Origin: Balamuthia mandrillaris
Lineage: Eukaryota > Discosea > Longamoebia > Balamuthiidae
Assembly (NCBI GenBank): GCA_031835245.1
Contig: JAVKOQ010000157.1
Coordinates: 1-64,000, forward strand
Direction of reading: 5' to 3'
Length of the DNA: 64,000 nt
The notes beneath the pieces were generated by a model, which was not told the DNA's origin, made no database searches, and saw nothing but the letters and a program-made list of their open reading frames with translations. The first letter of the stretch is position 1; each line of letters begins with the position of its first letter. This document shows, one piece after another, positions 1-64,000 of this stretch. The position numbers were made by a program, and so were the translations under genes.

Positions 1-1
1 T

Positions 2-883
2 CCTATGACGCTCCCAACAGTGTTGGCAACGCCGGACATTCCGACCAACGTCAGCTGCAAAGACTGCCATTTTGAGGTCGTCCTCTTCGACTCCAAACAA
101 GAACTGGAAACATGGAAAAAGACCGGCTTCGTCCAGGATGCGTTGTTCTAATACACCCTGGGAGTCCATGTGAACTGGCGCACGCAGCTGAACATCACCG
201 TCGGGGTCAACTACTTCGCCGTTGCTTTGAAGACCTTCTCCCACCCGGCCGATCCCGAACTTCCGTTGGGAAGCAAACGCAACGTCGAACGCCACGCTGC
301 CCTCCGTTTGCGGTGGCGAAGGAGACTCTCCCACCAGCTTCTCGTTGGTGGGCTTTCAGCCAAGCGAAGAGGCCTCGATCTGCCCTACCCTTCCTCTTCA
401 AGTCAACTGTTCTCAGGCGGGGAAAGATCTGGAGTTCACTGGGGAAATCGACCAAGTCTTGAAGACCTTCCAAGCAGAGCTTCATTACAATTGGACGATG
501 GAGCTGGATTTGGTGAGCGGAGTGAGATGCGACGGCCTGGTGTTTCGCCGGGACAACTACACCACAGATCTCAACATTCATTGTCAGGCTGACTCTCCAG
601 GTTTGCTATCTTTTCTTCATTGTCCTCGTACTGTTCTAACAACTGCTTTACGTCCATTAACACAAAACAATAAATAGCACACCCGTCATGCTTTAACTTC
701 TACCAACACCACAACGGAACAGCACCCGACGATAACGAAAGCTCCGGTGGATGGACTAAAGAAAAGACATACCTTGTCATCATTGGCGTTTTCGCCTTGG
801 TGGCTGCTGTTTCGCTGGTCTCCTCTGTGGTCTTACTCATTCTTCGCGTGCGAAACCGACAGCACCGCTATCACCCCCTTTAG
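2..883 (+). pseudogene. 3' part of a type I membrane glycoprotein gene, disrupted (5' end outside window)
   Basis: Only the 3' part lies in the window. One frame runs from position 2, meets an in-frame TAA at 149-151, and continues in the same frame with Asn-glycosylation sequons. The convincing frame then shifts by one base between about 230 and 290, and runs to 600. A GT-AG intron at 601-677 joins in phase to an exon 678-883. That exon ends in one hydrophobic segment (about residues LVIIGVFALVAAV onward) and a short basic tail RVRNRQHRYHPL. Several N-x-S/T sites and cysteines precede the membrane segment, so the bulk would be extracellular. No family was recognised. The stop plus frameshift suggest a pseudogene, but single-base assembly errors would look the same. 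Confidence 0.5.
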
Positions 884-1323
884 CATCGCCATGTCTTTCT
901 TTCCCGTTTGGATGCGGCCTAGTAATAAGACGAGCAAAAATGGCCCTATCCTCCTAACTAATTCAGAGAGATCAGAGAGATGAGCGAGAGGAGAGAGAAA
1001 GGAGTGTGATAAATAAACAGGGAGGGGAGGGAGGAGGAGGGAGGGAGAGAGAAGGAGAGAGATGAGCGAGAGAGCCAGAGAACGCGCATACGAAAATGAG
1101 GAGAATTCTTAGGGACCAAAAAAAATCGCATAAGGTTATTCAAAGTTCCAATCAAAAATCAAAAATCGCGTCTACAAAAAAGATTTTGAGGAATTTCGAA
1201 TAATCTCATTTTCATTATACGAAATGAATAAAATGTGCTCTTATGTGATGCATTACGCGAAGCTTCCCTGCAGAAAAACAAAGAACAAGAAAAAAGCTTG
1301 AACAGTCGAGTTTAACCCTGGCT
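884..1323. other. Intergenic, no gene seen
   Basis: About 440 bases between the glycoprotein gene end and the next ORF. It holds a GA/GGGA-rich stretch around 965-1080 and AT-rich sequence near 1130-1250. No coding or RNA gene signal was found. Confidence 0.6.
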
Positions 1324-2817
1324 ATGTCTTCGGCTTCCTCCCTTTCCTCTGCTTCTTCCTTCTCCTCCAGGTCTTCGGCCTCCTCGCTCTCTTCTGCGGC
1401 CTCCTCCTCAGAAGAGGAGGAGGAAGAAACGGTGCAACAACAACAACAACAACAACAACCACAACGAGGCACAGCAAACCAAGCACGACGCCAAGTCCGA
1501 GTGGAGATGGAAGAGGACAAGATCCCTCGCACGGTGCGAACGCGGAAGAAACCCAAGACCAACCTGCTGGCCTTCGCCTTCCTCCTCCTCCTCACCTGCC
1601 TCAACATCGCCATCGTGGGCCTGCTCTGCGCCACCCTCATCGTGGCCTACGACCGGGCCTACGGCACCCTCGTCTTTGTCTTTGTGATCGGCCTTCACGT
1701 GGCCGCCTGGGTCCTCCTCCACGTCTTCCTCTTCGTGGTGTACCTCAGCAGCAAAACGTGGCAACGGCGGGTGCCCTTGCTTCAGCCCGCCATCCGTACG
1801 GGAACCTTGGTCGCCATCCCGGCGCTCCTGACCGCCCTCGTCGGCTTCGCCATTTGGATCCCCGTCAGCAACCTCAACGCCGTCCGCATCGAGGCCTTCG
1901 ACTGGGTGGATCCTCTGACGCCGGGGTCCTTGGGCGGGGAGGTGGACCCCCACGAGTACGTCTATTTCTTTGGGGAGGGAGCGTACCTGCCGCCCCTGGA
2001 GGAGCGGATCTACGGCGAGAAGATCAGGTTTGACACCGGTGGGCAGGATGACCTCATCTACTGCGTGTTCCCGGTGGTGGCCACTGGAGGGTGCTCATAC
2101 GTGGACCCTTTCTCCCCCGCACGTTCGGTCCTCATCGACAGCGCCATCGCGTGTAAATACCGGTCGTTCTACTACGACTATGATGACAGCGACGATTGCT
2201 ACGATGCCGTGCTGGCCGCCGAAGATCGGTGCTTCGAGAATGTCGCCAGAGCATTACTCCCATCTCCCTCTTCTGATATTTCTTCTTGTTCTTTTTCTTC
2301 TTCATCATCTTCTTCTTCTTCCGGTTATGATGGTCCTTCCGTTGGTCTTGAAGGTCTCGTGGGGCTTCGTGCCGACATGTTCTTCGAGAACCATCTCCTC
2401 GATGTAAGCGAGTTCGACATGACTCTCACTCGCCTGCGTGACACGGTGCGCGCCAACGGAGGCCGCATCGCCGACGACGTGGTGCTGCTCACCCTGTACA
2501 CCGAAGAGCAATTTGAGAACGAGCGGGAGGAAGCCCTCATCGACTTTGGGGCCGGAGTGGGTACCATCGGAGGCGTCCTCTTCTGCCTCTTCGTCGTTGG
2601 CTCGATCATATTCACCGTTTGGATGGCTTGCTTTGCCGTGGACGTGCATCACCGGTGCGATGTGGAGATGGAGGAGCTGAGAAAGGAGGCGAGAAAGCAG
2701 CGGGTGGAGCATGCGTGGCGGTTGAGGGACTGTGGCAAAGATTCATACTTGTCGTTGCTGCCCTCTGAAGTGATGGTCGTGGTTGAACAAATGGTGGTTA
2801 ACAATACTCCAAGTTGA
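1324..2817 (+). CDS. Four-helix membrane protein of unknown function (paralogue of 60123-61066)
   Basis: Intronless ORF of 497 residues from the first ATG. The true start is probably the ATG at 1507 (MEEDKIPR, 436 residues), because the paralogue near 60.1 kb begins at exactly that point and the first 60 residues are only Ser/Glu/Gln low complexity. Counting from 1507, three hydrophobic helices lie in the first 140 residues. A roughly 200-residue cysteine-containing polar domain with a poly-Ser run follows, then a fourth helix and a charged, helical C-terminal tail. The tail (EELRKEARKQRVEHAWRL) is nearly identical in the paralogue. The polar domain between helices 3 and 4 should be luminal or extracellular. 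No known family was recognised. Confidence 0.8.
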   Translation: MSSASSLSSASSFSSRSSASSLSSAASSSEEEEEETVQQQQQQQQPQRGTANQARRQVRVEMEEDKIPRTVRTRKKPKTNLLAFAFLLLLTCLNIAIVGLLCATLIVAYDRAYGTLVFVFVIGLHVAAWVLLHVFLFVVYLSSKTWQRRVPLLQPAIRTGTLVAIPALLTALVGFAIWIPVSNLNAVRIEAFDWVDPLTPGSLGGEVDPHEYVYFFGEGAYLPPLEERIYGEKIRFDTGGQDDLIYCVFPVVATGGCSYVDPFSPARSVLIDSAIACKYRSFYYDYDDSDDCYDAVLAAEDRCFENVARALLPSPSSDISSCSFSSSSSSSSSGYDGPSVGLEGLVGLRADMFFENHLLDVSEFDMTLTRLRDTVRANGGRIADDVVLLTLYTEEQFENEREEALIDFGAGVGTIGGVLFCLFVVGSIIFTVWMACFAVDVHHRCDVEMEELRKEARKQRVEHAWRLRDCGKDSYLSLLPSEVMVVVEQMVVNNTPS

Positions 2818-2939
2818 AGATGAAAGCCACAATGGCAAACGAACGACGGAAAGAAAAAGATCTGGTGTAAAAAGGTTAAATAAAAAAGAAAATGAAAAAA
2901 AAATGAAAGAACGTTGCCCTGCTCCTCTCTGACTTTTGC

Positions 2940-3996
2940 TTAAGAGAACTTTCTCTTTTCCTTTTTGTGCTTCCACCAGACGAAAGCAGAGGTGGCGAGG
3001 ACCTGCAACACCAAAAAGTACATCCAAAAGCCTGAAGAGGAGCCCTCCACGGATGTGGCCAACATCTCCGTGTCTGCCTTAAAGTCCGATACTAAGGACT
3101 TGGAATCTCTTCCTGCCGCCTTTATTTTGGTGTGTAATGAGAGAGGGAAAAAAAGCATTTTGTCAAATAAAAAAGAAACGACAAGAGAAGGAAAGAAACA
3201 TACCTGAAGGACATTAGAGACTTTGTGAAGATCCACCTTCACTTGGGCAATGCCCTCCAAAAGCTCTTTCTCTTGTGAAGGGCTGTTACGATAGAGCTGA
3301 TTCTCTATCTCAGTCAAAGCTCCTCTGGGAAAAATTATATAAGAAAAAAACAAAGAGTAAAAAAAAAAACGAGGGAGCGAAGAGAGGAGAGAGGAGAGAA
3401 AGGGACAATAAGAAATAGAAAACTTACTGAATGAGTTCTACTTCGTTTTGGGCAGTCTGTTTGCTTTGCAAGGCGGTGGCCAATAACTTACGGAAAGCTT
3501 CCGCAAAGGCAGCTCCTCCATTGTTATTTTTGTTACTGCCGAGGCCCTTGTTTGCGAGCTCGGACTCAATCCGGTCCAATGCTTTTGTTATTGACTTTTG
3601 CTTGTTTTGCATGATTGTTACTCTGTCATTCAGTTTCTGTTTTGTTGTGTTTGTTTTTAAGTTTGTTATGCTTTAGATATGATAGTAGCCACAAGATAGA
3701 AACAAACGAACAAACAAGATAAAAGATGAAGATACAAACCTTGATGGCAGCGTCGATGTTAGAGGTAGTGGTGGAGGTGGATCTGGACTTCACGGTACGA
3801 GAAAGAGTGGCTACTTCCTCCTCCACTTGGGCCACTTCTTCCTCCTGGTCTCCTCTCAAAGAGGCCAATCGAGAGAGAATGTCATCCTTTTTTTTTTAGA
3901 AAAAAAAAAGGACATAGAAAGAAGCAATCGTAACCATCACAAAAATAAGTACCATTAAACAAAAGAAAAATAGGCAGAGAGGAATAGAGACGAGGA

Positions 3997-4029
<33 letters not shown>

Positions 4030-5817
4030 AGAGAAGAGAAGAGAAGAGAAGAGAAGAGAAGAGAAGAGAAGAGAAGAGAAGAGAAGAGAAGAGAAGAGAA
4101 GAGAAGAGAAGAGAAGAGGAAGAGAAGAGAAGAGAAGAGAAGAGAAGAGAAGAGAAGAGAAGAGAAGAGAAGAGAAGAGAAGAGAAGAGAAGAGAAGAGA
4201 AGAGAAGAGAAGAGAAGAGAAGAGAAGAACAGAAGAGATGATCCAACCGTGGAGGCAGCAGATTTCCTCAGCTTAGGTTCCTTCTTTTCGGGTTCTTCTT
4301 CGACTTGAGCGGAGCGTCGAGTGGCGGCCTCGTCATTAGCAGGGGCAGTGGAAGCTGGGCTAAGGTCGTAAGTGGAGAAGCTGTACAAGTCGTGGTTGTC
4401 TGCAATTCGTTATTGTCAGCATTAGTTAAATACATAACATTACTCAAAAGAAAACAAAGCAAAAAAAAAAAGAAACAAAAAAAAAAGAATAGAACAGAAA
4501 GAAACAAAAAAAACGAGAAGTACCAGTGAGTTGTCCAGTGGCTGCCGTTACTCCAAAGAAATAGCCAGTGGGCAGGTCAGTCTCCACTTTGCCACAAAAC
4601 TCGGGCTTGGCGGCCACCTTCTCGGTCCAAACTTCCAACATACGGTCCTTGTAGGTAATTTTGACTTTGATCCTGGTGCCACGCCAGTTCCTGGTACAAC
4701 CCGCCTGTTCGATGTCCTTGCCATCCCTGTCGGGCTTCCATGTTACGCTACCGTCGTTAATGACGATGGAGATACGAGGGCTGTCCCCCTGTTTGTTGAA
4801 AAAAAAAAAAAAGGATAAAGAAAGACAAGGGAAAGGGAAAAAGGAAGCAAAGAACAAGGTACAGGGTGAGACAAGCAAGGAATATACGAAGGAGAGAATA
4901 GCTAAATGATGGTGAGAGAGAAAGGGAAAACAAAAAAGCGTGCTTACTTTGCCATCGTTGTCAAAGCTGTCAAGAATGACGCCCAAACCCTTCCATTTAT
5001 CAGCATTACCCATGGCTGGACCTACTTGCTTGGTATCGGCCACATACCATATACCAAGTCCGTCCGCTCCCTGCAAGCCACCACTGGCTTTCAGCTCCAC
5101 CTCCAACTCCCAGTCTTTCATCGCTGCCGGCTTTGGTACATTGTGTTAGTTGTTTAAAGCCATCACGAGCAGAGAGAACAAAGAAGTAGAAGAGAAGTGC
5201 AACGTGGGAACAAGAGAACGAAGCGAGAAGAGCAGAGACAGAGAACGAGAGTGAGCGAAGAGAGAGAGTGAGTGAAGAAAGAACGCGAGAGAGAGCGAAA
5301 GAGAGTGAGAGAGCTTAAGAGAGTGAGAGAAGACAAAGAGCGTGTGCGAGAGTGAGAGAGAAGGAAGCGAGAAGAAACTTGCAAGAAATCAATCAACAGG
5401 CAGAGAGAGAAGCGAGAAGAGAGAAGGGAGAAGAAGTTAGGGTAAAAGTACCTCAGTATTCCATATCCAACCGCTCCTGCTCTGCATGGCTGGCGTAATA
5501 CGAATGTAATCCTCATTGACCAATGCTCCCCCTCCAAATTCCCAGAAAGGCAACGCTCCACCCCTTCCTGTTTTAGATTTGAAGAGGCCTAAGCATCAAA
5601 GGCACAACAACAACGCACACTCCCTCAAAAGACGAAAGCACCAGCGTCAAAGAACACTGACTGATGAAGTTATTTTCGAAAGAGCGGGGTGCGTACCGAG
5701 ATAGAAAGGGCTACGAAGGGAGTGCTTGTGTTCAAAACGTGCTGACTGGAGGTACGCCACAGGGAGCGAGCTCACCATGAACACCAAAGCCACCAAAGCC
5801 AGAAGAAACCACCTCAT
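2940..5817 (-). CDS. ERGIC-53/LMAN1-type L-type lectin cargo receptor
   Basis: Nine exons read on the minus strand: 5817-5697, 5588-5452, 5130-4948, 4788-4524, 4399-4248, 3886-3740, 3636-3428, 3324-3204 and 3119-2940. All phases close, giving about 504 residues, the usual ERGIC-53 length. Residues 1-20 are a signal peptide. An L-type lectin domain follows (PFWEFGGGALV, GADGLGIWYV, DSFDNDGK, then TGYFFGVTAATG). After it come coiled-coil segments and a single membrane helix near the C-terminus. The tail ends KRKFS, which fits the KxKxx COPI retrieval pattern. The inferred role is a mannose-binding receptor cycling between ER and Golgi to export glycoproteins. Introns 2 and 5 carry long GA-rich microsatellites. 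The family call is secure; the ligand is not known. Confidence 0.95.
4018..4229. repeat. Pentanucleotide GAGAA/AGAAG microsatellite
   Basis: About 200 bases of near-perfect five-base repeat with a (GA)n leader at 3996-4030. It lies inside intron 5 of the ERGIC-53 gene. On that gene's sense strand it reads as TTCTC pyrimidine tract, next to the 3' splice site. ORFs predicted across it are artefacts. Confidence 0.95.
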
Positions 5818-6352
5818 CCTTGCCTTGTGTCCAGCTGCTGCTGTTTCTCTCTCTCTCTTTGTTTCGCTCGACTTCTTCTGCTACTTTTTTTTCCTTTCTT
5901 CGCTCTCTTATTTCCTTTTATGACCAGTTTTTCTTGGGTGACGTGGGCCGACGATGATGTCAGCTTCTCTTTTTTTTTTGTTGGGACAAGTTTTTGCCCT
6001 TCTTCGTGGTGCAAAAAGACCGTTGACGTGTGTTCAGGCGTGCTGACTGTATATGCAGGTGACATCAGCATAGGGTGCGGACGGTGCTTATGTGGGGGTA
6101 CACGCCTTTGCATGTGTGGCACCAATTGTACGAAAAACACAGAGAAATAAAATGCGGCGGTGTTTGGCAAACGGACCAGCTTTCTGTTGCGCTCTCCTCT
6201 CTTCTCTCTCCTTTCCCACGCACGCGGACCGCTTCATTGCTCTCCTCTCCTCTCCTTTTCTCTTCCATCAAGCTTAGGTTGTTGTTTCATGTATCCTCTT
6301 TTTTTTATTTTATTTTTGGTTTTTGGTTGTTTAAATAAAGTCCAGCTCAGCC
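5818..6352. other. Intergenic, upstream of the ERGIC-53 gene
   Basis: About 535 bases between the ERGIC-53 start codon (minus) and the stop of the next minus-strand gene. The sequence is T-rich with CTCT runs. No coding exon was supported on either strand. Confidence 0.5.
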
Positions 6353-7172
6353 TCACATCAAACTGACCGTTGGGGAAGAGACGCTGGACAAGTTCAAGGC
6401 AGGGTGGGGATTCACTTCGCTCCGCCGCCTGTACTGCAGGTTGTGCTCGGGGGTGAAGCACTCCAAAAAGTCGGTGTTGAGGTAGTCGGCCGAGTGCTCC
6501 TTCTTCACGTAGGCAAAGACCTGCGTCCGTCCGATGACGTCCAGCGAAGAAGAGGAACAAAGGGAAGACAAGGAAAGAGCGTTGGAGGCTTCCTGCTCTT
6601 CTTCCATAACTACATCTATTAACAACCGATCTGTTTTTTTTGTTTTTGTTTGTTTGATGAGCTCAGCGAATGAAAGAAAGAAGGAAAAAGGACAAGCAAG
6701 AGAACAAGAAACGAGAAGAGAAGGTGTACCATAATAAGTGGGCACACCCTCAAACACGTCCATCTCCCGCAACTTCTCCTCGCTGCAGGTCCACACTTCT
6801 CCCCGGATGTGCTTGCCGAGGCCTTGGAGTGGCAGCAAGTAGGGCACATTCCTCTCTCCGTACCGCACAAGAGGCCATCTTCGTAGTATTGAAAGAGAGA
6901 AGCATGAGCAACAAAGAGCAAAAGAATGTGGAAAGCTACACCGACCAACACGAAAATGACGGAATGAAACACAATGACCAAACAGAACAAATGAAAGAAA
7001 AAAAAAACAACTTAAGATGCAAGATGAGATGAGAGATGAAAGAAAAGAGAGTGGAGAAATATCAGTACTTTTGTAAGGTCCGTCCGACGCCGAGGAACTG
7101 GGCGTTGCCATGCATGACGTGATGGTTCCTGAACCCCCGTTTCAAGGTTCCATAGACAAACACTTTCGACAT
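6353..7172 (-). CDS. Gamma-glutamylamine cyclotransferase-like (GGACT/AIG2 fold)
   Basis: Three exons: 7172-7069, 6878-6730 and about 6588-6353, giving about 162 residues. The protein begins MSKVFVYGTLKRG; the N-terminal YGTLKRG is the substrate-binding hallmark of the GGCT/AIG2 fold. WPLVRYGERNVPYLL and GEVW...DVFEGVPTYY match the GGACT subgroup, in which the acidic residue of the DxFE motif is catalytic. Family members release 5-oxoproline from gamma-glutamylamines such as those left by transglutaminase crosslinks. The last exon's acceptor is the least certain point: the chosen AG adds a Ser-rich loop of about 20 residues where other members also vary. It probably shares its upstream region with the divergent AlkB gene. 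Confidence 0.82.
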
Positions 7173-7408
7173 CATTTTGTAAATTCGAATGCGATGGAAT
7201 GGAATGAGATGGGATGGGATGAAACTAACTCCGAATTCTGTTGTTTGTGTTTGATGGGTTTTATGTTATTATTGTTGTGGTTTTTTAAAAAAATGTCTAA
7301 GAAGAAGACGGCAAGCGAGAGAGAAACAACAAATAGAAACGAAGGAATGACGGCAGGAAAAAAACAAATATCTCGTTTGACAGAGATGTTTTTACGCCAA
7401 CAAAGATG

Positions 7409-7451
<43 letters not shown>

Positions 7452-8100
7452 AAATCAAATGAAATGAAAAAACAATGAAAAAAAAAAGATCAAGTATTGA
7501 ATGAATGGAACACGAATGAACCTCTCTTTCCACTGCCCTCCAACATAACCAAAAAAAAAAAAACCTCTTTTTCTTCATCACATCATCGCTTCACTTCAAA
7601 AAAAAAAAACAAAAATAAAGATACCTGCCTGCGTTCAGGGCTTGTCGTTGTTCTTGGGGAGAGAGAGCCCCACCCACCGACAACAGCAAAAAAAAAAAAA
7701 AGGAGCCTCGGAAGAAACGGAGGGACGGGACGGGGCGCAGGAAACACCGCAGGAAAGAAGAGGCCTCTTCCTCTCCTTTTTTTTTTTTTGCTACGAAATC
7801 TTCGTCACCGAAAAAGAAACAAAAAGAACCTGTCGTTTTCCTCTCATTTTGATCATACTTGATCCCTGGGATCAAAATTGCTGGCGCCGAGATGCCAAAC
7901 CACGCCAACTATTTTTTCGGGTCGTCCCGAATATGATGTCCTGTGACCGTTATTCATGACGACATGAAAAAGCCTTTGCGTTCCCCGAACGAAACGCCTC
8001 TTCGCAGAATATTGAACAAGAAAAGCTAGCTGGGTAGGAATGAAAAGTGTGTTCGAATTTTTTTTTTAAAAAAAAAAGAATCTAACCAAGTAAAAGAAGA
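7173..8100. other. Divergent intergenic region with microsatellite
   Basis: About 930 bases between two divergent genes. It contains a (GA)n run at about 7411-7447, several poly-A tracts, and an exact palindrome TTGATCCCTGGGATCAA at 7859-7875. No coding sequence was supported; the two ORFs here are homopolymer-driven. Confidence 0.55.
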
Positions 8101-8907
8101 ATGGAAGGTGCAGAAGAAAGAACGTCGGCGCTCACCGCATGGACTCGCGTTGGAGGCGAACCCAAAGTCATCGCCCCCGGTTTGGTGTTGATCAAACAAG
8201 CCTTGGACCCAGAGCAACAGCTCCACCTGGCCAACTACGCCCTGCATGCCGGCTCCGATCCTGAACACGGCTTCTGGGCAACTCTGCCGGAGACCGGCGA
8301 GAAGGTGCTCAACAGCGACACTGGGCGGGGACGCATCTACGATGTCATCGAGTCCTTCCAAGAACCCCAGAACGTAAGGACACTCTGCGAAGCGCTGGTG
8401 TCGACAGCTCGATCCCTGGACAAACGCATGCCCGAAATGAACCCCACACACCTCCTCCTGCTCTATTATGCCACCAGCCAGGGAATGTATTGGCACAGGG
8501 ACAGCGACAAGAACGACGGAGATAATGACCACCCCATCGTGTCCATCTCCATCGGCAACAGTTGCGATTTTGGCTACAAGCTCGTGGCTCGTCAGGAAGA
8601 GTTCCTGCGGTTGGACTCTGGAGACGTGCTCATTTGGGGAGGTCCCAACCGGATGCTGCTGCACTCGGTGGGGGAGGTGCACGCTGGCAGCTGTCCAGAG
8701 TTTTTGAGGGAGCGGCTGGGAGATGTGCGCCTGAACTTCACCTACAGGGATGCCCCCAACGTGTTGGGGAAGGAGCACCTCTTCAAGTACGATGTGGACA
8801 GCACGTATATCCAGTTGCTGCCGCACTTGATTGCTACCACCCCGGTTAATAAGGATGATGTTCAGAACCTCTCTGCCTCCTCTTCATCATCAGTTTCATT
8901 CGCATAG
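8101..8907 (+). CDS. AlkB-family 2-oxoglutarate/Fe(II) dioxygenase
   Basis: Single-exon ORF of 268 residues. The iron ligands are visible as the H-x-D of MYWHRDSD (about residues 130-133) and a distal His in the segment NRMLLHSV (about residue 190). The two 2-oxoglutarate-binding arginines are in the C-terminal RLNFTYR motif. The segment HPIVSISIG followed by LDSGDVLIWGG closely tracks bacterial AlkB and ALKBH1-type proteins. Members oxidatively demethylate alkylated DNA or RNA bases. Substrate class (DNA repair, tRNA or histone) cannot be told from sequence. The C-terminus is a short Ser-rich tail. The start codon is the first ATG after an A-rich leader. Confidence 0.93.
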   Translation: MEGAEERTSALTAWTRVGGEPKVIAPGLVLIKQALDPEQQLHLANYALHAGSDPEHGFWATLPETGEKVLNSDTGRGRIYDVIESFQEPQNVRTLCEALVSTARSLDKRMPEMNPTHLLLLYYATSQGMYWHRDSDKNDGDNDHPIVSISIGNSCDFGYKLVARQEEFLRLDSGDVLIWGGPNRMLLHSVGEVHAGSCPEFLRERLGDVRLNFTYRDAPNVLGKEHLFKYDVDSTYIQLLPHLIATTPVNKDDVQNLSASSSSSVSFA

Positions 8908-9236
8908 CTTTGCAACTTTGGTGTCGTTGTCTTTACCATCTGATGTAACAGTAAACCTCTCGCTTTTTTTTTCTTCCGTGAGCTTCTTTCTCCAGTCTTT
9001 CCTGTATTCCTTCCGCCTTCCCTGTTACATATCCGCTTTTCCTCTGTTCCAGTAGTACTTTCTTCTGTATCTCAATTTTCTTCTCGATATCTCGCTATAG
9101 GAGGGGAGTTTCGACCAAGCTTTCTTCAAATGCAACCTGGTTGTTGGTCAAACTTTATCCCCTCGTTATGTTTTGTTGATCATCAACCTGCTCTTTCAGA
9201 CAGCGTCGTTTCGCTGAGTTTTCCTTCGTCAAACCA
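8908..9236. other. Intergenic
   Basis: About 330 pyrimidine-rich bases between the AlkB stop and the next gene on the same strand. No gene was seen. It should hold the AlkB 3' UTR and the promoter of the repeat protein. Confidence 0.5.
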
Positions 9237-10079
9237 ATGGTAACTTATACAACAACAATGAGGTCAGTGGTGGTGGTGGCTTTGTTGGCGTTGTTCACTT
9301 CGGCTGCTTTAGCAGGGGCGAACTACGGCGGAGGCGACGTCAGCTATGACGGGGGTGAGGTGACTTATGACGGCGGCGACGTTACCTACTATGGAGGGGA
9401 CGTCTCCTACGATGGCGGAGATGTTGATTATGATGGAGGGGACGTGTCTTACGATGGCGGCGATGTTGGTTACGACAGTGACGATGCTGTTGTCTACGAT
9501 GGAGAAGAAGGGGCCTTTGACGGAGATGACGCGGTAGTCTATGATGGCGGCCACATAGAATACGATGGAGCAGACAGGACCTACGACAGTGGCGACGTAT
9601 CATACGACGGAGATGACGCCGTTGTGTACGATGGTGGTGAGGTGGAGTACGGTGGGGAAGATGTTGTCTATGACGGCGGTGATGTTGAATACGACGGAGG
9701 AGAGGCGTCCTACGATGGTGGAGATATCAGCTACGGAGGAGAGGTTGCTGTTGTCAATGATGGCGGTGATATTGAGTATGCTGGAGAAGATGTTACTTAT
9801 GATGGAGGAGATGTCTCTTATGATGGAGGTGATGTGTCCTTCGATGGTGGGGATGCTGCCTACTTTGGTGGTGACTGTCACGGATTCAGCGACGAAGCCG
9901 ATGTGACCTACGATGGCGGAGACGTTGCCTACGATGGCGGTGACTCTGACGATGTCCTCTATGATGGCGGAGATGTGGCATATGACGGAACTGCCTATGA
10001 GGAGGGCAGCGATGTTGTGGAGTACAATTCCAACGAGACCACTTCTTCCGGTTCTTCTGTGGCAGCGTTCTGGTTCTAA
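9237..10079 (+). CDS. Secreted Tyr-Asp-Gly-Gly-Asp tandem-repeat protein
   Basis: Intronless ORF of 280 residues; the second ATG at 9258 (273 residues) places a classic signal peptide right at the N-terminus (MRSVVVVALLALFTSAALA). Almost all of the mature protein is a six-residue repeat of the form YDGGDV/S, with variants such as YDGDDA and YGGEDV. It ends in a short Ser-rich non-repeat tail. It is therefore extremely acidic and Tyr/Gly rich, with only one or two cysteines and few basic residues. Such compositions occur in extracellular matrices, wall and calcium-binding proteins, but no family was recognised. A cyst-wall or surface-coat role is only inference. The repeat leaves long open frames on the opposite strand; they are not genes. 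Confidence 0.85.
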   Translation: MVTYTTTMRSVVVVALLALFTSAALAGANYGGGDVSYDGGEVTYDGGDVTYYGGDVSYDGGDVDYDGGDVSYDGGDVGYDSDDAVVYDGEEGAFDGDDAVVYDGGHIEYDGADRTYDSGDVSYDGDDAVVYDGGEVEYGGEDVVYDGGDVEYDGGEASYDGGDISYGGEVAVVNDGGDIEYAGEDVTYDGGDVSYDGGDVSFDGGDAAYFGGDCHGFSDEADVTYDGGDVAYDGGDSDDVLYDGGDVAYDGTAYEEGSDVVEYNSNETTSSGSSVAAFWF

Positions 10080-10104
10080 AGAGAGGAAGGCCAGAGAACA
10101 GAGT

Positions 10105-10142
<38 letters not shown>

Positions 10143-10300
10143 AGAAAGAGGAAAGAAAGCGCGTTGAGTTTTTGGTGTGTGTGGCCACACCAAAACATTT
10201 TAAAAAAAACCACAAAAAATCTATTATTTTTTTTTGTTCACTTTGTTCCTACAGATACTGATCCACCCTTCCTTTGTTCCAACCGCCACCACCAAAGATC

Positions 10301-11633
10301 TCATTCCTCGTGGAGGCCGCCCCGAACAAAGCTCCAAACCTGAACGTTGCTGCTTCCTCCAAAGTCGTGTCCCGCCCGGCAGGTCTCCTTGTAAGCTCCG
10401 CCCAAGGACAGATCGGTGGTCAGAGGGGAGAGCACGGCGGCCGCCTCTCCCTCGGCATCATCCTCGGCCGATTGGGGGCGAGGACAGTCGCTGCGATCCT
10501 CGATTTGGGTGAGCACAAGGCGGCCGGGCTTGAAGAGGTCCAAGATGCGCTTGGTGAGGTCGCACACGTTGATGGCGGCGTTGTTGGTCTCGAAGCTGAT
10601 GAAGCTGCAGTGGGGCTCGGGGGTGATGTGCATGGAATAGTAGGCCTCGGCGTGGAGGGCGTTCATGGAGAAGCCGCAGGGCTCGAAGAGGAACTCATCG
10701 GTGAGGGCACCCTTGACCAACTCGCTGATGCCAGAGCTGACCAAAATGTTCTCTCCCGTTTTCTTGGAGTTGGTGTTATCCTCCTCATCGCTCTCGCCTT
10801 CGCTCTCCTTGTAGAACTGCTTCATGGCGGCCTCGTCGAGGCGAGTCATGGTGATCTCGTAGGTGAAGCGGTGTTCGGGGAGGACCACTTTCTGTTCGGC
10901 GGCGCGGTAGTCCGCCACGAAGACATTCCAGTGGTCGCCATCGGTTGGACCGAAGGTGCTGTCCTGCCCGTTTGCGAAATACCTCTTGAGGAAGACCACC
11001 TACGAGAACAAACGACAAGAAAGAAAAATAGCACGATTAACAAAGATATACTGCAACAAAGGACGACCTGAGAGAAAGGACATCGCAAAAAGTAATGTGT
11101 TCAAAATAAAAAAGCGGCAGTAAAGCCACCGGAAGGGAAATCTGTATTCGCTTTGTAATAAAGCAAAAGAAAAAGAGGAAGAAAAAAAAGAGGGGGGACA
11201 AAGGAAGAAAAAATATTACCTCATCCACAAAGCTGGTGTGGGGAGCGGGTTGCCTCTCAGGGAACAAGAAGTTCCTGCGGGAATAGAAGACGAACTCCAC
11301 GGAGAGGGCCAGATCTTTGGCGAGGCGGAGGACCTCGGGGAGGCACAGGAGGAGGGAGGAGGTACCGCAGGTCTTGAGGATGACCTGGTTCCTGTACACA
11401 AAGAGGCTGGACTCGGAGAGCACGTAGGCATCAAAGTGTGGGTTGGGAGTGTGGCTGAGGATGGTACAGTGAGCCAGGTCGAGGACTTTGGACCATTCCG
11501 AGCGCGGAAGCTTGCGGAGTCCCCTGTCCTCCTGGCTGAGCGCGGCGGTAGAAAAGCGAACGAGAAGTTTCTTCTCAGCTCCTTCGAATCCGGTAAATGA
11601 TTGTCCAGCGGGCAATGTCATCATATCGTTCAT
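10301..11633 (-). CDS. AMD1: S-adenosylmethionine decarboxylase proenzyme
   Basis: Two exons, 11633-11220 and 10999-10301, phases close, 370 residues. The self-cleavage site is visible as the ESS of YVLSESSLFV, where the serine becomes the pyruvoyl group. The catalytic Cys is in LKTCGTSSLL. The processing Ser and His are in GFSMNALHAEAYYSMHITPEP, followed by the FETN motif (given here in two parts: GFSMN and HITPEP). The enzyme makes decarboxylated AdoMet, the aminopropyl donor for spermidine and spermine synthesis, in the cytosol. A modest acidic insertion (ESEGESDEED) sits mid-protein. The start is the first Met in frame. Family assignment is secure. Confidence 0.96.
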
Positions 11634-12989
11634 TTTTGTTGTCGTCGGTTGTTGTTGGTAAAAGTAGTTCGTTGAAAGTACGTTGAGTTGCAGTTGTTTC
11701 TCTTGGGTTCCTGTTGGTATTTCGTGGACAGAGAAAAGAGAGGGAAAGCAAATGAGTCAATCAAGAAAAAGGGAGTCAGGAAAGAGATTTGCAAAAAGAC
11801 GACGAAAGGCTGAAAAGAAAAGAAGAAATACGGTTAACAGAAGAGGAAAAAATGAAGATGTAAGAATAAATGCAAATGAGCGCGAAGTTAAAAATTCAGA
11901 GCATCAAAAAATAATAAAAAAAATAAAAAAGAACCTAGTTCAAAAAAATTGTGATGAGGATGCGCTCCGCAAAATGTGCATTTGATCTTCTTCTACAAAT
12001 TTTTTCCTTATGCTCTTCTGGAAAAAAAATCAATCAACAGAATCAATTCGGCTGTTCATTCTTCAAACTTCCCCCACCCCCCCTTCGGGCACAAAGTGTC
12101 CGCTACTCGTCTCCATCCCATCAAAATTAATCAAAAAAAAAAGAATGTGCGTAGAAAAAGATATGTGTGGAGTTTTGATGAAAATGCAAACGAAAAAAAA
12201 AAGTATAGTGTGGCAGCAACGAAGAACGTACACACACCAAAAAAAAAAAAAGTAAAAACGAAAAAAAAATCAAAAAGAGGTTAATCACCACAAAAGGGAG
12301 GACAGGGGACTCGCGCGTTGATCTCTACTCGAAAAGTAAAGTAGTAAAGGCTATTGTAAGCTTCACACCGAAAGGCAGAAAATGAAAAAATCGGGTTAAT
12401 TTCTATTTATACTGTTCCCAGAGTTTAAGGTGTTCTCAGAAAATTAGGGAATTTCAACCATTTTAAGACCATATTTAAGGAGATTTATCCAAATGGGGAA
12501 AGTAACCCTCGTACCGAGGAAAAAAGGAGGAGATGGATAACCCTCGCACCGTGGCAGCAAGGAAACGAACGGGCCAATGGGCGCACCGAGGTGTGTCATT
12601 CTTGTTATGCTCTGCCCTTTCTGACTTTTGCGTGTTCGCTGATCCTTCCGTTCGTATTCTCCGCCCCCCTTAATTGTCTCATTTTGTAAGCAGACGAACC
12701 GAACTTTTCCTCGTTCTCTCTGTTATCTGAAACGCCCTGTCAGGCATGTTTTTTTTTTGTTGCGTATTTTTCGTCACACACGCATCCATGGAGGAAAGGG
12801 GTTAGGTTCTTTGTTCTTGCCCTTCAGGCATGATGGGGGAGAGGTTGGATGGAGTGAGTGAAAAGAAGTGAGGTTCTTGTTGTTTCAAAACAGCTGTGAT
12901 GGAGTGGCCCAGAAGGGTGAGGATGTAATATTTTGAGGGAGAAGAAAGAGGTGAGGTTCTTTTTGGTGATTTGGTATTGGGGGGTGGTG
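11634..12989. other. Long intergenic region without a gene
   Basis: About 1.36 kb between two minus-strand genes. The sequence is A-rich at 11740-12280. A pair of direct repeats, TAACCCTCGTACCGAGG at 12503 and TAACCCTCGCACCGTGG at 12538, lies 35 bases apart. No coding exon, tRNA or snRNA signal was convincing. Confidence 0.5.
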
Positions 12990-13813
12990 TTAAAACAGAG
13001 GTCCTGTGCCGGTGAACGAGGTGCGTTGAGGGGACTGCATGTACCGGTGTATCCTCTCCCTGGCGCCGATCTGCTCCTTTAACCGCTTCAACAGCGGCGC
13101 CTCCAGCTTGGCGTACGTCTCCCCGCACTGAAACTCGATGCCACACAGCACATGGAACGCGCAGAGGTCCACGTAACTCAAACCCTTCCCCACGAAATAA
13201 AGCTCTTCTTCCTCCTTCTTCCCCTCGTTGTTCCTCTGCAAAGCGGCCTCGAAGAAGGCAAACCACTTGGGCAGCCTTCTGCTGCAGTAGTAGTCGATGA
13301 AGGGCTGGGCCTGCTCCCGTTGGGAGACGTAGCTGGCGTTCTTGTCTATGGGGTGCCAGGCGTCATGCCCCTCCGCCACCAGGTCCACCAGCCCCGCCAT
13401 CAGCGTCTCCGCCTCCAGCCGCTCCGGCAGCGTGGCCGGGTAGAGCCGCTTGTTGTCCAGCCTCTTTGCCATGTACCTTTGTGGATGAGTGTTAAAAGAG
13501 ATCACTTCTGGCCAAGATGAAGAGGGAAGAAAAAAAAGAACCTAACAATGACGGGCGTTTGGGAAATGAAGAGGTCTCGGTGTTGCATGACGGGAAGGGC
13601 GAAGAAGAACTTGCCGGGCTGGTAGTTGATCTCGCCCACGTCCTTCCAGTCCATGCCGAAGAAGACGTCCTCGTAAGGGGTGCCGGTTTCCTCAAGGAGC
13701 AGGCGCATAAACTCTCCCCTGCCGGGCATGCCTGGCCAGTAGTACAGCTTCCATTCCTTGTCGGTCTTGGCCAGGCTTTGCATCTTCTCCTTCAGCGTTG
13801 CCACCGCGTCCAT
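12990..13813 (-). CDS. Glutathione S-transferase
   Basis: Two exons, 13813-13542 and 13476-12990, 252 residues. The N-terminal thioredoxin-like half reads KLYYWPGMPGRGEFMRLLLE, and the glutathione-binding segment is SQTPVIV joined across the intron to RYMAKRL. The only donor giving this frame is GTTCTT, a poor consensus but consistent with other introns here. The C-terminal half is all-helical, with PKWFAFFEAAL and VDLCAFHVL typical of the Sigma-like/eukaryotic GST group. It conjugates or reduces substrates with glutathione in the cytosol. The conserved N-terminal Tyr (LYYWP) is the likely catalytic residue. Substrate is unknown. Confidence 0.9.
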
Positions 13814-14563
13814 CTTTTCTCGCTCTGATTTTTCTGTTGAGCTTTTTCTTTATCGTTCCTTCAGTGATTCACTCACAGTATGATGATATGTGAACATGTC
13901 CAGCGTTTTTCACGGTTGTCCTGCGATGAATGATTAGACAGTTTTTTCCCTTTTCAAAAGGAAGTGCGAGTAGGATCTACCTTTAGATTATAGTTTTCCT
14001 TGAACTACGGTCACCGTCGAAGAACGCACGGACAATGTCCAATGTTCAATCCCTTCACTACTCCCACACATAGAATAGACAGTCTTTAACCTTGCCGGAG
14101 TGGAAAAACCGCCGTTGTTATGGAAACGATCAGCAGAAAACTCGTGTGTTTTTTACCAAGTTTCTTCCATAACCCCCATAAAAGGAAATTCGTGAAATTA
14201 CAATTTGACCATTTGGCCGCCTCTCTTCCCTTTTTTTTTATTTCTTTGCAGTTGTAAAGAACTTGTTTTCGTCGGGTTTGCCTTTGCAAACCACGCCATG
14301 CGCCCCTTTCCCTCCCCCACAAACACTTTTGCTCGCGTAGCGTACAGTGAAGGTCTTTTTTTTTTAAACTCAGTGGTTGCAGAGTGCAAGAGAGAGAGAG
14401 TAAAAGACAGAGAGGTTCCTCCCCCTTTTTTTTGTTCAGTTTTTTTTTTTGTTGTTGGTCGCTGCACAAACGCAACACACACAGAACCAGAACTTTTGTC
14501 GTTCTCTGTTTGCGGGAGGTTTTGGTCGAAAGAGAGAGAGACCTCTCGCCTTGCTATCCAACC
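13814..14563. other. Divergent intergenic region
   Basis: About 750 bases between the GST (minus) and F-box/WD40 (plus) start codons, so it contains both promoters. It has scattered homopolymer runs. The open frame from 14384 into the downstream gene is probably 5' UTR. Confidence 0.5.
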
Positions 14564-16492
14564 ATGCGCCCAAACGAAGGAGTTGTTAACACGGAGGATA
14601 GGACCGCTGCTTCCTCTTCCTCTTCCTCTTCTTCCTTTTTCTCCGCTCATCCTCACCAACAACGAATGGACCCCTGCCAGGTTCTTCCGCTGGAGCTCAG
14701 TGTCTACATATTCTCCTTCCTGCCGTCCACGCGCGTGCTGCGGGAGGTCTCCCTCGTCAGCAAGACCTGGCAGGCGGTGGCCTGGGAGCCCTCCCTCTGG
14801 TTGGGGGAGATGGGGGTGCTGCCCCCGGAACTGGCCCCGCAGGTGAGGTTCTTCCAGGAGGCCAAACCCTTTCGCCATGCCTTGGCCAGAAGAGAGCCAG
14901 ACGAGGAGGAAGAGAGAAGGAGGCGTGGAAGAGGAGCAGAAGCTGAAGGAGAGGAGGAGGAGACGCTTAAGAGGAATGGAGAGAAGAAACCGGTGCTGGC
15001 GGTGGGAGAGTGGAAAGGCAATTTGATAAGCGGGAGCAGAGACCGATTGGTCTTTTGGTCGCCGAAAGGGAAGGAGGAGGAGGAAGGGAAGCAGAGACGA
15101 GGAAGCAAACGACAAACGCAACAACAGCAAGAAGATGAAGACGAGGGAGGGGATAAACCATTGGAAGCAGAAGCGCGAGAAACACGCAAAGAGGAACAGC
15201 ACCAAGACGATCCTTTGCACCCGCTCGACAGGCTGCCTGGTTCGAGATGGAAGCGACGAAGGAGCTGCTCCACGATGGTTGTGGAAGGAGCTGGCGAAGG
15301 GAGCGACTGCGTGCTAAGCTGCGGAGAGCTATGCTTTGTCTGCCACGGCAACCGAAACGGGCTGGGAGGATGGGTCGACGTTTGGGAAGAAACGTTTGGT
15401 GACGAAGAAGAAGAAGAAGATAGAAGAAGAAGAGAGGAAGCTGAAAGACGAAGCCGAAGAGGAGGAACAAGACAGAGAGCGTCTTCGTTTGCTAGAAGAA
15501 GGATCATGGCTCCCACTGGAAGCGGAGTGGTGTGTGCGGCTGAAGGAGAGAAGACGATTCATGGAGAAACCACTTTGGCCTACTTTGGATGCACGGACGG
15601 GTCTGTATTTGTTTTAGCTCCAGATGCAACTGGCCTCGAACAACCTTCTGCTTCCTCGCCTTCTTCGGCAGCACACAACGACCACAAAGACGAAGACCAT
15701 CCCTTTTCAGAAGGAGACGATGAAACGGAAGAGGAAGAGGAAGCTGCAGAAGAGCACGATGATGACTTTGAAGAAGAAGCAACGGACAAAGGCATCGAGA
15801 GCAACCGACAATGGTACCCTCGTGCTGCTGGTTGGGAATGCTGTTGCGTGTGGCGCCCCCACAAGAGATCAGTGCAAGCTCTCGCCGTTTGGAAAGGCCT
15901 CCTCTACGTCGGCAGCTTAGACAACACCATCTCCGTTTGGCAACTTCATCCCGATGACTCTTCCTGTACCTCGGTGAAGCTTTTTAAGCCGGAGAAGGTG
16001 AGGGTCATTCAGGCCCACGAAAGGGGAGGCGTGCGCAGTTTGGTGGAATGGAACAACGCCATGCTGAGCGGAGGTGGAGATGGGGTCATTCGCATGTGGA
16101 ACGACCAAGGTCATTGCATCGCAACCTTTGCCAAAGAGGAGAGCCACTTCATAAGAAGCATGGTGGTTTGGCAAGGCTTGTTGTTGAGCGGAGGCTTTGG
16201 GGGCGAGATATGCGTTTGGGACGAGAGAGGGACTTGCCTACGTCGCATTCAGCCTTCTGCTTCGCCATCGGACTTCGCTTGTTGTTGGGTGAGGAAGAAG
16301 AGTGAAGGAGTGGGAAAGGAGGAAGAAGAGAAAGTGGGAGAAACGAATAAGCCGTCGATGAAGCATAACGGAGGAGGAGCAGGCAGAAGGAAAGGAAGAG
16401 GAAGCTTGAACGATATGGTTGTAAAGGAAGGCAAGTTGCACGTGGCTTATTCCGATGGAAGTGTCTGCGTCTTTCGCAGCGTTTTGCCTTGA
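14564..16492 (+). CDS. F-box/WD40 repeat protein
   Basis: Intronless; 642 residues from ATG 14564, or about 608 from ATG 14667 (MDPCQVLPLELS), just before the F-box. The F-box is about 40 residues (LPLELSVYIFSFLP through VSLVSKTWQAV). A long Glu/Arg-rich linker follows. The C-terminal half has WD-type blades ending in the expected W/V-D or W-N: NTISVWQL, GVIRMWND, EICVWDE and SVCVFRS. Several glycine-containing turns (LLSGGFGG) are seen. The protein should be an SCF ubiquitin-ligase substrate adaptor: the F-box binds SKP1 and the propeller binds substrate. The target is unknown. Blade count is at least six but some are degenerate. Confidence 0.88.
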   Translation: MRPNEGVVNTEDRTAASSSSSSSSFFSAHPHQQRMDPCQVLPLELSVYIFSFLPSTRVLREVSLVSKTWQAVAWEPSLWLGEMGVLPPELAPQVRFFQEAKPFRHALARREPDEEEERRRRGRGAEAEGEEEETLKRNGEKKPVLAVGEWKGNLISGSRDRLVFWSPKGKEEEEGKQRRGSKRQTQQQQEDEDEGGDKPLEAEARETRKEEQHQDDPLHPLDRLPGSRWKRRRSCSTMVVEGAGEGSDCVLSCGELCFVCHGNRNGLGGWVDVWEETFGDEEEEEDRRRREEAERRSRRGGTRQRASSFARRRIMAPTGSGVVCAAEGEKTIHGETTLAYFGCTDGSVFVLAPDATGLEQPSASSPSSAAHNDHKDEDHPFSEGDDETEEEEEAAEEHDDDFEEEATDKGIESNRQWYPRAAGWECCCVWRPHKRSVQALAVWKGLLYVGSLDNTISVWQLHPDDSSCTSVKLFKPEKVRVIQAHERGGVRSLVEWNNAMLSGGGDGVIRMWNDQGHCIATFAKEESHFIRSMVVWQGLLLSGGFGGEICVWDERGTCLRRIQPSASPSDFACCWVRKKSEGVGKEEEEKVGETNKPSMKHNGGGAGRRKGRGSLNDMVVKEGKLHVAYSDGSVCVFRSVLP

Positions 16493-16583
16493 AGACCCTG
16501 TATTTATTTGTTACCAACTAAACGATTGTACACTGAGCTACAGCTTTAGAAACTTCTTCCTCGGGGATTTACTTTCGCTCGTA

Positions 16584-16617
16584 TTAATATAGGTGTAACG
16601 CATTACACCTATATTAA
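16584..16617. promoter_or_regulatory. Perfect 15-bp inverted repeat (hairpin)
   Basis: Arms TTAATATAGGTGTAA and TTACACCTATATTAA are perfectly complementary, separated by the four bases CGCA. It lies 91 bases after the F-box/WD40 stop and 95 before the EBP start codon. It could form a hairpin in DNA or RNA, or bind a dimeric factor. Function is unknown. Confidence 0.7.
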
Positions 16618-16711
16618 AAAAACACAAACAAAAAGAAAAAAGAACTGTTACAAAGAACTCGCAAAGCAAATAGTCAACAGAGAGAGAGAGAGAGAGAGAG
16701 AAAAAGAAAGA

Positions 16712-17728
16712 ATGCCCTTCCTTCCGGCAGACCTGAACGAAGATAGATACAGAGATATCGTGGCGAGCCTATCCGTGTGGAACGCTCATCTTTTGGTGGC
16801 CGTTCCTTTGGCCTTATTCCTGGGCAGAAAACTCTCCGGCTGGAAGGACAAGGCTGTTCTCTGTTGGTTCGTTCATTATTCCTTTCTTCTTCTTGTTAAA
16901 AACGGAGACTCCTTTTGCTCACTGTCTTTCTTCTTTTTTCTAGGTTTGTGTATGATGCCCTCATTCACACCGTATTGGAGGGAAGCTTTCTGTGGATGTC
17001 CATTGGAGGAACTGTGGCCGAGAACAAAACAAACCCATTCGCTCCTTTATGTATGTAAACGCTCACTTCACTCTTTTTTTTTCTCTCCTTGCGTTCGCCT
17101 TTATTTATTTGCTTGTGTTATATGTGAAGGGAGAGAATATGCGAACGCTGATAAAAGATGGGCTGTCGCCGACCCCACCGTCGTTTCCATCGAAATGTTT
17201 CTCTTTCTCTTTTCTTTTTTCTCTTTTCTCTTTCTCTTTCTCCTTGTCTCTCCTCTTCTACTAACGCTCTATTCCTCTCACCACCATTTAAAAAGATTGA
17301 CGGTTGTTGTTTGCACCTTTTTGTGCATCCTGCTCATCGACGCTGTAATGCTCTTCTTTCTTTTCTTTCTCCTTCTGCTTCCATTCTTTCTAACTGTCGG
17401 TTAACGATGCGTTGCATCACAGGTGGTGAACAAGCGTCCGACGAGACACTTTTATCAAGTGACGTTGAGCGTTATGGAGCTATACGGCGGATGGATGACG
17501 TTCTGCCCCGAATGGCTGAGCGGCAGCCAGTCTCTCGATACCAGCAACACTCTTTACCTGTGGGTCTACTTGTGGCTGGCGAATGGTCTTTGGGTCATCA
17601 TTCCTCTGTTGTTGCTCTGGCAATCGGCTGTGGAGATGCACCGTGCTTTCTCGGTTGTCGGCGAGAAAGAAGAAGAACGAAGAGGAGGAAAAAGAGAACG
17701 CCAGCAAAAACTGAAGAAGATAAACTGA
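16712..17728 (+). CDS. EBP: 3-beta-hydroxysteroid delta8-delta7 isomerase (emopamil-binding protein)
   Basis: Five exons, 16712-16866, 16944-17050, 17130-17196, 17296-17344 and 17423-17728, phases close, 227 residues (human EBP is 230). Four membrane helices of the EXPERA fold are present. Catalytic residues align: the H-x3-E of IHTVLEG, the E-x2-T of SIEILT (formed across an intron), and the N-x2-W of NGLWVIIP. FCPEWLSGS...LDTSNTLYLW is the family signature. It shifts the sterol B-ring double bond from C8 to C7 in the ER, a step of ergosterol/cholesterol synthesis. The C-terminus is a Lys/Arg-rich tail that could serve in ER retention. Confidence 0.95.
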
Positions 17729-17757
17729 AGCTGAAATAAATAAGGCGTTTGTTTGTT

Positions 17758-19138
17758 TTATGCTTCTAACATCCAAGCATAAGGTGTATCCTTCAAGACG
17801 CTGACGACATCGTCCCAGTTCTCAAAGTAAGAGGACTTTGGCTTGGGATGCAGCTTGTGGAAGAGGCTTCGCATGCTGTCCACTTGACTGCAGTCGCAGC
17901 CCAAAAACTGGAGTAGCTTGCAGAACTCTTCTGGAGCGTTGCGGGTGAGCTCTTCGTAGGTCACCGTGATATATGCTATTCCGGACTAAGAGAAAACCGA
18001 AGAAGCAAAAGAAGAAGAAGAAGAAGAAGAAGAAGAAGAAGAAGAGGAAGGAGGAGCAGTCGATGAACAAATAAGCAAAAAAAAAACATATACAGAGGTG
18101 CAGTAAGGACAAACAGATACCTCATTCAACAATTGTCTCTGTGCTTTGATGAGGCTTTCCCGCTTTGTTATGTACCTGAGCACGCTCCTCCTGTTTGGCC
18201 GGATCATCAAGCTTTGGAACCGTTCCTTGCAGTCGGCGGTGGTGCATTGCCAGTCCGCGTCTTTGTGCTCTTGTTGTGTTTCCCACGAAAGAAACGCGGC
18301 CAACAGGTCCAACCGTTGCAGCAAGATGAACGAATAGCCGTTTTCTTTGAAGCGCGGCAGCAACCATGGCTGCTGTTGCACGTCTTCGTGCTTTGGTTTT
18401 GGATTCATGCTTCTGTCATTCTACAGGTAACTAGACCATAAGCAATGGAAGAAGGCGAACAGACCTGAATCAAAAAGTTAAAACTTCCGTTTTGCTCCAA
18501 GGAAGCCAATATACTCTCGCTTTGTGTTGGCGAACGGACAGGCCTGAACTGCCAGAACAGCTCCCCTCCCCAAGCTAAAGATAAATAATCATCAAGAAGC
18601 TGGATAAGCGTGTAAGATAGGTGCTACAAAGCAAATAGCAGAGTCTACAAGGAGAGAGAAAGGATTAATGTGAGAGTGAAAGAGAAGGAGTCGGACTCCT
18701 GAAGGAACAAAGAATGAATGGAAAAACCTCAAGTAAGTAAAGACCTCCACTCCGAGGGAGGGAATAAACAACGAGCCTCACCGGGTCCGTCCGACCAACA
18801 CAGGATGGATTATGCTTCTTTGCCTCCGCCCTTGCTTTGAGGGTTGCGAGAAAGCGTTGGTGTCCTTCAGCATCCGTTTCACCCCGTTTCGGGGATGGAG
18901 CTTTAAAGGCTCTCTTTGGTGTCGTTGTTGTGGTTGTGATGGGAGCGGTGGTCGGCTTCGGCGTTGGACTTGCGCTTGGGGCAGATATCCTCTTTGCTTC
19001 AGGAGAAAGTCTTGCAGCGCGAGTTGGCACCTGCGGTTGCGGAGGGAACAGGAAGCTGACGGCGAAGAGAAGGAGCAAGCCAAAACAAAGGGCCAGCCCT
19101 CCTTGCAGCAGCCGATGGTGGTGTGGCGCTGTTGGCAT
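17758..19138 (-). CDS. Type II membrane sulfotransferase-like protein
   Basis: Four exons, 19138-18728, 18599-18465, 18420-18121 and 17985-17758, phases close, 357 residues. A short cytoplasmic N-terminus, a signal anchor (LALCFGLLLLFAVSFLF, about residues 14-30) and a Pro/Thr-rich stem suggest Golgi topology. The catalytic domain starts with RLVVYSLPRSGG, equivalent to the 5'-phosphosulfate-binding loop, normally followed by Thr/Ser. Near the end, VTYEELTRNAPEEFCKLLQF resembles the C-terminal family motif. It should transfer sulfate from PAPS to glycans or proteins. The Gly in place of the usual Thr/Ser of the loop may mean altered activity. The gene converges with EBP, only 29 bases away. 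Confidence 0.78.
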
Positions 19139-19404
19139 GTTTTTGTTTTGTTGGCGCTTCTAATAAAAACCGTTTCAGCAAAGTACCCTTTTTTGGTTTT
19201 TGTGAAAATTATTATCAAAAAAATAAAGAAAAAGTGGGAAAAAAAATAAAAGTTTTTTTTTTGTTTAAAAAAAAAAGAAAGAATATAATGAAACAATGAG
19301 AGGAAAAAAAAAAAAAACAAGAAGAATAAGAGAGAGGTATAACAATACATTTTTTTAATTTTTTTAAAAAAGGAACTCTCCGTGCTTCCGTTTTCTTTTT
19401 TTCG

Positions 19405-21947
19405 TCAATCAGAAGAAGCAGACTTATCGAGGCGTTGCAGCAAGGTGGCTTGGTTGCGGTGCGTTATCCTCGTTTCGCAAGGGATCAACGTCCATGGCTC
19501 TCCATCCACCTAGTAATCCAATAGGCATGATCAATACCAACACCAGAACAAAGGAAGCAAAAAGAAAGCAAGAAAAGAGAACGACGAAGAGCGGAGAGGA
19601 GAACAAACCTGAGCAGCCAATGGCGTATGGTTCTTCAACACAATTGCACTCGCCTGCGCCAAACGTAAGCCACCATTTGCCACGCCCGTGGTGATCGTGC
19701 CCAAGTGAGAGATCCCCTTCAGGCCTATCACCTCCAAGAAGCCATCCGCCACCGAACGCTCCTTCCATCCTTTCTCCTTTACCTCGCCCTCTTTTGGCTT
19801 ACCCCAAAAGTTTCCTCCGCCATAAGTTGGCAAGTTCATGATCACTATGCTTCTCACGCTCGAAGGTATCTCCAGTTCTTTCCATTCTCCGTCTCTCTTT
19901 GCTTTCTTCTTTCCTCCTTTTTCGTCACCGTCTGCAAGCTGAAGTTGTTGGAAACGAATGGAGAGAATGTCACGAATGCGGCTGTGGCCTTGCCAAGCCA
20001 CACGCGCCGAGTTAACAGCATACCAGCCTTTGTTGAGGAGAACGCCTTGGAAGAGGTTGCCGCGCTTCTCGCGCATCTCGTGGAAGCCCAGCACTATCTC
20101 CGCGTCGATGCCAATGCTGAAGTAGTTATTCATGATGAATTTGTGTTTGGCGGGGGTGCATGAGAGGATAGCTGAGTTGGATTCTCCTTCCTCTTTGTCT
20201 TCTTTGCCTTTTTCTTGTTCTTCTTCTTTCTCTTTGCCTTTTGATTTTTTGCGGTGTTTCTCTTTTTTGTGTTCGTTTTCTTCTTCTTCTTCATTTTCAT
20301 CATCGTCACCATCACTGCTGCTTCTTGAAGAATCTTCCTCACTTTCGCTTTCTTGCTTCTTGTCTTGCTTCTTGTCTTTCTTTTCCTTTTTCTCTGTCGC
20401 ACCTTCTTCTTTTCCTTGTCCTTCTTCTTTTGCCTTTTCTCCTGCCTCTTTCTGCTTTCTTCTTTCCTCCTCTTCCTCCGCCTTCCTCATCTTTCTCTCC
20501 AATTTTCTTCTCTCCCTATTCTGCTTCTTCCTCTTCTTCTTCTCCAGTCTCTGCTTCTCAAACTCTGCCACCTCCTGTTCCGGTAGCGGTCTACAAACAA
20601 TGTTCCATCGATCCATCTTCACCACTTTGGTGTGTTGCATCGAGTGCAAGAGCGGTAGAGCTTTTTCTCCCCCGTAACTTCCGCCCCATCCAAAAGTTCT
20701 CGCCAAGTCGTTTCCTGTTCCTAATGGCACAATTCCGACACATGGCTTTATCTCTTCTTCAAAATCTTCGTTTTCTTCGGTTGTTTTTTTACGCGTGGGG
20801 AGTTCCATCTGGTCGATGGCGGTAAGCACCCAGTTGATGGTGCCGTCACCACCGCAGACCAGTATCCTGTAGTCTGGAGATCGCTTCCATCTTTCTAATC
20901 TGTTTCATAATTTTTTGGTTCAGCTTTTGAGAAAGAAAGAGAGAAAGCAAGAGAGAAGCAAGAGAAAGAGAAAAAGAGAGAAACGACAAGAAAGGAAGAA
21001 AGAAGAGGAGAGAACGAGAGAAAAGGAGACAAACCCACGAGCTGGTCCTTTGTCCACTATCAAGTTATAAACCTGGTCATCGGGCAAGACGGCCCCAAAT
21101 CGGCTCAACAGCTTGGCTCCCTGTTTGCCGCCGCTCTTCACGTTGATGAAGACGATCCAGTCCCGCAGCGGGTCTCCCTCCTCCAACCGCTTGTCCTTCT
21201 GCTTCTTCGTCACCGTCTGCCCGCTCTCCCCAACGCGAAGGCTCAGCGTCGCTCCTAACTCTCCTTCTTCCTCTCCTTCCCTTTCTCCATCTCTTTCATG
21301 CGAAGAAGAAGAGGCAATGGTTTTTCTTCCTCTTTTTTTGGAGTGGAGCTTCACTCGCGCCGATGTGTGCCAACGCTTCTCTCCTCCTTTGGTATTGGAG
21401 GCAGAAGAAGAAGGATCAGCAGCAGCAGCATCAGAGGTTCCTTCGGAGAAAGATTGGCTTCGAGGGAGAGATTTTTTGCTTTGCGAGGAGGAAGCCTTCT
21501 TTTTGTCTCCTTTGGTAGAGGAGGAAGGAGGAGGAGGAGGAGACGAAGAAGAAGAAGAAGAGGCATCGGACGGTTGAGCAGCCGTTGTGGTAAGACTACG
21601 GTTTCGGTGAGTGGTGGTGGTGGTCTTCGTCTTCTTCTTCTTCTTCTGCTTCTTTGTGCCCGAAGAGTGACCAGTGCCTCTGTCCGTTTGGCTGCCTCTG
21701 AATTTTTTCATCCACCAACGTCTCATCAGTCACCAATTTTTTTTTTGTTTGTTTTTTTTTTTTGTGGATTTTCCAACAGAAAAAAATAGAAAAAATTAAT
21801 CCGAAAAAAAAAAAAATAGCAGACAAACCTATCAGGAATTTCATGAGAAGAAGAAGCAGCAGCCGCCCCCGGCGCGGAGCCGTCCGCCGGACCTTGTGGC
21901 AGTTCCGCCAAGTTCGGCACTTTTCCTTTCTTCTCCTTGGTCGTCAT
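19405..21947 (-). CDS. Diacylglycerol kinase-like lipid kinase with large charged insertion
   Basis: Four exons, 21947-21829, 21721-21035, 20899-19609 and 19509-19405, phases close, 733 residues. The N-terminal 230 residues are Ser/Lys-rich and disordered. The catalytic domain begins at IVFINVKSGGKQG and contains the nucleotide-binding GGDGT (LVCGGDGTINWVL) and the GTGNDLAR motif. The accessory domain follows (NNYFSIGIDAEIVLGFHEMRE, NLPTYGGGNFWG and DGFLEVIGL, listed as separate motifs). Between the two halves sits an insertion of about 110 residues of Glu/Lys. No C1 domains are seen. It should phosphorylate diacylglycerol to phosphatidic acid in lipid signalling. Confidence 0.92.
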
Positions 21948-22225
21948 CTCCTCTCGCCCCCTCTCTTCTTCCTCTACGGTCTCTTCGTACGTTGGGTGTG
22001 GTTTAAGGATGGAACCTTACGAGTCATATTTGATTTTCGATTGGGTAATGGGAAACACTATGATTTTTGGTTGGATTTCCGTAAGATGATTATGTGCAGA
22101 TGATGTGCAGAATAATTTCAATGATTGTGCATCGTTTGAGCTTCCTTTTTTCGTGTCGTCGTGAAGTTTACCGCAAAAAAAAAAAGAAAAGAAAGAAAAA
22201 TAGAAAAAAGAAAAAGAAAAAAAAA

Positions 22226-25200
22226 ATGGAAGAAACAACCCAAACGAACGACGCTCAAGAAGAAGCAGAAGAAGAACAACGGGAAGGACCAACACAACCA
22301 CAAACACAGACACCACCACTGCCACAAAGCGAAGAAGAAGAAGAAACAATCAACTCATCTCACCATTACACCAAATGGACGCTGGAACAGCTCATCGACC
22401 AAGCCATCGACCACCTGTGGAACACTCGCCTCAACGAGGCGGAGGAGCTCCTCCTCCCTCGGTGCGCGCAACCACCAAGCGGTCCTGAGGGTCCTGCTGC
22501 CATGTGGCCGGCCCACCACCACGCGGAGGTGGCCTTCATGCGGGCCGTCATGACGGACGAGAACCTGGAGGAGGCCTTTCAGCGCATCGAACGGGCAGAG
22601 GCCCTCGCCAACAACGTTTTTGCTGCTGCCAACAAGAAGAATGGACTTTTGGTTCGTTTTATTTTTTTATTTGTGGTATTTTTATTTTTCTTATTTTTTT
22701 ATTCTTATTTTTTATTATTTTTATTATTTTTTGTTTTTTTTTCTGTTTTTTTGTTGTTTTATTTTTTGTTTTATTTTTTGTTTTATTTTTTGTTTTTTTG
22801 TTTTCTATTTTTTATCATTTTTATAATTTTTATTGGTTTAGTTTTAATAACCTGAAAAACAAAAAGCGTTCTTTGGTGGGATGGATGGGACGCAAGGAGT
22901 CAGCGATGGATGGCAGACGCTTTGCTGCTGAATATGCGGACCAACTCACCATTCTACAGGCATTAATAGTATACTATAGCCTTTCTTTTATTATTTTTCA
23001 TTTTTGTGTTTCCTGCTGTTACTTGTGCTTGTGCTTGTGCTTGATATTGTTCTTGTTGTTCTTGTTGTTCTTGTTGTTCTTGTTCTTGTTCTTGTTCTTG
23101 TTCTTGTTCTTGTTCTTGTTCTTGTTCTTGTTCTTCTTCTTGTTCTTGTTCTTGTTATTCTTCTTGTTCTTCTTCTTGTTCTTCTTCTTCTTGTTCTTCT
23201 TCTTGTTCTTCTTCTTGTTCTTGTTGTTCTTCTTCTTCTTGTTCTTGTTCTTGTTCTTGTTCTTGTTCTTGTTCTTGTTCTTGTTCTTCTTCTTGTTCTT
23301 GTTCTTGTTCTTCTTCTTGTTCTTCTTCTTGTTCTTCTTCTTCTTGTTCTTCTTCTTGTTCTTCTTCTTGTTCTTGTTGTTCTTCTTCTTCTTGTTCTTG
23401 TTCTTGTTCTTGTTCTTGTTCTTGTTCTTGTTCTTGTTCTTCTTCTTGTTCTTGTTCTTGTTCTTCTTCTTGTTCTTGTTATTCTTCTTGTTCTTGTTCT
23501 TCTTCTTCTTCTTGTTCTTGTTCTTGTTCTTGTTCTTCTTCTTCTTCTTCTTCTTCTGCTAAACAATGTTCATCCTTTCGTTTATTCAGGTATTGGCAGA
23601 ATGTAATGGCATGTCTGCATTACTTCATCTCAAGAACTTTTCCTACGTTCGTGGTATTTACTTGTTATATTTCATTCTTCCTCTTTTAGTTTAATTCTAT
23701 CTTTTCTTCATTCTCTTTCTCCTATTTGTTTCTTTCCAGAAAAAACATAACAAAACCCAAAAAATAAACAGGTGGCTATTTTTTACGTAAGAGTTGGAAG
23801 CATTACTCATCCGCGTTATCCATCCAACAACAAATCAAACAACTTCTTTATCATCATCAGCAACGACAACAAAGCGAACACTTTCTTCCTCTTAGACCCC
23901 AACAACAGCAACAGCATCAGCGGTACTTTGCAATGCTAAACTTCGGTGTGGGCGTCTTTCATTTTTTGGTTTCGATGGTTCCAGTTGGTTTTTTATGGCT
24001 GGTACAAGCTATTGGCTTTCAAGCTGCCGATAAACAAACTGCTCTCGCCGAGTTAGATGCTTGCAAGAATGTTCCTTGTCCTCGTGGTACGTTCTCGCTC
24101 TTCTTGGATTTTGAAAAACATTCTTTAAGGAAATCTTTCCATCAGCAATGGCGGCACAAGCAGTAGTTATATGTATCCATTGGTTCCTTCAGGATGATAT
24201 GAGCACCGCCAACACTCTGATGGAAGAAGCTCTTCAGCATTATCCGTACTGTCGCTTTCTTGTTTCCACTCTGCTTCTCTGCTTCTCTTGTTCTTCTTTT
24301 TTCTTCTAACAGCAAACAACACAGTTCATCAGCAGTATTAAAACATCTCAAAGCCCACATGTGTAGAAAACAAGGGATGGTGGCCACTGCCATTCGTTAC
24401 TACCAAGAAGCCATTGAGAACTCCTCCCAAGTGGCACAATTGCAACTGACTGGAGAGTACGAGTTGGCTCATTGCTATTGGATGACTTGCCGATGGACGG
24501 AAGCCATTCCAATGATAGAGACATACTTGCAGAGTCCTTCCTCCAAAAACTTTCGCTCGTTTGGGGCTTATAAATTGGGATTCTGTTATTGGATGGAGAT
24601 GAGACAACGGCAAAACAAACAAAGAAGAGAAATACGAATGTCAAACGAAGAACACGAAGAATATGAAAGCAACAATGAAGAGGAACCAGGAGAAGATGAC
24701 GAGGACATAGAAGAAGAACAAGAAGGTGAAATGAGTGAGGAAGCAAAACAACAATTGGAAGAAGAAACAAAACGCAAGATACGAGAGCTATATCAAAAGA
24801 TTGAAGGCTGGATGCGACCTGTATGTACCTCTCCTTCTCTTTTTTTTTATTTCTGTCTTCTCACGTAAAGACAAAACCGAAACTACAAAAACAGAACTTT
24901 TCTTTCGACCTGTATGCACTTCGCAAAGCCACCAAATGGCTTCAAGCGGGGTGCTTCACCCCTTTCGAGGAAGCTTTTATCCCAGCGTGGAACCTGGTGG
25001 AAGCCGCCAACCCACAGATGGCCCTTCGCTATCTCCGAAAGATTCCCCTGTTGCTGCAATTGAAGAGAGCGCACATGAGCAGCGGAGGAAAGGAAGGGGA
25101 GGACACAACGTTGCATATGGGCTTTTATGATTGCTTGGCGCTATTCAACTATGTCAAAGGATGCATGTTCAAAGGAGCACGGCGGTATGAGGAAGCAATT

Positions 25201-25602
25201 CCTTTCTTCAAGGTTTGCTTGCTTTCCTTCCCTCTCTCCACTATTCTCTTCTGGCTTCTCTCATTCTCTCATTCCCTTCTCACTCTTTTATTCTCAGAAA
25301 GTTTTGTCGCTAGAGGAGAAGCTGCAGCAAGAAAAGTGGGCGTTGCCACACAGTTGCGTGGAGCTCGCCGAAATAGCCATTCGCCAAAGAGAACACCTCC
25401 GCGAGGCTGAAGCCTTTCTCAACCAAAGTTCTCTCTCGCTCTCCTCTATGTTTCCAATTCTCTTCTCTTTTTCTTTCTTCCTCTGTCTAACTTTTTGTTC
25501 TGTTGCTCAGCAAAAAGATACACTTCCTACGATTTTGAACAGCCGCTATCTCTTCGCATCAAAAGAGCACTTCAGCTATTGCGTCAAGCTTCTCGTAAAT
25601 AA
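22226..25602 (+). CDS. TTC39/Iml2-family tetratricopeptide protein
   Basis: About nine exons: 22226-22651, 22867-22968, 23590-23653, 23772-24070, 24193-24261, about 24335-24820, 24895-25212, 25298-25427 and 25511-25602; about 660 residues. The N-terminus is Glu/Gln/Pro low complexity. The family core is clear: KNFSYVRGGYFLRKSWKHY across an intron, then LNFGVGVFHFLVSMVP and VGFLWLVQAIGF. TPR-like helices follow (ATAIRYYQEAIENSS, YELAHCYWMTCRW, AYKLGFCYW). Yeast Iml2 acts in inclusion clearance and lipid-droplet/mitochondrial biology; TTC39 proteins are poorly known. All junctions close except that between 24261 and the exon near 24335, where the phases disagree by one base, so that splice is unresolved. 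Confidence 0.85.
23037..23557. repeat. GTTCTT/TTCTTC compound microsatellite
   Basis: About 520 bases of TTCTTG and TTCTTC hexamers with a duplicated higher-order block of roughly 185 bases (23130-23310 resembles 23315-23495). It fills intron 2 of the TTC39 gene and is pyrimidine-rich on the sense strand. Long Arg/Thr or Leu/Val ORFs across it are artefacts. Confidence 0.95.
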
Positions 25603-25748
25603 GTTTCATGTTGTGAAAAAAAAAATGAACTTGTTTGTCTCTGTACAGAGAGAGAGAGAGTGTTGTTTCTTCTTTCGGTTTTCTTCATTAACAGAAATCC
25701 TGTTAAACGAAGAAAGCGAATTGGCGAGAAGTCAGCGTTGCAAGTTTG

Positions 25749-27062
25749 TCACCGGTTCGAAACGGTATCTTCCTCTCCTTCTCGATCGTCTTCTTCCATC
25801 TTTTCATCGCCGATACGTTGTTTGTTCCCTTCCTCTTCTTCTTTGATTCGTTTGCTTACTTCTTCCGTCACCCCTTCACCTTCTCCTTCTTTTCGTTCGT
25901 CTGCTTTTTGCTCTTTTTGTTGTTGTTCCGGGTTAAGAAACTTGTTTAAAGCCGAAGAAAGAGAGGAGACGACTTCTCTCATCTCTTTCATCTCTTGTCG
26001 CATATCTTTCAACTCTCTCATCACACATCGCCACGCCTCCATTGTGGATGCCGCTGAGAAACTCTCCTTCTCCGCTAATCGATATGACCTCCTCTTTCCG
26101 GCTTTGTTGTTCTCATTCAACCCATTATTTCCATCTTCAATTATTGCCCCGATGAAATCTCCACCGACGAACGAAGAAGAGAAGGCAGAAGACAATGTTT
26201 GTGCTGATCCATCCACTGGTGCTTCTGTTAGCCTCTTTTTTGGGGGACGACCTCTTCGTCGAACAACTGTTGTCGTGGTTGTTTCTCCACTTTCTCCAGT
26301 AGTATTATTGATATTTGCATCTGGCGAAGAAGAAGAGCTTTCAATGGTTTGTGGTGTTGTTTTGGCGTTTGGAGTACGTCCTTTTTTCGGTGGTCTTCCT
26401 CTTCTACGTGTCGGTGTTGTTAAAGATGCTGTTGAAAAAGTGGAAGACGAGGGAAGAAGGTGACCTCCTCTTCCGCCTCCTCCTCGTCCTCCCCTTCCCC
26501 TTCCTCTGCCTCGTCCTCTTCCAGTCGTAGTTGGTGTCGTTATCGCTGTGATCCGTTGTTGTTGGTATTTAGCTTCTTCTTCTGCTTCTTCCTCTTTGGA
26601 ACTGTCGTCTTCTTCATCTAAACTACTATCCCGTTGTTCTTCCTCCTCCTCTTCCTCCTCTTCTACTGCCTCTGCTTCAGCTTCTTCAGAACTATATTCT
26701 TTTTCTTTCTCGTCTTCATCTTGTTCGTCTTCTTCAGAACTGTATTCTTCGCTTTCATTTCTTCTTTTTCTCCTTCTCTTATCATCATTATCCCTTCTTT
26801 TTCTCTTTCTTCCGCTCCTTCGTCGGTTGTCCTCCTCCAAAGACTCCGAGCCAACCGAGAAGAGAGTGGCCACGCGGGAGAGGGCTCGTTTGTTCGGAGG
26901 CAACATATTGCTATGCAGCTTTTGAGAAGCAGAAGACGCGATCGACGGTTGTTGTTGTTCTTGAAAAGGGTCCTTGTCGTCTTCGGGTTTGTGATGCAAT
27001 GAGAGCAGGCCCAAGAGAGAGGAGGAGAGAACGGCGCTGCCGCCACCGTTTGATACCGACAT
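25749..27062 (-). CDS. AT-hook nuclear protein
   Basis: Single ORF of 437 residues. Two AT-hooks are visible, both reading RRRGRPPKK, separated by about 55 residues. Before them are an Arg-Gly run and a long acidic Glu/Ser block, and before that a basic segment (RRRSGRKRKRR) that would act as nuclear localisation signal. The C-terminal third has a predicted coiled coil (MRELKDMRQEMKEMREVV). It probably binds the minor groove of AT-rich DNA as a chromatin factor. No enzymatic domain is seen. The gene converges on TTC39 with 146 bases between stops. Further 5' exons are possible. Confidence 0.75.
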   Translation of the reverse strand: MSVSNGGGSAVLSSSLLGLLSLHHKPEDDKDPFQEQQQPSIASSASQKLHSNMLPPNKRALSRVATLFSVGSESLEEDNRRRSGRKRKRRDNDDKRRRKRRNESEEYSSEEDEQDEDEKEKEYSSEEAEAEAVEEEEEEEEEQRDSSLDEEDDSSKEEEAEEEAKYQQQRITAITTPTTTGRGRGRGRGRGGRGGGGRGGHLLPSSSTFSTASLTTPTRRRGRPPKKGRTPNAKTTPQTIESSSSSPDANINNTTGESGETTTTTVVRRRGRPPKKRLTEAPVDGSAQTLSSAFSSSFVGGDFIGAIIEDGNNGLNENNKAGKRRSYRLAEKESFSAASTMEAWRCVMRELKDMRQEMKEMREVVSSLSSALNKFLNPEQQQKEQKADERKEGEGEGVTEEVSKRIKEEEEGNKQRIGDEKMEEDDREGEEDTVSNR

Positions 27063-27944
27063 CGACTTTGACGGAGCTGGTTCGTGTAATAGTGGCTAAT
27101 AGGCAGAGAGAGAATAGTTTTTTTTAATGAAAAAAAAATAATACAAAAAAGAACGAAAAAAACACAAAAAACAAAAAACAAAATCAAAACACAAAAAATA
27201 AATAAAGCACAGTAAAAAAAAAAACAGTAAATATTAAACAAAATAAATAAAAAACAAATATACAAAATAAACCCGATTGATTGATTATGACAAGAAAAAA
27301 ACTCATCAAAAAAAGGTGCCAAAAACAAAGTTTTTTGTAGTGAAAAAAAGAGGTTAAAACAAAAAAAAAAAATAAAAACGGATTAAACAAAAATAATTTA
27401 TAATGAAGCAAAAAAAAAATGAAAAAAAGTTGAAAAACAAAAAACCATTTGATTTTTGTAAAAACAAAACAAAAAAAAACCAAGCAAAAAGAAAACAATA
27501 AACACACCACAAAAACAACACCGAATAAATACACAAGGGAAAAACGTACCAAAAAAAAATTATATATCTTTCCGCTACTTTTTTTTCTTACAAAAAAAAA
27601 AAAAATCAAAAATGAATATATAAAACAAAAACAAAAACATAAAATAAAATAAAAAACTTCCGCACTAGTAAACCCCTTTGTAGACTGGCACGGTCTTCTA
27701 ATCTCTCCTCTCCGCTCTTCTCTTTTGTCTCCGTTGTTAAGCTTTCTGTAAAAAAATAAATAAATAAAGAAAAGAAAAAGAAAAATATTTTTGTTTTTTT
27801 CTTGCTGTTGTTTTACAAGATCATAATCATCCAATCAAAAATCAAATAAACAGTGATTTAAAAAAGCTGATCACGAATGTATGATTTCGGGTTGGTGCTT
27901 TGATTTCGTGTGATCCAACTCTTTGATTTTTGATTGCTCCATCC
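27063..27944. other. AT-rich intergenic region
   Basis: About 880 bases of strongly A-rich (plus strand) low-complexity DNA. Apparent Phe/Leu ORFs on the minus strand come from poly-T. No supported exon, though it could contain the 5' UTR of the AT-hook gene. Confidence 0.6.
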
Positions 27945-28668
27945 CTATTTATCACCAGATACAGAAGAAGAAGGAGAGGGAGAAGACGAGGCAGCAGAAG
28001 AGGGCGAGGAAGGAGAAGAAGGAGAGGAAGAAGACGAAGCAGCAGAAGAGGGCGAGGAAGGGGAAGAGGAGGAAGAAGAAGAAGAAGAAGAAGAAGAAGG
28101 AAAGAAGCGAGAACGGATGGTGGTGGCCCAGTTGTTCAATCGCATCTGCAGCCTAACAACCGGAGAGCTTGTGTACCTCTCCAGCACCAACTGCCTCTGC
28201 CGGGCCATGAACGCCTCCATCGGCTCTCTCTGCGTGAGCGCCTCCCTGAAGCTTTGCACGAGCGGGTCGTCTTTGCCCCACTTCTCTTGAAGCAGCCGCA
28301 GTTGCTCCTCCTCGAGCGGCGTTTGTTGTTCGAACTGTGCGTGAGCCTGTATGTTTTGTGTGCGACAACCAACCACCATTTTTTTTTAAAAAAAAGTGTT
28401 GTCCAGAAAGAAAGAGTGAAAACCAAGAGTGCAAAACCTGAGCCATTTGTTTTGCGGCCTCAATGACATTCGTAGGAGCGGTCCCGGCCCTCAATTTGTC
28501 CACCCCTCCCGCCTGTTGGATCCGCTGCCGAGCGGCCTGCGTCAACCGGTCGGACCGGTGGAGCGCGCGTATGATGGCGTCCTCCAGCGACTCGTTGGCC
28601 TTGGTGTAGTTGAACCCATAGACCAACCTCTCCAGCCGCTCTCGTGCTTGTCGCCACAGCCCAGCCAT
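27945..28668 (-). CDS. Small helical protein, unknown function
   Basis: Two exons, 28668-28438 and 28346-27945, phases close, 210 residues. The first 165 residues are helical and amphipathic (WRQARERLERLVYGF, LHRSDRLTQAARQRIQ, LRLLQEKWGKD). The last 45 are almost pure serine with Pro and Ala. There is no signal peptide and no membrane segment. I do not recognise the family. The open frames on the other strand arise from the Ser repeat. Confidence 0.7.
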
Positions 28669-29369
28669 CCTCCGTCTTGCTTGTTTACTTTCTTTTTTCT
28701 TTCTTTGGTTCTATTTTGTCGACAAAATTATGATTTTTAACTGGATAGTGACAATGAGATCAATTTTCAAAAAGCCAATTAATAATCATAATTAATGATC
28801 TCTACTCTTAAAGTACGATTTTTCATTGGGTGAACGTGACCCGACACGCATATGAGCCAAACTGGATTCGACAATTCCTATCTTTTTCGAAAGGACGGAC
28901 GCCAATGGCAGTTGCATCGACCCACAATACCTTGAAAGCCTGCTTTTCCACCTGTTTTAAAGTGCTATGGCGATGAAGTTGAACGACCAGAAGGGAAGTC
29001 GATGCAATGTTACAAAGCGTCGTTCGTGACCTTCTCCCTCACCTTACTGTTCCATCTCTCCTCTTTCCTTCATGTACACAAGTGGCTGCGTGTTATTATC
29101 TATCTTCCTTCTCCCCTCTCTCAGCACAATCTACTTCAAACGAAGGCCTCAACGAGGTCTTACAAACAACTGCAGTTTATTGTCAAATTAATTTACTTCG
29201 ATGAAGACTTTACTCAAGTCTTTCATGCCGCTCACAACAAAAGGCAGCCACATTTGTTGTGGTGTGGTATTGTTCTTAAAAGCGGCGCTTGGCGCAGACA
29301 TCATTCCTTCCCTTCTTTTTTGTTTTGTCTTCCTCCTCGTCCTCCTTCCAACAGAAAAAAAAAAGGTCC
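28669..29369. other. Intergenic
   Basis: About 700 bases between two minus-strand genes. It contains AT-rich stretches near 28730-28830. No coding exon or RNA gene was supported on either strand. Confidence 0.5.
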
Positions 29370-29956
29370 TCAAGAGTCGACGAAAGAGCAGAAGCCATCC
29401 CAGGTTAGCCGGGAGGTGCCTGCTTGCTGCAAAATGTCGTATAAACAAGCCTCAATGGTTTGACCAAGGGATTTGCTGGGCATGAGACTGTTCTGCAATG
29501 GTCTGCCCTCTTCCTCTGCACAGAGCTCAAGTATGTCCTGGATGAATTGTTTTGCCTCTTTCGAGGTCAACTCGCCATCTCTGTCACTATTCATGAGTAG
29601 AAAGCATTTGTATCACACAAAACCAAATAGCTCAAATCAAATAACAAACATGGAAAGCAGAAGAAGAAGAAGAAGAAGAAGAAGAACAAGAAGAAGAACA
29701 AGAACAAGAACAAGAACAAGAACAAGAAAAACAAGAAGCAGTAGACGAAGAACAACTAAGACGAAGGCAGCACAAGAAGCAGAAACATAAGAGGATGAAG
29801 GTACTTGTCGTATAGATCAAAAAGTTCCCTAAGCTGTTGTTCATAAACGGTTTGAGACATGGACGCCGGTTTGGTAATGGTTAACGTAAACCGTGGGTGT
29901 GCTTTCGACTTTGAGGCTCCCTGTGATATTGCAATATTATTACAACAAAGATGCAT
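29370..29956 (-). CDS. Small EF-hand-like protein
   Basis: Two exons, 29956-29805 and 29586-29370, phases close, 122 residues. The exons join in the middle of an EF-hand: LRELFDLYDK is followed by N and DRDGELTSKEAKQFI. The loop has the DxDG core and the terminal Glu but one extra residue before it, so calcium binding is plausible but not certain. A second, degenerate helix-loop-helix (ACLYDILQQAG...LTWDGFCSFV) lacks calcium ligands. No targeting signal is obvious. The intron contains an AAGAAC repeat. It may be a calmodulin/calbindin-like regulator. Confidence 0.7.
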
Positions 29957-30228
29957 CAAAGAGGAATTAAGGTTAGTTATCCGTGGCGTTCAACTCGGTT
30001 GAAGAGGAAGGGGGGGGGGGCAAAGACCGTTACCATTCTATTTCTTCTTGTTGTAGTCTTCTCTTTCGTTGTTTTTTTCAGCTATATTACTTCACGTCGT
30101 CATGATGTTGGATGACATCATTTGAAAACAAGTGTATTGGTCACGGGCAAATTGCGTCCATGTCTACTGCACCGAAACCGCTTGGGCTTCCGACAGGCTT
30201 GTGTCCTTGTTCGTTTCTTTGGAGCTCT

Positions 30229-31315
30229 TTATTCCTGCAACAGCTTTGGTTGCTCAAACACCACCACCCTGGACAGGAACTTGAACATTCGCTTCCCTCG
30301 GGAGCATCCAAAGCTTCGTGGCCATTCCTTGTCCTTCACGTGCGGGTTCGCGGCGAATAGAGTGCTTTCGGTGAGGGGCCAAAGGTTCAAACGTTGCAAT
30401 CCTCTCGGCAGGCACTCCTCCAAGTCCAACAGAGAAACCCTGCCCAACTCCAAAAAGCAAAGGTCCAATTCTCTCAGGCCGGAAGGCAACGCGCGAATGG
30501 CCTTCTTGCTAAGCGGACAAAAGCTCAAGGAGAGGGCACGAAGAGTTGAGGGAAAGGGGCCCTGTTCCAACCATTCAGCCACTGCATCTGGATTGTCGTT
30601 CTTGAGTCCTAGAGTGAAGTTGGCACCATAGAGATTCAAGCGTTGTAACTTTGGTATTCTTGTTTGTTGCTCACTTCTGTCTGCATTTTTCTCTTTCTCT
30701 TTCTCGCGTTGTTGTTGCGAAGAAGAAAACGAGGAAGAAGGAGAAGAAGAAGAACCGCTTACAACAAAGTGAGAAAGACCCTCCAAAGGGACATGACAAA
30801 AGGCTAGGTGAAGGGAGCGAAGAAGGGGCAGACGTTGAGCAAGAAGAAGCAAAGCGCTTTCGGAGATCAAACAGTAGTTTAGGTTTAGTGTACGGAGTGT
30901 GGTGGGGAGGCTGGATAAGGTTGTATCGCCCATAGAACAAGTGTTGGCGAGAGAGAGCTTGCGTAAAGAAGGAGGAAGGCTGTTGCCTTTAAGATCTGCA
31001 TCACGAAGATGCATGTTGCCACTCAGACTCTACAATAAATGAGCGTGTTAGAAAAACTGAAACTACAAGACAGAAAAGTAAAAACCGTTCGCAGGGTACC
31101 AAAGAACGGAGAGAACGAGGAAGGTGAGAGATGCCTATCCTGGAAATCGCACTGCCAGGAAGACTGAGGTCAACGATGTTAGAGTAGCGAGAGAGGATTC
31201 GTGAGAGTACAACAGCAGCCTCATTGTCTGGAAGCTGCACTCTTTGTTCAGGTTTTGGTTTGAGCAAGCAGAGTGATGAGCGAATGAAAGCAGAAAGAAG
31301 AATGAAGAAGCAGAC

Positions 31316-31347
<32 letters not shown>

Positions 31348-32146
31348 AGAAGAAGAAGAAGAAGAAGAAGAAGAAGAGGAAGAACAAGAAGAAGAAGAAG
31401 AACAAGAAGAAGAAGAAGAAGAACAAGAGGAAGAAGACCAAGAATGAAGAACGAAGAACGAAGAAGAAGAACAAGACCAAGATGAGGACAAGTGATACTC
31501 ACTTGAGCTTCGTGAGAGCAGGCATTGCCTCACAGAGAGCCCCTATCTCACCACCGGTTAGCCACCTCACCTCCGTGAGGTCCAAACTCCGAATGCCAGC
31601 GCACCGCTCCCCAAACAACACGCGGAGCTGTCTCACCTCCTTGGCAACGGTCCATCCCTCCTTGCCCTGGCTGGGGGTCAGTTTGAGGCGAGCCACGCTG
31701 GAGAGAGCCCAGCCGCGAAAGAGCTTGTTGACGAGGCTGGCCGCGTGCTGATCCTTGGGAGGGAGGTACTGCAGGATGTGCACCCAAAGCTCCGAGGGAA
31801 GGAGGTGGTAGGGAAGGTTTCCCTCGTGGTGAAGGACCTGGATGTTGTTGTTGTTCTTCTCTGTCTCCTTCTCCTTCTCCTTCTTGTGAGAAAGTCGTTT
31901 GGCGGGAGCGAAGAAGAGGGGAGGCGGTTGCCGTTGGTTGCTGCGACGCTTTTTTGGGGCAGTAGCGCTGGCATCTCTCGCCTTCTTTCCTTCTTCTGCG
32001 TTGGGCGAGTCTTCCGCGCTCCGTTTGTTCGTGTGGCTGTGGTTGTTGTTGCTGTGGTTCTTACCGGTTCTTCGCTCCGCCGTTGGGGCAGCAGCAGCAG
32101 CAGCAGCAGCAGCGGTGGCAAAGAAGGAGTTCGCCATGAAGTACAT
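30229..32146 (-). CDS. F-box/leucine-rich repeat protein
   Basis: Three exons, 32146-31503, 31241-31100 and 31029-30229, phases close, 528 residues (a second Met is at 32137). The N-terminus is Ala/Asn/Lys low complexity. The F-box follows (LPSELWVHILQYLPPKD, then AASLVNKLFRGWA). The rest is leucine-rich repeats of the type LRxLxLxxC/N (RSLDLTEVRWLTG, LRTLNLNYC, LRSLHLAFC, LQRLNLYGAN, LRALSLSFC, LRELDLCFLE, LQRLNLW). It should be an SCF substrate adaptor. Intron 1 has a 120-base AAG repeat. A Ser/Gln/Lys insertion interrupts the repeats. Confidence 0.87.
31316..31435. repeat. AAG/AAGAAC microsatellite
   Basis: About 120 bases of GAA repeat with AAC interruptions, inside intron 1 of the F-box/LRR gene. 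It is CTT-rich on that gene's sense strand. Confidence 0.9.
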
Positions 32147-32722
32147 TGTTGCTTCTTCTTCGCTGTAATCTCTTATCTGGCGGAAAAGAAATGGCAAGGG
32201 AAAAAAGGGCAGCAAAGATAGTCCCCGCGCTTCCCTGCTACTTTGAACGGGGAAAATCGGTGTCGACAGGGACTACTGCCAAACCAAACCATTGCGCGTT
32301 TGGTCATCTATCCGCACCGCTCTCCTGTCTGCGCTCCTGTCTGGTATGATGCTGACGTGGCCGAGGGAAACTTCGAAGATATGGAAAATATGTTTCAAGA
32401 CGACACGAAATCGCCCACCGTTGTTGATGATTCTGCAGAGGTGGTAGCGGTGGGAGGAGACGCATGAAGCAGAAAGAAGCAGATGAGGGGGAGGGAGACG
32501 AGGCGCAGGAGCATAAGCAGAACATATGAAGAACGAAGAAGAACGAAGGAGAGAATTTATGGAGAAGGGGAGCGGGGGGGGGGATGTATTCACTTTATGC
32601 AACCTCGCCAAACCAGCACGTTCACCTGTGGTGGGGTTGGCTGTCTGGGTCCGCCTCCTTGATCATCCCCTTCTCTCTCTATTCGTCCACCACGGTCCGT
32701 CCTCTGAGGAAGCATGTTTGTT
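32147..32722. other. Intergenic
   Basis: About 575 bases between the F-box/LRR start and the UFM1 protease stop, both on the minus strand. Short open frames on both strands show no recognisable features. No gene was supported. Confidence 0.5.
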
Positions 32723-34025
32723 TTATTGGGTGTTTTCTGTGGCTGCTTGTGGCAACAAAAAGTTATAAAAGCTATCCGCAGCAAAGACTTGTTCGGGCTC
32801 TCTCCAATAACACCATTGGCTGCTGGCCAAGATGGAGGCCGGCTTGTCAGGACCCACGTAATGAGGATCCAACAAAAGCATTTCCATTTTGTTGTTGTTG
32901 TTGTTGTTGTTGTTATCCGTAGTGTTTCCGTTTGTGCTATCTTCATCGTTCCACCGACGAACTCCTAAAAGAGTTAGTGCTCCTCCGCTTTTACCTCCTA
33001 TTGTTGTTGTTTTTCGTTTGGTAATGGAGAGAATGTAAGGAAGAATAAACGTAAAGGAAAGGAAAGATAGATAGATGGAATGGAATGACAAGAAAGAAAG
33101 AACGAAAGAGAGAGGGTAACGATTGAAAAATAGAAGAAACGAAGTACGCAAGACAGAACGAGACAAAAGAAGAAAGAAACGAAAGCACGCGTGTGATTAG
33201 AAATAGCAAGAACCTATCATGATGGGACAACCATGGGTGAGGAAGTGTTGCCGGAACAGGTCATACTTGCCAGCAACCTCTTTGCCAGAAGCTAAATACA
33301 AAATTTTACATTTTATCTACATTTGAGTTGTTAGATGTTGCAATGAATTCTAGGCTTCTCTCCTCTCTCCTCTCTGCCATCTCTCCTCGTTCTTTCTTTT
33401 ATCCTCTCCTTTCTCTCTCCTCTCTTCTTTCTCTCCTTGTCTCTCTGCTCTCTCTCCTCTCCTCTCCGCTCTTCCTCTCGCTTTTGTCTTCGTACATTGA
33501 ACATGGCATCAAAACAAAGACACAACTCGTACGAGCCGATCCACTCTCTGCTCCCAATGAAATGGATGGGTTTGTCTCCGATCCGGAACAGCGTCTCCTG
33601 AACCTTTTTGTGGGAGGGCACCGCCACAAGAGCCTGCTCCTTGCCCGAGGCAGAGGCGGTCACGAAGTTTGGGTGTCGCTGCAACACGAACCAACTGCAA
33701 AGCGTCTGAAAGGACCGATAGGCGCAGCCCCAGCCCTACAATAAAAACAAAAATTCTTAGCATTAACAACAAACTCAGCCTCTCTCCTCTCGAACAGATC
33801 AAAAAAAAAATCGCATCGCAGAAAGGCAGCGAGACGCAAGCGCACCATGTCGTTCAGTTTATGGCCAAAGTGATAAAAGTCGTAGTCGCCTTTGACCACA
33901 GCGGTCTCCACGCCGTTGGAACCCTTGTGTTCCAGTCCTTCCTCCGCGTCACGGTCGTCGCGGAGGTAGCGATGCAAGTTACGGACCAGACCATTACCGG
34001 TGGGTTCCGGGGCTTCCCTCTCCAT
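32723..34025 (-). CDS. UFM1-specific protease (peptidase C78, UFSP)
   Basis: Four exons, 34025-33846, 33735-33496, 33316-33214 and 32997-32723, phases close, 265 residues. The catalytic Cys is in GWGCAYRSFQT. The upstream YDFYHF supplies the oxyanion-related Tyr. Asp and His are in DPHYVGPD. SREWIGSYELCLCFD and HGCPIMIGGG complete the family signature. It matures the ubiquitin-like modifier UFM1 and removes it from targets, chiefly at ER-bound ribosomes. The length and lack of the long N-terminal domain make it closer to UFSP1 than UFSP2, although in many eukaryotes UFSP1 is lost or inactive. A poly-Asn run precedes the catalytic Asp. Start at 34025 is the Met nearest the domain. Confidence 0.93.
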
Positions 34026-34644
34026 CTGCTTCTTCTTTGTTTGCTGGAGCAGTTTTGTTGCAGTTTTTCTGTAGTTTTTCTGCAGTTTTTCTGCTGCATA
34101 CGCTGTACCCAACAAAAAAAAGTGGCAAGAAAGAGACAAAGTGGTGCACCACTTGGAAGTACACCACCGACCGGAGATGCGGGGAAAGACACCCGGAAGC
34201 AGGAAACGTTGACACGGTGGCACATCTTTTGAAGCAGAAATCCATCGGGGTCGGTTGAAATGGGCAGTGGACATCTTAATGCCTCTGTGCGTGGCACCAT
34301 CTTGCGAGAAGGTCACAGTCGTGAGGCATCGAGTGATACTTGGTCAAGGGCTGAATCGGCTGCAATGTTGCACCCACTTTCCCATGCAAGGTTTTTCCTA
34401 TTTTGCAGAGCAGAACCCAAAATTGGAAAGATAAAACCTGCAACTTTGTTGACTCCCGGTACTCCCACCAAGTTCCTTGAGCTAACGGAACAGGTGCCCT
34501 TTTCACCAAACCCTGCAACTCGAGAGGGGGCAAAAATGTGTCCACATGTAAAGGGTGCCATCTCCCCAAACCCGGTTTTTAACCCACTTTCTTTATTGCA
34601 CCACCAGTCCAAAAGAGGAAAAAACTCAGAGCAAGAAAGAAAGA
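34026..34644. other. Divergent intergenic region
   Basis: About 620 bases between the UFM1 protease start (minus) and the next plus-strand gene. The minus-strand open frame upstream of 34025 has no domain and is probably 5' UTR. No other gene was supported. Confidence 0.45.
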
Positions 34645-34822
34645 ATGTGGGCGCATAACCGGCCGCGACCCTTTGCTTGCATCGCTCCTCAACTGACCGC
34701 CAGTCGTGCGGATACTTGGTTTTGCAGTGCCTCTTCCTCTGCTCCCTCTTCCGCTTCTCCTCCCTCCTGGCGAGCCCGTCACCTTCCCCCTCCTTGTGAT
34801 GATATTTCTTCCTTTGGTAGCT

Positions 34823-34864
<42 letters not shown>

Positions 34865-34909
34865 CTTTTTCTTCTTCTCTCTCTCTGTCTCTCTCTCCTT
34901 CTCTTCCTT

Positions 34910-34940
<31 letters not shown>

Positions 34941-35805
34941 CACACACACAAACACGCACACAACACTCTCTCACACTCATTCTCTTCGTTTAGATCCAGA
35001 GAAGATCTTTACCTTTGCAGAACCAGACGTGCAAGAAAAGCCTTTCTTTGGAATCACTCCTCATAACAGCAGCAACAACAATAACAGGAACAAACGAACC
35101 TCTGCTTCCCCTTCTTCTTCTCAACCAAAAGAAAAACGGCCAACAAAACGAAGGAAGCAGCCCGTTCTCCCTTCATCAGTTCCTTGGGATGACGTTGAGT
35201 TGCGGCGCTTGAAGGAGGTTTGGAAGATGATCGACCAGAAGAGGTTTCTGTTCGGCAACGAGAAGAGAAGAGGAGAAGGGAGAGGGAAGTTGAATCGATG
35301 TGAGAGAATCATCGTGGGTTGTTATGTGCCCGATAGAGATGTTGCACATGTGGAGGAGAGGCTGCTTTCGGACAGGAAGGCGTTTCCTTACACTCCACAA
35401 CAAGAAGTTACGAAGAAAGAGAAGAGCGCGGAGAAGAGGGTTGTAAAGGAGGAAAAGGAGAAAGAGGAGATGAAGGGCAAACCAGCAAGAACGGGACGAA
35501 AACCAAAGAAGGAAGAAGAGAAGACGGAGGAGGTGCAACAGAGAGGCGGAAGAGGAAAAAGAAAAAAAGAGGAAGAAGAAGAAGAAGAAGAAGAAGAAGA
35601 AGAAGAAAAAGAGGAAGAAGAAAAAGAAGAAGAAGAGGAAGATGATGAAGAAGAAGAAGAACGTCAACAACGAGAAGAAGAACATAACAAAGGCAATAAT
35701 GATAAGGAGGACAAGAACGCGCGACACATGCAGCCACAGGTGATGGACTCTTTTCGACGTCTCGTGCTCGCTCGTTTGGACTGCCTGTTCGCACCTTCTT
35801 CCTAA
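34645..35805 (+). CDS. Highly charged protein, unknown function
   Basis: Two exons, 34645-34816 and 34994-35805, phases close, 327 residues. The intron is nearly pure CT repeat with a clear AG acceptor. The middle portion (DPEKIFTFAEPDVQEKPFFG and WDDVELRRLKEVWKMIDQKR) looks globular and includes basic nuclear-type signals (KEKRPTKRRKQ). The C-terminal half is Lys/Glu low complexity, ending in a short conserved-looking helix (MDSFRRLVLARLDCLF). I do not recognise a family. A nuclear protein is a guess based on composition. Confidence 0.65.
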
Positions 35806-35829
35806 CTAGCGTTTTTATTTTTGGTACTC

Positions 35830-37950
35830 TCAATCCTTCAAACGGGTCAACTCATTCAAAGGAGACAACTTCATCGATGCTGACCCAAAACTCGTTCCGT
35901 GTTGATCCTGAACGACCCAAATCGAGTCCAACACTCTATCATCCAAGACCGCTTGTAGCTCTTCCCAATAAAGATGAGTATCGTTGTAGATGATCATACG
36001 ACCGTAGCCATAAGTGGTGTTGCCGGAGCTTCGAAAGGCGGACCAGGGACCACCTGGAGTTTTGATGGGGTTCACACAGACACCGTCTTGTTCGTTGCAA
36101 CCAGCTGCACCAGAGATGATGTGAACGGGAGCGCGTGGACGGATGTAGTTATGTTGGATTACCTGTTATGGAGCAAAGAACGCAAGGCAAGTCAGGAAGC
36201 AGGAAGGAAAAAAAAGATGTTTTAAGAAGGATAAGACGGAGAAGAGGAAAGGTAAGATAGAGGAGAAAAGAAAGAGAAACCTTTTCCTTGTAGACTGGCC
36301 AAAGGCGCTCGTAGGAGTGCTCGTGAGCTTCGATGATGAGGTCAACGCCTTGGTCGTAGAACAGACTCTCGAGGTTGTTACGCACGGTGGAATTATATTT
36401 GGTGCAGTCGTCATGATCTGGGTGTTTTAAACAATCATTGTTAATACGTGTTGTTTGAAGAGAGGCAAAAAGAAGAGAAGAAGATGATAAAGCTTACTTT
36501 CATTTGAACAGTACATTCTTCGTTTGTTTTATAGCAAAGGTTAGCAGAAATAGACGGAAGAGAGGAAAGAGAATTTGACATACGGGCGATGACCGAACAC
36601 AATGATCCAAGGACGCTCCTCTCGGTTCAAGTTTGCCTTTGTGAGGTCCTTCACCAGCCACTGGTACTGGCGCTGAGGAGTGTACTTATCACTTGGTTGG
36701 AAGAATACTTCGGTGGAGTAGGCCACAAAGTGTGCTTTGCCCATGTCCCATGAGTACCACATGTTTTGCGAGTCCTCAAAGTTTGGCATGTAAAAGCGGT
36801 TGATGTAATGACTGTAGTCAAAGTCATCCTCTGCACTCAAAAAACAACAACAATGTTTAGCCTCAGCCTTTGTGTTGAACAATTGTGCAGAGAGCAAGGA
36901 AAATAAACAGACCATGATTTCCAATGCATGTCATGTAAGGAACAGTGGCAGCAAGAGGCTGTATCTGTTCCATGAACTCGTCTCCAGTGAGGCCACCATC
37001 GGAGTGAAGGTCATACGCAAAGTCACCCGCGTGGATGATGGCATGCGGCCATCCCTTTTGCACCTCCTCGATGAGGCTGGGCAAGGCTTGGGGCCCTCCA
37101 TGTCTGCCCATGTCTCCAAACACCAACAAACGGGCCTCCCAGTTGGAGCTCTCTTTCATGGTGGTGAAGTTGTAAACGCTGCTGCGAGAGCTGTCGCTTT
37201 GGACGAGGTAGTAGTAGGTTCGACCATAGTCCAAGTGCTTTGTGGTTCGTTTTAAAGAAGGCGACATGTGAGTGATAGAAAACCAAGTAGCAGGAGAAGA
37301 AGAAACTGAGAAAGAAGAAAAAGAAGATGATGATGATGAAGAAGAAGAAGCAACTGAGAAAGAAGAAAAGAAGAAAAAGAAGAACAAGAACAAGAAGAAG
37401 AAAAGAAGAAGAAGAAGAAGAAGAAGAAGAAGAAGAAGAAGAAGAAGAAGAAGAAAAGAGATGAAAGAGTAGCTTGTGTTACCATTAATTTGACACGATG
37501 GATGTAGTGCAGGCCAGAGGGATTTCCTTTGGTGAACAACACGGTCTGACCAGAGACCACCTTGTCCAACGAGGCAGCGCTCGTCCCGTACCTCACCAGC
37601 GAGGAGCTATCTTCAGCTGTGCTCCACACAATGGACATGGTATCCGCTATTCGTATTGTTTTTTTTTGTGAAAAAAGAAGAAGAAGAAGAAGAAGAAGAA
37701 GACAAAGAGGAAGAAAAAAAAAAGGATGGAAAGAACAAAAAAAAACATAGATGAAGAAGAAACCTGTTTCGCCATACGCAATGTGGATGTGTTGCGGAGT
37801 GGTGCCATCCTCCGCCACGTGCACGCCCTCATCAATGAATGAAATATCCGCTGTCCTCCTTGCATGGCTGCCGCCGCCCATGAGGAGGGCCACCGCCGCC
37901 ACCAACAACACAGCCAAGGCTGCCCCGCCGCTGCCTCTTCCTGTCTTCAT
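35830..37950 (-). CDS. Purple acid phosphatase (ACP7-like), secreted
   Basis: Seven exons, 37950-37764, 37646-37483, 37237-36913, 36830-36584, 36517-36498, 36417-36281 and 36162-35830, phases close, 470 residues. An N-terminal signal peptide is present (LAVLLVAAVALLMGGG). A Fn3-like domain holds MSIVWST and RTYYYLV. The five metal-binding blocks of purple acid phosphatase are all present: GDMG, GDFAYD, GNHE (formed across an intron), GHRPMYC (formed across an intron) and HEHSYER. It hydrolyses phosphate esters with an Fe-Zn or Fe-Mn centre in lysosomes or outside the cell. Exon 5 is only 20 bases, see findings. Intron 2 contains a GAA repeat. Confidence 0.95.
37371..37456. repeat. AAG microsatellite
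   Basis: About 85 bases of GAA repeat within intron 2 of the purple acid phosphatase gene; CTT on the sense strand. Confidence 0.9.
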
Positions 37951-38232
37951 TCCTTTGGCCTTGGATTTTATGTTATTTTTATTTTATTTTATTTTTTGGT
38001 GGATGACACGTGATGAGGTTTTTTCGGTGATATTTCCCTTTTTCCGTACTATTTTAAGGTGACATTCTGACGTCACACAATTCCTTCGTTGGATGTTGGT
38101 GACGTGTCAAAAGGAGATTGGATGTGTGAATGAATTACTATTGGTAGATCTCTGTCACCAGTTATGAATTTCTGTTGGAAGAGCGAAATGATTTTTTTTC
38201 AAATGGCCAATCAACAAACAGAAAAAAGGCCG

Positions 38233-41200
38233 CTATGTGGTGGCCGATTGCAGCGCGTTTCTGAAGGAGGGATCATTCTCCAACAAGAAACTCATTTGAG
38301 AATGAATAACGTTGGGGGCGGTGGAGGAAGAAGAAGAAGAAGAAGAAGCAGGTGGGAGAATGATAGGAGGTTCTTCTCCGTCCATAGCGGCAATGGTTTT
38401 CAATGCCGGCAAACCTTTGCGCTCGGGGAAGTGAATGCCTTTGTAATGCAGGTGCGTGTTCTTCAGCGGGTAATACGGGTTGGATGGCGGAATGTTGGCG
38501 AGTTCTTTCACCCAATTCTTATACTCGAGTCGTCTGATTTGTTATTGTTGTTAACAGACAACAACCAAGAGCTTTATAAAAATAAAAGAGCTGAGTTACC
38601 TTATTTTGATGTTGTTGCGTTGACAATAGTCCCAGCTTTGAAGCGCTTTGATGACCTGCTGCAGGGTGGGTGAGCTCCTTTCGTTGGAGATGTTGTAGCA
38701 TTGGCCGATGCATTCCGGCTTTCGGCTCAAACGAACGATCACTTTGGCGACATAGTCCACTGGGGTCATATCCATTCTGATCTTTCCTTCTTGGATACTC
38801 GATTCTTCTTCTTCATCCTTTTTGTTCTTCTTCTTCCTCTTCTTTTCCTTTCCTTTTTTTTTCTTCTTCTCCAGTTCCTTGTTTTTGTCTTCTTTCTTGT
38901 TCTTTTTCTTCTTCTTCCTTTGTGTTTCCTCGGTCCTCCTTTTCATTTCTTTTTCTTTTTCCCTTTCGTCTTGTTCTTTTGCTTCCTTCTTCCTCCGTTC
39001 TTCTGCTGCTTCCTCTTGTTGTTGTTGAATGAGCCACAAATGAAATGGAGCCGAACGCATGGTCACTATTCCCGTCCACAACCGACAGTCGCTGTCACGT
39101 GCGTTGCAGGCGCCGTTCCACATGCAAGCAGAGATCATTCCTGGTCGAAAAACGATGAAGGGGATGTTCTTCTGCCGGCAGACCTGACGAACGAGAAACT
39201 CGGACACCCATTTGGTTTGGTTGTAGCCTCCCATCCATGGAAGCATGTGAGCAGACTGTTCTCTTAGATCGGTCTCGTCGTCAATGAGTTCAAGCCTATC
39301 AACAAAAACGGATAACGTCGAAACGTAGAAAAGCTCCTTCTTTTTCTTCTTCCTTTCTACTTTGGTGGAAGAAGCAGAAGATGATGAAGCAGAAGCAGAA
39401 TGTGTAAGGTGAGTGATGTTGGCGAAGTGAAGAATATGGCGAGTGGCGTCCACGTTGTTTGGTTTGAGGGCAGAGTAAGGCAAGATGTTATTGACTTGCG
39501 CAGCGCAATGATAGATAGATGACGTTCTCTCCCACAAGGAAAAGAAACCGGAGGAAGATAAGCCGAAGCGAGGAAGTGAGCAGTCTCCAATTATCTGTTC
39601 AAAAAACATTGGATGAGGAAAAAAAAACAAGAGCATGACTCAAAGTAAAGTTCAAGTACCGGCACTATCCGTTCTCTAAAATAGTCTTTCCACAGCCCAT
39701 AAAGCTCTAACGTTTGTTGGATACGCTCAAAGCCTTGCTTCTCTTTCCCCTTCTCATCACTTTCTTCATCATTGCTTATCCGAACTAAACAACAGATCTT
39801 TGACTTGTTCTTTGGCTTCCTCTTCGCTTCTTCTTTCGGATGTTCTTGCTTCCTTTTCTCCTTCTCATCTGTCCCGTCTTCTCCTTCCACTAACAAATAA
39901 TATAAGACAAACGCTCCAAGAAAGCCGGTTGCTCCCGTCAACATCACCTCTTTCTTCTTCTTTTCTCCCTTCTTCAAAACTTGATTCTCGTCGTCTTCGT
40001 TGGAATGAAGATCAAGTTTATCAGGAAAATCATCGTCTCGAACTTTACATTCTTCATTCCAATTTACTTGATCCATGGCTGAAGAAGAGTTAGAACTGAA
40101 GTTATCCGTTTGGTTGTGTTGAGAAGAAAGAATCATCGAGGAGAGTTGCTTTGTATCGCCGCTTCCTTTGTTGTAGAGCAGTTTCACAGGAACGTCTATA
40201 TTCAACTCTTTCGACAAAAAGTCGGCCAAGCGAACAGCGGACAATGAATCGCCTCCAACTTCTGTAAAAGTTGCGCTTTCTTCTTCATTCTCCTTCTTTG
40301 TCTTCGTCGTTGTTGTCTTGTTTCTTTTCGTTTCTTCAGTGTTGACTCCGATGATTTCTTGAAATGCTATTCTTACTTTCTCTTCCACTTGCTTCCTCAA
40401 CTTTTCATCTTCTTTTTGTTCATCTTCTTCCTTTGCTTCGTCTGCACCATCGTCCTGTTTCACGACGGACAATGCTTGCTGTTCGTTGATGGTTTGGTAC
40501 AGATGTTCGAAAGATTGTCTGTAACATCGAAGAAGTTGCGGGCGACAGAGCTTCATTCCTTCTGTCAGTTTTCCATTTTCTGAAGTGAATGGTTCTGCCT
40601 CTAAAATGAAAGCTGCCGGTACTTCCCAGCTTCTAAAACCCTGAGCATAGTTTGTTGTTGTTGGTTAAAACAATAGCACACTATGTTAATGAGAGAGAGA
40701 GACCTTAAGTTTAGCAATTCGATGCATTTCCTCTTTGATCTTTCTTTTAGCAGCAGGAAGATGGCAAACTTTCGCATCATTGGCATTCTCCTTCTCCTCG
40801 TTCTTGTCCTTCTCCTTTTCCTTCTCCTTCTCCTTCTCCTTCTCCTTCTCCTTCTCCTTCTCCTTCTCCTTCTCCTTCTCCTTCTCCTTCTCCTTCTCCT
40901 TCTCCTTCTCCTTCTCCTTCTCCTTCTCCTTCTCCTTCTCCTTCTCCTTCTCCTTCTCCTTCTCCTTCTCCTTCACTTCCTTTTCCTCCACATTCGTTTC
41001 ATCCTCCGTTTGTCGATTGTTGCTCACCTTGTTGCAGTACTCAGCAAGTCTTGTTCGATTTGGTACGATTACAGCCACCAAAAATGAGTTGAGAGAGTCG
41101 CCATGAATGTACATTTGATCGATGAATGGACTCTCCAAATACCAATTCTCCAAACTTTCGGGCCTAAACAGTAATTCACAAGTTAATGATGTAAAGACAA

Positions 41201-42200
41201 ACGGAAGAAGAACATGGCGAAGAAGGGATACGAACAAGACAAACTCGCCTTGCGATAACTTGAAGATGTGCTTTTTACGATCCACAACGACTATGTGCGG
41301 CTGAAGAGATGCTGGCCGACGTTGGATCTCCACTATGTCTCCTGTATGAAACCATCCATCTTCATCTACCTGTTCCTTACTTCAAACAAAGCGGGTGAAT
41401 ATTTGAAAGCTTAGTTAAAACCTAAACTTTAAAAACACACACGGTACACGATCGCAAAACGAAAACAAGAAACAAACAATACGTTTTATCAGGATCGTTG
41501 TAGTATCCGGAAAACATTGTGTTGGTCTTGACACAGAGTTCTCCTCTTGGAAATGGAAGGTCGTTGCTGGTGTAGTCCTCCCAGTCCACCAACTTGTATT
41601 GTGTTCCATTGTAGATAGATCTATCTGTCGCTATCCCTCCTACCTATGACGTTCATTAAGTCACAAGAACAAAAATAAAAATAAAGTAAGGGCGTAAAGG
41701 CAAAGCGAGTTATTGAAACGAAGAATAAATACCTCAGTAATGCCATAGCTCTCTCTAACTTGACAATGCTTGAAACATCTTCGAAGAAAATCCATCACAA
41801 CAGGACTAGTGGGTGCTCCTCCAGTCACAACAGTTATCAAACGATCCCCAGCAATCTTTCCAAATTGTTTAAGCAGCCTCTCTTCCAACTCCTCTTTTGG
41901 CTGTTTCAAAAGATACGTTTAGAAATCAAAGAGAGAGAGAGAGAGAGAGAGAGTACCGTTTCAGGTTCTGTTATCTTTAGAGCAGCATATGCGTCTTGAA
42001 ACTTTGCATAAAGCATGTTCCAAAGCCTGATATTTTAGGAGTGAATAATTCTTTCTCGCAAGCAAAGAGAATCGAAGAAAGCTTGTTTACCTTGGCGTGG
42101 AAGACAATAGAGAGGGACGAAGAAGCTTAAAGTCTTCAAAGATACGAGAAAAGTCCTGCATAAAGAAATGTTAACAAGAAAACATGCAGACAAAACGAAA

Positions 42201-42246
<46 letters not shown>

Positions 42247-42541
42247 TAGAATGTACCCCTGAACAAAGACCTATTTTACCACCAAAAGCAATAGCGAGAA
42301 TATCATTCTTTCTGTCGAACAGCGAGTATGAATAAGTCACCAACGGGCCAAATACGAATGCGTAGGTCGATGCGTTTAACAACGACCGCCAGGTTGAGTC
42401 GTTTACAGCAACGCCCTTAGGGGTGCCAGTGCTTCCACTGGTATACGTTATTGTCAAAAGGTCATCCGGTTTGTTGGCAATTATATTCTTGTGTGGTAGA
42501 AACTGAAGTAAAAACAGCCTACAATCAGCAAAGTTCCAATT

Positions 42542-42589
<48 letters not shown>

Positions 42590-42859
42590 TCTATGTGTGA
42601 TAATGGATGGCAAAGGAGGGTTTACCTTTTCCATTTCTACTAATTGTAATACTTTCACTCCATCTTTTTGAAGTACCGAGAAGTCTTCAGCCTTCGAAAA
42701 GGATGATGATGCCGACAAAGAAGCCGAAGAGTTGTGCGTTGACGAGTCGTTAGACTCTGACAACTTCCCGCAATGAGAAGAAGGAATGACAACGATGTAC
42801 TCGAGACAAGAATGACTGCTTGCTAGTTGTAAAAACTAACGGATAATGTAAGAGCTGAG

Positions 42860-42899
<40 letters not shown>

Positions 42900-43562
42900 C
42901 TGACTTGATCTAAATAGGACTCACAACAAACAACGCATTTCATGTTTGTTTGCTGTATGATGTAACCTTTGCTTTCATTTCCTGTTCAATGTTGTAAGAG
43001 AAGTAACAAAGAAAGCAAACTGAAGATGAAGGAATAAGCACCTAAGCTAGGATTGATAGGAACGGGAACAAAAGAATAAAAAAAGCATCCAAAGTCGGCC
43101 ACAAATCGTTCCACTTCATGCTTACAACATAATCCTACAAATGTTCTCTGTTCAACACAAAAAATGAGAAGAAGAAAAACAGGAAGAACAACAAGAAGAA
43201 GAAGGAGAACAAGAAGAAGAAGAACGAAGAAGAAGAAGAAGAACAAGAACAAGAACAAGAACAAGAACAAGAAACAAGAAACAAGAAACAAGAAGAGCAA
43301 GAGCAAGAGCAAGAGCAAGAGGAGGAGGAGGCAAATCAATGAAACAACAAACTGGTGATAGAAACTCGCATAAGGCAGAACCAAAAGAAAGAGAACGACG
43401 ATATATATTGCCAAACGTGAACCAACGATAGTCAGGAAGCAGTTCTTTGCTGCCATGTTGTAAACGAGTACCCAGGCATGGACGATTCTCCATAAACTGA
43501 AAAATAAGCCTGTTTGTTTTGGTTTGCTGTTGTTCACTAGAACACGAAAGCAAGAGAGAAGC

Positions 43563-43609
<47 letters not shown>

Positions 43610-44472
43610 TAGAGAAGCAGAGAAGAGAGACGTACGAAATAGTTTGTGCAAAGGAAAGATGGGAAAGGTGGTGAATGTAGCTGAATGGCAAGGCAGCTTC
43701 CTGCACAACCACCATTTGTTGTTGAAGAAACAATGACAGAGCCATCGTTTCGTCTTCACGCTTTTCATTCGTTGCTTCTTCTCGTTCGTCGGTTTCTCTT
43801 TCGTCGTCTGACTTTGCTTTCTTTTTCTTTGTTGAAGAAGTCCAAAAACGTGACCACCTGTTGTGTTTGTGTTTCTCTTCTTTTTTCTTGTCCTCTTCTC
43901 GTTCTGTTTCTTTCAAGTTAACTTTCACCGCTTCTTCTCCGTCACCCTCATCGTCGTCCCCTTCTGCTTCTTCGTTCAGTCGTTGAACCTCCTCCGCGGG
44001 CATGTGCCTTAGCATTTGCTCAAAGAGTTGAGGATGCGTGCGCCGCAGATGACGCTCTCCCGAGGTCACGAAACACTTTGCGCAAAAGTCATAGTTGCCG
44101 CATTCTTTGTAAAAAGCAGATGAGAAGAAGAAGAACAAGAAGAAGGACAAGAAGAATAAGAAGAATAAGAAGAACGAGAAGAAGACCGAGAAGTAGTAGT
44201 AGAAGAACAAGAAGAAGAAGAAGAAGAAGAAGAAGAAGAACAAGAACAAGAACAAGAAGAAGAAGAAGAAGAAAAAAGAAGAAGAAGAAGAAGAAGAAGA
44301 AGAAGAAGAAGAAGAAGAAGAAGAAGAAGAAGAAGAAGAAGAAGAAGAAGAAGAAGAAGAACAAGAACAAGAACAAGAACAAGAACAAGAAGAACAAGAA
44401 GTAGAAGAACAAGAACAAGAACAAGAACAAGAACAAGAACAAGAACAAGAACAAGAACGAAGGAGGAAAGAC

Positions 44473-44518
<46 letters not shown>

Positions 44519-44747
44519 GAGTGAAACCTGTACAATAAAAACGCTGGTCGGCAGGAAGGATGGGTCGTCGACAAATGTCGCAGTAAAAGTGGTACTGCGC
44601 TTTGCGGGAGGGAGAGGAGAAAGAGGCGTCCAGCAAGTCCTGGAGCAACCGCTGCTTGCTGGGGCCGCGGTTTCCATCGTCAGCGCCGCCGCCCGATGAA
44701 CAAGAAGAAGGCGCGGTGGAGTGTTGCTGCTTTGCTTGTTGTTGCAT
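38233..44747 (-). CDS. Carboxylic acid reductase (A-T-R) with N-terminal ZZ zinc finger
   Basis: Sixteen exons, all phases closing, about 1609 residues: 44747-44528, 44104-43636, 43509-43353, 43147-43042, 42981-42905, 42835-42626, 42502-42257, 42155-42091, 42026-41957, 41900-41733, 41643-41483, 41379-41236, 41163-40704, 40640-39660, 39594-38600 and 38533-38233. A ZZ finger (about residues 50-100) shows CDIC, CTECGNYDFCAKC and HLRRTH. The adenylation domain (about 230-880) is long-chain acyl-CoA synthetase-like: MENRPCLGTR, YTSGSTGTPKG, GWFHTGD, HGDSLNSFLVAVIVPN. The carrier Ser is in GGDSLSAV (about 983). The reductase begins VMLTGATGFLG and has the Y-x3-K of YNQTK. It should activate a fatty or aryl acid, load it on phosphopantetheine and reduce it to the aldehyde with NADPH. 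A Lys-Glu run of about 50 residues lies in the adenylation domain's C-terminal part. Confidence 0.9.
40800..40976. repeat. CTCCTT hexamer repeat, coding
   Basis: About 28 tandem CTCCTT units. It lies inside exon 13 of the carboxylic acid reductase, on the sense strand GAGAAG-type, encoding alternating Lys-Glu. Unlike the intronic repeats, this one is purine-rich on the sense strand. Confidence 0.95.
44110..44511. repeat. AAG/AACAAG/GA compound microsatellite
   Basis: About 400 bases of GAA, then AACAAG hexamers, then (GA)n. It occupies intron 1 of the ZZ-carboxylic acid reductase gene and is pyrimidine-rich on the sense strand. Confidence 0.93.
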
Positions 44748-45206
44748 TGGGCGCAATAGTAGTCTTTCTTTCTCTGTGTTTAGTAGAATAATACTAAAGA
44801 CGCTTCTCAAAAGAGAGACAGAAGTCCACCTCTTCTTCTTCTTCTTCTTCGTCGTAGTGCTTTCCGCTAAAAGCAACGTTACTTTTCTGTCGACACGAGA
44901 AGAGGAGAAGCCTTGGGGACCAGCGACCAGGATGATGAATGCTGTGATGAAAAGGTTGCTGGCATACTTTAGTGGAAGAGGAGAAGAGAGGAGAGAAGAG
45001 CAGAAAAGGAGAGGAGAGGAGAGAGGAGGGGAGATACCAGAAAATTGTCGACAACAATTGACTGCAAGTGCAGCGTTTCTGCAGGTGGTGACCACAATTT
45101 TTAATGGAATACGTGCAGTTTTACTGCACGATGACTATAGAAATTGACCACCATTTAACGGTAAAAACCGCAAAAAAAAAACTCCAAATCTGTATTGGGG
45201 AAGCTG
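44748..45206. promoter_or_regulatory. Divergent intergenic region
   Basis: About 460 bases between the start codons of the carboxylic acid reductase (minus) and the Nudix-like gene (plus); both promoters must lie here. A CTT/GAA run is near 44827 and a GAGAGGA block near 44975-45035. No TATA box is obvious. Confidence 0.4.
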
Positions 45207-46984
45207 ATGGAAGGCTCTTCTTCTTCGATGGGCGATTACCCGCTTTCTATGAACCAACCACAGCAGGCAAACAGCACCGCGCAAGGGCCGTCCTCTCCTT
45301 CAACCTTGTATCGCCCTTCCCATCGCAAGAATGAGGTCGACCCTCATCAGGCCGGCTCATCCAGCCCTGCTTCTTCTTCATCGAGTGACCGAGCTTACTT
45401 CCTTCCCTACGCCTCACAAGGAGGAGAGAGTTGCATACCTCCGTCCACTTGTTCAAGTGCGCCAAGCCTGACTTGACTTTTTTTTTCGCTCTCATTGTTT
45501 ATCTCTCTCTCTTTTTTTTCCTGATTGATTTTTTTGAATATTTATTCCAAGGAGAACCTGTTTATGATGAGAAAGGATTTCGTTTGCGTGCTGGCTGTTT
45601 TCCTCTTCGTCCCAGTCCTGAAGGCACTCTCCTCCTTCCACCTTTTTCTTTTTCCTTGTCCTTCTGCTTCTCCTTCTCCTTCTCCTTCTCCTTCTCCTTC
45701 TTCTCCTTCTCCTTCTCCTTCTCCTTCTCCTTCTCTCCTTCTCCTTCCTCTTCCTCCTTTCTCCTTCTCCTTCTCCTTCTCCTTCTCCTTCTCCTTCTCC
45801 TTCTCCTTCTCCTTCTCCTTCTCCTTCTCCTTCTCCTTCTCCTTCTCCTTCTCCTTCTCCTTCTCCTTCTCCTTTTCCTCCGCATTCGTTTCATCTTCTC
45901 CTTCTCCTCATCAACCACTTTGTTTTAAAATATCCAGGCAGGACGTTGGAGCTTTTGCTCGTGACCAGCAAGAAGGACAAGAGCCGGTGGACCATTCCCG
46001 CTGGGCCAATACAGTTTGGAGAGATAGCGGCGGAGACCTCGTGCAGAGAGACGAGGAGCAAGGCTGGAGTCTCTGGTAGACTCAGAGATCCTGAGCGACC
46101 GGTAGGCGTTTGGTTGCATCCGGATGGCAAAACAAAGACTTCTCTCTTTCTTCTTGACGTATGTTCTCTGATTTTTTTACTTCTATTCTCTCTTCACCCA
46201 CGTCACCCTCTTCTCCCTCCTCCTTTCTGTTTCCATTTTTAACCATCTTGATTTTCAAACGTCATAGGTATTACCGGAATATGAGAAGGAGTGGGAGCAA
46301 GCTGACCGAGAGCGAAAGTGGTTCTCACTCTCTGATGCAGAACAAGCCCTCCAATGGAAGCCTTTGTTGCACAGAATGTTCCTCGCCCTGAAGCACAGAC
46401 TAGGTCTCCTCTCATCGGCCCCGAGCTCTTCCACAGGGGGCGGCATGGACGAAAATACTCTCCTTCATCCTCCTCATCACCATCAAGACACAGAATCCTT
46501 GTTGAGCGGAACAACTTCCAACAATGCAGCAACGACCAACTATCAGCATCTCTCTCCTTCGTCTTCTCCGTCACCATCATCGACCACAACATCCAGCGCT
46601 GGTGTTTCCACCACTCCCTTTCACGTCACGATGCCAGCACATAGCTCCTCATCTTTCTCTACTTCAACCTCGGGAGAAGGCTTAAATGCGTTGGTAGAAT
46701 CAGCAGCTGGTTTGGAGGAAGGAAATGGCTCAAGAAGATCCACTATCGCTCTCGTACGAAAAGGAGCAAGAACAGCACCTTCTACCGAAACTATCTCTTC
46801 TTCTTCTTCTGCAACCGGCCACAAGAGGAAAGCTGCTGAACAAGATGACGAAGACGCGGAGCGGGAATTGGGAGGAGAGGAAGAGCGGAGGTTTGCGGGC
46901 GGAGAGGAAGGAGGGACCTCTTTATCGGACGCTGCTTCGGGCGGCGGTCGTAAGACGAGGGCGAGAACTTTGCAACATCAGTGA
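45207..46984 (+). CDS. Nudix-fold protein, diphosphoinositol phosphohydrolase-like, with altered Nudix box
   Basis: Four exons, 45207-45456, 45552-45614 (donor uncertain, could be 45609), 45938-46158 and 46268-46984; 416 residues. The N-terminus is Ser/Pro/Gln rich. The fold matches DIPP/Aps1: GFRLRAGCFPLR, LLLVTSKKDKSRWTIPAG, KTKTSLFLLDV, and RERKWFSLSDAEQALQW. The Nudix box reads G-x5-E-x7-RE-T-R-S-K-AG-V: the two catalytic Glu of REUxEExGU are replaced by Ser-Lys. Family enzymes cleave pyrophosphates of inositol phosphates; this one may be inactive or a binding protein. The last 180 residues are Ser/Thr/Glu low complexity with a basic motif (GHKRKAAEQ). Confidence 0.82.
45658..45883. repeat. 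CTTCTC hexamer microsatellite, intronic
   Basis: About 225 bases of CTCCTT/CTTCTC repeat in intron 2 of the Nudix-like gene. It is the same hexamer as the coding repeat in the neighbouring carboxylic acid reductase, here pyrimidine-rich on the sense strand. Confidence 0.93.
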
Positions 46985-47269
46985 AGAGAGAGATTAGACG
47001 AGAGAGATTATACAACAGAGAGAGAGAGAGAGAGGGAGAGAGAGAGAGAGAGAGGAGAGAGAGAGGGAGAGAGAGAGAGAGAGAGAGGGAGAGAGCATAA
47101 TACCAAAAAACAAAAAAAAGAAAACGACTAATGATAACTAATAGGTTAAGGTTCCTTCGAAGTTTCCTATGATACTAATAGTGACTAAAGAGTTTTCGGG
47201 GGAATTTTCGGCGGAAAGAAAAAGAAAGTTTTTGTCACAAACAACAAACACAGCGAAAGACGCGTGGAA
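46985..47269. repeat. GA/GGGA microsatellite, intergenic
   Basis: The 285 bases between the Nudix-like and cytochrome b5 reductase genes contain a GAGA/GGGAGA run at about 47020-47094. The remainder is the 5' leader of the reductase. No gene was seen. Confidence 0.8.
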
Positions 47270-48970
47270 ATGGAAGAGGAGGGCACCACCGCTACCATGA
47301 AAGAGGAGCAACAACAAGAGGCGGAGCGTAAACGCCTGAAGAAACTGGCCAAGAAGGAGAGGAAGGCAAAGCTCAAGGCGGATAGGAAGCTCAAAGGCCA
47401 CAACGGCCCCTCCGCAGAGGAATGCGTCCCGCCCGAGGCAGCCTTGTCGCTGGAGCACTGGACGTGAGTAGCGATTCACAAGGAGTTTTATTAAAAAAAA
47501 AAAAAACAAAAAAAAACAAAAAAAGTGTAGCGAGAGGTGGGTGTTAACGTGCTGACAAAACATTGGACATAGTTCTTTGCAGGTGATACAAACGGAGCAT
47601 ATCAGCCCTGACACTAAGCTGCTCCGGTTTGCTCTGCCTTCGCCTGATAAAAGCGTAATATACTTTCTGCTACGTTTTTTCGTTCTCTCCTCTTTCTCTA
47701 ACTCACTTGTGTTGTAGTCTTTGCTTGCCGTTGTTTTGAGATATATATATAATATCATTATGTCTTGTTGTCTTCTTCTTGTTCTTTTGTTCTTCATGGC
47801 GTACTTCGTTCTTGTTGTTCTTCTTTTCCTTCTTCGTTCTCCTCCTCCTCCTCCTTCGTTCTTCTTGTTCTTGTTCTTCTTCTTCTTCTTCTTCTTCTTC
47901 TTCTTCTTCTTCTTCTTCTTCATTGTTGGGTGTTTCCGTTTTCTGACTTTCTCTTCAAACAGTTGGGTTTACCAGAGGTCAGCTGTGTTGTGGTGCGTGC
48001 ACCGGAAAGCCACGTCGCGCAGTCAGGCAGAGGTCCATTCAAGGATAGACCCTATTCTCCCACCTCCACACATAGAGACAAAGGTTTGTTATTCTTTTTT
48101 TGTTTATTCGCTCTCAAAGTCTTCACTTGTGTTTGACCATTAGGATTTGCTCACCCCAACACAAATGTTGCCAAACAGGATACTTTGACTTGATAGTCAA
48201 AACCTACGAAGAAGGCAAAGTTAGCAGCTATCTGTACAGCGTTAATGAAGGCGACCATGTCGACCTAAAAGCTCGCAAGTGCAAGTTTTTGTACCGCCCC
48301 AACAATCCTGCTGCAAAGAAGCTTATTCTCATTGCTGGTGGCACTGGCATTGCTCCTATGTTTCAGGTATGTTTTTTCACATGTTGTGTACATTCTCTGT
48401 TCCGCGATAGAGTATCCTAATTTTTCTTTTTTTATTAACCCTCTTCCGCGTTACACTATTAGATAATAAAAGAGATAGCAAGCAACCCAGATGACGAGAC
48501 TAAAGCCGTTCTCCTCTTTTCCAACAAGACCGAAGAGGACATTTTATTACGGAAAGAGTTGGACCACTTTGCCGCACTACGACCCGACCACTTTCAACCC
48601 ATCTACACCTTGACTAGAGATGCCCCTGAGGTTTGTTTTTTTTTTTTCTCTCCCCTATTCTTGTTGTTGTCTTTTTTTTTTTTGCTTTCTATTTTCGTGG
48701 TGTAAAGGAGATCCTGAGATTTCCCATTTTTGAATCTGTTGGGCTCAACTTTCCTTTTCTCACAACTAGGGTTGGACAGGAGAAAGGGGCAGAGTGGACG
48801 CCTCCATGGTAGCACGGCATTGCCCGCCAGCAACGGAGGAGGGCGTCCTGGTGATGGTCTGCGGGCCGTCCGGCTTTTACAAACACGTCTGCGGCAAGAG
48901 GCGAGAGGAGGGGATAACCGGCGTCCTGGGCGAGCTGGGCTATCGCCCCGCCCAAGTCTTTAAGTTTTGA
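47270..48970 (+). CDS. NADH-cytochrome b5 reductase-like flavoprotein
   Basis: Six exons, 47270-47463, 47573-47654, 47963-48083, 48179-48366, 48463-48630 and 48770-48970, phases close, 317 residues. The N-terminus is Lys/Glu rich with no clear membrane anchor. The FAD-binding motif is RPYSPTS, followed by YFDLIVKTYEEGKVSSYL. The NADH-binding segment is IAGGTGIAPMFQ, and the C-terminal MVCGPSGFYKHV matches the family CGP motif. It should pass electrons from NADH to cytochrome b5 for fatty acid desaturation and sterol synthesis, possibly serving EBP-pathway enzymes encoded nearby (inference). The residue pair after CGP and the ending VFKF are typical. Confidence 0.93.
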
Positions 48971-49572
48971 GGTGAGCTTACCTTTTTTTTTTTTATTTTC
49001 TTAAGAAAATAAAGGGTTGGGGGGCGGAGATGACGCGATCACGCTTTGATTTTACTAAATCTTGTGCTTTGTTGTTGCGAGGAGATAGCGGTGGATCGAT
49101 AAATCCCCGAAGGTTAAATGAACCTCTTCCATAAAAGGATTTTCTCAAATGGTAATTTTCCTTTTCCGTTCTGCTGGATCGTCGGCCCGTTCGCCATTGG
49201 CCCAATTCAAATTTTCATTTGTGGCGCAGAAAATTGAGGGAAAGCGGGGACGCTTTTGGGTTCGGTGCTATTTTTTTTGTTTATTTTTCTTTTATCTCTC
49301 TCACCCTCCCGCAAGCAACAGCTGGCTCTCGGCCTGCCCTAACCGGTCACTTTTTTCACTGGTCTTGTACCGGTATTTCTCTGTTTTTTCTTTTCCGCAA
49401 CCGTTTTTGTTTTCTCCCCCCTGTTGGGTAAGATAAACCGTTGGGTTTTCGTCAAACCGTCTCGGGAGACTGACATCTTGTTCATCGTCAACCTCGTTTA
49501 ACACAAAAGATTAATACCCATCTCCTCAGCATCTTTTTTTTAAGCAAACAAATCTTGGACAACAACAAACAA
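48971..49572. other. Intergenic
   Basis: About 600 bases between two plus-strand genes, T-rich with several CAACCG/CGGTT elements near 49330-49450. No gene was supported. Confidence 0.5.
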
Positions 49573-50559
49573 ATGGAGACAAGTCCTTTTCACATGGACG
49601 ACGAGGAAGAAAAGATGCACATCGTTCCGAGCCAACACGACCCAGCTGCTGCCTACAACTTCAACTTTGCGGCTGCGGAGTTTGTAGCGCCCACTGTCGC
49701 TTTTTCTCCTCGTCGCAACACCATCTCCTCTTCCACCTCCCCTTTCTCCACCTCCCCCTCCTCTTGCTCTGAGGGGGAGGACCCTTACGCCTCCTCTCCT
49801 CCCCCCTGCTTCCACAGCCTAACCGACGACCGAACGTTTCCTTCCTCCTTCTCTCCTTCTCTCCTCCGCAACTACTCCTCTCTTCGCATCGGCGACTGCA
49901 GCAACCACAGCGCTACGCAAGCCACTTGCTGTTCCCCTTTCAACGCAGACGCCGCGGCAACCGCCCCCAAAAGCAGACTTGAGCAAGAGGGAGAAGAACT
50001 GAGACACAGAACGCCGACAGCTCGACTCAAACGGGACCGGAGCAGCAGCAACATGGTCTGTGGGGTGGAGCTGAAGACGCCCTCCCCCAAGCAAAGGCTT
50101 CGCGGGAGGTCCCGCAGCAAGACCCTCACTCCCCCCAAGGGCACCCTCTCCAAGTCCATCGTCATGATGACGGCGCGGAGGCAGCTCTTCCCGGTGGGGG
50201 ACAAGGACGCCCTGGGCAAGTCTTTGGACCAGGCCTTGGACGAGCTCATCAAGAGCAAGGCGCAGCAGTGGAGCTTGGACTTTGAGAACAAGGAGCAAGA
50301 ACTGCCAGAGGGCATTTATCCTGTTGTTGTCGAGGCTCCTTCTTCTTCTTCTTCATTCGCACGAGGACACGGCGAGGAACAGCAGCAAGGCATGACGACC
50401 ACAACGATTTTGGCAGAGGAAGAGAGACTTCTCGCTTGGCAACAACAACAACATCAACCACACCCACAGCGACCACCGATGCTGGAGATACCCGCAACCT
50501 CCTCTGCAACGAGCTCCAATTCGCCGCCGTTGTTGCGAGCAGCGGAAGGCACCCCCTGA
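49573..50559 (+). CDS. CIP/KIP-like cyclin-dependent kinase inhibitor (CDI domain)
   Basis: Single exon, 328 residues from ATG 49573. The first 200 residues are Ser/Pro rich with many SP/TP sites (PTVAFSPRR, TPSPKQRL, TLTPPKG), which are candidate CDK phosphorylation sites. A CDI-like segment lies at about residues 208-257: ARRQLFPVG, then a helix, then QQWSLDFENKEQELPEGIYPV. This matches p27/KRP order: R-x-L-F cyclin-binding element, helix, W-x-DF insertion into the kinase, and P-L-x-G-x-Y. The remainder is Gln/His/Pro rich. It should inhibit cyclin-CDK complexes. The match is short, so confidence is moderate. Confidence 0.62.
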   Translation: METSPFHMDDEEEKMHIVPSQHDPAAAYNFNFAAAEFVAPTVAFSPRRNTISSSTSPFSTSPSSCSEGEDPYASSPPPCFHSLTDDRTFPSSFSPSLLRNYSSLRIGDCSNHSATQATCCSPFNADAAATAPKSRLEQEGEELRHRTPTARLKRDRSSSNMVCGVELKTPSPKQRLRGRSRSKTLTPPKGTLSKSIVMMTARRQLFPVGDKDALGKSLDQALDELIKSKAQQWSLDFENKEQELPEGIYPVVVEAPSSSSSFARGHGEEQQQGMTTTTILAEEERLLAWQQQQHQPHPQRPPMLEIPATSSATSSNSPPLLRAAEGTP

Positions 50560-50779
50560 TAAAAAAAAAAAGCACCCGCCACCACCTGTGACCTAAGCCT
50601 TTCACTGCAACCAACGCGCACACGCCCCCTTTTTTTTCGCTGTACATTTAAATTACGAGAAAAAAAAAAGCGCGGGAAAACGCAAAATGTAAATTAAATT
50701 AAAATTAACACGGGGAGCCAGCTATTCGATTTTCTCTTGCCAACCGCCAACCGCCACGGGCTCCGCCCTCTCAGACCCG

Positions 50780-51410
50780 TTGTCACCCTTCTCCCTTGGC
50801 GTCACAACGCTGCGCCTCCTCAACGACGAGGTACTACCCCTCCTCTTTGACGAGACGAGACACTGCCCCTCCTCCTCAATGGAACGGCCCTCCTCGATGG
50901 ACGAGGTGTTGCCCCTCCGTGACGAGACACTGCCCTCCTCTGTGATGAGACACTGTCCCTCCTCCTAGACGAGACGAGACGAGACGCTGCCCCTCCTCCT
51001 CGATGGAACACTGCCCCTTCTGGATGAGGTGCTGCCCCTCCTCTTTGACGAGACAATACCCCTTCTCCTAGCCGAGGTGCTGCCCGTCCTCTTAGATGAG
51101 ACCCTACCCCTCCTAGATGATATCAGATGCTGCCCTCCTCTTAGACGAGACGAGACGAGACGAGACGAGACGGTGCCCTTTCTCCTTCCTAGAACACTGC
51201 CCCTCCTTGATGGAATGCTGCCCCTCCTCCTCCTATACAAGACGCTGCCCCTCCTAGATGGAACACTGCCCCTCCTAGACGAGATGCTGATGAGACAGTG
51301 CCCCTCCTCCAAGATGGAACGCTGCCCCTCCTCTTATATGAGACGCTGCCCCTCCTTGATGGAACGCTGCTCTCCTGGACAAGACGCTGACGGGATGCTG
51401 CTCTTGTTTT
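50780..51410. repeat. Degenerate 18-24-base minisatellite (GACGAGACGCTGCCCCTCCT-like)
   Basis: About 25-30 diverged copies of a unit built from CTGCCCCTCCT plus GAYGAGACR or GATGGAACR. In one plus frame it encodes LPLLDET/LPLLDGT. Stops and frame changes make a functional gene unlikely. It is distinct in composition (GC-rich) from the surrounding AT-rich DNA. Confidence 0.85.
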
Positions 51411-51429
51411 CAGTCTAGATGCTCCATAT

Positions 51430-51715
51430 CTGGGAGCAGCCTTGCCATGGGTGCATATCCTTGGATATCTGTGGGCGGACCTCCTCGCCCTATTTATAGG
51501 CGCTTATTTCTGGGCTGCATATCCATGGGCGCATATCTGTATCTGTGGGCGCCAATCCGTGGACCGCTGAGCCAAATCCATAGGCGCATGTCCATGGGTG
51601 CATATCCTTGTCTGTGGGCGGATATCCATATCTGTAGGCCACATATCTGTGGGCGCCAATCCGTGGGCTGCATATCGTGGGTGCATATCCTTATCTGTGG
51701 GCCGCCTTTCAGTAG
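51430..51715. repeat. Second minisatellite (GGGCGCATATCCATG-like)
   Basis: About a dozen copies of a unit such as CATATCCRTGGGYGCATATC and CTGTGGGCGCCAATCCGTGG, directly after the first minisatellite. It shows the same kind of degeneracy and no sensible protein. Confidence 0.8.
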
Positions 51716-51744
51716 TGGGCCGAACAGAATTGAACAAGATCAAT

Positions 51745-51973
51745 AACAAATGATATTCCTTTCATAACAGAGCTTGGGCTGGCAGTAAGTGATGGTGGTA
51801 ATGGAAACAACGGCCAGCAGGAACAGCAGGTGTCGCCAGCAACAAGTGTAGCAAAGCACCGCCGTTACACTTGCCATGGCTGTGGGAGAACGGGCCACAA
51901 TGTTAAAACTTGTTCCTCAATAACTTTTACCAAAGAGACTACCTCTGAGGCACAGCCTTCCACAGGAACATGA
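51745..51973 (+). pseudogene. C-terminal remnant with CCHC zinc knuckle
   Basis: An open segment without a clear start, ending at TGA 51971-51973, encodes an acidic/Gln stretch then RRYTCHGCGRTGHNVKTC. This is a perfect C-x2-C-x4-H-x4-C zinc knuckle, found in retroelement Gag and at the C-terminus of MULE-type transposases. Because it abuts two minisatellites and lacks an upstream domain, it is probably the decayed end of a mobile element or an isolated exon. Confidence 0.5.
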
Positions 51974-52434
51974 ACAGCCCACTCATAGAACACACCACCA
52001 AACGTCACAACAACAACATCTCATCACGTTCATTCTGCTCTCTTCGTGAAGTTTCACGTTCTTTTTTTTTTTACAAGTACATGAAAATTAATCTATCACT
52101 ACAGATCTAAAAAAGCATTGAATCTCAAGCAATCCCCCCGAAGTTTATTAGGAGCTTTCCTTATTTGCGATCCACATCGGAAGGAACTCTGCTGTAATAA
52201 GTCCTTGTTTCCTTTTGCTCGGTTTGCCACGTCCCCCAACTCCCCGTTGGCCTCCCGTGAAAATTAACCTTAAAACGATTTATTCATTATTTTAGGCCAT
52301 GATCTAATGATCGGAATGGACAAGGGGTCCAATGGAAAATCAAACCGAACACCAGGTTCATTTGGAGAAATTAATGAACGTTAAACACTGGTAACCCCAC
52401 TTACTTCTCTTTTGCAAAGAAAACAAAGCGCGCA
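51974..52434. other. Intergenic
   Basis: About 460 bases between the zinc-knuckle remnant and the MRH gene. No gene or strong signal was found. Confidence 0.5.
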
Positions 52435-52686
52435 ATGCGGGGACCGTTCGTTGTTGTGGTGGTGGCTCTGGTGCTGGCTGTATCCGCCAACGTGGGTATG
52501 GTCGTTGGCGACTCGTGCATAGGAAAAATAGGGCAGCACACCTACAATATTTCGAAGTTACAAGGAACAGAAGTCAACGTGGAAGGTCAACATGGCGTCT
52601 ACTATTACATGCCTTGCGGTATAGTGCAACAAAAAAAGTCCGTACTTTCTCTTTCTTGCTCTTTTTCTTTTTTGTTCGTCTTTATT

Positions 52687-52731
<45 letters not shown>

Positions 52732-53196
52732 AACTTCCCATGATCCGTTTATTTATAATTCTCTTCTCGCTCTCTTTCTATGATTTTCGACGAATCAAGG
52801 TGCACCGAAAAGGGAGCATACCCAAACCCAGCGGTTTGCCAGAAAGACAAAAATAATAACTATTGGCCAGTTGGTGAGAATGACCAAGTAACCTGGCAGG
52901 CAAGGGATTCCAATCCAGCAGGCGACAAAGGCTTCAAGCTTTACTTTGCCAAAGGTGACAGCCGAGAGACCCACATCGAGTTCATCTGCGATGAGACAGT
53001 GGATCCAGGCACTCTTGCTGTCGGCAATCCAGAACAGACTAATGATGGAAAGATAACCACGTTTTATCTGAAATGGACAACAAAGTATGCCTGTCCTTAC
53101 AACAATCCCCCTCCCAAGAGAGATCTGTTGGAAAGGAAGTGCATGGACCAATGCTTCCAAAAGTGCACTTACGCTTGTGCTGTAAACTGGCCGTGA
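52435..53196 (+). CDS. Secreted MRH (mannose 6-phosphate receptor homology) domain protein
   Basis: Two exons, 52435-52637 and 52800-53196, phases close, 199 residues. A signal peptide occupies about residues 1-26 (VVVVVALVLAVSANVGMVVG). The rest is one MRH domain: GQHTYNISKLQG, YYYMPCGIV, a C...C block CTEKGAYPNPAVCQK, IEFICDETVDPGT, and TTFYLKWTTKYAC. The spacing of cysteines suggests the usual disulfides. MRH domains bind mannose-rich or phosphorylated N-glycans. With no membrane segment it should be a soluble lectin of ER, lysosome or medium. A short Cys-rich tail (RKCMDQCFQKCTYAC) follows. The intron has a CT repeat. Confidence 0.85.
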
Positions 53197-53351
53197 GCAC
53201 CTACTTGTTGTGTTGTCGTTTTGTTTTGTATGAAACACAGAGATAAAACAATACCTTGTAGTTGTTTGTAGCTCCACCTGTTTCATGTATGTTCATGCAA
53301 TACAAATAGTTTCTTCCCACTGCCTTACCCCTAGAACAGGAAATGAGACAA

Positions 53352-53399
<48 letters not shown>

Positions 53400-53472
53400 G
53401 AGAATTGTGCATATGCACCTCTAGCTTCCACCATTGTCTTATGTTTGGCTTGGCTTGTACATTGCAACAATT

Positions 53473-54225
53473 TCAGAAAAACACTGAGGTGTACTCATCC
53501 CAAGGACATCCGTTCTCTTTGGCCCACTGCAACAATTCCTTGTGTCCTCCCTTGGCTGCCGCGTTGCATGTTCCTCACCCCAAGGACACCCCTGTTCCCT
53601 CAGCCACTGTAGCATTGTCGACGCCCAAAGCAGCCCCTGCGCACGCCCTTGCATTCCAAGAAAACCCTTTCTCCTTTACCCATTTCAACACCTCCAGCTG
53701 TCCTTTCTCCGCTGCTCTTGCGCAAAGCTCTTCATTCCAAGGACACCCTTGCTCATAAAGCCATTGCACCACTTCCAATCTTCCAAGACCAGCTGCTTCG
53801 TAGTAAGCCCAACTGTCCCAGGGGCACCCGTTCTCTTTCAGCCACTGTAGCACTTCCAGCGAGGCAAAAGAGGCAGCCTCCCTAAAGGTAAAACAATTCC
53901 AGGGGCATCCCTTCTCTTTGAGATAGCACAGCACCTCCAAATGTCCTCCACGGGCTGCTGAAGCAAAAGTTTGATGGTCCCAAGGGCATCCATGTTCATG
54001 GAGCCATCGTAGCACATGCAAATGACCGTTGAGCGCGGCATCACTACAAGCCCATGCGTTCCAAGAGCATCCCTGTCCACGTGCCCACTGCAACTGGAGG
54101 CAGAGTAATTCGTCCGGGAGCAACGCATCCAGGAATGATGCTTCCGGGCTTTCTCTTGTCTTCTGTTTCTTTGTCTGGGTGCAAAGCTCTTCCTCTTGTG
54201 TGTGGGAGGCCAGAAAGAGACCCAT
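53473..54225 (-). pseudogene. GCPW-type ankyrin-repeat protein, frameshifted at 3' end
   Basis: The main ORF (54225-53575) gives 216 residues with about six ankyrin-like repeats of 33 residues, each with the pattern A-A-x-x-G-H-L-E-V-L-x-W-L-x-E-x-G-C-P-W. This variant is common in protists and in large DNA viruses of amoebae. Near 53600 the frame is lost. A second frame carries the next repeat (TMLQWLREQGCPWGEEH), and a third frame carries CNAAAKGGHKELLQW and ENGCPWDE to a stop at 53473. Two single-base shifts would restore one protein. It is either a recent pseudogene or assembly error. The N-terminus is Glu/Thr/Lys rich. Confidence 0.7.
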
Positions 54226-54379
54226 CAGAAAGAGACCTTAGAATGGAGATGATCTACTTTCTTTCTTTCTTTTCTTCTTTTTTATTTTATTTTTAATTCT
54301 TTTTTTACATTTTATTTTATTTTATGTATTTTATTTTTTTTTTGCTGAACATTTAAAAAAAAAAGAATGCGAACGACTT

Positions 54380-54426
<47 letters not shown>

Positions 54427-56981
54427 TCACTTCGCTTCTTCTTTCTGTGGCTCGGTTGAGGACGAGGAAGAAGAAGCACAACAAGCAGCACGGCCATGTT
54501 CATCCACCAGGCCCAGCAGCCTCAAGAAACGCACGACCTTTTCATCCAACCAAGCCTTGTGTGGCATGGCGCTCAGCCACTCCTTCGGTAACGCGCTGTA
54601 CCCTTTTCTCGTTCCAAAGAGAGCTCCCGCAACGGCTCCATTCCTGTTTTTTTTGTTTTTTGGTATTGTTGATAAATAAAGGAGAGATTTTTAAAAAAAA
54701 AAAAGGGAGAAAAGAGGGAGACGGGTACGTGTCAGCATCTCCGCCTTCCTTTATGAGGAGGTTGAACGTCTCCTTAAAGTCCCTGTCCGAACAAAGAGCC
54801 CAGAAGCCGCTGCCAACGCATTTAAAGGTGTATCCAATTTTCTGGGATTCGCTCAGTTGCAGGCTGTGAAGGCTGTGCAACGTGGAATCGCGTTTGATGT
54901 GCTCTTCGAATTCTTTCTTGTGTTCTTCCTTCTTCAGAAATTTTGTGCTGTGCTCCATTGCTTTTTTGTTTGACAACGATTAAACAAAAGAAAGAAGGAA
55001 AAAGAAGAAAAAAGAGCTTTAAGAAACCGAACCTTCACCGATAAGCTTCTGAAGTCCTTCAAAAGACTCCACGTCGTGCTTCTCCTGTAGCATCAACGCA
55101 ATAGCCACAGTGGTAGCCACCGAGCTGGCAATGCACCGCGGGTCCCAGTGCGTCACTTTGGCCATACGAATGGTGTTCTCGATTACTTTCTCCAATTGCT
55201 CAAATTGATACACGCCCAACACGGCGGTCCTCATGACGGCTCCGTTGGGAGCAGCCTCTCGGTTGAGCTTGATCCAGGTGGCTTTGGAGGCGGCGTGAGG
55301 GGCCAACAGAAAGTCGGGGTGTTGAAGCACAGAAGAAACGGTGAAGCCTAGGCCCATTCCTGCAAAGTCACCCAACTCGGTAAAGCCGTGATTAACCCAA
55401 TGCTTGAGCTTTCGGGCTGAGAAGAGAGGTGAGAATTGAATACATGAAGAATAATAGAAATAAAGAAAACATCCAACGAAACAATGAATGTACATTTTGC
55501 AACCAAAGGTAAACAAAGAAGGAAGCAAGAAGAGCGAACAAAGACTTGAAGAGTAGAAAAAAAAAGGTGATACGAACCAAAGATGTTTTCGTCTACGCTG
55601 CCTTGGGTTTCCAGAAGAGTATCCATGATAAGGATGAGTTGGTCTGTGTCATCAGTCCAATCACCAGCTGTCCATCGCATGTTGTGGAATGTTCTCTTGT
55701 AATTAGGGAAGGGTACAGGCGCATTCTTATACTTTGCAGTGACCTGCTCCTTAGATTCAAACTCCGTTGCTGCATAGTAAACAACAGGATAAGTGAAAAA
55801 GAAGGAGAAATGAGAAAAAGGACAAATGAACAGAGTCTGTTTTGAGAAGATTGCACAGGGTGAAATAATACCAAGCCCATAAGCATCTCCCAAGGCATTT
55901 CCGTAGATGCAACCGAGGATGCGATCCAATAACTTGCTTTCAAGGCAAGATTCTTCCAAACCTTGCACCCACCAGTGGCCGGTGGAGCTCGAAGAGGATG
56001 AAGAAGAGGACGAGGAGGCACCCTCAGGACCCGTTGTGTTGATCTGTAATATAGTATTTACTGAAAACAAAAAGAATGGCACCAAAGAGTGAGAAGAAGG
56101 AAAAAAGCAGAAGAACAAGAAGCGAGGGAGCGCGTGCGAGAGAGAGAGTGAAAGAAGAGAGATTCAGAGGGAGAGATAATGAGAGAGAGAGAGAGAGGAA
56201 AAAAGAATGCAATCACACCATCGCCAAGTTGTTCGAGAGTCATTCGTTCTTCTCCAGGCGCAGTGCCGAACTTGGCGCGATGCAGAGCAGCAAAGACTTC
56301 TTCGAGTGACTGTTTCAACCAACAAAACAAAAGTAATAATAATTAGACGTCAGAGCGAAGAAGAAAAGAAAAAAGAGAAGAGGAAGACGGACAACATGAA
56401 GAAGAACAAACAAACCTCATGAACGATATAACTATCACACTCATAACACCAAAAAGAGAGATCCGCAAAACTATGCACAAAGTTAGTTCGCTCCAAGCTC
56501 GAGTCGAAGATGATAGAGAGGAGCAAAATGGAACAATAGGAGGCGAAACGATAGATACCTGCACGCCACACAATGTTTGTCAGGGTTAGCCTCGTAGTGA
56601 GTCTTTGCGTGACCTTTCACGTAGCGGCTGCAATGCACGCGCAAGCACTGCATGCAGAGCCAGTTCTCCCCTTTCACATGGCAAGTGTTGCAACCAGCGG
56701 CCAAGAGGTCCTCTGTGGCACAAGAAACGGAAACATAAGAAGAGATGGGATGAGAAGAAGCACCGAATTAAAAACAAAAAAAAAAAACAAAACGAACCAT
56801 TGATGGCAACACCACCTTCGCTTACTGGAGTGGAGGCTTTGGTTTTGTTGAAAGCAGCAGCAAGGTGAGGGCAGTCCGATTTGGGGACTCTGTTTATCGA
56901 AACATGAGGGTAAGCAAGGGTCTTTTTTTTAAACAACTAAAATCTAAAAAACACGTACACAGAAAACCCTTGTGGTTCCAT
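54427..56981 (-). CDS. ZnF-UBP domain fused to ADP-ribosylglycohydrolase
   Basis: Ten exons, phases close, about 541 residues: 56981-56959, 56889-56798, 56712-56559, 56470-56416, 56309-56219, 56060-55872, 55769-55578, 55416-55028, 54952-54729 and 54643-54427. Residues about 8-125 form a ubiquitin-binding ZnF-UBP: CPHL, CNTCHVKGENWLCMQC, HCSRYVKGHAKTH, WCYECDSYIVHE and LHRAKFG. After a Ser run, residues about 165-540 are an ADP-ribosylglycohydrolase: ILGCIYGNALGDAYG, AGDWTDDTDQL, GAVMRTAVLG and GGDADTNGAVAGALFG, covering the magnesium ligands. It should remove or hydrolyse ADP-ribose conjugates, guided by free ubiquitin C-termini (inference). The acceptor of exon 9 is the weakest junction. Confidence 0.9.
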
Positions 56982-57351
56982 TTGTTGTTTGCAGCTTCTG
57001 TTGGAAGGTAACCAACTAACTTTGTTCTCTCTGGTGAGATGTGTTCACCAACAAAAGGCAAAGGCTTCCACTCACTGAAGCGATTTCCTTTTTCTTTTCT
57101 TCGTCCTCCCGAAAAAAAAAATTTCCAAGAAAAATTCTTACTCTCAAAAAAAAAAACAAAAGGGGGTCCTATCCGAGTCGAACCGGAGGGGTGCACGATC
57201 GGAATTTCCTTTCGCACATAACTCCGGTTGATTCTCAATCTCATCATTTGTTCCGATCTCTCATCCCTCATCCACGAAAAAAATTTGAAGAAGGAAAAAG
57301 AGAGCACCATCCTCCTTCCTTCCAGCCTTCCTTCTCCCCCCCCCCCAAACC
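56982..57351. promoter_or_regulatory. Divergent promoter region between ARH fusion and sirtuin
   Basis: Only about 370 bases separate the two start codons. The region holds an inverted CCGAGTCGAACCGG segment (near 57173) and a poly-C run just before the sirtuin ATG. Both genes act on NAD-derived ADP-ribose, so shared control is possible. Confidence 0.5.
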
Positions 57352-59528
57352 ATGCATGCAGTAGCCGACGCGAAGATACTCGAACGTGCGGCTGCTTCTT
57401 CGAAGACGGAAGGAGGGATGATACTGGAAGGGATGATGAAGCCAGAAGAGGAAGAGGAGGAGCGAGCGGACGCCAGAGAGACAGAGAAAGGTGTTGAGAA
57501 ATCGGGGGTGGTGGTGAATCGTGGAGAGTTTTTGGCTGTGAGAGCTGATCCGAACGAAACGCTGCCGGACCAACCGTTTTACATCGGTCAAGCCATGCAA
57601 GACTTTTGTCTTTCCATTTCAGAAGAAGGAGCCGAGGGTGAAGAGGAAGAACTGATCAAAGTGATGTGGTACCAGAGAAAACAAACTGAACTCAAAGGAG
57701 AAAAAGAAAACGAAAATGGAGAAGAAAGAGCGGGAGGAGAGGTATGGATGGCTGAGTTTCCAGATAAAGTTGACAAAGGAACCGTTCTTTGCAAGATCAG
57801 CGTTTCACCTGTGGCCTCAGAAGGAGGTTCGGTAGGGCCTGCCCGAGGGAGAGGACGACCACGCGGACGGCCACGAAAGAACGCCAAGTCTTCTGCTTCT
57901 TCTCCAGCTTCATTATATCAAACGAGGCAGAAGAGAAGAGAGGCAGCGCGTCAACGAAGTGCAGTCCTGTTGACTTGGAAGGAGAAGGCGCGGGTGGTGG
58001 CGTTACAAAGAGAGGAGGAAGATAAGGAAGAACAGAGGCTGCTGAAGGAGGAGGAGAGCTACTGGATCGTGAGCCACTTGCAGCCTGATAAGATCATTTG
58101 GAGCTCTGACCCTGAAGTCAAGCCGCACATCGACCCTGCTCGGTGCAACTTTGAACCGCCAAAGCTGCCATCATTCTTTTCTTCTTCTTCTTCTTCTTCT
58201 TCTTCTTCTTCTTCTTCTTCTGTTATAACTCCTTGTTCTTCGTCATCTGAGTCTTCTTCTGTTGCGTTTACATCAATTCAACATGATTGGTCGAACGAGA
58301 TCAAGACGGCAGCGAGATGGTTGGCGTTAGCTCCTGCTGTGTTGGTTGTAGCCGGGGCAGGCATGGGCGTGGACTCTGGCCTGCCGGATTACCGTGGGCA
58401 CGATGGATTCTGGAGAGCCTATCCTCCGTTGCAACGGTTAGGTCTTTCCTTGGAGGACTGCCATCATCCGATTTGGTTTAAGAAGGTTCTCTTCTCTTCT
58501 TCCGTCACCCTCTCTTCTCGTGGTTCTTGTTTCTTTCGAAAGACTAAAGTTATTTCACTTTAGGATCCAATGCAAGCATGGGGTTTTTATTCTCACCGAG
58601 CAAAACTGTACACCAACGCCATCCCTCACAAAGGCTTTCATTGCTTGAAGGACATCCTCCACCACATCTGCAACAAGAACAACTACTTCATCTTCACTTC
58701 CAACATCGACGGCCAGTTCCAACGAGCAGACTTCCACGAAGATACCATCTACGAATGTCACGGCTCTCTACGTTTCCTTCAATGTAGTCGAACTTGTCGT
58801 GTTGGCAACAATTGTCACGGATATCAACAACAAAAACAACAACGAAGGAAACGAAGAAGAAAAGCGATCGCAGAAGAAGATGGAGAAGAAGGAGAGCCGT
58901 TAATATGGGAAACAACGCTGACTGATCTTCCTCCGGTCAACGAACAGACGCTTCGCGCCGCTGTTGCTTCAGTGGAAATGCTGCCGCGTTGCCCCAATCC
59001 CTCTTGTGGAGCTGTGGCCAGACCCAATATCTCTATGAGCGGCGACACGCAACACACTTGGGCTAGTGCAAGAAGCGAACGCCAGAAGGAAAGACTGTTA
59101 AATTGGCTACATGAAAACGGGATACTGAACAACAAGAATCAAGGAGAAGGAAAAGAGAAAGAAAGGCAACAACAAATGGAAAAGGAGAAGGACGAGAAAG
59201 TGGATGTGGTGATTTTGGAAGTGGGATGCGGAGATTCTGTGCACTCGATCCGTATAGAGGCGGAGTTGTTGGCGGCAGAGAATTCAAGAGTGAAACTCGT
59301 TCGGATCAATCCAAGCTTACCGCCGTTTGGTTTGTACCAACCAGAGCAATACATCGGTAAGCTCTATCTCTCTCATCTTCATTTTCTTGTGCATCTTCTT
59401 CTCCTTTCCTCTGCTTTTTGTTGATATCTCCTTTCCTCTTTTTAATGGAAACACCCAAAGGAATTGGAATGGGAGCAGCTGCAGGTTTAACTGCCATTCT
59501 TCAACAAATGATGTCAGACTATCACTGA
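57352..59528 (+). CDS. Sirtuin (SIR2-family NAD-dependent deacylase) with AT-hook-like region
   Basis: Three exons, 57352-58485, 58564-59356 and 59461-59528, phases close, 664 residues. The N-terminal 330 residues hold a small globular segment (DQPFYIGQAMQDFCL, IKVMWYQRK) resembling chromatin BAH-type folds (weak), then RGRGRPRGRPRKN, an AT-hook-like motif, and a Ser run. The sirtuin core is clear: AGAGMGVDSGLPDYRG (NAD binding), SNIDGQF, the catalytic His in YECHGS, zinc Cys in CSRTC and CPNPSC, RPNISMSGD, and GCGDSV. The last exon's GIGMGAAAGL belongs to the C-terminal fold. It should deacylate lysines using NAD and release O-acetyl-ADP-ribose, probably on chromatin. Confidence 0.93.
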
Positions 59529-59734
59529 AGAACATGAACAAGAACCTGAGTGATGAACTCTCCGCAATCGGAGACACAAGATGTTTATCGTCAACAACTG
59601 GGATTATGCGAAACTCGAGGATGAGCAGCCTCTTTAGCGTACTACTATCTCAAAGAAAGACGCTGGAGCCCCAGAAAAGAAGAACCGCTAATTATGAAGC
59701 AAATACCCAGCTTCGCACTTGGCGGTAACCTTTG

Positions 59735-59772
<38 letters not shown>

Positions 59773-60122
59773 TATCCTTCTCTTACTGAGAATAAAGAGG
59801 AGAAGAGAGAAGAAAATGCATTCCCACCAGGATAAATAAAGAAGGAAAGACGATAGAAAACTATAAAAATAAATAAAGAAATACGTGTCCCCTCCGCCAT
59901 TACCATTGGGTGGTTACGTTATTGGGTGGTCACACACCGAGTTTCCAGGAAATTAGTTTATTCGCAGGGGTTGAAATTGTGGATTTTCATCCAGCAGAAA
60001 ACTCCAGAAGACCAAGAAAGACCAATACCTTACTCCGCTCTCCTCTGCGACATCTTCCGGAAGAAGAAGACACATCTAAACAATCACAGCGAGTTGCAAG
60101 AAACGCATAACTGCAAGTGGAG
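59529..60122. other. Intergenic
   Basis: About 590 bases with a (CT)n run at 59738-59770 and a duplicated ATTGGGTGGT element near 59905-59930. The open frames here are probably UTR. No gene was supported. Confidence 0.5.
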
Positions 60123-61066
60123 ATGGAAGAGGGCAACATTCCTCGCGAAGTCCGAACACAGAACTATCCCAAGATCACCAACCTGCTGGCCTTCACCTCC
60201 CTCCTCTTCTTCATTTGCCTCAACACCGCCATCGTGGGACTGCTCTGCGCCACCCTCATCGTGGCCTACGATCGGGCCTTTGGGATCGCCGTCTTTTTCT
60301 GTGTGATAGGCCTTCACGTGGCCACTTGGATCCTCCTCCACATCCTCACCGTGAAGAGCAAAAAGTTGCAACGGCGGTTACCTGCGCTCAAGCCTGCCCT
60401 CACAGTGAGCGCCTGTATTGCCGCCTTGTCGCTCCTAGCTGCCTTTTTCGGCTTTGGGGTTTGGGTCCCCGTCAGCAACCTCAGAGCCATCCGCATCGAG
60501 GCCTTTGACCATTACTCCCATCTCCCTCTTCCGTAAATTATTCTTCTCCTTCTTTTTCTTCGGCTTCCGATGATGATGGTCCCTCCGTTGGTCTTGAAGG
60601 TCTCGTGGGGCTTCGCGCCGACATGTTCTTCGATGAGAACCATCTCCTCGATGTAAGAGAGTTCGACATGACTCTCACTCGCCTGCGCGACACGGTGCGC
60701 GCCAACGGAGGCCGCATCGCCGACGACGTGGTGCTGCTCGCCCTATACACCGAAGAGCAATTTGAGAACGTGCGGGAGGAAGCCCTCATCGACTTTGAGG
60801 GCGGAGTGGGCGCCATCGGAGCTATCCTCTTCTGCCTTTTCGGGGCTGGCTCGATCTGGTTCGCCGTTTGGGTGGCTAAGTATGCCGTGGAGGTTCGTCA
60901 CCGAGACGATGTGGAGATGGAGGAGCTGAGAAAGGAGGCGCGAAGGCAGCGGGTGGAGCATGCGTGGCGGTTGAGGGACTGTGGCAAAGATTCATACTTG
61001 TCGTTGCTGCCCTCTGAAGTGATGATCGTGGTTGAACAAATGGTGGTTAACAATTCTCCATATTGA
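60123..61066 (+). pseudogene. Damaged paralogue of the four-helix membrane protein at 1.3-2.8 kb
   Basis: Begins MEEGNIPREVRT, closely matching MEEDKIPRTVRT of the copy at 1507. The first three helices are intact to the residues EAFD, then the frame ends at TAA 60534-60536. Compared with the first copy, 349 bases (1903-2251 there) are missing at this point, and as 349 is not a multiple of three the downstream part is out of frame. That part (60602-61066) is still open and highly similar (LRDTVRANGGRIADDVVLL, KDSYLSLLPSEVM). No GT-AG intron restores the frame. A truncated 138-residue protein could still be made. Confidence 0.8.
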
Positions 61067-61583
61067 AAATGTAGCATTGCAAACTTAGTTTAAACAGAAA
61101 AGAATGTAAAAATTGAATAAAGCCTTGTGAGAGTTTGTACTACTAAAGAGCAAGCCTGGAAAAGAAAACAGAAGGAATGGTAAGCAAAAAAAAAAAAAAA
61201 AAGCATAGGAACAAGAACGAAAAGCTTCCTTCTTTTTGGTTCTCTTCCTCTTTCTTGTTTTTTGTACACGTCTAAGGGAAGGGGGGACGCTCTTCTTGAA
61301 AAGAAGCAAGAGATGGGGAATGGATAGGACAGGCCCGATCAGACCAGAGACATTTGCAGCGTAGAAGGGTAGGGGAGCAATAGCTCAACCAAAATAGCTT
61401 TGCACTTTGCTTGTTTGAATTACCCTTCTGGCAGCCTTGGTCCCAGTGCTCTCTCTCTTCTTTTTTGTATTATTCACTTTCATAGCGGCGTCTTGTCTTC
61501 GCTCGGTGTCCAGCCAGTAGCTCTTTCCCGCCAAAACCGATTTAAGGTGGTTACAGGAGAAACACCTAAAATCTCGAGACGAC
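61067..61583. other. Intergenic
   Basis: About 515 bases following the damaged paralogue. A poly-A run is near 61187. No gene was supported. Confidence 0.5.
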
Positions 61584-62916
61584 ATGAAGATCATCATTGA
61601 TCGGAATGCAAAAAATGCACGTGTTACACGTGAAATTTCAATGCGAATCAACAAAAGAAAAAAAAAAAGAGAGGCAGCAGCTGTCGGCGCGATGGGAGGA
61701 GCTCACTCTGCCAAGTACGACTCGGGGGTGACCCCCGCCATCGCCATCAACCGCAAGCTGCAGGTGGTGGAGGTCCATCGCTCCGAGAACAGATGCAAAC
61801 TGTACTACCGGGTGGGGAGGCTCGACCTCCAGAACCGCTGCGTTCGTTGGGGCGGCAGCGTCAAGTATGACTCGGGAGAGCAGCCTTCGGTGGCGTTGGA
61901 CGATCGTGGCAACGTGTTTGAGGTCCACTCCTCTGAGAACTTTTCCACTTTGTATACCAGGTTTTTATTTTTATTTATTTATTTTTGTTTTTTTTTATGT
62001 TTATATTTACTTTTTTTTGTTGCAAACAACAGGAATGGAGTACTTGATGCTGAGAGGCATAGAATAGAATGGTGTCATTCTGCTGTGAAATACGACAAAG
62101 GTTTCATGAGAGCTCTTTCTTTCTTGCTACTTCCCATTTCGCTGCTTTGTTTTGTTACTTTGAACGCGCATGCTCAATAACTTGTAAACAGGAACACAAC
62201 CGCACATCGCGATGAATAATAAGGGAGATATCATCGAAGTCCACAAAAGCGAGCGCAGAGACGCCCTCTTCCTTCGCATCGGCAAACTGGGCTACACCAA
62301 CTTGGGCCATCCTCTGGTTCGCTGGCTAACTCGCTCCGCTGTGCTCTATGATAGTGGCCTCATGCCGAGCATCAGCATCGATGACTTTGGTAACGTGGTC
62401 GAGATGCATCAAAGCGAGAGTAGAGAGCGATTGTTTTACAGAGTTGGAGTGCTGTTACTGAAAGAAGGAAAAGAAGGTACAGTAGAAGAAGGAAAGATTG
62501 AATGGGGAGGCAGTAAGAGCTATGATTCAGGAGTGCAACCAAACGTTTCTATTGCCGCCGTATACCCTAAGAACAAGAAGAGGAGCGAAGAGCAGGAAGA
62601 AGCACAAGAAAACAGAGCAGAAGCAATTGTGGTGGTAGAAACGCATAAAGCAGAAGCATCGAATGACTTGTGGGCCAATTGGGCCGTTTTGCGGAGAGAC
62701 GAGAAGCGATTGGAATGGAGAACGAGCCGAAAGTTTGGCAAAGGGGTGGGGCCGAGGGTGAGTGCCGTTCACCCGAACGCTTCGTCAGAGGGAGAGGAGG
62801 AGGAGGAAGAAGAAGGAGTGGTGTGGTTCGTGAGCACACACAAGAGCGAGACGAACGACACGCTGTGGAGCAACTGTGGCTACCTGCAGAGCGTGCAATC
62901 GTTGAATTGGTGCTAA
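61584..62916 (+). CDS. Six-repeat protein, possibly a beta-propeller, unknown function
   Basis: Three exons, 61584-61960, 62033-62100 and 62192-62916, phases close, 389 residues. After a basic leader it consists of six repeats of about 45-60 residues. Each has a core such as KYDSGVQPSVAL, then GNVVEVHKSES, a L-Y-R-V-G strand and a closing IEWGGS. The sixth is the most degenerate. The pattern of four short strands per unit suggests a six-bladed propeller. Similar YDSG/VEVH repeats are known from uncharacterised bacterial and protist proteins; I recall no function. There is no signal peptide, so it is probably intracellular. Repeat five carries a Lys/Glu insertion. Confidence 0.8.
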
Positions 62917-62985
62917 TTTATTATTGTAATTATCGATTATTTGGAATTCATTTTTTGTTGTAAATAGTTATCGATTATTGGTGAT

Positions 62986-63968
62986 ATGGATAAATGGAAA
63001 CGACCCGGATTGGCTATGCGTATCAGAGAAACCAAAAAACATAAAAAAAGATTTTTACCAACTAACAAAAGAGAAGCAAGCAACAACCCCATGGAACAGT
63101 TACCAGAGGAGATAGTGGCATACATATTGGAATTGGCCGACGTCGAACAAGAATGTCAGGCTTTGCAGCAGCCTCAGCACCAAGGGAATGGTGCCTCTCA
63201 TCCTCCTCAGGTGGAAAGAAAGCAGCACTCTGTCCGTCCGCCAGAACCGAAAGAGGCCGCCAAAGTTTGGGAGCAGCTTCGCGCGGCGATGAGCCGCCGT
63301 TTGGTGAGCAAACGCTGGAACGAGGTTTTCCTGCGTCGCTACTACCAGAGCTTCTCCCTCACCGAAGAACGTGACAACAAGAAGAGAACTGCCGAGGTGA
63401 AGCTGTTCAAGTGGAACGGCTTGTTTTACCTCGACCTCAAACACTTTGAGGGCAACTTCTCTTGTTACGTGATACCTACTCGTGGTGGCTGGCACCCTAA
63501 GGACCGCGACGTGTTAACCAGGTTATTATTCGATTATTATTTTATTTCCAACAATTTTTTAATTCAAAAAATAGGTGGTATAAAGTGCGGTTCGATCCGG
63601 AGACTCTTCTTGTCGACACGGGCGACTTCACCTTCACCAAAAGTTCTGGACAATCTCACCACCACCCAGACAATGTCGACAGCGTCCCTTACGGCACCTG
63701 CTTCGGCTGCGAGGCGCCGCACCGGGCGGATTCCAGCGCGGGCATCGACCTGCGAGGCACTCCCCTGATGGTCGTGGAGGACTTTGGGCATGCCGGATGG
63801 CAGTCAGCGGGACAGTGGCGCAAGAGCGAGGGCTGCCATGTGGTGAAGCTGATGGGCGGCGGGTACTGCGGCTGGGTCGCTCCGGAGAAGGCGTTCCGCG
63901 ATGAGGCCGTGGCGGCGGTTGGTGGTTGGCATATCCGGCTGGGCATTTGCTCTTGTTGTGATCATTGA
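62986..63968 (+). CDS. F-box protein with C-terminal GON-like domain
   Basis: Two exons, 62986-63521 and 63575-63968, phases close, 309 residues. Residues about 36-115 form an F-box-like segment: MEQLPEEIVAYILELADV followed, after a Gln/His insertion, by LVSKRWNEVFLRRYY. Residues about 130-309 resemble the GON domain first described in ADAMTS proteases: WYKVRFDPETLLVDTGDF, VPYGTCFGCEA, GIDLRGTPLMVV, and GGGYCGWVAPEKA. In animals GON is extracellular; here it is joined to an F-box and lacks a signal peptide. It would be an SCF adaptor with an unusual substrate-binding module. The GON match is by pattern only. Confidence 0.75.
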
Positions 63969-64000
63969 AGGAAGAAGATGGAACAAATGATCGCGACGAA

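What the first reader, a model, noticed from the sequence alone, without database searches (positions are those of the whole stretch)
54427..56981. ZnF-UBP fused to an ADP-ribosylglycohydrolase
Ten exons join without phase conflict a ubiquitin C-terminus-binding ZnF-UBP (as in HDAC6 and USPs) to an ARH-type ADP-ribose hydrolase with its metal ligands intact. I know of no described protein with this architecture. It would bring ADP-ribose removal to ubiquitin, a link of current interest because ubiquitin itself can be ADP-ribosylated.
Basis: partly seen in the sequence, partly recalled or inferred. Interest (0 to 1): 0.82.

Follow-up and report, generated by a model that had tools for sequence, protein, structure and literature searches.

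The report
Ubiquitin-finger ADP-ribose hydrolase in an amoeba
A gene of the amoeba Balamuthia really does fuse a zinc finger of the ubiquitin-tail-gripping type to an enzyme domain of the type that removes ADP-ribose; related fusions occur in other amoebae and in Capsaspora, and one was noted in passing in 2014, but what the protein does has not been shown.

Summary
Ten minus-strand exons (54427-56981) splice in frame into a 542-aa protein, identical to an NCBI Balamuthia mandrillaris entry. It carries zf-UBP (2e-15) and ADP_ribosyl_GH (2.6e-61). A second copy on contig C138 keeps all nine introns; dN/dS between copies is 0.04. The best 120 hits of two searches hold 21 distinct proteins with both Pfam domains, among them Pelomyxa, a Physarum-type transcript and Capsaspora. 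The finger is HDAC6-type: its model superposes on HDAC6 crystallised with ubiquitin at 1.2 A over 101 residues, with zinc ligands and ubiquitin-tail contacts present. The hydrolase is nearest in sequence to MJ1187, Tri1 and DraG and keeps their metal-site residues.
The claim of no described precedent fails: a 2014 survey (PMC4245714) drew zf-UBP on a Capsaspora ARH3-like protein, without function.
Best reading: a ubiquitin-tail-guided ADP-ribosyl hydrolase. Ubiquitin ADP-ribosylated on its body, which keeps a free tail, is an attractive but untested substrate. Finger-bearing rows are not one clade on the hydrolase tree (AU p 0.00016), so the finger was lost, gained repeatedly, or both.

The parts
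56959..56981 (-). exon 1, start codon ATG at 56981
   Evidence: donor GTACGT; matches the NCBI protein P0001
56798..56889 (-). exon 2, first zinc ligands C14 and H16 (CPHL)
56559..56712 (-). exon 3, core of ZnF-UBP (C46, C49, C58, C61, C66, R68, H73, H77, H85)
56416..56470 (-). exon 4, ubiquitin-tail pocket W97, Y99, Y104 and zinc ligands C98, C101
56219..56309 (-). exon 5, last helix of ZnF-UBP and start of the linker
55872..56060 (-). exon 6, low-confidence poly-Ser linker (aa 146-164) and start of the ARH domain; no Met codon
55578..55769 (-). exon 7, ARH metal-site residues E204 and T240-D241-D242
55033..55416 (-). exon 8, ARH core with NGAVMRT and VTH motifs
54729..54960 (-). exon 9, ARH, up to D468-A469-D470
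54427..54643 (-). exon 10, T471 completed, ARH end, stop TGA at 54429-54427
57352..59528 (+). divergent neighbour, sirtuin gene with an AT-hook-like stretch (my own exon model), start codons 371 bp apart; context only

Best explanation
A ubiquitin-tail-guided ADP-ribosyl hydrolase. The N-terminal HDAC6-type ZnF-UBP grips the free C-terminal Gly-Gly of unanchored ubiquitin. A flexible linker tethers it to a DraG/Tri1-type metal-dependent hydrolase, which cleaves ADP-ribose from what the finger brings in or from proteins nearby. Shown by computation: fusion, folds, ligand and tail-contact residues, purifying selection on the gene as a whole. Inferred: ubiquitin binding, catalysis, tethering. Least certain: that ubiquitin itself is the substrate (I give about 0.35).
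Against: No binding or enzyme data. Human ARH1 acts only weakly on ADP-ribosylated ubiquitin (PMC10951314, passages). ARH relatives without the finger are common in the same lists, so the finger is not needed for the basic reaction. Finger-bearing rows are not one clade, which fits an optional targeting module. Six of 26 rows lack the pocket Trp (5 Arg, 1 Tyr). The counterpart of DraG Asp97 is unclear: E279 by the HMMER alignment, G287 by motif, both read by eye. The relative position of the two domains is not fixed by the model (pTM 0.71).
Confidence: 0.6

Rival explanations
1. Targeting only: the finger takes the enzyme to places rich in free ubiquitin tails (damaged phagosomes, aggregates, deubiquitinase sites), and the substrates are other ADP-ribosylated proteins.
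For: The same finger type is joined to other erasers: HDAC6 and sirtuins in Pelomyxa (P0163) and a metagenome protein (P0164); in Balamuthia contig C1 finger and sirtuin matches lie 231 bases apart on one strand. Balamuthia also has an LRR-ARH protein, P0136, so ARH domains are paired with different recruiters.
Against: Nothing found here excludes it.
Confidence: 0.35
2. The finger binds a C-terminal tail other than that of ubiquitin.
For: The pocket takes a short C-terminal peptide (HDAC6-RLRGG entry 3GV4), so other tails could fit in principle.
Against: All four ubiquitin-tail contact residues are kept in this protein, whereas the Balamuthia finger at L004 has other residues at Trp and both Tyr.
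Confidence: 0.1
3. Gene-model artefact: two separate genes, ZnF-UBP and ARH, joined by wrong splicing.
For: No cDNA for this gene was seen; exon 5 stays open into intron 5 as far as a TAA at the end of that intron.
Against: The ARH half has no start codon; all nine introns are kept in a second diverged copy; single transcripts with both domains exist in other species.
Confidence: 0.02
4. A non-catalytic ARH relative used as a scaffold, like the ARH-fold mitoribosomal and FtsHi-motor subunits seen.
For: ARH folds occur in such assemblies (entries 6sga, 9hny, 8xks, 8xqw); that they lack activity is my inference.
Against: In 61 aligned rows the metal-site residues are invariant, E204 in 90% or more.
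Confidence: 0.07

Closest known systems
Capsaspora owczarzaki ARH3-like protein with zf-UBP (2014 survey, PMC4245714, Fig. 3 legend; probably P0122 here)
   Same: zf-UBP and ADP_ribosyl_GH in one protein; finger before hydrolase in P0122.
   Different: Falls in another part of the ARH tree. Labelled ARH3-like in 2014; sequence scores of this family lie nearer to Tri1 and DraG than to ARH3.
HDAC6 ZnF-UBP
   Same: Finger fold, zinc ligands, ubiquitin-tail contact residues, KFG ending.
   Different: The finger is N-terminal here and joined to an ADP-ribose hydrolase domain, not a deacetylase (HDAC6 layout recalled).
DraG and Tri1 (ADP-ribosylarginine hydrolases), MJ1187
   Same: ARH fold and metal-site residues.
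   Different: Scores far below the equivalog cut-offs (84.6 of 490 and 70.4 of 337.05 bits). No ubiquitin finger in the bacterial enzymes (recalled).
ZnF-UBP sirtuins (Pelomyxa P0163; Balamuthia C1:400438-401607)
   Same: Nearest finger outside ARH proteins: 46% identity over 93% of the query region.
   Different: Catalytic half is a sirtuin. One search had short reach: 4 hits, none of them the other ARH fusions, so nearer fingers may exist.
Legionella MavL
   Same: Removes ADP-ribose from ubiquitin (PMC10951314, passages), the activity proposed here.
   Different: Macrodomain enzyme of a bacterium, evolutionarily distinct from the ARH family.

Membership tests
ZnF-UBP, ubiquitin-binding HDAC6 type | Pfam zf-UBP match above cut-off | tested here: met
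   57.2 bits against 22.7
ZnF-UBP, ubiquitin-binding HDAC6 type | zinc ligands | tested here: met
   C46, C49, C58, C61, C66, H73, H77, H85, C98, C101 align with Cys or His of HDAC6; C14 and H16 are present but lie before the HDAC6 fragment used
ZnF-UBP, ubiquitin-binding HDAC6 type | tail-contact Arg, Trp, Tyr, Tyr (recalled for HDAC6) | tested here: met
   R68, W97, Y99, Y104
ZnF-UBP, ubiquitin-binding HDAC6 type | binding of the free ubiquitin C-terminus | not testable with these tools
   needs purified protein
ADP_ribosyl_GH (ARH) superfamily | Pfam match and fold | tested here: met
ADP_ribosyl_GH (ARH) superfamily | metal-site residues (recalled for DraG) | tested here: met
   E204, T240-D241-D242, D468, T471
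DraG or Tri1 equivalog (arginine-specific) | NCBIfam equivalog cut-off | tested here: not met
   84.6 of 490 bits; 70.4 of 337.05 bits
DraG or Tri1 equivalog (arginine-specific) | DraG catalytic Asp97 | tested here: inconclusive
   E279 or G287 depending on how one search is read
ARH3 | closest solved relative is ARH3 | tested here: inconclusive
   By sequence ARH3 (4.6e-14) is behind MJ1187 7.8e-40, Tri1 2.8e-31 and DraG 8e-23; by structure ARH3 and DraG are tied
zf-UBP plus ARH architecture (Capsaspora 2014) | both domains in one protein | tested here: met

The most novel reading that the evidence does not exclude
A host enzyme of bacteria-eating protists that repairs ubiquitin: the finger picks unanchored ubiquitin out of the pool by its free tail, and the hydrolase removes ADP-ribose that bacterial effectors put on Arg42 or Thr66, returning ubiquitin to use. 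As far as I know it would be the first eukaryotic ubiquitin-guided eraser of ADP-ribosyl-ubiquitin.
Probability: 0.2. Interest if true: 0.85.

Novelty: new member of a known kind. Interest (0 to 1): 0.5.

Why it matters
The authors of PMC10951314 (passages) found human ARH1 weak on ADP-ribosylated ubiquitin and invoke the absence of host enzymes that reverse this modification. An ADP-ribose hydrolase with a ubiquitin-tail finger, found in several amoebae, which graze on bacteria and can host some of them, makes that statement directly testable. The wider pattern, one finger type joined to a deacetylase (HDAC6), to sirtuins and to ADP-ribose hydrolases, suggests that ubiquitin tails recruit several kinds of modification eraser.

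Tried and rejected
Splicing artefact: rejected. My first exon 1 (donor GTTTTC, 539 aa, used as query) was replaced by the GTACGT donor; the splice was out of frame.

One single origin of the fusion: on 55 ARH domains that I picked (22 finger rows; 33 others from genomes and transcriptomes) the finger rows are not one clade (p-AU 0.000155; I had already seen the tree, so the group was not named blind). 19 of 22 lie in one 34-row part with support 84/96. In the wider tree of 161 of 162 rows (P0038 dropped as short) 23 of 26 finger rows lie in one 68-row part with SH-aLRT 89; the tree needs 16 changes, of which well supported branches force 5. At least 12 of the 45 finger-less rows in that part come from contigs of 0.9-1.6 kb and may be truncated (contig lengths).

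ARTC-type transferase (PF01129) gave no match in the Balamuthia genome, but no control genome rang either, so absence is not shown. Prokaryotic origin of the P0115-type rows: the scan of genome contigs gave 1 relative at 40% identity (L051); the finger profile finds nothing in the DNA held for it or for the 11 IMG/VR loci. The finger profile was built from the fusion proteins themselves.

Literature, open-licence PMC only: searches gave 0 papers; some searches gave lists (20 of 165, 15 of 38, 2 of 2 and 11 of 11 papers), of which I opened only PMC4245714 (section 3.2, passages) and PMC7050489 (passages, which speaks of ARH3 in Capsaspora and not of the finger). So PMC4245714 is the only place where I saw the architecture, not proof that it is the only one. 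One search (Dictyostelium sirtuin with finger) gave nothing useful. PMC12687431 was seen in passages and names no such enzyme there.

The position of DraG Asp97 could not be settled, as model coordinates were not at hand.

Full report
Observation. The minus strand between 56981 and 54427 holds ten exons with nine GT-AG introns of 69 to 161 bases that splice without phase conflict. The translation, 542 aa, is identical to P0001, named ADP-ribosylglycohydrolase of Balamuthia mandrillaris by NCBI, on a contig as long as the window's own (129,733 bases). P0001 is therefore probably the annotation of the same assembly. Pfam gives zf-UBP at residues 43-106 and ADP_ribosyl_GH at 185-489 (numbering of the 539-aa version; add 3).

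One gene, not two. The hydrolase frame has no ATG upstream of its first motif and exon 6 codes no Met. A second copy of the locus lies on contig C138. It keeps all nine introns with GT and AG borders; introns differ by up to 29 bases in length, exon 10 by 6; its protein has 544 aa. Exons agree at 1586 of 1629 positions (97.4%), aligned intron positions at 800 of 858 (93.2%). There are 37 synonymous and 6 non-synonymous changes, dN/dS 0.042. By part, changed codons are 24 synonymous to 3 replacement in the hydrolase, 5 to 1 in the finger, 5 to 0 in the linker and 2 to 2 in the C-terminal tail; the finger taken alone has too few changes for a firm statement. Whether the copies are haplotypes was not tested. 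In other species both domains sit on single transcripts: 6 EukProt ORFs, P0003, P0006, P0012, P0015, P0017 and P0027.

Spread. One search found 1113 proteins and listed 120, of which 19 have both Pfam domains; one search found 641 and listed 120, of which 18 do; together 21 distinct proteins, a lower bound. Named sources are Balamuthia, Pelomyxa schiedti, Capsaspora owczarzaki and a Phypoly transcript (Physarum polycephalum by my reading of the label). Species names of the other EukProt ORFs were not shown, and further members come from metagenomes. A finger profile built from these proteins finds the finger in 26 of 162 fetched proteins at E below 1e-4: the 21 and five weaker ones, P0058, P0067, P0069, P0075 and P0125. 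The dictyostelid rows P0111, P0142 and P0145 and the bdelloid rotifer rows show the hydrolase without the finger. On the hydrolase tree finger-bearing rows cluster but are not one clade, so losses, repeated gains or both occurred. I do not claim a single ancient fusion.

The hydrolase. Nearest solved relatives by profile are MJ1187, Tri1, a Thermus ARH, a Listeria ARH immunity protein and DraG, then ARH3, then ARH1. By structure MJ1187, DraG and ARH3 are close together and ARH1 is behind. NCBIfam gives Tri1 and DraG, far below their cut-offs, so it is not filed as either. The residues that align with the DraG metal site are kept. Linkage specificity (Arg, Ser or other) is not decided.

How it may work. 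The finger type needs a free Gly-Gly tail (recalled for HDAC6). Deltex-type products block that tail, so the enzyme is unlikely to reach them through the finger, although Balamuthia has Deltex C-terminal domains (4 exon-level matches at three loci) and many PARP matches (53, exon by exon). Ubiquitin modified on its body keeps a free tail: Arg42 by SidE (PMC11668277, passages) and Thr66 by CteC (PMC10810742, start of abstract in the listing). Balamuthia is listed among genera in which Legionella replicates (PMC7238060, passages). Human ARH1 is weak on ADP-ribosyl-ubiquitin, and the authors invoke the absence of host enzymes that reverse it (PMC10951314, passages). From this follows the repair hypothesis in the section on the most novel reading; it is inference. 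The main rival is targeting: the finger brings the enzyme to ubiquitin-rich places and the substrates are other proteins.

What is known. [quoted passage not shown] its Fig. 3 legend assigns zf-UBP to C. owczarzaki and ZnF-RBZ to A. castellanii (section read). The architecture is therefore in print, without function. I saw no mention of the Balamuthia, Pelomyxa or Physarum proteins in the listings (open-licence PMC), but opened only two of the listed papers of those calls. New here: members in amoebae, the HDAC6-type pocket, constraint between two copies, and sirtuins as other partners of this finger (one search had short reach and did not re-find the other ARH fusions).

Verdict. Real, conserved and functionally suggestive; architecture already noted once; mechanism open.

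Noticed in passing
57352-59528 (+): Divergent neighbour is a sirtuin gene with an AT-hook-like stretch; start codons 371 bp apart. Two genes of NAD or ADP-ribose enzymes head to head.
   Followed up: partly
G000:C1:400438-401607 (+); P0163, P0164: The same finger type is joined to a sirtuin in Pelomyxa and a metagenome protein; in Balamuthia contig C1 a finger match and a sirtuin match lie 231 bases apart on one strand.
   Followed up: partly
L024 (C138:26000-33500): Second, slightly diverged copy of the locus, 87% DNA identity over the main aligned stretch with introns, flanks largely in the same order.
   Followed up: yes
P0136, P0140, P0141, P0148, P0093: ARH domain joined to leucine-rich repeats in Balamuthia, Anaeramoeba and unnamed sources: another recruiter on the same enzyme type.
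   Followed up: no
P0115, P0127, P0075, P0067, P0125: Metagenome clade with a shortened finger; four of five have Arg in place of the pocket Trp; source organism unknown.
   Followed up: partly
53500-54240 (-): Reading frames with repeated ankyrin-like units containing CPW; the frame seems to change near 53640, possibly a broken gene.
   Followed up: no
L040-L050: Eleven IMG/VR contigs code an ARH-like stretch, 22-38% identical; no finger found in the DNA held.
   Followed up: partly
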